A program made the translations under genes and the position numbers. Source: Methanothrix sp. (GTDB lineage: Archaea; Halobacteriota; Methanosarcinia; Methanotrichales; Methanotrichaceae). From it: 40,827 nucleotides of DNA. Below are positions 1 through 40,827 of the stretch, one piece after another. The DNA is taken from assembly GCA_017994055.1 (NCBI GenBank), contig JAGOLL010000014.1, positions 1-40,827 of the forward strand, given 5' to 3'. The notes under the pieces were generated by a model. That model saw only the letters and a list, made by a program, of their open reading frames with translations, ran no database searches and was not told the DNA's origin. Position 1 is the first letter of the stretch; every line of letters starts with the position of its first letter.

Positions 1-1096
1 TGATGAAGGCGTAAACCACCGATGCTCCGGCGGCCATTATCTGCACCGAGAGCTGATGGAAGCTGCCCTCAATCAGGCCGGCATAGCTGTTTATGGAGGT
101 GGTGGCGAATATGCCCGTGGCAATAGCGCCCCACAGCCCGCCCATGCCGTGCACCGCCCAGGCGTCGCAGCTCTCATCCAGCCCCCGCCCCACCCGGAAG
201 AGCAGAGCCATATAGCAGATCACGCCGGATACCGCGCCAATGGCTATGGCGCCGGGCACGTCGACATATCCCGCCGCAGGGGTTACAGCCACCAGGCCGG
301 CTATGCCGCCGCTCACCATTCCCAATGCGGAGGGCTTTCCTTTCAGCCAGCTGGCGAACAGCCACGTGAGGGCCCCGGCAGCGGCAGAGGTGTTGGTCAC
401 CACCAAGGCGTTGGCGGCCAGGGCATTGGCCCCCAGGGCGGAGCCGGCGTTGAAGCCGAACCAGCCGAACCAGAGCAGCCCCGCTCCGATCATGGCCATG
501 GGGATGTTGTGCGGCTCCATGACATAGGAGCCGTAGCCTACCCTCTTACCTATGACCAGAGCAATGGCCAGAGCAGAGAAGCCGGAGCTGATGTGGACCA
601 CCGTGCCCCCGGCGAAGTCGAGAGCCCCCATCCGAGCCAGCCAGCCTCCCGCCCAGACCCAGTGGGCCAGGGGATCATAGACCAGTGTGGTCCAGAGCAG
701 GGCCAGCACGATGAAGGAGCTGATCTTGACCCTCTCCGCCACCGCCGATGTTAGGATGGCCAGGGTCACGGCAGCGAAGACCAGCTGGAAGGCCACATAT
801 AGGAGATGGGGCAGGTTTGCCGCCAATGGAGCCGCTCCCAGGCCCACGCCGCCGAGGGCAAAGTAGTTCAAGCCTCCTATGATCCCGGCCACATCGGTGC
901 CGAAGGAGAGGCTGTAGCCGAATAAGACCCACTGGATGCTGGCTATAGCAAAGGCCAGGAAGGACAGGCCGATCATAGAGACCACGGTCTTGCTTCGGAC
1001 AAGGCCGCCGTAGAATAGGCCCACGCCCGGGGTCATGAGCATGACCATGGCCACTGAGACCAAAACCCATGCTGTGTCACCGCTGTTAATTTCCAA
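1..1096 (-). CDS. amt: Ammonium transporter (Amt/MEP/Rh family), 3' end outside window
   Basis: Conducts ammonium/ammonia across the cytoplasmic membrane for nitrogen assimilation. The reading frame on the minus strand gives a nearly all-helical protein with the Amt hallmarks: an N-terminal segment [18 protein letters not shown], then [30 protein letters not shown], and [17 protein letters not shown], and late in the protein [20 protein letters not shown] with the conserved pore histidine. About 365 codons are present; the family is normally 400-430 residues, so only the C-terminal helix and tail are missing beyond base 1. I chose the TTG at 1096 because GGTGAT (1106-1101) lies five bases upstream; a GTG at 1105 is the alternative. 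No glnK/glnB gene is visible upstream, where the next gene points away; it could lie past the window edge. Family assignment is secure; substrate is by family. Confidence 0.93.
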
Positions 1097-1105
1097 CTGA
1101 ATCAC

Positions 1106-1407
1106 CCTTGAATTTATATGAAAGCTGAATTGACTTATTTTTATTTCACGGTTAATGCGCTGCCTTTATCGGATCATGCCCGGCTGGCTATCCGGCATCG
1201 GCTGAGAGAAGGCTGCAACTGGGAATTTAAAAGGGTATTTGATATAAATTGAGAAGGGATGTGAATGGTTCACAACGGTTCATAGATGCGCTTAATCTTG
1301 CAAAAGAAGAACGAAACGCCTGCTGCTGCCAATATAATGACACTGCTTTATTCTCTACTTAAATCTAAATAATACCTCGGCGGAGGATATCCGATGAGGA
1401 GTGGTAT
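1106..1407. promoter_or_regulatory. Divergent promoter region between amt and the secreted-protein gene
   Basis: About 300 bases without a gene. For amt (minus) an AT-rich box reads GTGAAATAAAAATAAG at 1149-1134, about 25-30 bases ahead of a short leader containing GGTGAT. For the gene at 1408 (plus) there is ACTTAAATCTAAATAATA at 1357-1374 as a candidate TATA region, followed by GAGGAG (1396-1401) six bases before the ATG. A further AT-rich stretch (GATATAAATT, about 1240-1249) is too far upstream of 1408 to assign. I saw no clear operator or hairpin. Confidence 0.4.
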
Positions 1408-2586
1408 ATGAAATTCAATAGCTTATGCCTGTGTCTCCTGGCTCTGATCCTTTCCGCAGGATTGTCAGGAGCGGCAGAGACGGATGGCTTTCCCCTGGAT
1501 CAGTCCCTTGAGGCTCAGTTCATGGGAGGGCAGCCCGCAGAAGATCAATTCGCTGCCGATCAGTCCATGGATATGGGCGAGGGGGCTTTCAGCCAGAGCT
1601 TTGTGGAAAGCCTCTTCGGGATCGGAGGAACTGAGAGCGAACTGAGCCAAGGGTGGTTCGGACCCCAGTTCGAGGACGCCGGCAGCGCCTATTCCTTCTT
1701 CTCCCAGTTCTACATCAGCACCAGCACGCCTGTCTCGGGCGGATTCGCCCCGGTGAAGATCGACATCAACAAGAAGCTTCCGGGCAAGCTCTACTTCGGC
1801 AGTGGCAAGGAGATCGCCTTCACAGCATACCAGTCGGCCACATCCCCCGCCAGGGGCAACGAGCTGTGGATTCAGAAGCACATGGACTGGTCCCAGTATG
1901 CCATAGTCCCCCAGGGAGCAGGAATGCAGTTCATAGCCTTCGCGCCGGCGGGAGGAAAGGCGGATTACTATCAGATACACGAGACCGGCGTCCAGAAGAT
2001 AACCGCCAAGCAGGTTAATTTCTTTGCCGGCTACAATAGCCTCAATTTCCTGGCGGACAAGATGGGCCGACACATAATCCTCTTCGTTCTCAATAACCAG
2101 CCCAGCAATGCCATAATCATCGATGTGATCAGCCAGCCACCCACGGCCCCCTCTGAATCACAGATGCAGCCCGGCTCCGATATGCCGCCTGCCTTCGGCC
2201 AGACCGGTGCCATTGTGGAAGGATTCGGTCAGCCCGCAAAAACCACTGCAATTCCCGCCACCTCCACGCCACCGTCTACTGCACCCTTGCCCACCATGCT
2301 CGGGCCGTCCCAATCCACTCAGCCTGCTTTATCCGGAGACACTCCTGTGACCATCCAGTCGCCGACCATGAGGGGCTATCAGGTCTATCTAGATGGGCTC
2401 TTGATTGGAACCGAGGGAACAGCCGGAGATGCGCCGGACGGCAAATTTAGCTTCCGAGTGATGGGAAACCAAGAGCATAACATCAGGGTCTATGACGGCC
2501 AGTTCAATTATCCCAAGAGCATGTACTTCCAGAGAGGCATCTTGAAGATCATTAACCTAGACCAGGGATATGCCGTGTACTTTTAA
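1408..2586 (+). CDS. Secreted protein of unknown function with C-terminal PEGA-like domain
   Basis: I do not recognise a named family over the full length. The protein is 392 residues and starts with a classical signal peptide (residues 1-22, KFNSLCLCLLALILSAGLSGA then AE), so it is exported. Residues about 25-85 are Gln/Asp/Glu-rich and low in structure. Residues about 95-230 form a probable beta-rich domain (from AYSFFSQFY to NAIIIDVISQ). Residues about 235-320 are a Pro/Thr/Ser-rich linker. The last 70 residues (GYQVYLDGLLIGTEG to the end) look like a small beta-sandwich of PEGA type, which is frequently found on archaeal surface proteins. The start is supported by GAGGAG at 1396-1401. A cell-surface role is inference. 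Confidence 0.75.
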   Translation: MKFNSLCLCLLALILSAGLSGAAETDGFPLDQSLEAQFMGGQPAEDQFAADQSMDMGEGAFSQSFVESLFGIGGTESELSQGWFGPQFEDAGSAYSFFSQFYISTSTPVSGGFAPVKIDINKKLPGKLYFGSGKEIAFTAYQSATSPARGNELWIQKHMDWSQYAIVPQGAGMQFIAFAPAGGKADYYQIHETGVQKITAKQVNFFAGYNSLNFLADKMGRHIILFVLNNQPSNAIIIDVISQPPTAPSESQMQPGSDMPPAFGQTGAIVEGFGQPAKTTAIPATSTPPSTAPLPTMLGPSQSTQPALSGDTPVTIQSPTMRGYQVYLDGLLIGTEGTAGDAPDGKFSFRVMGNQEHNIRVYDGQFNYPKSMYFQRGILKIINLDQGYAVYF

Positions 2587-2703
2587 ATATTTTTAATTTT
2601 TTGATTTATTCTGTTTTTCTTCTCTCGCCCGATTTTGATAGGCTTTCTCCTGCTGCTTGCAGCTGAAAAAGGGAATTTTCAGCAGTTCAATGGATCATTC
2701 ATC

Positions 2704-3516
2704 TCATGCATCCTTTCTCCCCCTGCCCTTAAAGAAGGTGTAGCAAAAGACGCCGTCATCCTCCGCCGTCCTATACAGATCCCTCACTCCTGCCTCAAAA
2801 TCCTGCTTTTCAATTATTCCTGCTCCCACTGCAGCCGGCCCCACGCCTTCGATCATGGCCGTGAATGTCTTTTTGGTGAAGCCCTCTACCAGTTCCGGCC
2901 GGCTGGAGTCCACATAAACCATGCGGGGGGAGACGGAGACGGCCGAGAAGCCCGCCGCCCTGAGAACAGGGTACATCTCTCTGCCGATCATGGCATTGCC
3001 GCCCGCTCTCCTCTGCAGCTGTACCTGGCAGTTTATGGCCCTCCTGGCGGCATCGCTGTCCGGGTGGAAGTAGGCCGAGCCATGATCGCCCTCTATAACA
3101 GTGATGCTTCCCCCCGGCTTGATGAATTTCTTTAAAGTTATCAGCGCCTCTACCGGACGGGGCAGATGCTCCAGGACGAAGCAGACGAAGAGGTGATCGA
3201 ATGACGCCTCCCGGAAGGGCAGATGGAATATATCCGCCTGGAGGAGCCTGACATTGGCCAGAGCCTCCTCAGCCACCCTTTTGCAGGCCTCTCTGGTGGA
3301 GGCGCTGGAGATATCGAGAGCTATGATCAGGGCCTGCGGACTATTTTTTGCCAGAGGGACTGTCTGAGCTCCCACCCCGCAGCCTGCCTCCAGAATAAGA
3401 GAGCCTGGGGCAAAGCAGGTATCCCAGTGCAACAGCCCTTCCAGGGTGGATGCCTGATCCTGCAGCCTGGCGCTCTCCCGGGAGTGGTAGCCGTGAACAT
3501 AGGGATTTTTCATCAA
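2704..3516 (-). CDS. SAM-dependent class I methyltransferase
   Basis: Transfers a methyl group from S-adenosylmethionine to an unknown acceptor. The 270-residue protein has the Rossmann motif I LILEAGCGVGAQT (about residues 41-53), an acidic residue ending strand 2 (IIALDIS), the motif LLQADIFHLPF (motif III region) and LFVCFVLEHLPRPVEAL (post-motif typical of UbiE/Methyltransf_11 enzymes), then KPGGSITVIEGDHG. The C-terminal 100 residues form a cap not typical of UbiE. It is transcribed divergently from the TudS/YbgA-like gene; GATATAAG at about 3541-3534 is a likely TATA box that would give a leaderless message starting near the ATG at 3516 or 3513. Substrate cannot be read from the sequence. 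Confidence 0.85.
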   Translation of the reverse strand: MMKNPYVHGYHSRESARLQDQASTLEGLLHWDTCFAPGSLILEAGCGVGAQTVPLAKNSPQALIIALDISSASTREACKRVAEEALANVRLLQADIFHLPFREASFDHLFVCFVLEHLPRPVEALITLKKFIKPGGSITVIEGDHGSAYFHPDSDAARRAINCQVQLQRRAGGNAMIGREMYPVLRAAGFSAVSVSPRMVYVDSSRPELVEGFTKKTFTAMIEGVGPAAVGAGIIEKQDFEAGVRDLYRTAEDDGVFCYTFFKGRGRKDA

Positions 3517-3653
3517 TAGCCGATGTCATACGGCTTATATCAGCTTTTCTCGTTCTCGCCGCTCTTGCCGCTTCTATAAAAACCGTTTTCGCCAGGCAGC
3601 AGCCTCTTTCATCGCCAGTCCTAAATACACCATCCCACAAAAGAGGGATTTTT

Positions 3654-4649
3654 ATGAGACCGTTTTCCAGGCCCAAGGTCGTCATCAGCAGATGCATCGA
3701 ATTCGATCACTGTCGCTATGACGGCAGCATGATTCCCAGCGATTTCGTAAAGGCCCTCAAGCCCTATGTGGACTATATTACCGTCTGCCCGGAGATGGAG
3801 ATCGGTCTCGGCGCCCCCAGAGAGACATTGAGGCTGGTATCCGTTGACGGCTCTATCCGGCTGATGCAGCCCGCCACCGGCCTGGATCTGACGGAGAGGA
3901 TGAACCGCTTTGTCAATGGCTTTCTATCCTCCCTGCCGGAGGTGGACGGATTCATACTTAAGTTCCGCTCTCCCTCCTGCGGCATGAAGGATATCCGGGT
4001 CTACTCCGGGGCCGCCAAATCCAGCGCCGTGTCCAAGGCCATGGGCTTTTTTGGGGGAGCAGTTGTTGGATCGTTTTCCCGTCTTGCGGTGGAGGACGAG
4101 GGAAGGCTGCGAAACTACAATATCCGGGAGCACTTCCTGACCAAGCTTTATGCTTTGGCCTCCTTCCGGGAGGCCAGAGGCGAGGGTGAGCTATCATCTC
4201 TGCTCCGCTTCCACGAGGCCAATAAGCTCCTGCTCTCATCTCACAGCCAGAAGGAGACCAAGATGCTGGGAAATATCCTGTCCAACCATGATGGGGTGAA
4301 CCTGGCCGATATCTCAGATCAATACCAGGAGCATCTGACGAGAGCCCTAGCCAGGCCGCCTAGAGCCTCATCCAAGGCCAATGTCTTCATGCATGCTATG
4401 GGCTATTTCAAGCAGAATCTCACGGCCCGGCAGAAGGAGCTTTTTTTGCAGAGCATCCAGAGATACAAGAGCAAGAAGATCCCCTCCCGGGCCCTTCTGG
4501 TCATGCTCCAGTCCTGGGCGGAGGGCTATGGCCAGGAGTACCTCATCAATCAGAGCATCTTCCAGCCCTTTCCGGAGGAGCTGGTGGAGCTGTGTCAGGA
4601 CTCTCAATGCGAGTGGGCGGGAGAGGAGCTTTTCTCGGGCCGGCAATGA
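3654..4649 (+). CDS. DUF523 (TudS-like) + DUF1722 (YbgA-like) protein
   Basis: Two-domain protein of 331 residues. The N-terminal DUF523 domain (about residues 5-145) shows the TudS-type cysteines: C14 and C20 in [14 protein letters not shown]45 in VCPE, C109 in SPSCG. In characterised TudS these hold an oxygen-sensitive [4Fe-4S] cluster that desulfurises 2-thiouracil. The C-terminal DUF1722 domain (about 185-325) is the fold of E. coli YbgA (pattern [12 protein letters not shown], then [20 protein letters not shown]). The upstream in-frame extension to 3450 is rejected because it overlaps the divergent methyltransferase; ATG 3654 follows GAGGGA and TATA-like CTATAAA (3573-3579) and CTAAATA (3621-3627). 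Its TGA overlaps the uvdE ATG as ATGA, so the two are translationally coupled. Function with UV repair is inference. Confidence 0.88.
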
Positions 4650-5575
4650 AGATAGGCTATCCCACGATCACCCTGGGGCTGGGCTGCACCCCCAGCCACA
4701 CCTTCCGCCTGGCCTCCTACTCTGATGAGCGGCTAAAGAAGACAGTTGCCCGGAATCTGGACTGCCTGGAAAGGATCCTGGCCTACAATCTGAAGCATAA
4801 TCTGCTGTTCTTTCGCATCAGCTCGGAGACGGTGCCCTTCGCCTCCCATCCCATATGCAATCTGGATTGGGAGGAGCTATTTGCCGAGCGGCTGAGGAGA
4901 ATAGGCGGCTTTCTGTCGGAGCATCAATTCAGGATCTCCATGCATCCGGATCAGTTCATTGTGCTCAACTCCCCCCACCCGGATGTGACAGCAAGAAGCA
5001 TTGCCGAGATCGACTATCACTGCCGGCTGCTCGATGCTATGCGTCTCTCGCCCGAGGCGAAGATACAGATTCATGTGGGCGGAGCCTATGGAGATAAGAA
5101 AAAAGCTGCTCTGAGGTTCATGGAGAGATATGAGGAGCTCTCCCGATCCATCCGGCAGAGGCTGGTGATAGAAAACGACGACCGGCTCTTCAGCCTGAAG
5201 CACTGCCTGGATATAAGCCAAAATATCCGGATTCCGGTGGTCTTTGACAGCCTGCACCATCAGTGCCTCAATAACGAAGAGAGCTTTTCCCTGGCCCTCG
5301 ATGCCGCCGGCAGGACCTGGGGCCCAGCCGACGGCTTGCCAATGGTAGACTACAGCAGCCAGGCGTCGGGAGAGAGACCGGGAAAGCATGCTCCGTCCAT
5401 CAATGAGGAGCAGTTCAGGGATTTCATCCGGGAGACCGCCGGACGGGACTATGATCTGATGCTGGAGATAAAGGACAAGAACATCAGCGCCATGAAGGCT
5501 CAGAGAATTATCAGAAACGCCGGCAGATGTCATAAACGAGGGATAGATGATGGAGCGGTCATGGCGGAACTGTAA
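4646..5575 (+). CDS. uvsE: UV damage endonuclease UvdE/UvsE
   Basis: Nicks DNA 5' to UV photoproducts and other distorting lesions, starting the alternative excision repair pathway. The 309-residue protein is a TIM barrel with the UVDE signature: [12 protein letters not shown] at the N-terminus, [29 protein letters not shown], a metal-binding [22 protein letters not shown] (catalytic Glu and Asp), [13 protein letters not shown] and LMLEIKDKN near the end. These include the expected His/Glu/Asp ligands of the metal cluster. The ATG at 4646 overlaps the stop of the preceding TudS/YbgA-like gene by four bases, which decides the start over the upstream in-frame ATG at 4592. UvdE is patchily distributed in archaea, so transfer in the past is plausible; base composition does not stand out. 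Confidence 0.93.
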
Positions 5576-5613
5576 TAGAGGAATAGATCCTCATCGTATA
5601 GGAGGGCCTGCTC

Positions 5614-6243
5614 ATGGATAGCTTCACAGTTTATGCTTCTCTTTACCTGGTCGGATTTGCCGCCCTGCACAGCCTTCTGGCCAGCCTGCCGGTCAAGAAC
5701 ATGGCTCGCAGGCGCTTCGGCCCCCGGGTGGACCCCTGGTATCCCGTATTCTTCTCCGCCTCGGCGGCCATCACCTTTCTTCCCCTGGTCGCCCTGATCA
5801 TTTACCGGCCGGGGCCGATGCTTTACATCCTGCCCAGCCCCTGGACCTGGCTATTCTTCGCCCTGCAGCTCCTCATAGGCCTCGCTTCCCTGAGGGCCTT
5901 TCTGGATGCGCCGCATCGCTTTCTGATCCGGGCCCAGCTCGCCGGGCCGGAAAGTTCCCAGGCATTTGCTTTGGGGATAAAAGGGATCTACTGCTGGATC
6001 CGGGACCCCTTTCTCCTCTCCGGATTTCTTCTCCTCTGGCTGACGCCGTTTATGACCGAGAATATGCTTCCGGTCTACCTCCTGGCCACGGTCTATCTAT
6101 TCCTGGGCTCACTACACTGGGAGAGCAGGCTGGCACACCAGTTCGGGCAGGAGTATGCGGCTTATAAAAAGGAGGTGCAGCGCATGATTCCGGGCCGGAG
6201 ATGGAAGGGATGCCGGGGCCACGGCGGGTCGGGATTGAATTGA
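5614..6243 (+). CDS. ICMT/NnrU-like integral membrane methyltransferase-family protein
   Basis: Membrane protein of 209 residues with about five hydrophobic segments (residues 5-27, 42-65, 75-98, 122-150 and 150-165). The C-terminal third matches the isoprenylcysteine carboxyl methyltransferase/PEMT pattern: GIYCWIRDPFLLSGF (the RHP-like SAM-binding turn) and then HWESRLAHQFGQEYAAYKKE followed by QRMIPG. Those enzymes methylate membrane-embedded lipids or prenylated groups using SAM; in archaea the substrate is unknown. The start follows a strong ribosome site, GGAGGG at 5601-5606. It lies 38 bases after uvsE on the same strand and may be co-transcribed with it. The family is clear; enzymatic role is inferred. 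Confidence 0.75.
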   Translation: MDSFTVYASLYLVGFAALHSLLASLPVKNMARRRFGPRVDPWYPVFFSASAAITFLPLVALIIYRPGPMLYILPSPWTWLFFALQLLIGLASLRAFLDAPHRFLIRAQLAGPESSQAFALGIKGIYCWIRDPFLLSGFLLLWLTPFMTENMLPVYLLATVYLFLGSLHWESRLAHQFGQEYAAYKKEVQRMIPGRRWKGCRGHGGSGLN

Positions 6244-6265
6244 AATCGACTCTCCGAGCATTGTA

Positions 6266-6526
6266 TTAACTTCCTCCCGGATCGGGATCTTTCTTGCCCG
6301 CGCTCTGCCCTTCCATCTTTTTCATCAGCTCTATCAGGGCGGAGAATACCGCCGCCTCCAGGGGATCATCCAGGGCATAAAAGGCCTCGCTGGAGTGCTT
6401 CTTGGCCATTGCTGCCAGCTCCTTTGCATAACCCTGGTCCTCCTTTTTCATGGCCCGGCCGGCTCTGGCCCAGCGGGCGGATACCTCTGCCGCACCCATG
6501 CGAACGCTCTCAAAGCTGCGCCCCAT
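6266..6526 (-). CDS. Small conserved archaeal protein of unknown function
   Basis: An 86-residue soluble, charged, helical protein (SFESVRMGAAEVSARWARA, then KKHSSEAFYALDDPLEAAVFSALIEL). I recall similar short proteins in haloarchaea and methanogens, always uncharacterised; no domain name can be given. Its ATG overlaps the stop codon of the upstream gene by one base (TGATG), so it is translationally coupled to the RecA-like protein encoded by 6526-7041, and the two are probably one functional unit. It ends about 20 bases from the convergent membrane methyltransferase gene. Confidence 0.7.
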   Translation of the reverse strand: MGRSFESVRMGAAEVSARWARAGRAMKKEDQGYAKELAAMAKKHSSEAFYALDDPLEAAVFSALIELMKKMEGQSAGKKDPDPGGS

Positions 6527-7041
6527 CAGAAGGCCTCCAGGGTCTTCTGGTTGCTCTGAGCCTGCGCCTTTCTGCAGCTCTTAGCAGAAGGCCTCGGCGC
6601 GCCGTCCGGGCCTCGTCCAAAGTAGAATACTCTATCGGCATAGTCGGTCATCATCTCCAGAAATGGGTCGGATGCGGGGGAGTATAGTAGAACTGTGCTC
6701 TCCCTGGCCGCAGCTTTCATGGCCTGGGATAGGTACTCGGTCATCTCCTCTGCATCCTGATACAGAAGCGGATCGTGCTCTATGATCAGCAGGCTGTGGC
6801 AGCTCTCCTCAAGCACGGTCATGAGCTGGAAGACGGTGAAGGCCCGGCGGATCTGCAGGGAGGTGAATTTGCGGTCCAGGTTGCTCAGGATCCGGGAGTA
6901 GTTGCCGCAGACAAATAGGACCTCAAACCTCTGCAAGTCCAGGTGCCGGTTCAGAGCTGCGGTGAGCATGGGCAGAGGCGCCACCAGTATATGCCAGGCC
7001 CTGTCCTGGAGGGTAATGGAAGGATGCAGCTCGAGGTCCAT
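6526..7041 (-). CDS. RecA/RadB-fold-like protein lacking a Walker A motif
   Basis: Unrecognised protein of 171 residues. What can be seen is a likely alternating alpha/beta core: FEVLFVCGNYS (strand), LQIRRAFTVFQLMTVLEE, a Walker-B-like strand SLLIIEHDPLLY, then STVLLYSPASDPFLEMMTDYADRVFYFG, which resembles the strand order of RadB/KaiC-type ATPases. No P-loop GxxxxGK[ST] occurs, so it is unlikely to hydrolyse ATP by itself. The last 30 residues are basic, polar and probably disordered. It forms a coupled two-gene unit with the 86-residue protein downstream and is divergent from the beta-CASP nuclease. A scaffold or regulatory role is inference; the RecA-fold reading rests on motif order only. 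Confidence 0.6.
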   Translation of the reverse strand: MDLELHPSITLQDRAWHILVAPLPMLTAALNRHLDLQRFEVLFVCGNYSRILSNLDRKFTSLQIRRAFTVFQLMTVLEESCHSLLIIEHDPLLYQDAEEMTEYLSQAMKAAARESTVLLYSPASDPFLEMMTDYADRVFYFGRGPDGAPRPSAKSCRKAQAQSNQKTLEAF

Positions 7042-7187
7042 GAGAGACAGAATGCTTCCGGCAGGGTATAAGGTCGAGGAATGCGCGGAGCGAATGTGAT
7101 AGCGTCTTTAAAATCATCCACAGTCTATTTATCTCAACCGGGCCAAATTTAGATAACAGCAAATCTGGAGAACGGAGTGGGATTAGA

Positions 7188-8597
7188 TTGATACTTCAAT
7201 TCTGGGGCGCAGCCCAGACTGTGACCGGCTCGATGCATCTGGTTGAGGCCAATGGGCACAGGCTGCTTCTGGACTGCGGAATGGCACAGGGCAGAAGACA
7301 GGAAGCCAATCGGCTGAATTCAGAGCTTCCCTTCAACGCCGAGAAGATCGATGCCGTGGTGCTCTCTCATGCCCATCTGGACCACAGCGGCAAGCTGCCC
7401 ATGCTGGTCAAGAACGGATTTTCCGGCAGCATCTTCTCCACATCAGCCACCAGGGACCTGTGCAGCGCCATGCTTGCCGACTCCGCATCCCTTCAGGAGA
7501 TGGATGCAAAGTATGTCAACAGGCAGAATGAAAAGCAGGGCCTTCCTTTCATCAAGCCGCTCTACACTATTCATGATGTTGCCCGGACCATGCGGCTCTT
7601 TCAGACTGTGGAGTTCGGGCGGACCATTGAGATTTTGCCGGAGATCAAGATGACCTTCAGGAATGCAGGACACATCCTGGGCTCGGCATCGGTGGCACTT
7701 GAGATCTCCGAGAGCCGTGGAAATAAAAAGAGGTCTACCACCCTTGCCTTCACCGGCGATCTGGGCCGAAAGGGCGCTGCGGTGGTACGGGACCCGGACA
7801 TATTCGAGCGTGCTGATGTCCTCATCACCGAGTCGACCTACGGCGGCAGAGATCACGGCCCCATGAATGAGGCCCAAAAGAATCTGGCCCGGGTTGTGAA
7901 GGAGACGGCCGGCGCCGGCGGACTGCTGATCATCCCGGCCTTTGCCGTGGGAAGGACTCAGGATGTGGTCTATCATCTGCATGAATTGATGCAGGCAAAG
8001 GAGATCCCCCAGATGCCGGTTTATGTGGACAGCCCCCTGGCTACCAATATAACTGACATCTTCCGGGCTCATCCGGAATGCTATGATGAGGAGACAGAGC
8101 AGCTGCTGATGCAAGATGGGGGCGATGATCCATTCGGCTTTTATATGCTCAGGTACACCCGCAGCACCGAGGAGTCGAAAAAGCTGAATAGCATAAAGCG
8201 GCCGGCGATTATCATCAGCGCCTCGGGTATGTGCGAGGGGGGGAGAGTGCTGCATCATCTGCGCCGCAATATCGGCGACCCCAACACCACGGTCCTATTC
8301 GTGGGATTCCAGGCCGAGAATACACTGGGTCGAAAGCTCCTGAGGGGAGACAAGACGGCCCGCATATATGGAGAGGAGCACCAGGTCAGGGCCAGAATGG
8401 AGGCAATCGATGGATACAGCGCTCATGCCGACGAAGGGGAGCTGCTCGAATTTATCTCTGCCATACCGGAAAAGCCGGAGCATGTTTTTGTGGTTCACGG
8501 CGAGCCTGATGCTACAGCGGCCATGGCAGCCGGCCTGGTGAGGATGGGAATAGAGAATGTGACCATCCCGGAGAGGGGAGAGAGATTCGAGATCTAA
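7188..8597 (+). CDS. Beta-CASP metallo-beta-lactamase RNA nuclease (aCPSF2-like)
   Basis: Zinc-dependent ribonuclease of the MBL/beta-CASP class (469 residues), expected to act in RNA processing or decay as an endo- and/or 5'-3' exonuclease. Motif 2 is complete as SHAHLDHSG (His61, His63, Asp65, His66); motif 3 is NAGHILGSAS; motif 4 is FTGDLGRKGAAVVRDP. The beta-CASP part shows motif A (ITESTYGGRDH), motif B (YSPLATN-type VDSPLATNI) and motif C (DGYSAHADEGELLEF) followed by the last histidine in VFVVHGEPDA. No N-terminal KH domains are present, which distinguishes it from aCPSF1. The start is a TTG at 7188, ten bases after GGAG (7174-7177). Confidence 0.92.
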   Translation: MILQFWGAAQTVTGSMHLVEANGHRLLLDCGMAQGRRQEANRLNSELPFNAEKIDAVVLSHAHLDHSGKLPMLVKNGFSGSIFSTSATRDLCSAMLADSASLQEMDAKYVNRQNEKQGLPFIKPLYTIHDVARTMRLFQTVEFGRTIEILPEIKMTFRNAGHILGSASVALEISESRGNKKRSTTLAFTGDLGRKGAAVVRDPDIFERADVLITESTYGGRDHGPMNEAQKNLARVVKETAGAGGLLIIPAFAVGRTQDVVYHLHELMQAKEIPQMPVYVDSPLATNITDIFRAHPECYDEETEQLLMQDGGDDPFGFYMLRYTRSTEESKKLNSIKRPAIIISASGMCEGGRVLHHLRRNIGDPNTTVLFVGFQAENTLGRKLLRGDKTARIYGEEHQVRARMEAIDGYSAHADEGELLEFISAIPEKPEHVFVVHGEPDATAAMAAGLVRMGIENVTIPERGERFEI

Positions 8598-8765
8598 AAC
8601 ACCTTTTCCCGAGGCCCGGCCAGAGGATTGATCTTTCCAAAAGATCTGCTAAGTCCGACCTCATCGGCCAATTCATCACATATTCTTGATCTTGCTGGAC
8701 AAGGGATTTATGGCAAGAGCGACCATTAACATTGGCTATGATCAAATAGCGAGGAGTGGATAATA
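8598..8765. promoter_or_regulatory. Intergenic region upstream of mscL
   Basis: A 168-base spacer between the nuclease and mscL. AT-rich TTCATCACATATTC (about 8671-8684) and TTTATGG (about 8708) are weak TATA candidates. GAGGAGTGGA precedes the mscL ATG by about five bases and is a good ribosome site. No clear terminator hairpin for the nuclease gene was found by eye. Confidence 0.3.
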
Positions 8766-9203
8766 ATGGGATTTTTCAGCGAGTTCAAGGAATTTGCCGT
8801 AAAGGGAAATGTCATGGACATGGCCGTGGGAATAATCATCGGCGCCGCCTTTGGATCCATAGTCAACTCTCTGGTCAAGGATGTGCTAATGCCGCCCATT
8901 GGCATGATCACCGGTGGGATAAATTTTGCTGATCTATTCTATGCCCTGGATGGCAGGAGCTATGCCAGCCTGGCGGAGGCCCAGGCGGCTGCAGCTCCGA
9001 CCATAAACTATGGCCTGTTCATTAATTCCATCATCAGCTTCATCATAGTGGCTCTTGCCATATTCGTTCTGATCCGGAAGGTCAATGAGCTCAAGAAACA
9101 GCCCGCACCTCCGGAGCCCAACACCAAGAGCTGCCCTTACTGCCTGGAGAGCATTCCTCTGGCAGCAGTCAAGTGCTCCCACTGCACCTCCGATCTGAAG
9201 TGA
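8766..9203 (+). CDS. mscL: Large-conductance mechanosensitive channel MscL with C-terminal zinc ribbon
   Basis: Opens a wide pore under membrane tension and so protects against osmotic downshock. Residues 1-110 are typical MscL: FSEFKEFAVKGNVMDMAVGIIIGAAFGSIVNSLVKDVLMPPIG (pore helix TM1), a periplasmic loop of Ala/Tyr-rich sequence, then NYGLFINSIISFIIVALAIFVLIRKVNEL (TM2). The usual cytoplasmic helical bundle is replaced by a Pro-rich linker and a CPYC...CSHC module (residues about 125-141), the pattern of a zinc ribbon related to the UPF0547/double-zinc-ribbon repeats. Total length is 145 residues against about 100-135 for plain MscL. The channel call is firm; metal binding is inferred from the four cysteines. 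Confidence 0.94.
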   Translation: MGFFSEFKEFAVKGNVMDMAVGIIIGAAFGSIVNSLVKDVLMPPIGMITGGINFADLFYALDGRSYASLAEAQAAAAPTINYGLFINSIISFIIVALAIFVLIRKVNELKKQPAPPEPNTKSCPYCLESIPLAAVKCSHCTSDLK

Positions 9204-9304
9204 TCGCGGATCCCCTATTGATATTTTTATATTAAAATTTTTAACATAGAGATAGGATGTCCTCTCGCGGCAATTATTTACCATTAGCCGCTAAAAGGAC
9301 GCCC

Positions 9305-10048
9305 ATGAGCCTGAAGGTCACATTGCTGGGTACCGGAGTGGGCATACCCCAGCCGGGCCGATCCCAGGCTGCGGTCCTGGTGGAGTCAGACCAGCCGCTT
9401 CTGCTGGACTGCGGGGCAGGAACCCTTCTGCGGTTGGATCAGATCGGAGCGAGCATAGAGGCCTTGGACACTGTTCTGCTCAGCCATCTCCATCTGGATC
9501 ATGTCTCGGATCTTATGGCCCTGGCAAACGGTCGCTATCTGGCGGATATGCCCGGTTTGACAGTATTCGGTCCTGCCGGAACAGAGGAGTATATCCGCTC
9601 TGCCCGGCAGCTTTACCCCAATCTATCAGAGATGGATGTGGCAGTGCAAGAGATCGATCCGATGGACTCTTTGGAGTTGAAGGGATTCGACGTTTTTGCC
9701 GAGGAGGCGCTACATAGCGTTCCCGCTTTGGCCTTCCGGCTGGAGGGGGAGGATGGAGTGGTGGTATACTCCGGCGACACCGAGCCCTCGCAGCGCGTGG
9801 CTGCCCTGGCCAGGGATGCCGACCTTCTGATGCACGAGTGCTCTTTTCCGGAGCCCTTTGATGTAACCAATCACAGCACTCCCAGGAGATTGGGTAGTAT
9901 GATCAAGGATTGCGGCATCAAGAGGGTGGTGCTCACCCATATCTACCCCCAGGCGGCCGGGTGCGAGGATCAGATGGCGGAGCAGGTCATTGAGCTTTCC
10001 GGGATTCCTACCATCGTCGGCTGGGATATGATGACCCTCTCTTTATGA
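9305..10048 (+). CDS. RNase Z-like metallo-beta-lactamase fold hydrolase
   Basis: MBL-fold metal hydrolase of 247 residues, in the ribonuclease Z/arylsulfatase-like branch. It begins with the family-typical KVTLLGTGVGIPQPGR, has motif 2 LLSHLHLDHVSDL, then VYSGDTEPS (motif 4), the strand LLMHECSFP, NHSTPRRLG and the final histidine in VVLTHIYPQ. No tRNase Z exosite arm is evident, so a tRNA 3'-processing role is not assured; short members often have unknown substrates. ATG 9305 is chosen because AAAGGA lies six bases before it and because the N-terminus then matches the family; an in-frame ATG at 9257 would add 16 residues and sits about 27 bases after the TATA-like ATATTTTTATATT (9221-9233). 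Confidence 0.85.
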   Translation: MSLKVTLLGTGVGIPQPGRSQAAVLVESDQPLLLDCGAGTLLRLDQIGASIEALDTVLLSHLHLDHVSDLMALANGRYLADMPGLTVFGPAGTEEYIRSARQLYPNLSEMDVAVQEIDPMDSLELKGFDVFAEEALHSVPALAFRLEGEDGVVVYSGDTEPSQRVAALARDADLLMHECSFPEPFDVTNHSTPRRLGSMIKDCGIKRVVLTHIYPQAAGCEDQMAEQVIELSGIPTIVGWDMMTLSL

Positions 10049-10087
10049 CTAATCTCATCATTATGAATTATCAGCAATCCGCTACCA

Positions 10088-10558
10088 TCAGCTTATGGGC
10101 ACATAGATAATGGTAAGAATATCCTCCGGTGCGACCTCCCTGGGATCGTTTATATAGGCCTCTCTCATCGGCCCGGCGATCTTGTGGCCATTTTCTTCCA
10201 GCCAGGAGAGAAGCACCTCATAAGTCCTGGGGCAATCATGATAGGGGCCTTTGTGAACCGTCCTGGCCATCTTTCCGCCGCAAATCTCATAGCATTTGAC
10301 CTCTTCGCTTTCCGGGATCCTTTCGGCAATGGCAACGCAGACCTCTATGTCGGCACTTCCTGCCTCATCCGCTCTTCGGGCCTCCTCTGCGTTCATCTCG
10401 TGCATCAGATAAAGAGGAGGACCGGAAATTACTGCATTATGGCTCATGGCATATTCAAAGAGATTTGGAAGCATCTCTGCAATCTCTTTGTAATGACCCT
10501 TGCGTCTCATTCCTGCAACCAGCTGAGGCTTCTCGTTTACTAATGCAATCTCGGTCAT
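10088..10558 (-). CDS. GyrI-like / AraC effector-binding-domain protein
   Basis: A 156-residue single-domain protein of the GyrI-like (SOUL/Rob effector-binding) fold: it starts with the strand ALVNEKPQLVAGMRRKGHYKEI, contains VCVAIAERIP, and has the diagnostic KMARTVHKGPYHDCPRTYEVLLSWLEENG followed by AGPMREAYINDPREVAPEDILTIIYVPI. These domains bind small hydrophobic or cationic ligands and are found fused to AraC/MerR regulators or stand alone; here there is no DNA-binding domain. Stand-alone members are thought to act as ligand sinks or weak hydrolases, which is not testable here. It converges with the MBL hydrolase gene. Confidence 0.85.
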   Translation of the reverse strand: MTEIALVNEKPQLVAGMRRKGHYKEIAEMLPNLFEYAMSHNAVISGPPLYLMHEMNAEEARRADEAGSADIEVCVAIAERIPESEEVKCYEICGGKMARTVHKGPYHDCPRTYEVLLSWLEENGHKIAGPMREAYINDPREVAPEDILTIIYVPIS

Positions 10559-10841
10559 TCTATCTCACCCAAAGGTCCGACTGCATCTTTGATAAGCGTT
10601 TTGAGAGATTTGCTGCCGCATAGAGGCGCATTTTTTGGCATGAAAATGCTCCCAGTCTAAGCGAAGGCCTTGGCCAAGCTGCATTCCGATCTATTCATTA
10701 AACCTATTGCAGAGTGGAGCCCTGCCATCCACAGGGGTGAACCTGAAGGATGAGCGTTTTTCTCGGTTTTACATCCAGCTAAAAGAGATATGTATGATCA
10801 ACTCATTCAGGTCACATCAATGACTATTTTGTAAATCCAAA
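10559..10841. other. Intergenic region without a recognised gene
   Basis: About 280 bases between the GyrI-like gene and a possible 31-codon ORF. I see no reading frame with protein-like composition, no tRNA and no strong hairpin. The stretch 10780-10841 is AT-rich. A promoter for the GyrI-like gene must lie at the left end, but no convincing TATA box was seen there. Confidence 0.3.
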
Positions 10842-10937
10842 TCATTTGATTATCACTAAGTTCAGGAGGAGCATTATCGCCCCTAAGAATCCTGCGATAG
10901 TGATAATGGTCTCGGTGCCTATCTCTGGATTATGCAC
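10842..10937 (-). CDS. Possible 31-residue single-helix membrane peptide
   Basis: A GTG-started frame at 10937 encodes 31 residues: a short polar head (HNPEIGTETI) followed by one strong hydrophobic helix (IAGFLGAIMLLLNLVII) and a final Lys. A TATA-like CTATATATTC at 10970-10961 is centred about 29 bases upstream of the GTG, the geometry of a leaderless archaeal mRNA. No Shine-Dalgarno site is needed in that case. The head-plus-helix-plus-Lys layout also resembles the C-terminal anchor of a surface protein, so a decayed gene fragment is the main alternative: the same frame is open upstream for about 20 codons to a TAG but has no ATG. Confidence is low because of size. Confidence 0.3.
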   Translation of the reverse strand: MHNPEIGTETIITIAGFLGAIMLLLNLVIIK

Positions 10938-11003
10938 GGGGCATTCCCAAGGCAGATCCAGAATATATAGATTTCCGGAGGAAAATCTCCGGGCAGAGGC
11001 AAT

Positions 11004-11258
11004 CTATCCCCTGGCAAGGACAAAGGGAATTATATCCAGAATGGTGATGGCCAGGATCGCCGCTATCCAGTACATCGGCTTATGGTGCTGCCAGGTCCTG
11101 GCTCCCCGGGCATAGATGTAGACGATATAAGGCAGCAAAGGCAGAATCGATATCAAAGGATTGGGTTCTACCTTAAGGACATAGGTGAATATGTATCCCT
11201 GGAGGAGCAGGCAGGCAGCCGTGGCCAGACCCACCATGGCCTGGTTGTTGATTCTCAT
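11004..11258 (-). CDS. Small three-helix membrane protein, unknown function
   Basis: Unrecognised 84-residue protein with three hydrophobic segments (about residues 6-28, 33-50 and 62-81) separated by short charged loops (KVEPN, RGARTWQHHKP). A TATA box CTTATAAATG at 11291-11282 lies about 28 bases ahead of the ATG at 11258, indicating a leaderless transcript and supporting that this is a real gene. Downstream of the stop, GATTTTCC and GGAAATC (10988-10971) can pair into a small hairpin. No family could be assigned. Confidence 0.6.
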   Translation of the reverse strand: MRINNQAMVGLATAACLLLQGYIFTYVLKVEPNPLISILPLLPYIVYIYARGARTWQHHKPMYWIAAILAITILDIIPFVLARG

Positions 11259-11321
11259 GAACCCAGCTACCTTCGCCCTACATTTATAAGCCTTTCATGC
11301 CCATGCTCATGAGAGTCGTCA

Positions 11322-13037
11322 TCAATGTTTTAGAGCTGCCAAAAGATCCTTTAGAGAGAGGGCATTGAGTACATCCTTCCTCTCCAGCCAGGCCCTCCTG
11401 GCCACGTTGATGCCGTATCTCATGACCTCCAGCTGGCTGGCATCGTGAGCATCGGAGTTTATGACCAGCTTGGCGCGCGCCTCCCGTGCGGCACGGGCAT
11501 TGACATCGCTCAGATCCAGGCGAGAGGGATGGGAGTTTATCTCCAGGGCGGTGCCTGTCCTGGCTGCCGCCTCCAGTACAGCTGGCAGGTCCACCTCATA
11601 AGCATCTCTCTGGCCGATGATCCTTCCTGTTGGGTGGGAGATGATGTCCACATGCTCGTTTTCTAAGGCCTGGATCAGCCTACCGGTGATAGCTCTCTCA
11701 CTCTGCTGGCCGCCCATATGAATGGATGCCACCACCACATCGCATTTGGAGAGGAGGCGATCCGGATAGTCCAGACGCCCGTCGGATTTGATGTCCACCT
11801 CGGTCCCTGATAGGATGGCTATCCCCTCCAGCTGCTCATTGGCCGCCTCGATGGCGTTGATCTTCTCCTCCAGCCGCTCCGGAGAGAGGCCACCGGCTAT
11901 GCCCACGGCTGGGGAGTGGTCGCAGATAGCAATGTACTCATATCCCAGGGCTGAGGCAGCCCGAGCCAGATCCAGGATGGAGGCCCGACCGTCGGACCAG
12001 TCGCTATGAACGTGCAGATCGCCCCGGATGTCTTTCAGCTCTAGAAGATCCGGCAGCCTGCCCCGCTGAGCCGCCTCGATCTCCCCCTGGTCCTCCCTCA
12101 TCTCGGGGGGGATGTAGTCCAGCCCCAGAGCGGAGTAGACATCCTTTTCCCGGTCGAAGAACAGGTCCTGGTTGTCGGATAAGCGCTTGAGCGAGTATTC
12201 GCTCAAAGAGAAGCCGCGGCTGAGGGCGATCTGGCGCAGCTTGACGTTGTGCTCCTTGGAGCCGGTGAAGTACTGCAGAACAGTGCCGAAGGAGCGGTGC
12301 TCCACTATTCTCAGGTCCACCTGGATGGTCTCCTGGACTATGACGCTGGCCTTGGTTGGGCCGCTGGCCAGCACCTCCTGAACCAGAGGCAGGCGGGTGA
12401 AGGCGGAGACGATCTCCTGCGGATGAGAGGCAGTGGCCAGGATGTCTATGTCCCCCACCGTCTCCCGAGCCCGGCGGAAGCTGCCGGCAACGGTGACATG
12501 CTCCAGGCCCTCCATTCCTCGCAAATGGGATAGGATCTGATTTACCACCGGCTCGGCGGAGCTGTAGAGTATCCTTGTGCTGCGCTTTTTATATCTCTCT
12601 ATGGCCTTGATGATGTTGCTCTCCCGGGTAGGTCCCATCCTGGGCAGGCGGCGGATGCGGTGCTCCCGTGCCGCTATCTCCAGCTGTTCCAGGTTGGTCA
12701 CATTGAGCTTGTCGTGCAGCAAGGAGACCGTCTTGGGGCCGAGGCCGGAGATCTGAAGCAGCTCGGCCAGGCCGGGAGGAGTCTTGGCCAGAAGCTCCTG
12801 GTGGGCGGCGATCTTTCCCGTCTGCAGGTACTCCCCCACCTTATCCGCTATGGCCCTTCCCACGCCGGGTATACCCCGTAGCCGGCCCTCCCGGCAGACC
12901 AGGGCCACATCCTCCGGCAGCCCCTCTATGGCCCGGGCGGCCTTGCTGTAGGCTATTATCTTGAAGCGGTTCTCCGCCTGCAGCTCCAGGAGCTCGGCAA
13001 TCTGATAGAGGATCTCGGCGACCTCGCGATTTTTCAC
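11322..13037 (-). CDS. polX: Family X DNA polymerase / PHP exonuclease PolX
   Basis: Gap-filling DNA repair polymerase with a C-terminal PHP 3'-5' exonuclease. Domains in order from the GTG at 13037: an 8-kDa-like HhH domain (KNREVAEILYQIAELLEL ... RFKIIAYSKAARAIEGL), HhH motifs (LRGIPGVGRAIADKV; LQISGLGPKTVSLLHDKL), the palm with catalytic aspartates in VTVAGSFRRARETVGDIDIL and VDLRIV, then the PHP domain (GDLHVHSDWSDGRASI; CDHSPAVG; SGTEVDIKSDGRLDY; NSDAHDA). GTG 13037 reproduces the family N-terminus and gives 571 residues, the usual size; an AT-rich box AAAAAATTATTA (13076-13065) lies about 30 bases upstream, suiting a leaderless message. An ATG at 13148 would add 37 non-conserved residues. 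Confidence 0.93.
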   Translation of the reverse strand: MKNREVAEILYQIAELLELQAENRFKIIAYSKAARAIEGLPEDVALVCREGRLRGIPGVGRAIADKVGEYLQTGKIAAHQELLAKTPPGLAELLQISGLGPKTVSLLHDKLNVTNLEQLEIAAREHRIRRLPRMGPTRESNIIKAIERYKKRSTRILYSSAEPVVNQILSHLRGMEGLEHVTVAGSFRRARETVGDIDILATASHPQEIVSAFTRLPLVQEVLASGPTKASVIVQETIQVDLRIVEHRSFGTVLQYFTGSKEHNVKLRQIALSRGFSLSEYSLKRLSDNQDLFFDREKDVYSALGLDYIPPEMREDQGEIEAAQRGRLPDLLELKDIRGDLHVHSDWSDGRASILDLARAASALGYEYIAICDHSPAVGIAGGLSPERLEEKINAIEAANEQLEGIAILSGTEVDIKSDGRLDYPDRLLSKCDVVVASIHMGGQQSERAITGRLIQALENEHVDIISHPTGRIIGQRDAYEVDLPAVLEAAARTGTALEINSHPSRLDLSDVNARAAREARAKLVINSDAHDASQLEVMRYGINVARRAWLERKDVLNALSLKDLLAALKH

Positions 13038-13262
13038 GAGAGAGGAATAAGGTTCTGCCCGGTAATAATTTTTTCTTGGGGCCCGGCCAGCATAAGTGCT
13101 GCTCCAGGACCCCTGCAGATTGCTTCCTCTGCAGATCTCCATTTTCATCTCAAAAATCCAGCTCTGATTTCATGCGATCTTCCATTGAGGGATACTATAA
13201 TGTCATAATAAATTTCATACGCCAATAGAGTCATATCAAGGGGAAAGGCTGATATCTTCAAG

Positions 13263-14264
13263 ATGCTTATCGATAGGGCGATGCTTGAAGTAGGATATCT
13301 GCACATTGACAGTCCCATTGCTGTTATTTCTCCCCACAGCCATCCGGAGACCGGCGTTGCTACCGGGCTGGTCCTCCTGGATGGATTTGATCTGGATGAT
13401 ATATCCCTTCAGAAGATGCAGGAGTGCATTGACAGCTATAGCGAAGGCGAAAGAAGCAATCCAAAGGCAACTGCTCTGGGCATTTGCGCCACCTGCTCCA
13501 GAGACGAGCCGCTGCTGGAGGCGGCCAAGCTGGCCAGCCGCAACCTCTGTCTTCTGGATCTGAGGCTGTCCAAGATTCGCGATCCCATCCGCCTGCTGGA
13601 GCTTATTCCCCGCCTCAAGCGCTGCGGCGTCACCCTTTCTTTGCGCATCAGGCCAGAGGACCTTTCCAATGAATTGATGGAAAAGATCCAGGAGAGCGAT
13701 CTGGATATAATCCACCTCGATCTGCGGGGCCTGAACGGAGCCGGTCCCAGGATAGTGAAAAAGGCCAAGGACAACCGGGGACCGATGGTGATGGCCCTCG
13801 CAGATGTCGGCGAATTTGAGGATGCCAGGATCCTTATGGCCATGGGAGCGGATGTGGTCTCCTTGCGGGGAGCAGATCCGGAGTTTGCCCAATGGCTCTC
13901 CCTGGCTATGAAGGAGTATGATGCCATCAGCGGCTGGGGCAATGCCCCCAAGCATATCTGCGCTGGGGGGGATCTGCGCGGCCTGGCCTTCTGCTGCCCG
14001 CCGGTCAAGCACTGCGCCGTTCTGGGAGCTCTGAAGAAGGCGGGCATGACCGCAGAAGAGTTTGTAGCCAGGAAGCTGGCTCTGGCCAAGGGAACCCCCC
14101 TGGAGAAGGGAGAGGGGACCTGCTTTGGAAGCCTGGTCTGGTGCTGCAAGGCCAGCAAGATGTGCTACTTGCGCGAAGCTGCCATGCAGAAAATAGGCCT
14201 CTCGGACCACGATTATATGCAGATGAAAAAGAAGCTGGCCGAGGATCTGCTTCGCCACATCTAA
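13263..14264 (+). CDS. Methanogenesis marker protein 9 with TIM-barrel N-domain
   Basis: Protein of 333 residues found, as far as is known, only in methanogens. Residues 1-235 resemble the NifR3/Dus TIM-barrel domain (ALGICATCSRDEPLLEAAK; LRIRPEDL; DIIHLDLRGLNGAGP; MGADVVSLRGADPEFA). The C-terminal marker-9 domain (about 225-310) carries the eight expected cysteines: HICAGGD, FCCPPVKHC, GTCFGS and WCCKASKMC, that is, two CCxxxKxC motifs plus two single Cys. This suggests a metal or iron-sulfur site. Biochemical function is not established. It starts an evident operon: the next ATG lies five bases after its stop, and DUF447 and radB follow within 2 and 20 bases. Confidence 0.93.
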   Translation: MLIDRAMLEVGYLHIDSPIAVISPHSHPETGVATGLVLLDGFDLDDISLQKMQECIDSYSEGERSNPKATALGICATCSRDEPLLEAAKLASRNLCLLDLRLSKIRDPIRLLELIPRLKRCGVTLSLRIRPEDLSNELMEKIQESDLDIIHLDLRGLNGAGPRIVKKAKDNRGPMVMALADVGEFEDARILMAMGADVVSLRGADPEFAQWLSLAMKEYDAISGWGNAPKHICAGGDLRGLAFCCPPVKHCAVLGALKKAGMTAEEFVARKLALAKGTPLEKGEGTCFGSLVWCCKASKMCYLREAAMQKIGLSDHDYMQMKKKLAEDLLRHI

Positions 14265-14269
14265 GAGCC

Positions 14270-15124
14270 ATGAACTCCAGACCAGGCGCTGAAAGGGTGG
14301 CACAGTGGGCTCTACTGGCCATGCTCTTTGAGCTCTCCTCCAGTCCCAAGCCGGGCAATGTGGATCGCTGTCACGATTTCTCCGATGTCGGCTTTCATCA
14401 CTTTCTGACCAGCGCCGTCTCCGCCTATCCCGTCTTTCGCCAGGCAGCAGAGGGCGGGGCAGCTCCCGGAGCTCTGATACTGAAGGGCGTGGAAGCCTGG
14501 CAGACCTGGAACCTTTCCAGCAACACCCATTTCGGATCTCTGGTGCTCATGATCCCTCTGGCTATTGCTGCGGGCAGGCCGGGGGAGTTGAGGGAGGAGC
14601 TCAAGAGAGTTTTAGACCAGAGCAGCAATGAGGATGCCCTGGCCTTTTATCGGGCTTTCTCTCTGGCTGGAGCCAGAGTTGTGGATGTGGAAAGCTTCTC
14701 CCTGAAGAACCAGGAATGGCAAAATAGCCTGAAGGAGAGCGGCAGGAGCCTGCTGGATCTGATGAGGCTGTCTGCCGGCCACGACCTGATTGCCTGTGAG
14801 TGGTCCACCTATTATCGGCGCTCCTTTCTCTTCTCCGAGAAGCTGAAGGCATTGATCGAAGAGAAGGGCTTGAACGAGGGTGTGGTCAGAGCCTATTTGG
14901 AGGCCCTGACAGAGGTTCCTGACAGCCTGGTCCAGGCCAAGTTCGGAATAGAGACCGCCCGGGAGGTCTCCCGTCGGGCGGGCCAGGCCCTCCTGGATCC
15001 CACCCTGGAACAGGCCGGGCTATTGGACCTGAGTCTATTAGAGCGGGACATCAATCCCGGCTCTACGGCGGATCTGATCGCGGCATCTTTATTTATAGCC
15101 CTGCTGAGGGGCTTGAGGTTTTGA
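14270..15124 (+). CDS. Triphosphoribosyl-dephospho-CoA synthase (CitG/COG1767) family protein
   Basis: A 284-residue all-helical protein of the CitG/MdcB family. Bacterial CitG makes the prosthetic-group precursor of citrate lyase from dephospho-CoA and ATP; methanogens have no citrate lyase, and homologues are known in methanogens and in tetrahydromethanopterin-dependent methylotrophs, so the archaeal reaction is probably different. Visible family motifs are ELSSSPKPGNVDRCHDF near the N-terminus, SNTHFGSLVLMIPLA, and PDSLVQAKFG plus DINPGSTADLIAASLFIALL at the C-terminus. ATG 14270 is chosen because it follows the mmp9 stop at five bases with GAGCC in between; an upstream in-frame ATG at 14141 lies inside mmp9. 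Its stop overlaps the ribosome site of the DUF447 gene. Confidence 0.88.
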   Translation: MNSRPGAERVAQWALLAMLFELSSSPKPGNVDRCHDFSDVGFHHFLTSAVSAYPVFRQAAEGGAAPGALILKGVEAWQTWNLSSNTHFGSLVLMIPLAIAAGRPGELREELKRVLDQSSNEDALAFYRAFSLAGARVVDVESFSLKNQEWQNSLKESGRSLLDLMRLSAGHDLIACEWSTYYRRSFLFSEKLKALIEEKGLNEGVVRAYLEALTEVPDSLVQAKFGIETAREVSRRAGQALLDPTLEQAGLLDLSLLERDINPGSTADLIAASLFIALLRGLRF

Positions 15125-15126
15125 AA

Positions 15127-15720
15127 ATGCTCTATGGAAATGAGGCTCTTGACGATTTGGGAATTCTGGACGGCATAAATGAGGTGATTGCTACAACGGA
15201 GGCAGACGGCAGGATAAATGCCGCTCCTATCGGAATAATCAGAACCGAAGACCGGCTTTATGTCCGGCTATTCCTGGGGACCCACACCTATGAGAATGTC
15301 CTGGCCAATGGCTGGCTTGTGGCCAATATCACCCATGATGCCTGGATTTTTGCCGAGACTGCTCTGGAAGACCTCTCTTCCAAATACTTCTGCCGCCGGG
15401 AGGAGCTGCCAGTGCTCAAAGATGCCGAGGCCTGGGTGCTCTTTAAGTGCCAGGCTTTTGCCTCGGACATCATCATAGCCGATTTAGAGGCGATCAAGGG
15501 AGAGGTTATAAGGCAGGACTTTCGGGCCATCAACCGGGGAGCGAACCTGGTCATCGAAGCCGCTGTTGCCGCCACCAGGTATCTGGCACTTCGTACAGAT
15601 TCCTATTTCGAGGAGCTGATGAAGATGCAGAGGATCATCGATCGCTGCGGTGGTCCCAGAGAGAGGGAGGCAATGGATCGGCTCATGGAAAGGGTGGACA
15701 GCTTCTCTCATATGAGATAA
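15127..15720 (+). CDS. DUF447 family protein (probable flavin-binding)
   Basis: A 197-residue protein of the archaeal DUF447 family, which has a split-barrel flavoprotein-like fold in solved structures. Seen here: IDG-type start GILDGINEVIATTEADGRINAAPIGIIRTEDRLYVRLFLGTHTYENVL, then WLVANITHDAWIFAETALEDLSS, and the helical C-terminus ATRYLALRTDSYFEEL with RCGGPREREAMDRLMERV. GAGGT at 15115-15119 lies seven bases before ATG 15127, so this start is preferred over a TTG at 15121. It begins two bases after the citG-like stop. Co-occurrence with the CitG-like gene is also reported for H4MPT-dependent one-carbon metabolism, which suggests a shared step; the step is unknown. Confidence 0.87.
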   Translation: MLYGNEALDDLGILDGINEVIATTEADGRINAAPIGIIRTEDRLYVRLFLGTHTYENVLANGWLVANITHDAWIFAETALEDLSSKYFCRREELPVLKDAEAWVLFKCQAFASDIIIADLEAIKGEVIRQDFRAINRGANLVIEAAVAATRYLALRTDSYFEELMKMQRIIDRCGGPREREAMDRLMERVDSFSHMR

Positions 15721-15740
15721 AAACGACCGTATGATCTTTT

Positions 15741-16406
15741 ATGCTCGACTGCTTGCCCTGTGGCTGCAATGCCATTGACCTCTTATTGGGGGGAGGATTC
15801 GAGGCGGGAATAATCACCCAGATCTACGGGGAGTCGGGCACGGGAAAGAGCAATATCGCTATGCAGCTTGCGGTTCAGGCCGTCTCTCGCCGCCTGAGGG
15901 TGGTCTTCATAGATACAGAGGGCTTCTCCGGGGAGAGGTTCAAGCAGATCGCCGGGCCGGGTGCAGAGGATATGGCCAAGAAGATCATGGTCTTCGAGCC
16001 CATGAGCCTGGAGCAGCAGGCCATAGCCATCCGAGAGTCCTCCCGCATTGCCGGAAGGGATCTGGGGCTGGTCATCCTTGACTCAGCCACATCTCTATAC
16101 CGGGTTATGCTGGAGGCAGAGGACAACCGCACCATTCGTCGCACCCTTAACCTGCAGCTCTCCGAGCTGCAGGAGATGGCCCGAAGGCACAGGATTCCGG
16201 TGGTTATAACCAATCAGGTCTATATGGACATCGAGAGCAAGACGCTCCGGCCGCTGGGAGGCAAGGGCCTCGAGCACATGTGCAAGACCATTGTCCTCCT
16301 GGAGAAGAGAGGTGAAGGCCTGCGCCGGGCCAGATTAATCAAGCACCGCTCTGCACCGGAGGGGATGACGGCAGACTTCCGCCTCACCGCCAAGGGAGTG
16401 GAGTGA
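15741..16406 (+). CDS. radB: DNA repair and recombination protein RadB
   Basis: Archaeal RadA paralogue that modulates homologous recombination. The 221-residue protein has only the RecA core, without the N-terminal HhH domain of RadA: Walker A GESGTGKS at residues 30-37, Walker B LGLVILDSATSLYR, the polymerisation-region QLSELQEMARRHRIPVVITNQVY (L2-adjacent) and GGKGLEHMCKTIVLLEK. Length matches RadB (about 220-230) rather than RadA (about 320). It lies 20 bases downstream of the DUF447 gene and appears to be the last gene of the mmp9 operon, an unexpected pairing of recombination with methanogenesis-linked genes. Confidence 0.93.
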   Translation: MLDCLPCGCNAIDLLLGGGFEAGIITQIYGESGTGKSNIAMQLAVQAVSRRLRVVFIDTEGFSGERFKQIAGPGAEDMAKKIMVFEPMSLEQQAIAIRESSRIAGRDLGLVILDSATSLYRVMLEAEDNRTIRRTLNLQLSELQEMARRHRIPVVITNQVYMDIESKTLRPLGGKGLEHMCKTIVLLEKRGEGLRRARLIKHRSAPEGMTADFRLTAKGVE

Positions 16407-16451
16407 AGGGCAGTTTCAGGATTCCCCGTCCATAACATCTATTTCCATAAC

Positions 16452-16964
16452 TTACAGCCGCAACCTCATGATTATCGCCGCCTCGCCGTCGGCATAGTAG
16501 GCAGGACAGACCCCGATCATGCGGAATCCCAGCATGGAATACAGCGACTGGGCTTTTTTATTGCTCACCCGCACCTCCAGCGTAGCGCTCAATGCACCCA
16601 ATTGCCGGAAAGCCCTCAAAACCTCCAGCATCAGCCGCAGGCCCACGCCCAGGCCTTGAAAGCAGGGACGGACCGCCAGCCAGAAGATCCTTCCCTCGAA
16701 GGGTGTGTGCTTGAATCCCAGCACAAAGCCAGCTACCCTTCCGCCCACCTCTGCCACCAGTGTGCTGTGAGGGTGGTACTGGCAGAAGGCACTGAAGATG
16801 GCAGGATCGTATCCTCCGAACACCTCCTGATCTATCTCCAGGGCCGCTTCCAGGTCCCTGGGCTGAAGCCTCCTGACCATCAGGGGCTCTTTCAATATGC
16901 TGGTGTCCATTCCATCTATAAGGCGGCTGTGAGCCTGCTCCTCAGTCCACATTCCAGGCGTCAT
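16452..16964 (-). CDS. GNAT-family N-acetyltransferase
   Basis: Acetyl-CoA-dependent transferase of 170 residues. The GNAT core is clear: MVRRLQPRDLEAALEIDQEVFG, then strand VAEVGGRVAGFVLGFKHTPFEGRIFWLAVRPCFQGLGVGLRLMLEVL with the acetyl-CoA pyrophosphate-binding Q/RxxGxG/A loop (CFQGLGVG), and SATLEVRVSNKKAQSLYSMLGFRMIGVCPAYYADGEAAIIMRLRL, typical of RimI-like protein acetyltransferases. The acceptor is unknown. AGGA lies four bases before ATG 16964 and a TATA-like TTGATAAAC is at 16993-16985; an ATG at 16910 is the alternative start. It converges with radB. Confidence 0.87.
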   Translation of the reverse strand: MTPGMWTEEQAHSRLIDGMDTSILKEPLMVRRLQPRDLEAALEIDQEVFGGYDPAIFSAFCQYHPHSTLVAEVGGRVAGFVLGFKHTPFEGRIFWLAVRPCFQGLGVGLRLMLEVLRAFRQLGALSATLEVRVSNKKAQSLYSMLGFRMIGVCPAYYADGEAAIIMRLRL

Positions 16965-16993
16965 TGAATCCTGAGCGGAAATAGTTTATCAAA

Positions 16994-17326
16994 AGCCAGC
17001 TAAAAAGTGCCAATAACCAGGACTCAGCTCCTTGCCACTCCGATTGCTGCGAATCAATGGTTATGGCGCAGGCAGCTTTGCCATCAGTCCCAGTTCATTC
17101 TTGATGAGCGGGCGGAAGCTGCCGAGCATCTTTAAAGGCACAGCTAATCCCTGACCGCAAGCACATCGACAAGCCGGTGAGGATGAGAGCTGAAGAGGTT
17201 TCTGAAAAGGCCTCAATGCCAACCGGGCAGCTGTTGCCATACTCATAATACTTGCCGTCCCAGACTCAGCGCATTCGGCGAAGGCTCTGGGGAGGAATTC
17301 GAAGAGTTTGAAGAAGTGGCCCTGAT
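16994..17326. other. Intergenic region, possibly decayed coding sequence
   Basis: About 330 bases with no intact gene. A minus-strand frame at 17061-17246 contains ACRCACGQG but has no family resemblance. On the plus strand, the last 13 codons before 17330 (EEFEEFEEVALM, then TGA) look like the acidic C-terminus of a small antitoxin and overlap the GTG of the PIN gene remnant; upstream of that the frame is not convincing. I read the region as eroded toxin-antitoxin or spacer DNA. Confidence 0.3.
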
Positions 17327-17562
17327 GTGATCTTTGCAGATGCGAATGTGCTTTACAGCGCTTTGGTGCAAACGAAGTTCACCAAATTCGCCCAAGATAT
17401 CATTTTAATGAAGTCTGATCTGGCGACATCATCAACGGTTTTAGGTGAATTGGTCTTCATCTCCCTTCTAATCCCCTCAACTTGTTTTAGCATGGGATCT
17501 CTAAAATCGCCACTTTTGATGGCGACTATCTGAGAGTTGAATGGCTGTGTGTAATAAATTAA
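17327..17562 (+). pseudogene. Broken PIN-domain (VapC-like) toxin gene
   Basis: Two parts of a PIN ribonuclease are visible in different frames. The first frame, from GTG 17327, reads IFADANVLYSALVQTKF then SDLATSSTVLGELV, matching the N-terminal D-x-N-V/I-L strand and the second-acidic-residue helix of PIN domains. The second frame, up to the TAA at 17560-17562, reads SKIATFDGDYLRVEWLCVIN, matching the usual C-terminus (xxTFDxDF.RVxxL.VI). Together they cover about 78 codons against the usual 125-135, so about 150 bases of the middle are lost and the frame has shifted. The start overlaps an acidic ORF end (ATGTG), as in vapBC operons. It is adjacent to tRNA-Glu, a common landing area. Non-function is inferred from the frame break. 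Confidence 0.6.
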
Positions 17563-17738
17563 AGCAAATGACCTACCTGGCTCTTTATGAAAAAGCAGTG
17601 CTATAAAGTGATCTGATCCACGGCCAGGGCCTCGCTCCTGGGTGTGGCCTCGTTCTCGATCTTTAGGCAGGCAGCCGAATAATTCTCTGACCAAGATATA
17701 AAAAGAGCCGAATGGTATTCAAAACTTTCAAAAAATGA

Positions 17739-17813
17739 TGCTCCGGTTGGGATTTGAACCCAAGTCGAAGGAGTGAGAGTCCTTCATGATTGGCCGAGCT
17801 ACACTACCGGAGC
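17739..17813 (-). tRNA. tRNA-Glu (anticodon CUC)
   Basis: The minus strand folds as a full cloverleaf: acceptor stem GCTCCGG/CCGGAGC, a D arm with AGCTCGGCC, an anticodon stem AAGGA/TCCTT around the loop CTCTCAC (anticodon CTC, reading GAG = Glu), and a T arm with GGTTCAAATCC. The discriminator base is A and no CCA is encoded. The gene is followed by a T run (ATCATTTTTT) suited to termination. No intron is seen in the anticodon loop. The variable loop is short. Confidence 0.95.
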
Positions 17814-17834
17814 GCGGATAGGGGGGTGGTCTTA

Positions 17835-17850
17835 CTATAATTTAAGTCTT
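17835..17850 (-). promoter_or_regulatory. TATA box of tRNA-Glu inside the end of nth
   Basis: AAATTATAGTAAG on the minus strand lies about 27 bases before the first tRNA base (17813), the normal archaeal TATA position. It overlaps the last codons and stop of the endonuclease III gene (stop at 17842), so the two genes share these bases. Confidence 0.55.
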
Positions 17851-18525
17851 TTGGCCTTGAACATAGGCGCAGCAGTCCTGCAGACAGCATTTCTCGTGCC
17901 TTGGCCCACGGGCATGGCAGACCTGCCTGCCATGCCGGATCAGGTTGAGGTGAAAGGAGATGTACTTGTCCGACGGTACCATTCGTTCCAGCTTCTTCTG
18001 GGCCTTTTCCGGATTGGCTTTCTCCTCGACGAGCCCCAGCCGTTGGGCGAGGCGGAAGACGTGGGTGTCCACTGGCAGGAAGGGCATGCCGAAGGCAAAA
18101 AGCAGCACTATGGAGGCGGTCTTGGGCCCCACTCCCGGCAGGCGGAGGAGATAGTCCATGGCCTGTTCCTTCTTCATCCCGGCCAAAGAGGCCAGGCAGA
18201 TCTCTCCCTGTTCCTTCCTGATTCTTTCAAGGACCGCCTTTATCCGCTTGGCCTTGATCTCCGCCAGGCCCCCCCTGCGAATGCTCTGGGCCACCGCCTC
18301 ATCCGACGCTCTCAGCAGTGACTCATAGTCGGGAAAGGCACTCTTCAATTGGGCAAAGGCTGGCAGGCTGTTGGAGTCGCTTGTGTTCTGGGAGAGTATG
18401 GTCTTGACCAGCAGGTCCACAGGCTCCTCCTCATCCGGGCGGGGAATTCCGTACTCCTTCTCCAAGAGAGCAATGCAATCTGCAACCTTTTGCTTCTCCA
18501 TTTCGTCCTGGAGAATGGAATGCAT
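17842..18525 (-). CDS. nth: Endonuclease III-like DNA glycosylase/AP lyase
   Basis: Base-excision repair enzyme removing oxidised pyrimidines and cutting AP sites. From ATG 18525 the protein has 227 residues. The HhH-GPD fold is clear: LLVKTILSQNTSDSNS, the hairpin LPGVGPKTASIVLLFAF with the catalytic Lys, and PVDTHVFRLAQRLGL with the catalytic Asp. The C-terminal iron-sulfur loop should be C-x6-C-x2-C-x5-C; here it reads CHARGPRHEKCCLQDCC, with His at the second ligand position and extra Cys beside the third and fourth. Cluster binding may therefore be altered. The longer in-frame reading to 18672 overlaps trpS and is hydrophobic and unlike the family, so it is rejected. Confidence 0.9.
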   Translation of the reverse strand: MHSILQDEMEKQKVADCIALLEKEYGIPRPDEEEPVDLLVKTILSQNTSDSNSLPAFAQLKSAFPDYESLLRASDEAVAQSIRRGGLAEIKAKRIKAVLERIRKEQGEICLASLAGMKKEQAMDYLLRLPGVGPKTASIVLLFAFGMPFLPVDTHVFRLAQRLGLVEEKANPEKAQKKLERMVPSDKYISFHLNLIRHGRQVCHARGPRHEKCCLQDCCAYVQGQKT

Positions 18526-18636
18526 GGCTATTAAACTATGGCCTGAACCAAATATGGGATAGATTGCACATATAAGATAGATGAGGCTGGGCAGAGACAA
18601 AGGATAGATATACCTTGTTTTCACTGCACTTGATCC

Positions 18637-19974
18637 ATGGAATTGAAGCTTGATCCCTGGGGCGCAGTGCATGTAGACGATTACAACAAGCTCTTTGTGG
18701 AGTTCGGCATATCCAACTTCGATTCAATCCTCTCCCAGCTTGAAAGGCCCCACCCTTATATGCGGCGCAAGATCATCTTCGGCCACCGGGGCTACGAGCC
18801 GGTACTTGCCGCCATGAAAAGGCATGAGCCCTTTGCGGTGATGAGCGGCTTCATGCCCTCCGGCCGGGCCCATTTCGGCCATATGATGGTCATGAACGAG
18901 ATCATCTGGCACCAGCAGCAGGGCGGCGATGCCTATGCCGCAGTCGCCGATATGGAGGCCCATTCCGTGCGGGGCGTTAGCTGGGAGAGGTGCAGGGCCA
19001 TCGGCATCTACGAGTACATCCTCAGCCTCATCGCCCTCGGCTTTGCCCCCAAGGAAGGCAGCCACATCTACTTCCAGTCGGAGAACTGTCCTATGAGAGA
19101 CCTGGCCTTTGAGCTAGGCATCGAGGCCAACTTCTCCGAGGTCAGTGCCATCTACGGCTTCTCCGGCGAGACCCACATCTCCCATATGCAGAGCGTCATG
19201 GCCCAGAGCGCCGACATCCTCCACCCTCAGCTGAAGCAGTTCGGCGGCCCCAAGCCGGTGGTCATCCCCGTGGGAGCGGATCAGGACCCCCACATCAAGC
19301 TCACCCGGGACCTGGCCTACCGCATGAGAAAGTTTTTGGTGGAGCAGAGGGAGGGCTACATCAGCATCAGGGGCAAAGCAGCTCCACCGGAGCTGATGCA
19401 GGCGGCAGAGTCTGCCCTGAAGGATCTGGCCATAGGAAAGGTGAAGAGATACGAGGAGCATATAGATCTTACCGATATCCGGCTCAACGATCCATCCCTC
19501 CGCCTGGCCGATCTTCTGGAGACCATCGAAGGGCTGATCATAAAGCTGGAGACGGATCACGGCCATTATGGATTCATGCCCCCCGCCTCCCTCTACCATC
19601 GCTTTATGACCGGGCTTACGGGAGGAAAGATGTCCTCATCCAAGCCGGAGAGCCATATCGCCCTCACCGAGGATCCACGGGAGGCGGGCAAGAAGATCAT
19701 GCGGGCCATCACCGGAGGCAGGCAGAGCCTGTCCGAGCAGAAGAAGCTGGGCGGCGAGCCGGATAAGTGCTCCATATATGAATTTCTGGTATTCCACCTA
19801 TCAGACGATGACAAAGAGCTTTTAGAGCTGGATGCGGCCTGCCGCTCCGGCAGACGCATGTGCGGAGCATGCAAGAAGGATGTGGCGGAGAGGATTGAGA
19901 GGTTCCTGCGAGAGCATCAGCAGGCCCGAGAGGCGGCCAGAGAGATGCTTCCGGAGTTCGGCATCAAGCCTTAG
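18637..19974 (+). CDS. trpS: Tryptophan--tRNA ligase (archaeal type)
   Basis: Charges tRNA-Trp. The 445-residue protein is a class I synthetase of the archaeal/eukaryotic TrpRS group: an N-terminal segment (LKLDPWGAV) before the Rossmann domain, the HIGH-like motif in FMPSGRAHFGHMM, the Trp-binding region PVGADQDPHIKLTRDLAYR, and the KMSKS motif GGKMSSSKPESHIAL. The C-terminal anticodon-binding part has CRSGRRMCGACKKDVAERI, giving three cysteines that may bind metal. Divergent from nth across about 110 bases; TATA candidates lie in the AT-rich 18560-18620. Confidence 0.96.
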   Translation: MELKLDPWGAVHVDDYNKLFVEFGISNFDSILSQLERPHPYMRRKIIFGHRGYEPVLAAMKRHEPFAVMSGFMPSGRAHFGHMMVMNEIIWHQQQGGDAYAAVADMEAHSVRGVSWERCRAIGIYEYILSLIALGFAPKEGSHIYFQSENCPMRDLAFELGIEANFSEVSAIYGFSGETHISHMQSVMAQSADILHPQLKQFGGPKPVVIPVGADQDPHIKLTRDLAYRMRKFLVEQREGYISIRGKAAPPELMQAAESALKDLAIGKVKRYEEHIDLTDIRLNDPSLRLADLLETIEGLIIKLETDHGHYGFMPPASLYHRFMTGLTGGKMSSSKPESHIALTEDPREAGKKIMRAITGGRQSLSEQKKLGGEPDKCSIYEFLVFHLSDDDKELLELDAACRSGRRMCGACKKDVAERIERFLREHQQAREAAREMLPEFGIKP

Positions 19975-20034
19975 CGGGAAAGTTTGGTGGCCTGATAAAT
20001 CCCATTGAAAGCGAAATTGCAGCGGACCGACCCA

Positions 20035-20283
20035 TCAAGGTCGGCGAATCCCAGGAGTGGCCAGGTACCATCTCCCTTTTTTCCCTTTCATGAACTGCAT
20101 GGCCCCGGCATAATCATCGAAATAAAAGGACTCCCTGGTATCCAGATTTATTATGGTTATCCGACTCTCTACCGAGATTCCCTTTTTCTGGAGCACATCT
20201 TCCATCTCCTGCCGCAGCCTGCTCTTTTTCTTGATGATCAGGCCCCTGTCATCTGAAATAAAGTCCTGCTCTTCTTCAGTCAC
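20035..20283 (-). CDS. Small protein of unknown function
   Basis: Unrecognised. From GTG 20283 it has 82 residues and is charged and probably alpha/beta: TEEEQDFISDDRGLIIKKKS, a basic helix, then ITIINLDTRESFYFDDYAGAMQFMKGKKGRWYLATPG. AGGGG lies about eight bases before the GTG, and the start follows the upstream stop (TAG at 20295-20297) by eleven bases, so the two are probably co-transcribed. An ATG at 20331 would overlap the upstream gene by 37 bases. It converges with trpS. Confidence 0.55.
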   Translation of the reverse strand: MTEEEQDFISDDRGLIIKKKSRLRQEMEDVLQKKGISVESRITIINLDTRESFYFDDYAGAMQFMKGKKGRWYLATPGIRRP

Positions 20284-20294
20284 AGTCCAGACCC

Positions 20295-20855
20295 CTATAG
20301 CTTTGCCTCTTTGGCCCGGCTTACAGCCCATCGCATGAACTCCACCGAAGGGAATTCATGCACCGATGTAGCCAGAATCAAGCCCTGGCCGAACTCGCCC
20401 GCCACAAGAACCGCCCTGCCCTTCTCGTCCTCTAAAACCGTCTCAAATCCCTGGCCGGGGATGAGAAATCCATCGCACTCCGGGCTGCTGGTGCAGAGCA
20501 GACAGGTGCACTCATGACTGGATGGGCCTATGCTCTGAGAGCCCAGCTCGCAGACATATTCCAGAGGCAGCGGCAGCCAGTCGTATCTGTGCTCAGATAC
20601 CATGGGGCCATATACAGTCAAAATCCCTCCCGCTCTCACAAAATCAGCGACTCTGGAGCTGGCCCTCTGCAGGCCGACAAGGGCCTTGGAGTAGAGGGGA
20701 TTGGCAAATCCGGTGGGAATGATGATCATCTTGAACCGGGGCAGGAAAGAGCTGCCCAATAGATCGGCAGAGACGAACTGGTAGCTCACCCCGGCCTCCG
20801 CGAACAGCTTCTGATAGAGAAAGCTGCTCTCTCCGATGAAGGCAATATCAGACAT
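20295..20855 (-). CDS. Glutamine-amidotransferase-like (flavodoxin/ThuA-like) fold protein, unknown function
   Basis: A 186-residue protein with an alternating alpha/beta pattern similar to class-I-glutamine-amidotransferase-like or ThuA-like domains: MSDIAFIGESSFLYQKL, VSADLLGSSFLPRFKMIIIPTGFANPLYS, VADFVRAGGILTVYGPMV, and near the end AVLVAGEFGQGLILATSVHEFPSVEFMRWAV, the usual strand-turn-strand seen where such proteins report an angry 'fortress' of glycine-rich turns. The nucleophile Cys-His pair is not obvious; CTCLLCTSSPECDG (about residues 113-126) is a Cys-rich insertion that may bind metal. Fold assignment is tentative and from sequence pattern only. Confidence 0.55.
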   Translation of the reverse strand: MSDIAFIGESSFLYQKLFAEAGVSYQFVSADLLGSSFLPRFKMIIIPTGFANPLYSKALVGLQRASSRVADFVRAGGILTVYGPMVSEHRYDWLPLPLEYVCELGSQSIGPSSHECTCLLCTSSPECDGFLIPGQGFETVLEDEKGRAVLVAGEFGQGLILATSVHEFPSVEFMRWAVSRAKEAKL

Positions 20856-20945
20856 AACAGTGCGTTTTGTCCTCTCTTAGGGGGATAGCCTTTGTGGTTT
20901 CTTCGAGCTCTATCAGATTGAGTTTGCCATTTTTCGCCATTAAGC

Positions 20946-20959
20946 TTATTACTAAATAA
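20946..20959. promoter_or_regulatory. Dyad/TATA element ahead of nikR
   Basis: TTATT-ACTA-AATAA is a perfect 5-bp inverted repeat that also serves as a plausible TATA box, its centre about 32 bases before ATG 20985. A dyad overlapping the promoter would suit autoregulation by a ribbon-helix-helix protein such as NikR, but it does not match the E. coli NikR half-sites. A second AT-rich box, GATTATATATG (20977-20987), overlaps the first ATG and is too close to serve it. Confidence 0.35.
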
Positions 20960-20984
20960 CATCTGGATACCACTGCGATTATAT

Positions 20985-21407
20985 ATGGAACAGGAATTAA
21001 TGAGGATCGGGGTCTCTCTGCCGGAGAAGCTGCTCTCCCGCTTTGATGAGATAATTTTGCAGCGCGGTTACTCATCGCGCTCAGAGGGCATCCGGGATGC
21101 AATCCGCAACTACATCGTCCATTATGAATGGATGAGCGATGTTCAGGGAGAACGGGTAGGAGTCATCACATTGGTCTACTCCCACAGCCAGAGGGGTCTG
21201 GTGGACAATCTCACCGAGATCCAGCATGAGGCGGGGAGCATCATCCAGTCCAGCCTGCATGTTCACCTGGATCACGACAATTGCCTGGAGGTCATCGTCC
21301 TGCGCGGTGAGGGCCAGGAGGTGAGACGTGCGGCGGAGAAGATGATGTCTTTGAAAGGAGTCAAGCACGTCAAGCTCACCACCACCTCTATGGGAAAGGA
21401 GCTCTAG
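20985..21407 (+). CDS. nikR: Nickel-responsive regulator NikR
   Basis: Ribbon-helix-helix repressor that senses Ni(II), needed in a methanogen whose F430 and hydrogenase/CODH enzymes use nickel. The 140-residue protein has the RHH domain ([38 protein letters not shown]) and the ACT-like metal domain. The four square-planar ligands are all present: His81, His92, His94, Cys100 ([15 protein letters not shown]); they equal the E. coli positions 76/87/89/95 exactly if translation begins at the second Met (ATG 21000), which also follows CAGGAATTA. Fibrillarin follows after 26 bases on the same strand. Confidence 0.95.
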
Positions 21408-21433
21408 CGACAGGATAGGGGCATTAAATTTCT

Positions 21434-22093
21434 ATGGATTTCCAGGAGATAATTCCCGGAGTGGCGACCATAGATGTGGATGGACAGCCTAGGCTGGCGA
21501 GCAAGAGCGACGATCCTGTGCCGGTTTATGGAGAGCGTATACTGGAGGGCTATAGGATCTGGGATCCCTTCCGCTCCAAGCTCTCTTCCTTGCTGCTGAA
21601 ATCCAATCGACCGGGCTTCAAGCTGGATCGCAATGCCAGAGTGCTGTACCTGGGAGCGGCGACGGGCACCACGGTCAGCCATGTCAGCGATATAGTGAGC
21701 CAGGGCCTAGTCTATGCTGTGGAGTTCTCTCCCCGGGCCATGCGCGACCTGCTCCGGCTATGTGAGAGGCGGAAGAACATCGTGCCCATCCTGGCCGATG
21801 CATCTCATCCTGAGGATTATGCCTTTATGGTTGAGCCAGTAGATCTCATCTACCAGGATGTAGCCCAGAGAAACCAGGCGGATATCGCCTCCGCCAACTG
21901 CCTTCGCTACCTCAAACCCGACGGCGATCTAGTGCTTATGCTGAAGAGCCGCTCCGTTGATGTCAACGCCAGCCCCCAGGCAGTCTTATCCTGGGAGAAA
22001 AAAAAGCTGCAGGGTCTGCAGCTCCATGCCATCCTGGATCTGCTTCCCTTTCATCATGATCACTGGGCTATACTGGCCAAAAAGCAGTCATAG
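21434..22093 (+). CDS. flpA: Fibrillarin-like rRNA/tRNA 2'-O-methyltransferase
   Basis: Catalytic subunit of the archaeal C/D-box sRNP, methylating ribose 2'-OH in rRNA and tRNA. The 219-residue protein shows fibrillarin features: PVYGERILEGYRIWDPFRSKLSSLLL, SAM motif VLYLGAATGTTVSHVSDIV, VYAVEFSPRAMRDLL, NIVPILADASHPEDY, LIYQDVAQRNQADI, and the late catalytic Lys in LMLKSRSVDV. Fibrillarin genes in archaea usually sit next to nop5; here the upstream neighbour is nikR and downstream is the convergent signal peptidase, so nop5 must be elsewhere. Confidence 0.94.
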   Translation: MDFQEIIPGVATIDVDGQPRLASKSDDPVPVYGERILEGYRIWDPFRSKLSSLLLKSNRPGFKLDRNARVLYLGAATGTTVSHVSDIVSQGLVYAVEFSPRAMRDLLRLCERRKNIVPILADASHPEDYAFMVEPVDLIYQDVAQRNQADIASANCLRYLKPDGDLVLMLKSRSVDVNASPQAVLSWEKKKLQGLQLHAILDLLPFHHDHWAILAKKQS

Positions 22094-22128
22094 CTACCTT
22101 TTATTGGCCGGACCATTACAAGGCCTTT

Positions 22129-22893
22129 CTAGCTCACCAGCTTCTTTATCTCATCGAATATGATATTTGGCAGAAGCCTGATGTAGCCCACCAGCGGGAC
22201 CCTGGCCTTGGCCACTCCTATAACCCACTCCTCTTTTACCGGCGTCAGAAAGCTTATGCCCTCTCCCACAAAGGTGCCGTTCTCTGTTTTATAGATGATC
22301 AAGCCCATGCTCTTGTCCAGGTATACATCGCCGCCCACATCCATGAGCTCCTCCCTGTGGGCATCGATATAGGACAAATTGGCGGTGCCGAAGATCTGGC
22401 CGGCCATCTGATCTATCACCTCATTGTGATCTCCCTTGGTGATATACCCGGAGAAGGGAGCCGCGGGCCCGCTTTCCCACATGGGATCGCCCGCCTCCAC
22501 ATATTTAAGAGCCCGATGGATGATAGGGGTAGCCTTCTCCTTGCCGGGGGCAAATCCAATAAGCATCTTGAACTGGTCTAGAAGATTGAGGCTGGCCTTG
22601 CCGTAAGGACGGTATAGTATTACATCCCCGGGAAGGTTGAAGGCGCTATAGCCGGTCTTTTCTGCCTCCTCCCAGGGAATCACATCCGTGCGCGAAGCTC
22701 CCTGAACCAAGACTATGTCTCCAATATTCAGATTGGGAACCATGCTCCCCGACTCCACGGCAACCATGGGCGTCCAGAGGCCCAGCAGCAGTTGGGAGAG
22801 AAGGGATATTCCGCCAACCACCACCACCACGAAGATTATGTCCTTGACCGGGCCGGGAAGAGGCAAATTGTCAAACCACTCGGTGATCCTCAT
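22129..22893 (-). CDS. Signal peptidase I (archaeal/ER type, S26B)
   Basis: Membrane serine protease that removes signal peptides from exported proteins, such as the many secreted proteins of this window. Residues 17-40 are an N-terminal transmembrane helix (IIFVVVVVGGISLLSQLLLGL); the catalytic Ser lies in VAVESGSMVPNLNIGDIV; the S26B His replaces the bacterial Lys in TPIIHRALKYV; the Asp-containing motif is YITKGDHNEVIDQ. A second hydrophobic segment at the C-terminus (LVGYIRLLPNIIFDEI) is typical. ATG 22893 is used; a TTG directly before it would add one residue. Divergent from the DP1 gene across about 40 bases. Confidence 0.92.
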   Translation of the reverse strand: MRITEWFDNLPLPGPVKDIIFVVVVVGGISLLSQLLLGLWTPMVAVESGSMVPNLNIGDIVLVQGASRTDVIPWEEAEKTGYSAFNLPGDVILYRPYGKASLNLLDQFKMLIGFAPGKEKATPIIHRALKYVEAGDPMWESGPAAPFSGYITKGDHNEVIDQMAGQIFGTANLSYIDAHREELMDVGGDVYLDKSMGLIIYKTENGTFVGEGISFLTPVKEEWVIGVAKARVPLVGYIRLLPNIIFDEIKKLVS

Positions 22894-22934
22894 CAACCAG
22901 CTTTATCCGTTGGTAGGCTCTTATACTCCTTTCG

Positions 22935-24473
22935 ATGCAGCGCATATCCGGCAGTCGCACCGCCCAAGCTTATAGTCATGATCGAGAGATCGTTCTGAAG
23001 CTGGCAGAGATGGGATACCAGCTGGAGCCTGCGGCTCTGAAGATCATCTGCGACTATTCCGGGAGCAAGGAGGAGCTGCTGCGCCGCATCGTTGACCGCG
23101 CCGATGGATCTGTGGCAGTAATAGACACGGTTCAGGTCTCTTATGCACTCTCTTACTCCCAACAGCCTTGCCTCCAGGACAGACAGGCTTCTACTCCTTT
23201 CCCCGTATCTTCTTTCCATCGCCCCGACCGACCGGCAGCCTGCGCACCATCTCTCCTCCCGCAGGAGTGCTGCGCTGAGCTGAAATGCGACATAACCGGT
23301 CGCTCCACCTGTGTAGGGGACTACAGCGATTTTGTGCATTATTTTCGCGACAGGTACGCCAAGATAAGGGAGATGCTATCCCGCCGGCTCAGCTCCCGCC
23401 CCATCGAGTCCCTGGGAAAGAGCACAGCGGGGCGGGATGTCTCTGTCATCGGAATGGTCATGGAGGTGCGGACCACAGCCAAGGGCAATCGGGTGATTGA
23501 GCTTGAGGATCCCACCGGATTGATTACTGCAGTCGTGCAGAAGGATGCGGAGATATATGAGCAGTCCGGGCTGGTCATCACCGACGAGGTCATAGGCGTC
23601 ACCGGAACCTCGGACGGCAACGGAAGGGTATTTGTCAAGTCCCTGCTCTGGCCGGATATGCCCAGCCAGACCGCCCCCCTGGAGAAGGGCAGCGGCTGCG
23701 CTCTGCTTCTCTCCGATCTGCATGTGGGAAGCAGGTACTTCATGGCCGAGGCCTGGCAGAGCTTCCTCTCCTGGCTCAACGGCGAGGATGACGACCCCTC
23801 CGGGCTGTCCTCTCAGGTGCGCTACATAGTCATCGCCGGGGATCTGGTGGACGGCATTGGCATCTATCCCGGCCAGGAAAAGGACCTGGAGCTGAAGGAT
23901 ATTTATGCCCAGTATCAGGCGGCAGCCCGGCAACTAAACGGCATCAGAAAGGACATTAAGGTGATCATATCACCCGGCAATCATGATATCGTGCGCCAGG
24001 CCGAGCCCCAGCCCTCTCTTCCTGATGAGGTTCGCGGTTATTTCCGGGAGGATATGCTCTTTGTGGGCAATCCCGCCTGGGTGACATTGAGCGGCATCTC
24101 GGTACTGATCTATCATGGCCGGAGCATAGATGATCTGGTCTTGCGCCTGCCTGGTGTCTCTTATGCTGCACCGGAGAAGGCCATGATTGAGATGCTGCGC
24201 AGGCGTCATCTCTCACCGATCTATGGCAGCCGGGTATCCATCGCGCCGGAGCATGAGGATCATTATGTCATCTCCCGTCCGCCAGCCATACTGCATTGCG
24301 GCCATGTCCACACCGTGGGCATAGCCAGGTACAAGGGCGTGCTGGTGGTCAATAGCGGCACCTGGCAGTCCCAGACCGATTTTCAGAAGAAGATGAACAT
24401 CCAGCCGGTAGCAGGTGTGGTTCCAGCTGTCGATCTGGCTTCGATGAAGGTGCGCAAGCTGATCTTCTCCTGA
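22935..24473 (+). CDS. polB: DNA polymerase II (PolD) small subunit DP1
   Basis: Exonuclease subunit of the archaeal replicative polymerase D, pairing with the large subunit DP2 (not in this window). The 512-residue protein has an N-terminal helical region (1-75), a Cys/Pro/Ser-rich linker with little structure (about 78-125), an OB fold (VSVIGMVMEVRTTAKGNRVIELEDPTG), and the calcineurin-like phosphodiesterase domain with its metal motifs in order: LLLSDLHVGSRYF, VIAGDLVDGIGIYPGQ, IISPGNHDIVRQAEPQP, LIYHGRSID and ILHCGHVHTVG. All ligands look intact, so proofreading is expected. ATG 22935 is the only reasonable start; promoter lies within the short gap to the signal peptidase gene. Confidence 0.95.
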   Translation: MQRISGSRTAQAYSHDREIVLKLAEMGYQLEPAALKIICDYSGSKEELLRRIVDRADGSVAVIDTVQVSYALSYSQQPCLQDRQASTPFPVSSFHRPDRPAACAPSLLPQECCAELKCDITGRSTCVGDYSDFVHYFRDRYAKIREMLSRRLSSRPIESLGKSTAGRDVSVIGMVMEVRTTAKGNRVIELEDPTGLITAVVQKDAEIYEQSGLVITDEVIGVTGTSDGNGRVFVKSLLWPDMPSQTAPLEKGSGCALLLSDLHVGSRYFMAEAWQSFLSWLNGEDDDPSGLSSQVRYIVIAGDLVDGIGIYPGQEKDLELKDIYAQYQAAARQLNGIRKDIKVIISPGNHDIVRQAEPQPSLPDEVRGYFREDMLFVGNPAWVTLSGISVLIYHGRSIDDLVLRLPGVSYAAPEKAMIEMLRRRHLSPIYGSRVSIAPEHEDHYVISRPPAILHCGHVHTVGIARYKGVLVVNSGTWQSQTDFQKKMNIQPVAGVVPAVDLASMKVRKLIFS

Positions 24474-24761
24474 ATCGGCCTTGCGCATCCAGGGGAAGGC
24501 ATCGCGGAGGGGATTTTTCATATCCATTAAGATTGGTAATATTAAAATATAACTTAAGCCACTCATGCTTAATCTCCCTTGGCCAATGCACTATGTGAAT
24601 TTTAATTAGTAAGTCTTATTATTAAAAAATATAATATAAAAGATTTTATCTTATAAAGATAATCGCTATCAGCCTATTATAGATGCTTATAATTACGAAA
24701 TACATAAAGAAGATATTTTTTAGTTCATACTTGTTCGAACATGCTGAGTTTTGTATGTTTA
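24474..24761. other. AT-rich intergenic region upstream of type A gene 1
   Basis: About 290 bases between DP1 and the A1 promoter, strongly AT-rich from 24600 onward. It holds a perfect 10-bp palindrome TGTTCGAACA at 24732-24741, about 35 bases upstream of the A1 TATA box. No reading frame with protein-like composition is seen. Confidence 0.4.
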
Positions 24762-24848
24762 ACCAAAAAATATTTATACTAACAATACCTACATCAGCTT
24801 ATATTAACGGATGTATGGGGTGAGATTATTAAGACCATAGGAATTGCA
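24762..24848 (+). promoter_or_regulatory. Promoter and leader of type A gene 1, with a 9-codon ORF
   Basis: BRE/TATA reads CCAAAAAATATTTATACT (24763-24780), a near-ideal archaeal promoter, so transcription should begin about 24800. An ATG at 24811, 38 bases after the TATA first base, opens a 9-codon frame ending at TAG 24838-24840. In the paralogue A3 the start ATG lies at the identical distance (38) and is in frame. Here it is out of frame with the gene; a one-base backward slip at GGGG (24817-24820) would join the two. Confidence 0.7.
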
Positions 24849-25313
24849 ATGGTATTGGCAGTAGCCATGTTGTCCGTCTCTGCTCTGGCAGGATGTGACG
24901 GTGAAGGCGTTCTCGCATCGGGAATATTTGAGACCGCGGAATCTTCGATAAAGTTCCCCGCCGGTCAAGACACCAACATTGACTCCCTGGAGGTTGGAAA
25001 CGACAAAGCCCTGGCTTATGGAAGCATCTTCATGAAGACGCCCAAGGCCACAGCGGTCAACAACCTGGAGATCAAGAAGAATCAGGATTCTGGAGCCTGC
25101 GCCAATGGGATGGGTCCCAATGGATGCTGTATGAATCAGTTGGCTTCAACTGAGCAAACTCAAGGAAAGAGCACATCACTGTGGACCAGTGATTGCACCG
25201 ACTGCTGCATCAAGGTGAATGTAGATCAGATCAAGGTCGGCAACAGAGATGCTCTGGCCTTCGGATTTGCCGCAGCAGAGAACAACGTCAAGATCGTCGC
25301 CAATCAGCGCTAA
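24849..25313 (+). CDS. Secreted Cys-rich two-repeat protein, type A copy 1
   Basis: Unnamed protein of 154 residues from ATG 24849, with AGGA six bases upstream. The N-terminus (VLAVAMLSVSALAGC) is a hydrophobic signal core without the usual basic n-region, ending ALA|GC, which fits a signal peptidase site or a LAGC lipobox. The mature part has two imperfect repeats, residues 43-79 and 124-153, of pattern [I/V]xxV G(N/G)xxAxA(Y/F)G...NN[LV]xI..NQ, around a cysteine-rich centre (C84, C93, C94, C116, C119, C120). Both repeats look like beta strands ending in Asn-Gln. It is 143/154 identical to copy 2. A1 lacks a type B partner and ends in a hairpin terminator. Cell-envelope or sheath role is inference; the start is uncertain (see the leader). 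Confidence 0.75.
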   Translation: MVLAVAMLSVSALAGCDGEGVLASGIFETAESSIKFPAGQDTNIDSLEVGNDKALAYGSIFMKTPKATAVNNLEIKKNQDSGACANGMGPNGCCMNQLASTEQTQGKSTSLWTSDCTDCCIKVNVDQIKVGNRDALAFGFAAAENNVKIVANQR

Positions 25314-25346
25314 ATGACGGATATTGATATTAAAGATTTTGACCTA

Positions 25347-25385
25347 GCCCGCTAGCCCCGGTTAGTGGGCATTATTTTATTCTTT
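25347..25385 (+). terminator. Hairpin plus T-rich tail after A1
   Basis: GCCCGCTA (25347-25354) pairs with TAGTGGGC (25363-25370) in an eight-pair stem with one G-T pair and an eight-base loop, followed by ATTATTTTATTCTTTT. This separates A1 from the downstream copy and explains why A1 is monocistronic. Confidence 0.65.
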
Positions 25386-25661
25386 TAAATTGCCTGCAAA
25401 TTCAAAAAACTGCATGGACCCTAAAAACAAATAATCTAAAAATAGACTTTTCACAAGCTTCACCTGATGTAAAGGAGGTCTAATAATAACTTAATATACA
25501 ATTTTATATGATATCTTATTCTCAAAATTTATAGAATTAATTTTTATTGTTTTAAAGAAATTGACATTAGATAATGCTATCAATCATTTTTATTGATAAA
25601 TAATCTAAGAATATATTTTTTATATCATAAGCATTTTGAAATGCTAAATTTAGTATGTAGT
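25386..25661. other. AT-rich spacer between A1 and A2
   Basis: About 275 bases of AT-rich DNA with no gene. An inverted repeat GCATTT-TG-AAATGC (25631-25644) is placed 900 bases after the palindrome upstream of A1, so at the same distance from the TATA box, although the two dyads differ in sequence. Confidence 0.4.
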
Positions 25662-25748
25662 ACCAAAAAATATTTATACTAACAATACCTACATCAGCTT
25701 ATATTAACTGATGTATGGGGTGAGATTATTAAGACCATAGGAATTGCA
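25662..25748 (+). promoter_or_regulatory. Promoter and leader of type A gene 2
   Basis: Identical to the A1 promoter and leader over 24763-24848 except one base (G24809 against T25709), at an offset of exactly 900. TATA is at 25673-25680, the displaced ATG at 25711 and the short ORF stop at 25738-25740. Upstream of 25662 the two copies diverge, marking one edge of the duplication. Confidence 0.7.
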
Positions 25749-26213
25749 ATGGTATTGGCAGTAGCCATGTTGTCCGTCTCTGCTCTGGCAGGGTGCGACG
25801 GTGAGGCCGTTCTCGCAACGGGAATATTTGAAACCGAGGAGTCCTCCATAAATTTCCCCGCCGGTCAAGACACCAACATTGACTCCCTGGAAGTTGGAAA
25901 CGACAAAGCCCTGGCTTATGGAAGCATCTTCATGAAGACGCCCAAGGCCACAGCCGTCAACAACCTGGAGATCAAGAAGAATCAGGATTCTGGAGCCTGC
26001 GCCAATGGGGTGGGTCCGAATGGATGTTGCATGAATCAGTTGGCTTCAACTGAGCAGACTCAGGGAAAGACTGCATCGCTATCGACCAGTGATTGCACTG
26101 ACTGCTGCATCAAGGTGAATGTGGATCAGATCAAGGTCGGCAACAGAGATGCCCTGGCCTTCGGATTTGCCGCAGCAGAGAACAACGTCAAGATATGTGC
26201 CGATCAGAAGTAA
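25749..26213 (+). CDS. Secreted Cys-rich two-repeat protein, type A copy 2
   Basis: Tandem duplicate of copy 1, 154 residues, aligned without gaps at a 900-base offset. I count eleven differences, among them A30E, K35N, W112S and, in the last repeat, V150C, which adds an eighth cysteine near the C-terminus. The repeat pattern, signal core ending ALA|GC and central Cys cluster are kept. Unlike copy 1 it is followed, 28 bases after the stop, by a type B gene with a strong ribosome site, so A2-B2 form an operon. The N-terminal start problem is the same as for copy 1. Confidence 0.75.
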   Translation: MVLAVAMLSVSALAGCDGEAVLATGIFETEESSINFPAGQDTNIDSLEVGNDKALAYGSIFMKTPKATAVNNLEIKKNQDSGACANGVGPNGCCMNQLASTEQTQGKTASLSTSDCTDCCIKVNVDQIKVGNRDALAFGFAAAENNVKICADQK

Positions 26214-26241
26214 GATCTCTGCTTTAATCCAGGAGGAACAA

Positions 26242-26910
26242 ATGAAGATGTCGAAGTTGCCCGCTGGCCTGGGGCTTGCGGGAATTATTTTTATCTGCAT
26301 ATGTGCCGTTTCGGCATCATCTGTGCCCCAGCTAGATGTCAATGAGCAGCTCAATAAATTCAAGGATAATTCCATTCATCCTCTCCGCCATGATAAAAGC
26401 CCTGATTGGGGCGTGCTGGAAGCGGGAGGAGAGACAATATACTTCCCCTGGCACGGCTCATCCCTGCCCGGTCGGCCGGCTATTTCCAGGCCAGCCTCAC
26501 TGGCTCCGGTTAGAGAGGAGATTATGATGGATGCCAACAACTCATCCGCGAGATTGGATGAACTTCTGGTCATAAACTCTGTAAAGGAGAGGGATGTGAT
26601 AGAGAGAAGCTCCCAGAATGGAGATACTGAAGATATGGGACCATCAAATGCCCTCATGATCGATGTGGGAGGCGAAGGCGAGGAGACGGAGTCTCCCAAC
26701 TATGAAGCGGATGATATTGCAGCCGGCGGTCCGGGCTCTGGACGTGGTGATATAAGATATGCCGGCAATTACCTGACGGTCAATGTCCATGATATCAAGG
26801 TCACCGCCGTGAACAGCATGCCGGATGGCAATGCCGTGGCCACATCAAATATCATCATCGAGCCGGTGCAGACCATAGTAATCCCCTCCGAGGTCCATCA
26901 GAAGATTTGA
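26242..26910 (+). CDS. Secreted type B protein, partner of A2
   Basis: Unnamed 222-residue protein with a signal peptide (residues 1-27: basic KMSK, hydrophobic LGLAGIIFICICAVSA, cleavage near ASS). AGGAGG at 26231-26236 lies five bases before the ATG. The middle is polar, acidic and Ser/Gly-rich and probably unstructured, with a motif INSVKERDV ... QNGD shared with the other B protein. The C-terminal 50 residues (LTVNVHDIKVTAVNSMPDG, ATSNIIIEPVQ) read as a single copy of the repeat found twice in type A proteins (VNVDQIKVG..., ENNVKIVANQ). This shared unit suggests A and B co-assemble outside the cell; that is inference. Confidence 0.75.
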   Translation: MKMSKLPAGLGLAGIIFICICAVSASSVPQLDVNEQLNKFKDNSIHPLRHDKSPDWGVLEAGGETIYFPWHGSSLPGRPAISRPASLAPVREEIMMDANNSSARLDELLVINSVKERDVIERSSQNGDTEDMGPSNALMIDVGGEGEETESPNYEADDIAAGGPGSGRGDIRYAGNYLTVNVHDIKVTAVNSMPDGNAVATSNIIIEPVQTIVIPSEVHQKI

Positions 26911-27251
26911 TGGCCTCGAATTCACCTATTTTAGATTCTTGATGCACATAGGCTTGGATCTCTTCAGCCTGTTTCGCTTTTTCTGCGAGTCGTCTCCCTG
27001 AGCCTGATGAGACAGACCATTATTGAGTGAGCCTATAACTATAATCCCCATTTCCGAATTGGCGGTTCTGCTGCGGATATCGTATTCGCTTCCTTTTTCC
27101 GGCTAAAACCGGGGTTTTTAGGAGTTCTCTATATTCCGCCTCTATCCCATTTTCATCATGGTCATTCCCCCCTACTATTATGATTCAAGCATATCTTATG
27201 TAAAATTTCTTACCAAGAATATTCACTTTAATCTATCAATTCCTAAAAATA
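26911..27251. other. Intergenic region between B2 and A3
   Basis: About 340 bases without a gene. CCGG-CTAAAA-CCGG followed by GGTTTTTAG (27101-27124) is a weak hairpin with a T run and may terminate the A2-B2 transcript. The right half is AT-rich and leads into the A3 promoter. The part 26940-27070 is GC-balanced but shows no protein-like frame. Confidence 0.35.
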
Positions 27252-27301
27252 AACACCAAAAAATTTATATATAATTGGTTCATAGTAGAGGTACAATCAA
27301 C
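27252..27301 (+). promoter_or_regulatory. Promoter of type A gene 3
   Basis: CCAAAAAATTTATATATAA (27256-27274) is a strong BRE/TATA element with TATA from 27264, 38 bases before ATG 27302. Spacing and BRE match the A1 and A2 promoters, although the leader sequence differs. Confidence 0.65.
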
Positions 27302-27739
27302 ATGAGTTTATGGGGTGAGACTATTAGAAAGATAATCTTTGCACTGGCTATGGCACTGGCCGTCTTCGCGGTCCCTGCTATGGCGCAATGTGGCTCGAGC
27401 GAAGTACTGGAAATGGGTGTCTATGAGACGGCAGATACTGCTTTTACCATCCCGGCCAAAGCAGATGTAAATCATGACCAGTTGACCGTTGGAGGCGATG
27501 TGGCGATTGCCTTGCTTGGCGGCAATGCTGAGAACGATCTGAAGATCAAGAAGAACCAGGACTCTGGCGATTGCTCCTGCTGCGCACCGGTCAATCAAGT
27601 TTGCAGCGACTGCTGCAATAAAGTCAATGTGGAGGACTTGGCGGTAGGAGGCAGAGTTGCGATAGCCCTTGGTAATGGAAATCCACAATTGTTTACTAAG
27701 GCCAAGAACAAAGTAGAGATCGTGACCAACCAGTGCTGA
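27302..27739 (+). CDS. Secreted Cys-rich two-repeat protein, type A copy 3
   Basis: Diverged paralogue of A1/A2, 145 residues, with a complete signal peptide: SLWGETIRKIIFALAMALAVFAVPAMA then QC, cleavage before Q29. The DNA TGGGGTGAGA...ATTA is recognisably the same as the A1/A2 leader, which is what shows that A1/A2 have lost the in-frame ATG. Mature repeats are DQLTVGGDVAIALLGGNAENDLKIKKNQDSG and EDLAVGGRVAIALGNG...KNKVEIVTNQ, around DCSCC...VCSDCC; a Cys is also the last residue. ATG 27302 is preferred to a TTG at 27275 by the TATA distance. It is followed after 35 bases by a type B gene. Confidence 0.8.
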   Translation: MSLWGETIRKIIFALAMALAVFAVPAMAQCGSSEVLEMGVYETADTAFTIPAKADVNHDQLTVGGDVAIALLGGNAENDLKIKKNQDSGDCSCCAPVNQVCSDCCNKVNVEDLAVGGRVAIALGNGNPQLFTKAKNKVEIVTNQC

Positions 27740-27774
27740 ACTTTGGGTCTGGCAACCGGCCCCGAGGAGGCTAA

Positions 27775-28470
27775 ATGGAAAACAAGCTGAAACCCACCGG
27801 CCTTATGCTGGTGGGGGCTACTTTTATTTGCATGAGCATTCTCATTGGGGCGGCCAGTGGCGCGGAGCATGCCAGCCTGCCCGATCTGCAGGGCAAGCTC
27901 AAGGAGACCACATCACTCAGGCTTATTCTGAGCGAGCAGTTGAAGGGCTCGGATATTGCTCCCAAGACCCCTCCGACCAAGCAGTCGATTCCGCTCTCAT
28001 CCGATGATCCATCCGCCCAGATTTCGGATCTTACTGCCATCAACTCCGTGGCGGAGAGGGATGTCGTCTTCGATGAGCAGCAAAACGGCGACCCCAATGC
28101 CAGGGGTCTGGTCAATTCCCTGGGAGTGAGCGTCATCGGCGACCAAGCCGAGATGGAGGAGAGCTGGTCGGAAGAGGAGATTGACTGGGATTCAATCGCG
28201 ACGGAAGATGTGGAGAAGATCGTGGACGATGCCATAAATTCCAGCCCTGTAGGCAGCAAGGAGCTATTGGGCATTTCAGCCTACAAGTCCCTGTCAGCTC
28301 AAGAGGCGCCGAGGCAGCTAGGAAATAATCTCAAGATAGATGTCAAAGGCGTCTCGGTAACCGCTCTAAACACTGCTGAAGGGGGCCGCGCCGAGGCCAC
28401 ATCCAATATCATCATCAAACCGGTGCAGATGATAATCTGCCCCTCCGAGGTGGGGGAGAAGCTGAAGTGA
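27775..28470 (+). CDS. Secreted type B protein, partner of A3
   Basis: A 231-residue paralogue of the B protein after A2. Signal peptide 1-29 (KLKPTGLMLVGATFICMSILIGAASG then AE). GAGGAGG lies five bases before the ATG. The central part shares INSVAERDVV ... QNGD with B2 but carries an extra acidic stretch (about residues 120-150). The C-terminal unit NNLKIDVKGVSVTALNTAEGG, ATSNIIIKPVQ, ICPSEVGEKL is the conserved half and again fits the type A repeat pattern. A free Cys (ICPSE) replaces the Val/Ile of B2. Same operon as A3. Function unknown. Confidence 0.75.
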   Translation: MENKLKPTGLMLVGATFICMSILIGAASGAEHASLPDLQGKLKETTSLRLILSEQLKGSDIAPKTPPTKQSIPLSSDDPSAQISDLTAINSVAERDVVFDEQQNGDPNARGLVNSLGVSVIGDQAEMEESWSEEEIDWDSIATEDVEKIVDDAINSSPVGSKELLGISAYKSLSAQEAPRQLGNNLKIDVKGVSVTALNTAEGGRAEATSNIIIKPVQMIICPSEVGEKLK

Positions 28471-28633
28471 TTTCCTAGCATTCTCCCTAATTATTTTTTA
28501 TTAATTTAACTGAATTTATATCTAAGAGACAAAAATCGATGCCGCATTCATGAGGAGCCGTTGCCCGGTTTCATTTCCGGACGAAAGAGCATCACAAACT
28601 ATAAGGGCATTTTGCTCCAATGCTTCTGCCGAT

Positions 28634-30007
28634 ATGACTATCCAGAGACCGAGGGGCACCAGGGACTTTCTCCCGGAGGAGATGCAGAGAAGAAGCCAGG
28701 CCAAAAGGGCGATGCAGGATGTTTTAGAGCGCTGGGGATACCGGGAGGTGGCTACTCCCACCTTCGAGCATCTGGAGCTTTTTACATCAAAGTCGGGGCC
28801 ATCGGTGATTGAGGAGATCTACAGCTTCAAGGACAAGGGAGGCAGGGACCTGGCGCTCCGTCCGGAGCTCACCGCTCCGGTCATGCGCATGTACGTCTCG
28901 GAGCTGCAAAACTCGCCCAAGCCCCAGAGGCTGTGGTACTTCGGCAACTGCTTCCGCTATGAGCGGCCTCAAAAGGGACGCTTCAGGGAGTTCTGGCAGA
29001 TGGGTGCGGAGATAATCGGTGGAGCCAGGCCGGACTCGGAGGCAGAGGCGGTAGCCCTGGCCGATGATATGCTGAGGAGCCTGGGCATTGCCGGGGAAAT
29101 TCATATAGGCTATTTGGGATTGATCCGCAGCATCATTGGGCGGATAGACCCAGATCACCGCTCATCGGTGATGAGGATGATAGACAAGAAGGAGAGAGAT
29201 GCCCTGGCACAGCTCCTGGAAGAGATAGACTGCAGCCATCTCGGCCTTCTGGAGCTGATCGACAGCAAAGGAGGCCAGGCCATGAATCAGGCCGCCCGTA
29301 TCGCGGAGGATCTGAGAGCAAAGAATGAAACGCCGGATCCATCCCGGTGCCCATCGGAGGGCGAGTTTCATGGCGGCGCGAATTCTCCCTCCGCGATCCA
29401 ATCCGGTCGGGATTCGGCGCGGCAGGGCCGGGCGGTGGAGGCAGAGCTGAACCTGGAGGAGTTTCAGGAGACGATCGATCTGCTCAACGCCTATGGTGTT
29501 GATTTCACCATAGACTTCGAGATCGTGCGCGGCCTGGAATACTACTCCGGAACTGTCTTTGAGATCTATGCCCAGGGCCTGGGCGCTCAGAGGCAGATCT
29601 GCGGAGGGGGGACATATGAGCTGGCCAGCCTCTTCGGTGGTAAGGAGACCTCCTCCACCGGCTTCGGCCTGGGCTTTGACCGGATCATGGAGATCGCGAC
29701 GCGGGATTGCATCTGCAGCCCTCCGGTCTATCTGGCTTTTACCCCTGATGTAAAGAAAGAGGCAGCAGGGATGGCAAGGAATCTGCGAAAAAGCATTCCC
29801 GTGATAATGGATGTGATGGGCCGGAGCCTGGGTGCCCAGATCAAGGCGGCAGCAGGATCTGGTGCTGACTATGTGGTGATTGTGGGCCGGGACGAAATTG
29901 ACTGCGGAAAGCTCACCCTTCGCGATATGCGGCGAGGAGATCAGGAGAGCCTGAGCCTGGCGGAGATAGAAGCCAGGCTGAAAGATAATTTCCAGTTATG
30001 CCAATAA
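28634..30007 (+). CDS. hisS: Histidine--tRNA ligase with a repeat-rich insertion
   Basis: Charges tRNA-His. Class II synthetase of 457 residues: N-terminal IQRPRGTRDFLPEEM, motif 1 region GYREVATPTFEHLELF, motif 2 RLWYFGNCFRYERPQKGRFREFWQMGAE, the His-specific GLEYYSGTVFEIYA and GGGTYELASLFGG, motif 3 TGFGLGFDRIM, and the C-terminal anticodon-binding domain (VMGRSLGAQIKAAAGSGADYVVIVG). Residues about 229-270 are an insertion of low-complexity sequence (PSRCPSEGEFHGGANSPSA and onward) lying at an inverted repeat in the DNA. ATG 28634 gives the family N-terminus but has no ribosome site; an in-frame ATG at 28550 would add 28 unconserved residues and lies close to the start expected from the TATA box at 28513-28521. 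Confidence 0.93.
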   Translation: MTIQRPRGTRDFLPEEMQRRSQAKRAMQDVLERWGYREVATPTFEHLELFTSKSGPSVIEEIYSFKDKGGRDLALRPELTAPVMRMYVSELQNSPKPQRLWYFGNCFRYERPQKGRFREFWQMGAEIIGGARPDSEAEAVALADDMLRSLGIAGEIHIGYLGLIRSIIGRIDPDHRSSVMRMIDKKERDALAQLLEEIDCSHLGLLELIDSKGGQAMNQAARIAEDLRAKNETPDPSRCPSEGEFHGGANSPSAIQSGRDSARQGRAVEAELNLEEFQETIDLLNAYGVDFTIDFEIVRGLEYYSGTVFEIYAQGLGAQRQICGGGTYELASLFGGKETSSTGFGLGFDRIMEIATRDCICSPPVYLAFTPDVKKEAAGMARNLRKSIPVIMDVMGRSLGAQIKAAAGSGADYVVIVGRDEIDCGKLTLRDMRRGDQESLSLAEIEARLKDNFQLCQ

Positions 30008-30060
30008 GCAGCGGAGAAAGGACGATAGGCGTGGCCGTCAGTTGATCGGCCATATGGCTC

Positions 30061-30522
30061 TTAACTGCTCACCCGATCTGATATGATGCCGTCCAGCTCT
30101 CTGGCCTCATCCTGCACCGCGCCCTCCCCCTGCTCTATGATCCTGGCTAGATCCCGGCGCAGAGGTCCCAGGCGAAGGCAGGCGTTCTCCGCCTCGCCCT
30201 CCTGGGAGGCGATCTGTTTCAAGCGCTCCAGTTTCTGCCTTATGACAGCAGGCTTTTCCAGAATATTCATCATCTGCCGAAAAGCCAGTGCCAGACTCCT
30301 GCCCCTCTCGGTAAGATTTAGATAATTGACCCTTCCTACCGAACGGGATGTGATCAGCCCCTCCGCCTCCATCTGGGCCAGAATGCTGCAGGTATGGGGG
30401 ACGGTGGAGTCGATGCGTTTGGCCACCTGAGCGGCATAGGCATTTTCTATCTCCTCCACTGCAATAAGAGCTAAAACGGGCTTTTCCCGCAGGAAAAGCC
30501 GTCTCAGTTCTTCTTGATGCAT
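30061..30522 (-). CDS. Winged-helix transcriptional regulator (MarR/ArsR-like)
   Basis: A 153-residue DNA-binding protein. Residues about 10-85 form a winged helix: LALIAVEEIENAYAAQVAKRIDSTVPHTCSILAQMEAEGLITSRSVGRVNYLNLTERGRSLALAF, with the recognition helix around SILAQMEAEGLI and the wing SRSVGRVNYLNLTERG. The rest is a helical, charged dimerisation region. Many archaeal regulators of this type are ligand-free and act on a neighbouring operon; its target is not evident. It lies 34 bases downstream of the lipoprotein gene stop on the same strand (minus), so the two could be co-transcribed in the order lipoprotein, regulator. Confidence 0.8.
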   Translation of the reverse strand: MHQEELRRLFLREKPVLALIAVEEIENAYAAQVAKRIDSTVPHTCSILAQMEAEGLITSRSVGRVNYLNLTERGRSLALAFRQMMNILEKPAVIRQKLERLKQIASQEGEAENACLRLGPLRRDLARIIEQGEGAVQDEARELDGIISDRVSS

Positions 30523-30555
30523 GGCTTATGCCTTTCTTGCCCCGATAATTGCAGT

Positions 30556-31512
30556 TTATGAGCCGGAGGCAGGCTGCATGGTGGTCGGAGAGACGGGAGG
30601 AGCGTTCAAGGCCTCTTCCGGCACTGCAATGCTCATGGGCTTATCGAAGTCGTAGAACCGGTCTGAGGTCTTTACTGATACCGAGATCTCGCCCAGTACC
30701 TTGGATTGATTGAACATATCCATCTGGCCGGTTGAAAGGTTCATCGCTCCTATGATCTCCGGGGTCATGGAGAAGCTGATCTCGCTCTCATATTTTACAG
30801 GAAGCAAGCTCTGCTTGGAGATCCATATGGCCTTCTCCATTTTGGCCGTCTCATTGAGGTCGCTTCGGTTGATGGAGGGAAGGTTCAGCGGATACTGAGT
30901 GACCTTGGCGGCCACGGCAAAGGCAATGTTGAACAGATTGGTCTCATCTGCGCTTCCGGTGATTATTCTGAACTTATAGGCCTCCTCGCCCTCCACCGAC
31001 TCGCTGCCCATCTGTTCGAGATCTGAGAGATTGAAGGTCCTGGCCAGAGAGAGCACCTGATTATTCCTGTCCTCGCCCCATACCTCTTCTGCAGATCTGG
31101 GATCGATGAGATGAGTCCAGTTGCCGCTTTCATCCTTGATGTAGGTGGAGTTGCCAATGAGATAGACCTCCGCCCCGATCTCGTTGCTATTTTCGGGTTC
31201 TCCCTCCACCTCCATCTTGCTCTCGGTTGAGCCGTTGACATGAACCATCATTCCCGACAGGTTAACTGAGGAGCGGGTCTCCATGCTCTCGGTTATTGTG
31301 GTCGCCTTATCCTCGCTGGCATTGCTGCCCGCATTCAGCTCAATAGCCTGGACCGCCAGGCTGTGCACCGCAAAGCTGGAAAGGTTTTCAGCCGATGGCG
31401 CGGATAAATTTTTCAGCTCTTCCACACTTCTCTCCGGCGCGCTGGGCCCCTTCTCCGTGCAACCGGATATGGCCAGTGCAGCCAACATAAGGATCAACAA
31501 TAGTCTTCTCAT
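30556..31512 (-). CDS. Lipoprotein of LppX/DUF6612-like type
   Basis: Secreted lipid-anchored protein, 318 residues from ATG 31512. The signal peptide RRLLLILMLAALAISGC ends in the lipobox ISGC. The mature part begins with a Ser/Glu-rich linker, then a beta-rich domain with many N-x-S/T sites (VNLSGMMVHVNGSTESKMEVEGE, AEVYLIGNSTYIKDESGNWTHL, AIWISKQSLLPVKYESEISF), the curved-sheet pattern of outer-leaflet lipoproteins such as LppX/DUF6612. A TATA-like AAATTTAATTTATTA (31545-31531) predicts a transcript start at about 31514, which favours ATG 31512 over the ATG at 31521. Function is unknown; surface lipid or protein handling is inference. Confidence 0.8.
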   Translation of the reverse strand: MRRLLLILMLAALAISGCTEKGPSAPERSVEELKNLSAPSAENLSSFAVHSLAVQAIELNAGSNASEDKATTITESMETRSSVNLSGMMVHVNGSTESKMEVEGEPENSNEIGAEVYLIGNSTYIKDESGNWTHLIDPRSAEEVWGEDRNNQVLSLARTFNLSDLEQMGSESVEGEEAYKFRIITGSADETNLFNIAFAVAAKVTQYPLNLPSINRSDLNETAKMEKAIWISKQSLLPVKYESEISFSMTPEIIGAMNLSTGQMDMFNQSKVLGEISVSVKTSDRFYDFDKPMSIAVPEEALNAPPVSPTTMQPASGS

Positions 31513-31587
31513 ATTCGGCATTCTCCATCGATAATAAATTAAATTTGTGATCTTGATTCAGCCCTTTGGGCTTTCATATCCCTGAAA

Positions 31588-32508
31588 TCATATCCGTTTA
31601 GAGGGCAGAAAGCTCTGCCCGGTTATCATCTCAAATAGACGGATGTAGATGCGGCTGGTCTCGGCCACCACCTCAGGGGGCAGAGCGGGAATTTCCGGCT
31701 CCGGCTGGCCTGCCTCCCTGGCAGAATAAAGCCGGTCCTTGTAGCCGGTCTGGCGGTAGTGCTGGCGGACAAATTCCTTGGAGAGGTCCACCAGCTCTCC
31801 CGCCTCATAGCGGGCCTTATCCCAGAAGCGATCCTCGTCCGCTGTGCCATAGACATCTATGACCATGATCCGGCGATCCTCATCAAAAGCCAGCTCCTTC
31901 TTGCCGTCGGCGTGGATGAGGCCCCGGGAGGAGACGGCGCTGCCTATGTCCTCATCGATCCGGAGCACAGTCTCCCGGGCCTCTTCATACTCCTCAGGCG
32001 AGAGGCCGGAGATCTGCAGGGCCTCCTCCTTTTTCAGCAGCCGGTCCGTCTTCTCCAGCTTCGTGGAGACCTCCAGGAAGGGCTCGGGCAGTGGCTCGCC
32101 CATCTTCACCTTATGTCCGGAGGGATAGCCCAGATCGCGGGCGGAGAGCTTGCCCTCCTTGACCCGATCGTATAGTGAGCCAGCCACATACCAGCGGCAG
32201 ATCCACTCCAGAGGGATGAGGTAGTTCTTGGACTGGGGAGTGATTTGGGATGGCTGGAGTATGTCCACCTTGCGGCAGAGCATTCCCGCCGGGGGCAGAT
32301 GCTCCAGGAAGTGGGTCTTGATTCCCATCCTGGCCGCCCGTTCAAACCAGTAGACTCCCTCCCGGCTGAGGGTCTCGCCCTTGAAGGGTATCTGGGTGGG
32401 TATGACCTTGTCGAAGACGGAGATGTTGTCGGTAAAGAGAAACTCCAGCTTATCCCCGCAGTCGTAGGCCTCCTTGACCTTGCCCTTCATCAAAAGCTTG
32501 CGCTGCAT
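31588..32508 (-). CDS. purC: Phosphoribosylaminoimidazole-succinocarboxamide synthase
   Basis: Purine biosynthesis: joins CAIR and aspartate to SAICAR using ATP. The 306-residue protein has the SAICAR signatures: MKGKVKEAYDCGDKLEFLFTDNISVFDKVIPTQIPFKG, PLEWICRWYVAGSLYDRVKEG, LPEPFLEVSTKLEKTDRLL, GLIHADGKKELAFDED and VIDVYGTADEDRFWDKARYEAG (metal/substrate site). It is longer than the 237-residue bacterial form and so belongs to the longer PurC type. It is followed by the lipoprotein gene; a 66-base gap separates them. Confidence 0.94.
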   Translation of the reverse strand: MQRKLLMKGKVKEAYDCGDKLEFLFTDNISVFDKVIPTQIPFKGETLSREGVYWFERAARMGIKTHFLEHLPPAGMLCRKVDILQPSQITPQSKNYLIPLEWICRWYVAGSLYDRVKEGKLSARDLGYPSGHKVKMGEPLPEPFLEVSTKLEKTDRLLKKEEALQISGLSPEEYEEARETVLRIDEDIGSAVSSRGLIHADGKKELAFDEDRRIMVIDVYGTADEDRFWDKARYEAGELVDLSKEFVRQHYRQTGYKDRLYSAREAGQPEPEIPALPPEVVAETSRIYIRLFEMITGQSFLPSKRI

Positions 32509-32711
32509 CGCAGATTGTTACTCAGTCCTTGGATAATAATCCTTTTGCTATGGAAAAGCAAGGCCCAGAGATGCCCAGTCCTGCGAATATCCGAGCGGTC
32601 TATTCTATGTTTCCATAAGCCATGAGCTTGTCTTCCGGATCGTCTCATTCCTGGTTCTAATAGTAGTCTTCTTTGCCCTCATCGAGTACCCAGCAAATCC
32701 ATTCATCCCAC

Positions 32712-33953
32712 TTATTCGATTCGATTAGCCGACCAAGTATAAGCTTCTGAAATATCTGCGGAATAGGAATCGTCGCCTTTAATAGTCATTTGAGTACGGA
32801 TTGATCCTCTACCATTCATAGTACTCCCTTCAATTATTCCATCTCGGGATTCAGAAGTTTGTGATGCTGAAACATAATTTCCAGATCCATCACGGAATTC
32901 TAGGCTATCCTGAAGGCGGATATTATTTGCATCTTGAGTCCACTCCCCGGCGAAAGTCATATAAGAAGTAGATTCGGTGAAAGTACCATCGCTATGAAAT
33001 TCGACTGTGGAATCCCATTCATCTTTCGAATCAGGACCGCGTGTGACTTTCTCGCTTGACGACTCCCAGCTTTCCCTAATGAAATGAAAAGCCCATTTTC
33101 CAACCACGCTGCTTTCGGAATTATGCATGAAAGCAGATCCTGAGGATTGCTTCAAGAATGCGTGTTTGGTGCAGGTGTCTGTTATTTTCTGTGACCAACT
33201 ATTGGTTTCATAGCCATCGGCGGAAGCCTCGAATGACCATGTTCCCGAATCACCTGCAATTGCAGCTAAGCCACTTTCACCCGCAGTTTCCCTAAAGTTA
33301 TTCCCCGATCCATCCTGTCCTGAAACTATGGCGTTAGGTATGGCTGGACCATCTTCGCCCCTATCATGGATATAAAGAGTTAGAGTTATCATCCTAGATG
33401 CATCAGAATCCATGACTTCGCTTTGGAATAGAGATCCTTCATCGCTGCGTCGTGTTTTGAGTCCCGGCAAGACTTTTCCGCCACCATAGATCCATTTGTT
33501 CAACTCTTTTGGAACCGAATCGTAGTCACCTGTGTTTAGCTTAGCCAGAAGATCGGAGTTCCTGAAATTGCCTGATCCGATATTATACGCAAAACTGACT
33601 AAAGCATCAAATTGTGACTGAGTCAAGGGCACTGTTACATAGTCATTTACGGCTCTTTCTGCAACTGCAATATCGGATCTAAGGAGTTCATGTGCTCGAT
33701 CTTCTGTAATGCCTTCAAGAAATTCTTGTTCACTTGCATCAGATCCATCACAATTGCCTTTATGCACCAGATGACCAATTCCGATGGTACAATGGCCCAC
33801 GGGATCATTATATAAATTATATCGAATTCCTTCATGGTCTGCTATGAAATTGAGCCCAAATTCACTGATGGAGTAACCACTTTGCGCAGATGCAATCGCT
33901 GTGATCGCCATTACTAGCGATACGAAGAATGCTTGATGATGTTGTTTTGACAT
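32712..33953 (-). CDS. Secreted T4-type lysozyme (GH24) with Ig-like and lipocalin-like domains
   Basis: Predicted peptidoglycan muramidase of 413 residues. Signal peptide residues 1-23 (SKQHHQAFFVSLVMAITAIASA then Q). The lysozyme domain (about 28-180) has the T4 triad at the exact T4 spacing: Glu41 in DHEGIRYNLYND, Asp50, Thr56 in DPVGHCTIGIGHL, and later QFDALVSFAYNIGSGNF and GLKTRRSDEG. Residues about 190-270 are an Ig/carboxypeptidase-regulatory-like domain and about 285-413 a lipocalin-like domain (VVGKWAFHFIRES, VEFHSDGTFTES, FAGEWTQDANNI). Archaea lack murein, so the target should be bacteria; this and AT-richer DNA than the flanking genes suggest lateral origin. GAGGG lies five bases before the ATG. 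Confidence 0.88.
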   Translation of the reverse strand: MSKQHHQAFFVSLVMAITAIASAQSGYSISEFGLNFIADHEGIRYNLYNDPVGHCTIGIGHLVHKGNCDGSDASEQEFLEGITEDRAHELLRSDIAVAERAVNDYVTVPLTQSQFDALVSFAYNIGSGNFRNSDLLAKLNTGDYDSVPKELNKWIYGGGKVLPGLKTRRSDEGSLFQSEVMDSDASRMITLTLYIHDRGEDGPAIPNAIVSGQDGSGNNFRETAGESGLAAIAGDSGTWSFEASADGYETNSWSQKITDTCTKHAFLKQSSGSAFMHNSESSVVGKWAFHFIRESWESSSEKVTRGPDSKDEWDSTVEFHSDGTFTESTSYMTFAGEWTQDANNIRLQDSLEFRDGSGNYVSASQTSESRDGIIEGSTMNGRGSIRTQMTIKGDDSYSADISEAYTWSANRIE

Positions 33954-34155
33954 ATTTTCCCTCTATGCTCTCTTAGGTATAGATCCAAATAGAATCTACT
34001 CTGTCGGTAGTGAAGATGCAAATATATTGAAAACGCATGCTTTTTTGCGAGCTTGGCAATTGTGCCAGATGGAATAAAGTGTAATGCGACGGCATGTCAC
34101 TGCTTCGGGCTATGAGCCATGCCTCTGTCGCTGTTTTGTTTCTTGGTATGGAGAA
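33954..34155. promoter_or_regulatory. Region upstream of the lysozyme gene
   Basis: About 200 bases between the lysozyme start and the end of the vWA-WD40 gene; both are transcribed leftwards. A weak TATA candidate on the minus strand is CTATTTGG near 33990; GAGGG precedes the lysozyme ATG. The rest, 34000-34155, shows no gene. Confidence 0.3.
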
Positions 34156-36417
34156 TCACTCCACACGCCAAATACGGATTGATCCATCTCTGCCGCCTGA
34201 AGCGAGCGTCTGCCCGTTGGGATTGAATGCGATGTCGTTCACCTCATCAGTGTGTCCTTCAAGCTTGCGTATTAGTTCCCCGGTGGCAACATCCCACAAT
34301 ATGACCGTGCTGTCCAAGCTGCCTGACGCGAGTGTCTGGCCATCCGGACTGAAAGCTACGCCCATCACAGTATCGGTGTGGCCTTCAAGCGTGCGTATTA
34401 GATCTCCACTGGCAACATCCCATAGGCGAACCTGGCCTTCCATATCTCCTCCAGCGATCGTTTCGTCATCGAGGCTGAATGCCAACCTGATATTATCATA
34501 GTCTCCTTTTAGTGTGCATATCGGATCCCCCGTGGCAACATCCTGGAGCTCAATTCTCTCTCCGAGCCAATCATTTAAAGCCAGAGTTTGACCATCGTGG
34601 CTGAAAGCTATGCTCACCACAGAGCCTTCGTTGTTGAATGTGCGCATCAAATCTCCGCTGGCAACATCCCAAAGCCGGATAGGGTCCCCCCAGCTTCCTG
34701 AAGCTAACGTCTTCCCATCTGGACTGAAAACTCCATCAGTCAAAGTATAGGTGTGTCCTTCCAGTATATGCGTTAGCGTCAGATTCCCGTCGGCTATGTT
34801 CCACAGTTTGATCATGCCTTCCCCGAAAACTGAAGCGAGTGTCTTCCCATCAGGGCTGAAAGCTATGTTTACCACATAATCGTTAAAGTTTTCCGGATCG
34901 GTGCGTCCTTCCAGCGTGCGGATCAAAGTTCCACTGGCAACATCCATTAGATTGATAGTACCATTACCACAAGCCATGGCAAGAATCCGACCGTCAGGAC
35001 TGAAGGCTAGCTTTTCTAAGCTTGTGGTACTTGACTTAGTTTCATCCGTTACCAAACTGTCATCTGTCGGTGGTCTATATGTTCCAGATATCTCAAAACG
35101 GGATGTCTTCCGATCATCCATTCCAGATTCCTGAGCATGCTTCCCGTCTCTTATCTGAACCTCGATACGGTATGATCCTGCTTCTGGCGCCATCCAAGTC
35201 CAATTATTCTGAGTCTCCCATTTTGTCACCTCCACGTCATTCAGGAAGAACTTATATAATATCTGATCACCGTCAGGGTCTCTTGCCTCCGCTGTCCACT
35301 CAATTTCAGCGCCGTATTCATTCGGACTTTCTTGATCTGGAACTAAGCTAATCACCTTTGGTGGTTTGTTTGATTTTTCCTGTTCCTCTGTCTCTAGACC
35401 TGACACGCATGATTGGCATTCAATTAGTACTGTGTGCACTGCTCCCCTCTCACCGACACTTCCATAGACCGTCAGCTCGACCGGGCCGCAGACATCCGGC
35501 ACGCTGGCCAGATACGCTTCTCCTTCCTGATCATAGCTAAGATTAACGCGAGAAATGCTTCCTGCCTGATCCAGATACATCCAGGCTTCCGTCTGGCCTG
35601 ATATGTAGGGTATGGTCTCTTTGCCAATCAGTTGCACAGAGACATCCAATTGATTATTTTCACATGAAGCCTCTACATCTGTTCTGAAGCTGCATCCCAG
35701 GGACTTGGTGATCTCCTCCAGCAGAGGCTTGAGGCTCAAGCCCGATCTGATTTCATAGAACTGACCGCCTGTATTTTCTGCGATATTTTTTAGAGACGCG
35801 TCCTCCGGGCCGATGATGTACGCGCGCGCGCCAATATCAACCAGCTCGAAGATAGTGCCTTCCAGGGTGTCTCCCTCGGCGTTGCAGCAGCTACCGTCGG
35901 GATGAGCACCGGCGTCGGTCAAGACTATTATTGCCTTTTCGGCATCGATGCGCCAGGAGAGGTCGCTGCCTGCATGTCTCAGAGCTGCCAGAACCGCTTC
36001 TGGACCGGGTGAACCGCCGCCACCGGCTTTTAGCTCTTTAAGCCAGGAGCCAAAGGTATCGATTTCAGAGGTGAGTGTGCCATTGCCCTTAACGCTGTAT
36101 GCATAGTCTCCCGGACTGCCGCAGGAAAAACCATCGCAGGTCTCAGGGAAGTCCCTAAACTCTACCAGGCCAAGCTGGTAATCTATGTTAGACGCCTCCA
36201 AATCCGTTGCGAACTTATTGGCAGTAGCTCGAAGCTCGCTGATTTCTCCGCCCATGCTGTTTGTTGTGTCGAAGACAAATGCTATGTCGATCTTCTTCTC
36301 ACTTGAGCAGTCGAGATACTTCTCCAGATTTGAAGCAGATTCGGCATAGATTGGCGATATCAAAACAAAAATCGCGATAATGGCTAAAACCATCGGTTTT
36401 CTGGGCGCGTTTTTCAC
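34156..36417 (-). CDS. Secreted vWA domain-WD40 propeller fusion protein
   Basis: Exported protein of 753 residues from GTG 36417. The n-region KNAPRKP and core MVLAIIAIFVLISPIYA form a signal peptide. Residues about 40-250 are a von Willebrand A domain with a MIDAS motif (FVFDTTNSMGGEI, D-x-T-x-S) and conserved Thr/Asp later (VLTDAGAHPDG). A middle part (about 250-460) is Cys-containing and beta-rich, with a PKD/cadherin-like segment (NKPPKVISLVPDQESPNEYGAEIEWTAEARDPDGD). The last 290 residues hold seven WD40 repeats (AFSPDGKTLASGS...IRLWDVASGD...LEGHT), one full propeller. GTG is preferred to ATG 36444 because the TATA box (ATATTTATA, 36473-36465) would start transcription near 36440. Function unknown; adhesion or scaffolding is inference. 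Confidence 0.88.
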   Translation of the reverse strand: MKNAPRKPMVLAIIAIFVLISPIYAESASNLEKYLDCSSEKKIDIAFVFDTTNSMGGEISELRATANKFATDLEASNIDYQLGLVEFRDFPETCDGFSCGSPGDYAYSVKGNGTLTSEIDTFGSWLKELKAGGGGSPGPEAVLAALRHAGSDLSWRIDAEKAIIVLTDAGAHPDGSCCNAEGDTLEGTIFELVDIGARAYIIGPEDASLKNIAENTGGQFYEIRSGLSLKPLLEEITKSLGCSFRTDVEASCENNQLDVSVQLIGKETIPYISGQTEAWMYLDQAGSISRVNLSYDQEGEAYLASVPDVCGPVELTVYGSVGERGAVHTVLIECQSCVSGLETEEQEKSNKPPKVISLVPDQESPNEYGAEIEWTAEARDPDGDQILYKFFLNDVEVTKWETQNNWTWMAPEAGSYRIEVQIRDGKHAQESGMDDRKTSRFEISGTYRPPTDDSLVTDETKSSTTSLEKLAFSPDGRILAMACGNGTINLMDVASGTLIRTLEGRTDPENFNDYVVNIAFSPDGKTLASVFGEGMIKLWNIADGNLTLTHILEGHTYTLTDGVFSPDGKTLASGSWGDPIRLWDVASGDLMRTFNNEGSVVSIAFSHDGQTLALNDWLGERIELQDVATGDPICTLKGDYDNIRLAFSLDDETIAGGDMEGQVRLWDVASGDLIRTLEGHTDTVMGVAFSPDGQTLASGSLDSTVILWDVATGELIRKLEGHTDEVNDIAFNPNGQTLASGGRDGSIRIWRVE

Positions 36418-36634
36418 AGATTTCCACTCTCCGCAAATGATCAAGCCAGGAGAAGCATCTGATCTATAAATATTAATCGATATTTGCTGTTCTCAAATCT
36501 ATCGGGAGACCTATAATGCTGGATTTGAGATGTATGAGATCCTTCCAGCTGGCGCATAAGATTTAATTGAATTTATATAAATTTGAATCAAGCCAAGCAG
36601 AAAAAGGTAAAGGATAAAAAAGGATAAGAGAGGC
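36418..36634. promoter_or_regulatory. Spacer between thermosome 3' end and vWA-WD40 promoter
   Basis: Contains the TATA box for the vWA-WD40 gene at 36473-36465 (minus strand) and, at 36562-36583, the AT-rich TTTAATTGAATTTATATAAATTT just after the thermosome stop. The latter could be a terminator-like tract of the thermosome gene; no stable hairpin is evident. Confidence 0.4.
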
Positions 36635-38287
36635 TCAATCGAAGTCCTCTCCGCCCATGCCTCCCATGCCACCTGGGCCGCCCATGCCGCCGGGCATTCC
36701 TCCCGGTCCGCCGGACTTGGAGGCGATGACATCATCGATCCGCAGAATCATCACTGCGGCCTCGGCAGCGCTGTTGATAGCCTGGGTCTTGACCCTCAGG
36801 GGCTCGACCACGCCCAGCTTGAGCATATCCACGGGCTCGCCGGTGTCCATATCCAGGCCGGAGCTCTTGACACCCTTCTCATGCTGGCTGCGCAGAGCCA
36901 CCAGGGAGTCGATCTGATCCAGACCGGCGTTCTCGGCCAGGGTCTTGGGAATTACCTCCATGGAATCGGCGAAGGCCTCAATGGCCAGCTGCTCGCGGCC
37001 ACCTACGGTTGCCGCATACTCGCGCAGGCGCAGGGCCAGCTCCACCTCAGGGGCGCCGCCGCCGGGAACAATCTGTTTGTCCTCCACCACTACGCCCACT
37101 ACCCGCAGCGCGTCTTCCATGGCCCGGTTCAGCTCATCGACCACGTGTTCCGTTCCGCCCCGGAGAATGATGGATACGGACTTGGGATTCTCGCACTCCT
37201 CAACGAAGGTCATCTTCTCGTCGCCGATCTTTCTCTCCTCGACGAGACCCGCCTTGCCCAGGTCCTTTTCCGTCAGGTCATGGATGCTGGTCACAACTCT
37301 TCCGCTTGTGGCCCGCGCCAGCTTCTCCATGTCGCTCTTCTTGACCCGGCGCACGGTGTAGATGCCGTCCTTGGCCAGGAAGTGCTGGGCCAGGTCGTCG
37401 ATGCCCTTCTGGCAGAAGACTACATTGGCTCCGGTGGCCTTGATGGTGTCTACCATGCCCTTGAGCATGCTCTCCTCCTGGTCCAGGAAGGCCTGGAGCT
37501 GGTCGGGGGAGGTGATCTCAATCTTGGCGTCGACCTCGGTCTTCTCGATCTCAATAGCGGCATTAAGCAAGGCGATCTTGGCCCCTGTAACCTTCTTGGG
37601 CATATTGGGGTGCAGCCGGTCCTTGTCTATGACCATGCCGTGCACCAGCTCGGAGTCGGTGATCCCACCGCCCACCTTCTTCTCCACGGTGATGTTGTCT
37701 GTGTCCACAGAGCCATCCTCATCCACCACAGCTTCCACTGCCTGAACCGCCAGGCTGGCCAGCTGGTCTCGGGCGGTGCCGGAGCCCTTGCCGGTCATGG
37801 AGGTTATGGCGATCTTCTTCAGAAATTCGGTATCCTTTACCGAGACATCTGTGGCGATGGTCTTGAGTATCTCCAGGGATTTGTCCGATGCTGCTCTGTA
37901 GCCGGCAGCGATGACTGTGGGATGGATCTCCTGATCCAGAAGGCCCTCGGCCTGCTTGAGCAGCTCTCCGGCCAGAACCACTGCGGTGGTTGTGCCGTCT
38001 CCCACCTCGGCATCCTGGGTCTTGGCGATCTCCACCATCATCTTGGCCGCGGGGTGCTCTATGTCCATCTCCTTAAGAATAGTGACTCCATCGTTGGTTA
38101 TGACCACATCGCCCAGGGTATCCACCATCATTTTGTCCATGCCCTTGGGCCCCAGGGTGGTCCGGACTGCTCCGGCCACGGCCTTGGCGGCCATGATGTT
38201 CGATCTCTGTGCTTCCCGGCCAGCCGTTCTCTGGCTGCCTTCCTTGAGAATGAGTACTGGTGTTCCACCAAATTGTCCTGCTGCCAT
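36635..38287 (-). CDS. thsA: Thermosome subunit (group II chaperonin)
   Basis: ATP-driven folding chamber subunit. The 550-residue protein has the TCP-1 family signatures: [45 protein letters not shown], the nucleotide motif [16 protein letters not shown], the intermediate and apical domain with helical protrusion region, [20 protein letters not shown], and a C-terminal GGM tail ([21 protein letters not shown]). Length and tail are normal. GGAGGAAATAGA precedes the ATG and a TATA box TTTATATA lies at 38350-38343. Subunit letter is a convention, since paralogues elsewhere in the genome are not visible. Confidence 0.96.
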
Positions 38288-38342
38288 TCTATTTCCTCCA
38301 AATAGGATTAGATCAAAGCGAGATATCCGGTGTTTGAACTTC

Positions 38343-38350
38343 TATATAAA
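38343..38350 (-). promoter_or_regulatory. TATA box of the thermosome gene
   Basis: TTTATATAG on the minus strand is centred about 60 bases upstream of ATG 38287, predicting a leader of roughly 30 bases that contains GGAGG. No heat-shock operator (Phr or other) could be recognised next to it. Confidence 0.55.
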
Positions 38351-38505
38351 GGCGTCGGGAAGAGGTTCTGTTGATTCTGGTGGTGTTCGTTTATGGTGGT
38401 GCAGGCGTGGTGGTGAGTAAGAAAACCGCGTTTGATTTTAGCACGATTTAATTCATCACTTGTTTTAATGTTTGGTAAAAATTTAAGGTGGTTTCCCTTT
38501 ATGAT

Positions 38506-39273
38506 TTATGCAGTGAGTGCTTCCAATGAATTTTGTCGTTGGCTCCAGGGAATAGTCCTTATGTCGTAATTTCCTAGCGCATCGGTAACGGCAGGTGGTA
38601 TTATACCAACATCATTGATTATAGCATAAACCTTTGAGTCTGGTGCGCGAACGCCGATAGTATCAAGCAAAGAGTAATTTAACAGGCTCGCAGTATTTCG
38701 ATTGGGGCGGTTTATAGCCTGAAGGATGCGTTCTGGCTCAACCCGTGACCTCGGAATGACAAAATCGAATCTGTGATCGTATCCAGACTTTCCCGTAAAT
38801 TTGGCATTAAGCGTGTATTTTATCCTGTTTTCATCTAGCCAACCAATCACATCTTCTTTGAAGATGCTAGCTATGGTTGGGCTAGCAAGATAAAATAGGT
38901 CATTAACGGCTAGCATTGCTTGGATAAGTTTGTGCTTGCGCATTGCAAATGTGTTTCGAGAGGCCCTAACTTCTAAAGTGCCTTCATTTAGCGTTGCTCC
39001 AAAACCATTCAGCGTTGTTTGAAGTAATCCGATTCTTTTAGGGCTTTCTAAGGGGCACCCAGACAATTTTAGATCTTCTAAAATATATCCGTCATCTGTT
39101 AGCAGATAGTTCCCGTCGCCTAGTTTCTTAACATATAGCTGAAGGTAATCATTGTGCCTATCCAAATATGGGGTGCTTATTTCAATCCAATCGTTATCCA
39201 CCTGACGCAGAGTGCTTTTGCCGCGAATCCAACCGATGTATTCGTCCATCAATTCTTGAATTTCATCGATCAT
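38506..39273 (-). CDS. DUF1828/DUF1829-domain protein
   Basis: A 255-residue protein of two uncharacterised domains. Residues about 1-105 match DUF1828 (WIEISTPYLDRHNDYLQLYVKKLGDGNYLLTDDGYILEDLKLSG). The C-terminal half (from LFYLASPTIASIFKEDVIGWLDENRIKYTLNAKFTGKSGYDHRFDFVIPRSR) matches DUF1829. Such proteins are scattered among bacteria and archaea, often in mobile or defence-type islands. Its ATG overlaps the stop of the DUF6978 gene by four bases (39270-39273, ATGA), so the pair is translationally coupled. An RNase-like, antitoxin or effector role cannot be decided. AT-richer than the core genes to the left. Confidence 0.82.
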   Translation of the reverse strand: MIDEIQELMDEYIGWIRGKSTLRQVDNDWIEISTPYLDRHNDYLQLYVKKLGDGNYLLTDDGYILEDLKLSGCPLESPKRIGLLQTTLNGFGATLNEGTLEVRASRNTFAMRKHKLIQAMLAVNDLFYLASPTIASIFKEDVIGWLDENRIKYTLNAKFTGKSGYDHRFDFVIPRSRVEPERILQAINRPNRNTASLLNYSLLDTIGVRAPDSKVYAIINDVGIIPPAVTDALGNYDIRTIPWSQRQNSLEALTA

Positions 39274-39713
39274 TCTAACCCCCTAGAAATTTTTGGCGGC
39301 TTGGTTATATTGCAGTACTGGATAAAGTCTTGTAGCGTGCCCCATAAGTTTCCTGGATTTGAGAAATTTGAGGGCAAAGGATATGCCCACTTGGTGCCCC
39401 ACCCCTCTTTATAGATATGAATATGCGGGCATGGAACTTCAACATCGTCAGGATTACAGTGGGTGGGGCCAAGCAATTCTGCTCGAAGAAGTACTATGCA
39501 CTCACGGCAGATGTTCTGGTATGAGCCCTTGTTCAGATCAATTCTGCCTCTTCTGATGGTGAGGGCGAATTCTTCCTTTCTGTCATCAGACATTAAAGGG
39601 ATGTCGAGAGCCCCGCCTCTTCCGGGAAAATACATTATCTCGTCATTTACTCTAATCTTGGGCATGGCAATTAACTCATCCGCTTCATCCTGAGGTAAAT
39701 CTCCATCTGACAT
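39270..39713 (-). CDS. DUF6978-family protein
   Basis: A 147-residue protein recognised from its pattern: LPQDEADELIAMPKIRVND, REEFALTIRRGRIDLNKGSYQ, IVLLRAELLGPTHCNPDDVEVPCPHIHIYKEGWGTKWAYPLP and GNLWGTLQDFIQYCNITKPP. The conserved PCPHIHIY and Cys residues suggest a metal or nucleic-acid site. It is coupled by a four-base overlap to the DUF1828/1829 gene. Its start lies only 42 bases from the DUF2080 stop, so its promoter, possibly AAAAATTTAA at 39757-39748, falls at the edge of the insertion sequence. Function unknown; toxin-antitoxin or defence is a guess. Confidence 0.78.
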   Translation of the reverse strand: MSDGDLPQDEADELIAMPKIRVNDEIMYFPGRGGALDIPLMSDDRKEEFALTIRRGRIDLNKGSYQNICRECIVLLRAELLGPTHCNPDDVEVPCPHIHIYKEGWGTKWAYPLPSNFSNPGNLWGTLQDFIQYCNITKPPKISRGLE

Positions 39714-39755
39714 CCTGGCACACCGAGGGGATGGGGGGTGTCATGAGTTAAATTT

Positions 39756-39923
39756 TTATCTATTTTTAGATAGATCGCTATAGTCTTTTTCAATTAATGG
39801 GTCCAAAAGGAGCACTTTGACTCTTTTCCCTATCCACTCCTTAGGCACGTAAACCCGTCCTGAGTTCCCGCTAGATTTTACAACCTTTTCTATAACCTGG
39901 TGAGCCTCTAACCGCACTTCCAT
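39756..39923 (-). CDS. DUF2080 transposon-associated small protein
   Basis: A 55-residue protein, too short for most gene callers: EVRLEAHQVIEKVVKSSG, then NSGRVYVPKEWIGKRVKVLLLDPL. The GRVYVPKEWIG core resembles a SpoVT/AbrB-type beta-barrel DNA-binding half. It belongs to the DUF2080 family found next to archaeal transposases. Start ATG at 39923, stop TAA at 39756-39758. It is divergent from the transposase and probably regulates it or helps transposition; that part is inference from context. Confidence 0.75.
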   Translation of the reverse strand: MEVRLEAHQVIEKVVKSSGNSGRVYVPKEWIGKRVKVLLLDPLIEKDYSDLSKNR

Positions 39924-40037
39924 TACTAAATATTGTGTCGCTTCTTTATAAATACTTTATGGCTTTTAAAAGCTATTTTGTATTTTTAATGCATCTACCA
40001 ACAATCTTAAATACTATGTAGCTACAATATAGCTAAT
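39924..40037. promoter_or_regulatory. Divergent promoter region of the insertion sequence
   Basis: AT-rich 114 bases between the DUF2080 and transposase starts. TTAAATACTATG (40010-40021) is a TATA candidate about 25 bases before ATG 40038. TAGCTA-CAATA-TAGCTA (about 40020-40036) is a symmetrical element that could be an operator or transposase site. Terminal inverted repeats of the element were not identified because the right end lies outside the window. Confidence 0.4.
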
Positions 40038-40827
40038 ATGCCTTGGGATGAATCCACAAATCCAGAATACGGCAAGCGCCTTTTGCGCGGCCAGCAACTA
40101 ATCGAGAATGGAGTTGAGCCTAAGCAATTGTCTGATAAGAAGTACGAAGTCCCATCGCAAAGCAAAGATTTAAATTATATTGTAACTTCTTATGCGAATT
40201 CTTGGAGCTGCACTTGCCCAGATTACCAGTTTCGGCACATTTCCTGTAAACATATTCACTGTGTTGTACTCTGGCAAAAGCTCTCCAAGAAGATAGAAGA
40301 AGCTCACAAGGAGAAATCGGTATTCGCTGTTGCCCTAAATGGTGGTATTAGCTGCAAGTTCTGTGGATCATCCAAGATAATCAAGTACGGCAAGGCCAAT
40401 AATAGGCAGGTCTATTTCTGCAAGTCGTGCGCGAGGAAGTTCGTGCCTAACGAGGGATTTGAGGGCATGAAGTACGACCCGCGCGTTGTGACCACCACGC
40501 TTGATTTGTACTTCAAGGACGTGTCCTTGAGAAAGATCGCGGACCACTTGAAACAGTGCTATAGCCTTGATATAGACCACAGCACGGTTTACAGGTGGAT
40601 CACCAAATACACTGACATCATTGGGGCCTATGTAGCCACGCTTGAGCCTGAGCTAGGCGATATCTGGCATACTGATGAGATGAAGATCAAGATCGGTGGT
40701 GAATGGCGATGGCTTTGGAATGTCATGGATGAGCGAACCAGGTTCCATCTTGTCAGCATCGTAACCCAAGGCCGAGAAATCCAAGATGCTAGGAAGGCTT
40801 TCAAGAAGTCCAAGGAAGTCGGTAACA
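40038..40827 (+). mobile_element. IS transposase with SWIM and zinc-ribbon N-domain, 3' end outside window
   Basis: Reads from ATG 40038 through the window end without a stop: 263 codons. Residues 56-74 form a SWIM zinc finger (C58-x-C60...C70-x-H72 in WSCTCPDYQFRHISCKH). Residues about 103-130 form a zinc ribbon (CKFCG...FCKSC). A helix-turn-helix follows (VSLRKIADHLK, HSTVYRWITKY), then the start of a DDE catalytic domain with the first Asp in WHTDEMKIKIGGEWRWLWNVMDERTRFHLVS. The closest class seems to be IS6-like archaeal elements, but the family number is not certain. The remaining catalytic Asp/Glu lie past the window. It is divergent from the DUF2080 gene, which belongs to the same element. 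Confidence 0.85.

Follow-up and report, generated by a model that had tools for sequence, protein, structure and literature searches.

What could a tandem array of small secreted repeat proteins be doing at the surface of Methanothrix, a methanogen that forms filaments and is a major consumer of acetate? Partners for assembly or for the plugs were not found when sheath genes were surveyed (PMC11576556). The window analysed here, a stretch of 40,827 nucleotides, is one contig (C50) of a 2.38 Mb draft genome, the close relatives of which are Methanothrix/Methanosaeta MAGs, in agreement with the Methanothrix setting assumed in the initial annotation. Between positions 24762 and 28470, on the plus strand, it carries three genes of type A (products of ~140 aa) and two of type B (~200 aa) in the order A1, A2-B1, A3-B2, flanked by genes that, as named from their translations, are DNA polymerase II small-subunit-like and histidyl-tRNA-synthetase-like. 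All five previously annotated genes are present in this order and on this strand, and signal peptides were found, which bears out the earlier claim that the products are secreted:

24828..25313, + strand: A1, secreted two-repeat protein; probable start ATT at 24828 (or 24825), other genera using ATG at the corresponding place
25728..26213, + strand: A2, secreted two-repeat protein; probable start ATT at 25728 (or 25725)
26242..26910, + strand: B1, secreted partner; ATG start 28 nt past the A2 stop, preceded by GGAGG
27302..27739, + strand: A3, secreted two-repeat protein; in-frame ATG at 27302
27775..28470, + strand: B2, secreted partner of A3; ATG start 35 nt past the A3 stop

A1 and A2 are near-identical tandem copies, promoters included (93% protein identity), and A3 is ~50% identical to A1. 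No B gene lies directly downstream of A1; A2 and B1 are probably co-transcribed. The A-A-B-A-B order of the window recurs in its closest relative (G016). On another contig of the same genome (C82; L028 6149-7597) this gene order is inverted, a diverged B gene preceding a diverged A gene.

The start codons of the A genes required separate attention. The following signals precede the A genes of the window:

24762..24778, + strand: BRE/TATA-like promoter element of A1, ACCAAAAAATATTTATA, read directly from the sequence; near-identical before A2
24817..24824, + strand: Shine-Dalgarno sequence of A1, GGGGTGAG; this or a close variant is kept in nearly all A genes
25662..25678, + strand: promoter element of A2, ACCAAAAAATATTTATA
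27255..27273, + strand: promoter element of A3, ACCAAAAAATTTATATA

Most A genes of the genus are preceded by a similar ACCAAAAAATATAAATA element. Neither A1 nor A2 has an ATG, GTG or TTG ahead of the hydrophobic core of the signal peptide, and the starts proposed by the ORF caller (24849 for A1 and 25749 for A2) were rejected, both being located inside the signal peptide. When 82 A genes were scanned, the start was assigned to ATT, ATC or ATA in 67 and to ATG in 13; the remaining two were not resolved by the scan and have ATC at the start position by eye. No canonical in-frame start is present between the upstream stop and the ATT/ATC/ATA codon in 56 of the 67 genes, and in about ten the upstream stop falls within four codons of the start position. 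The GGGGTGAG-type Shine-Dalgarno sequence lies a few bases upstream of the AUU/AUC/AUA position (in the window, at 24825-24830 and 25725-25730, and in loci L028-L067 and L107-L135), and the ATG-bearing A genes, which belong to other genera, have their ATG there or at most one codon away. A3 has an ATT (27323) at the position homologous to the start of its relatives. Initiation at AUU/AUC/AUA yields a normal signal peptide (M-K/R-K/R-hydrophobic-AxA), whereas initiation at the next canonical codon removes the basic n-region. B genes have an aligned Met at the start, and the same scan over 813 kb of other genes returned seven candidates, most with a nearby ATG or TTG. Collectively, these features predict that most A genes lack a usable AUG, GUG or UUG and are initiated at AUU, AUC or AUA, which would represent an unusual non-AUG initiation retained across a whole archaeal gene family; automatic annotation would then cut the A proteins short within the signal peptide. 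A thioredoxin-reductase-like gene (L029 375-1298; homologues in L038, L046 and L047) also has no ATG near its start; it was dropped as a case of AUU initiation because an in-frame TTG two codons on serves equally well.

Behind the signal peptide, the A proteins continue with a short N-terminal stretch of the GIFET type, after which a variable linker separates repeat 1 (TNxDxLxVGNDKALAxG...AxAxNNLEIKKNQ) from repeat 2 (VNxDQIxVGNRxAxAxGxAxAxNNVKIVxNQ), each repeat being ~35 aa long. The B proteins end in a unit with the pattern NYMDIDVSGITVxAINxxxGGSAxATSNIxIxPVQ, which in each genus is better conserved than any other stretch of B. The units of the window are as follows:

24972..25085, + strand: A1 repeat 1, profile E 2e-6
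25200..25310, + strand: A1 repeat 2, the tag-like unit, profile E 2.8e-16
25872..25985, + strand: A2 repeat 1, profile match
26100..26210, + strand: A2 repeat 2, profile E 6.4e-16
26767..26871, + strand: B1 C-terminal unit, NYLTVNVHDIKVTAVNSMPDGNAVATSNIIIEPVQ
27458..27559, + strand: A3 repeat 1, profile E 4e-4
27608..27736, + strand: A3 repeat 2, profile E 8.3e-13
28324..28428, + strand: B2 C-terminal unit, NNLKIDVKGVSVTALNTAEGGRAEATSNIIIKPVQ

Profile comparison leaves no doubt about the homology of the two A repeats (hhalign E 8.5e-14 and 2.2e-14). The B unit resembles them over its last 16-18 residues, roughly AxAxxNxxIxxxQ, which correspond to the second half of the repeat. HMMER alone was insufficient to establish this match. 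In profile alignment, repeat 1 scored 18.8 against B, where none of 300 column-shuffled controls was as high (maximum 15.3), and repeat 2 scored 15.5, a value reached by one shuffle in 300; column shuffling also breaks the beta-strand alternation, and the control thus tilts somewhat toward an A-B match. The similarity is real but weak. Of the building block that the initial annotation had assigned to all five proteins, the two homologous copies in each A protein are confirmed, and the copy in B holds in the weaker form of a resemblance limited to the last 16-18 residues.

A second element of that annotation was the cysteine cluster of the A proteins, with a Cys-crosslinked sheath component as one possible reading. 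The mature A1, A2 and A3 proteins do contain about 7, 8 and 8 Cys, respectively, with CxxC and CC motifs, as would be expected if the A proteins were cross-linked or redox/metal proteins with the cluster as functional core. However, mature homologues contain 0-7 Cys across 82 sequences, with eight lacking Cys altogether, and most of these residues are located in the variable linker, outside the repeats. Because the cluster is not conserved, cross-linking through Cys is not a general mechanism of the A family, nor its defining feature; the Cys-core reading is largely refuted for the family, and we consider it very improbable.

AlphaFold2 models A with moderate confidence (pLDDT 67, pTM 0.47) as an all-beta protein devoid of helices, with three strands per repeat and about eight strands in total; the model of B is poor and mostly of low confidence (pLDDT 54, pTM 0.22). 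A fold search with the A model yielded no PDB match at E<=10 and insignificant matches in a viral library. Searches of Pfam, NCBIfam, PHROGs and PDB sequences with the five proteins and the profiles returned chance-level matches only, curlin (PF07012) matched none of the window proteins and, at E 0.1, none of 57 A members, and viral contigs yielded no relative. A and B thus appear to belong to none of the known families searched.

Profile searches uncovered the A module in 47 of 50 Methanotrichaceae genomes, representing 11 of 11 genera, and B likewise in 47 of 50. Single-sequence searches had recovered the A/B pair in 22 of 41 relatives, all from one genus; the family-wide spread became visible because profiles were used instead. 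An apparent absence of A from one genus (g9) in single-sequence and A3-profile searches was overturned when the B profile revealed a diverged A-B pair. Two of the three genomes without matches are <60% complete; the third (G011, 94%) is the only fairly complete family genome in which neither A nor B was detected, a possible lineage loss. Three genomes (G111, G004 and G243) we take to be those of M. thermoacetophila PT, M. soehngenii GP6 and M. harundinacea 6Ac; the first, the probable type strain, encodes the pair in L119 (A, 6074-6547; B, 5591-6058). Beyond the family, an A profile (A5) matched nothing in the 188 other genomes of the class. Three other matches were set aside: an A match in G173 (E 0.005), in an arginine-rich, probably non-coding frame; a B match in G072, limited to 120 bases at the start of one contig of an unrelated MAG and probably mis-binned DNA; and a marginal B match in G075 (E 0.002). 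No expression data for the A/B genes were found in the literature searched.

A and B had been viewed as a matched pair, and this view is supported. B directly follows A on the same strand for 61 of the 82 A genes, mostly within 42 nt or with overlapping open frames, the other 21 being solo A genes. The A and B trees are correlated (r 0.85), and when partners were swapped between the two cassettes within 14 loci, none of 1000 random trials did as well as the cognate arrangement. This shows that A-B cassettes duplicate and diverge as units. The pattern is compatible with a physical interaction between A and B, but cognate pairing may also result from whole-cassette duplication rather than binding.

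The A-repeat profile also matches much larger, unrelated secreted proteins. In 16 of 19 larger ORFs with clear matches, each with one or two copies, the repeat ends no more than five residues before the C-terminus, and in the other three it comes immediately behind the signal peptide; further examples come from L108, L109, L114 and L117. By Pfam, the tagged proteins are unrelated (Phosphoesterase PF04185, purple acid phosphatase/Metallophos, C39 peptidase-like, Cohesin, VWA, DUF11/DUF7507 and YCF48-like), and the set includes a VWA/DUF11 protein and DUF11/SdrD proteins of up to 1758 aa. The genome of the window encodes two such proteins (401 aa on contig C100 and 252 aa on contig C72). The genomes taken as M. 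thermoacetophila, M. soehngenii and M. harundinacea encode few or none, so that tagging is not a core function of the A-B pair: the pair is the core and the tagged proteins are accessory. In L144 (1630-4383), a 918-aa ORF fuses a phospholipase-C-like phosphoesterase to a purple-acid-type phosphatase, and in L143 the two enzyme types are separate neighbouring tagged genes. In one recurrent secreted family, the proteins contain FEDLLRRQAILL-type segments together with a DUF7507/DUF11-like domain and bear the A module terminally (L117 4439-5794, L114 3950-5185, L147 1275-2477, L150, L153 and L154). L118 (3315-3566) keeps just the 84-aa tag end of a FEDLL-type protein in open frame, probably a frameshifted or broken gene.

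An extreme-terminal position on unrelated cargo is what one would see if the repeat were a secretion or processing signal that is recognized and then removed, as is the type IX CTD. This is difficult to reconcile with the free-standing A protein, which is nothing but the module, with the three proteins that carry the repeat at the mature N-terminus and with the Sec-type signal peptide that, by inspection, is already present in all hosts with an intact N-terminus; no dedicated translocon or protease was identified either, and we regard such a role as decidedly unlikely. Terminal binding modules are common on exoenzymes, and the conserved Asn/Gln and Gly residues could form a binding face, so that the repeat might instead bind a polysaccharide or metal and attach the enzymes to a non-protein matrix. 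A ligand-binding domain would nevertheless leave unexplained the obligate-looking B partner with its related C-terminal unit, and the repeat has no similarity to the carbohydrate-binding families of Pfam; this possibility is improbable, if less so than a secretion signal.

The occurrence of the same repeat as a terminal tag on many secreted proteins supports the other half of the earlier proposal, namely that A is an assembling subunit. Signal peptides are present, the A repeats are homologous, A and B occur in matched pairs and across the family, and the repeat sits terminally on diverse secreted proteins. From these observations we tentatively propose, at slightly less than an even chance, that A is a docking and assembly module and B its dedicated partner, both forming an extracellular scaffold joined by tagged exoenzymes. 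A would act as a free-standing, secreted, beta-rich module of two three-stranded repeats and a variable linker, whereas B, encoded in the same operon and ending in an invariant unit with the same end motif, would probably pair with it. Together they would build a scaffold on Methanothrix-type filaments, onto or into which secreted proteins ending in an A repeat would dock instead of being anchored in the membrane. The repeats might interact directly, strand addition being one way; A and B might polymerize, with the scaffold located on or in the sheath, and B might nucleate or anchor it. A broader version, in which Methanotrichaceae possess an extracellular assembly system of their own, comprising A, B and the exoenzymes and adhesin-like proteins loaded through terminal repeats, with AUU/AUC/AUA starts in the subunit genes that possibly set the A:B ratio, is unlikely on balance.

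Alternatively, A and the tags could bind SH-type hoops or the cell-separating plugs directly, as accessory sheath or plug proteins that form no polymer of their own. The A/B pair is confined to Methanotrichaceae, which form sheathed filaments, SH proteins are reported in all Methanotrichales and the sheath-assembly and plug proteins are still to be found (PMC11576556); furthermore, extra densities have been seen near the plugs of Methanospirillum (PMC10593813). Conversely, SH-type sheaths are also reported in Methanospirillum and ANME-1 (PMC11576556), whereas A/B were not detected in other sampled genera of the phylum, a sample that may not include these two, and the tag profile, applied at E 1e-3 to 394 genomes of the phylum, matched none beyond the family. 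No conserved sheath gene adjoins A/B in the loci inspected, and in the presumed M. thermoacetophila genome the sole match of the tag profile is the A gene itself, with no sheath protein matched. An accessory role of this kind is a minority possibility. With the scaffold reading preferred, the A/B pair and the tags suggest a previously undescribed form of extracellular scaffold building and protein docking; a family-wide secreted pair and a terminal tag provide concrete candidates for building the filament surface, and protein display on Methanothrix filaments becomes directly testable.

Several known systems resemble parts of this one. Like the SH and MspA sheath proteins, A and B are secreted, beta-rich and encoded by tandemly duplicated genes in the same organisms, but the published SH proteins are a separate family with cores of two six-stranded antiparallel beta-sheets and cap domains (PMC11576556), and MspA is 60.9 kDa (PMC6242892), compared with ~140 aa for A and ~200 aa for B. 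The curli pair CsgA/CsgB would be similar in its workings, with a small secreted repeat protein, a partner sharing the repeat end and strands rich in Asn, Gln, Gly and Ala; A and B, however, have no curlin match in Pfam, only two repeats and no outer membrane secretion apparatus. The type IX CTD, dockerin and PGF-CTERM are likewise short conserved domains, found at the very C-terminal end of secreted proteins that are otherwise unrelated, whereas the A tag shows no transmembrane segment or basic tail and no LPXTG-like or dockerin motif, matches nothing in Pfam or NCBIfam and also exists as a free-standing, operon-encoded module. Finally, the AUU start codons of E. coli infC and pcnB are a precedent for AUU initiation with a Shine-Dalgarno sequence as predicted for the A genes, the difference being that here a whole family of archaeal secreted proteins would rely on AUU, AUC or AUA, with AUG in its place in other genera.
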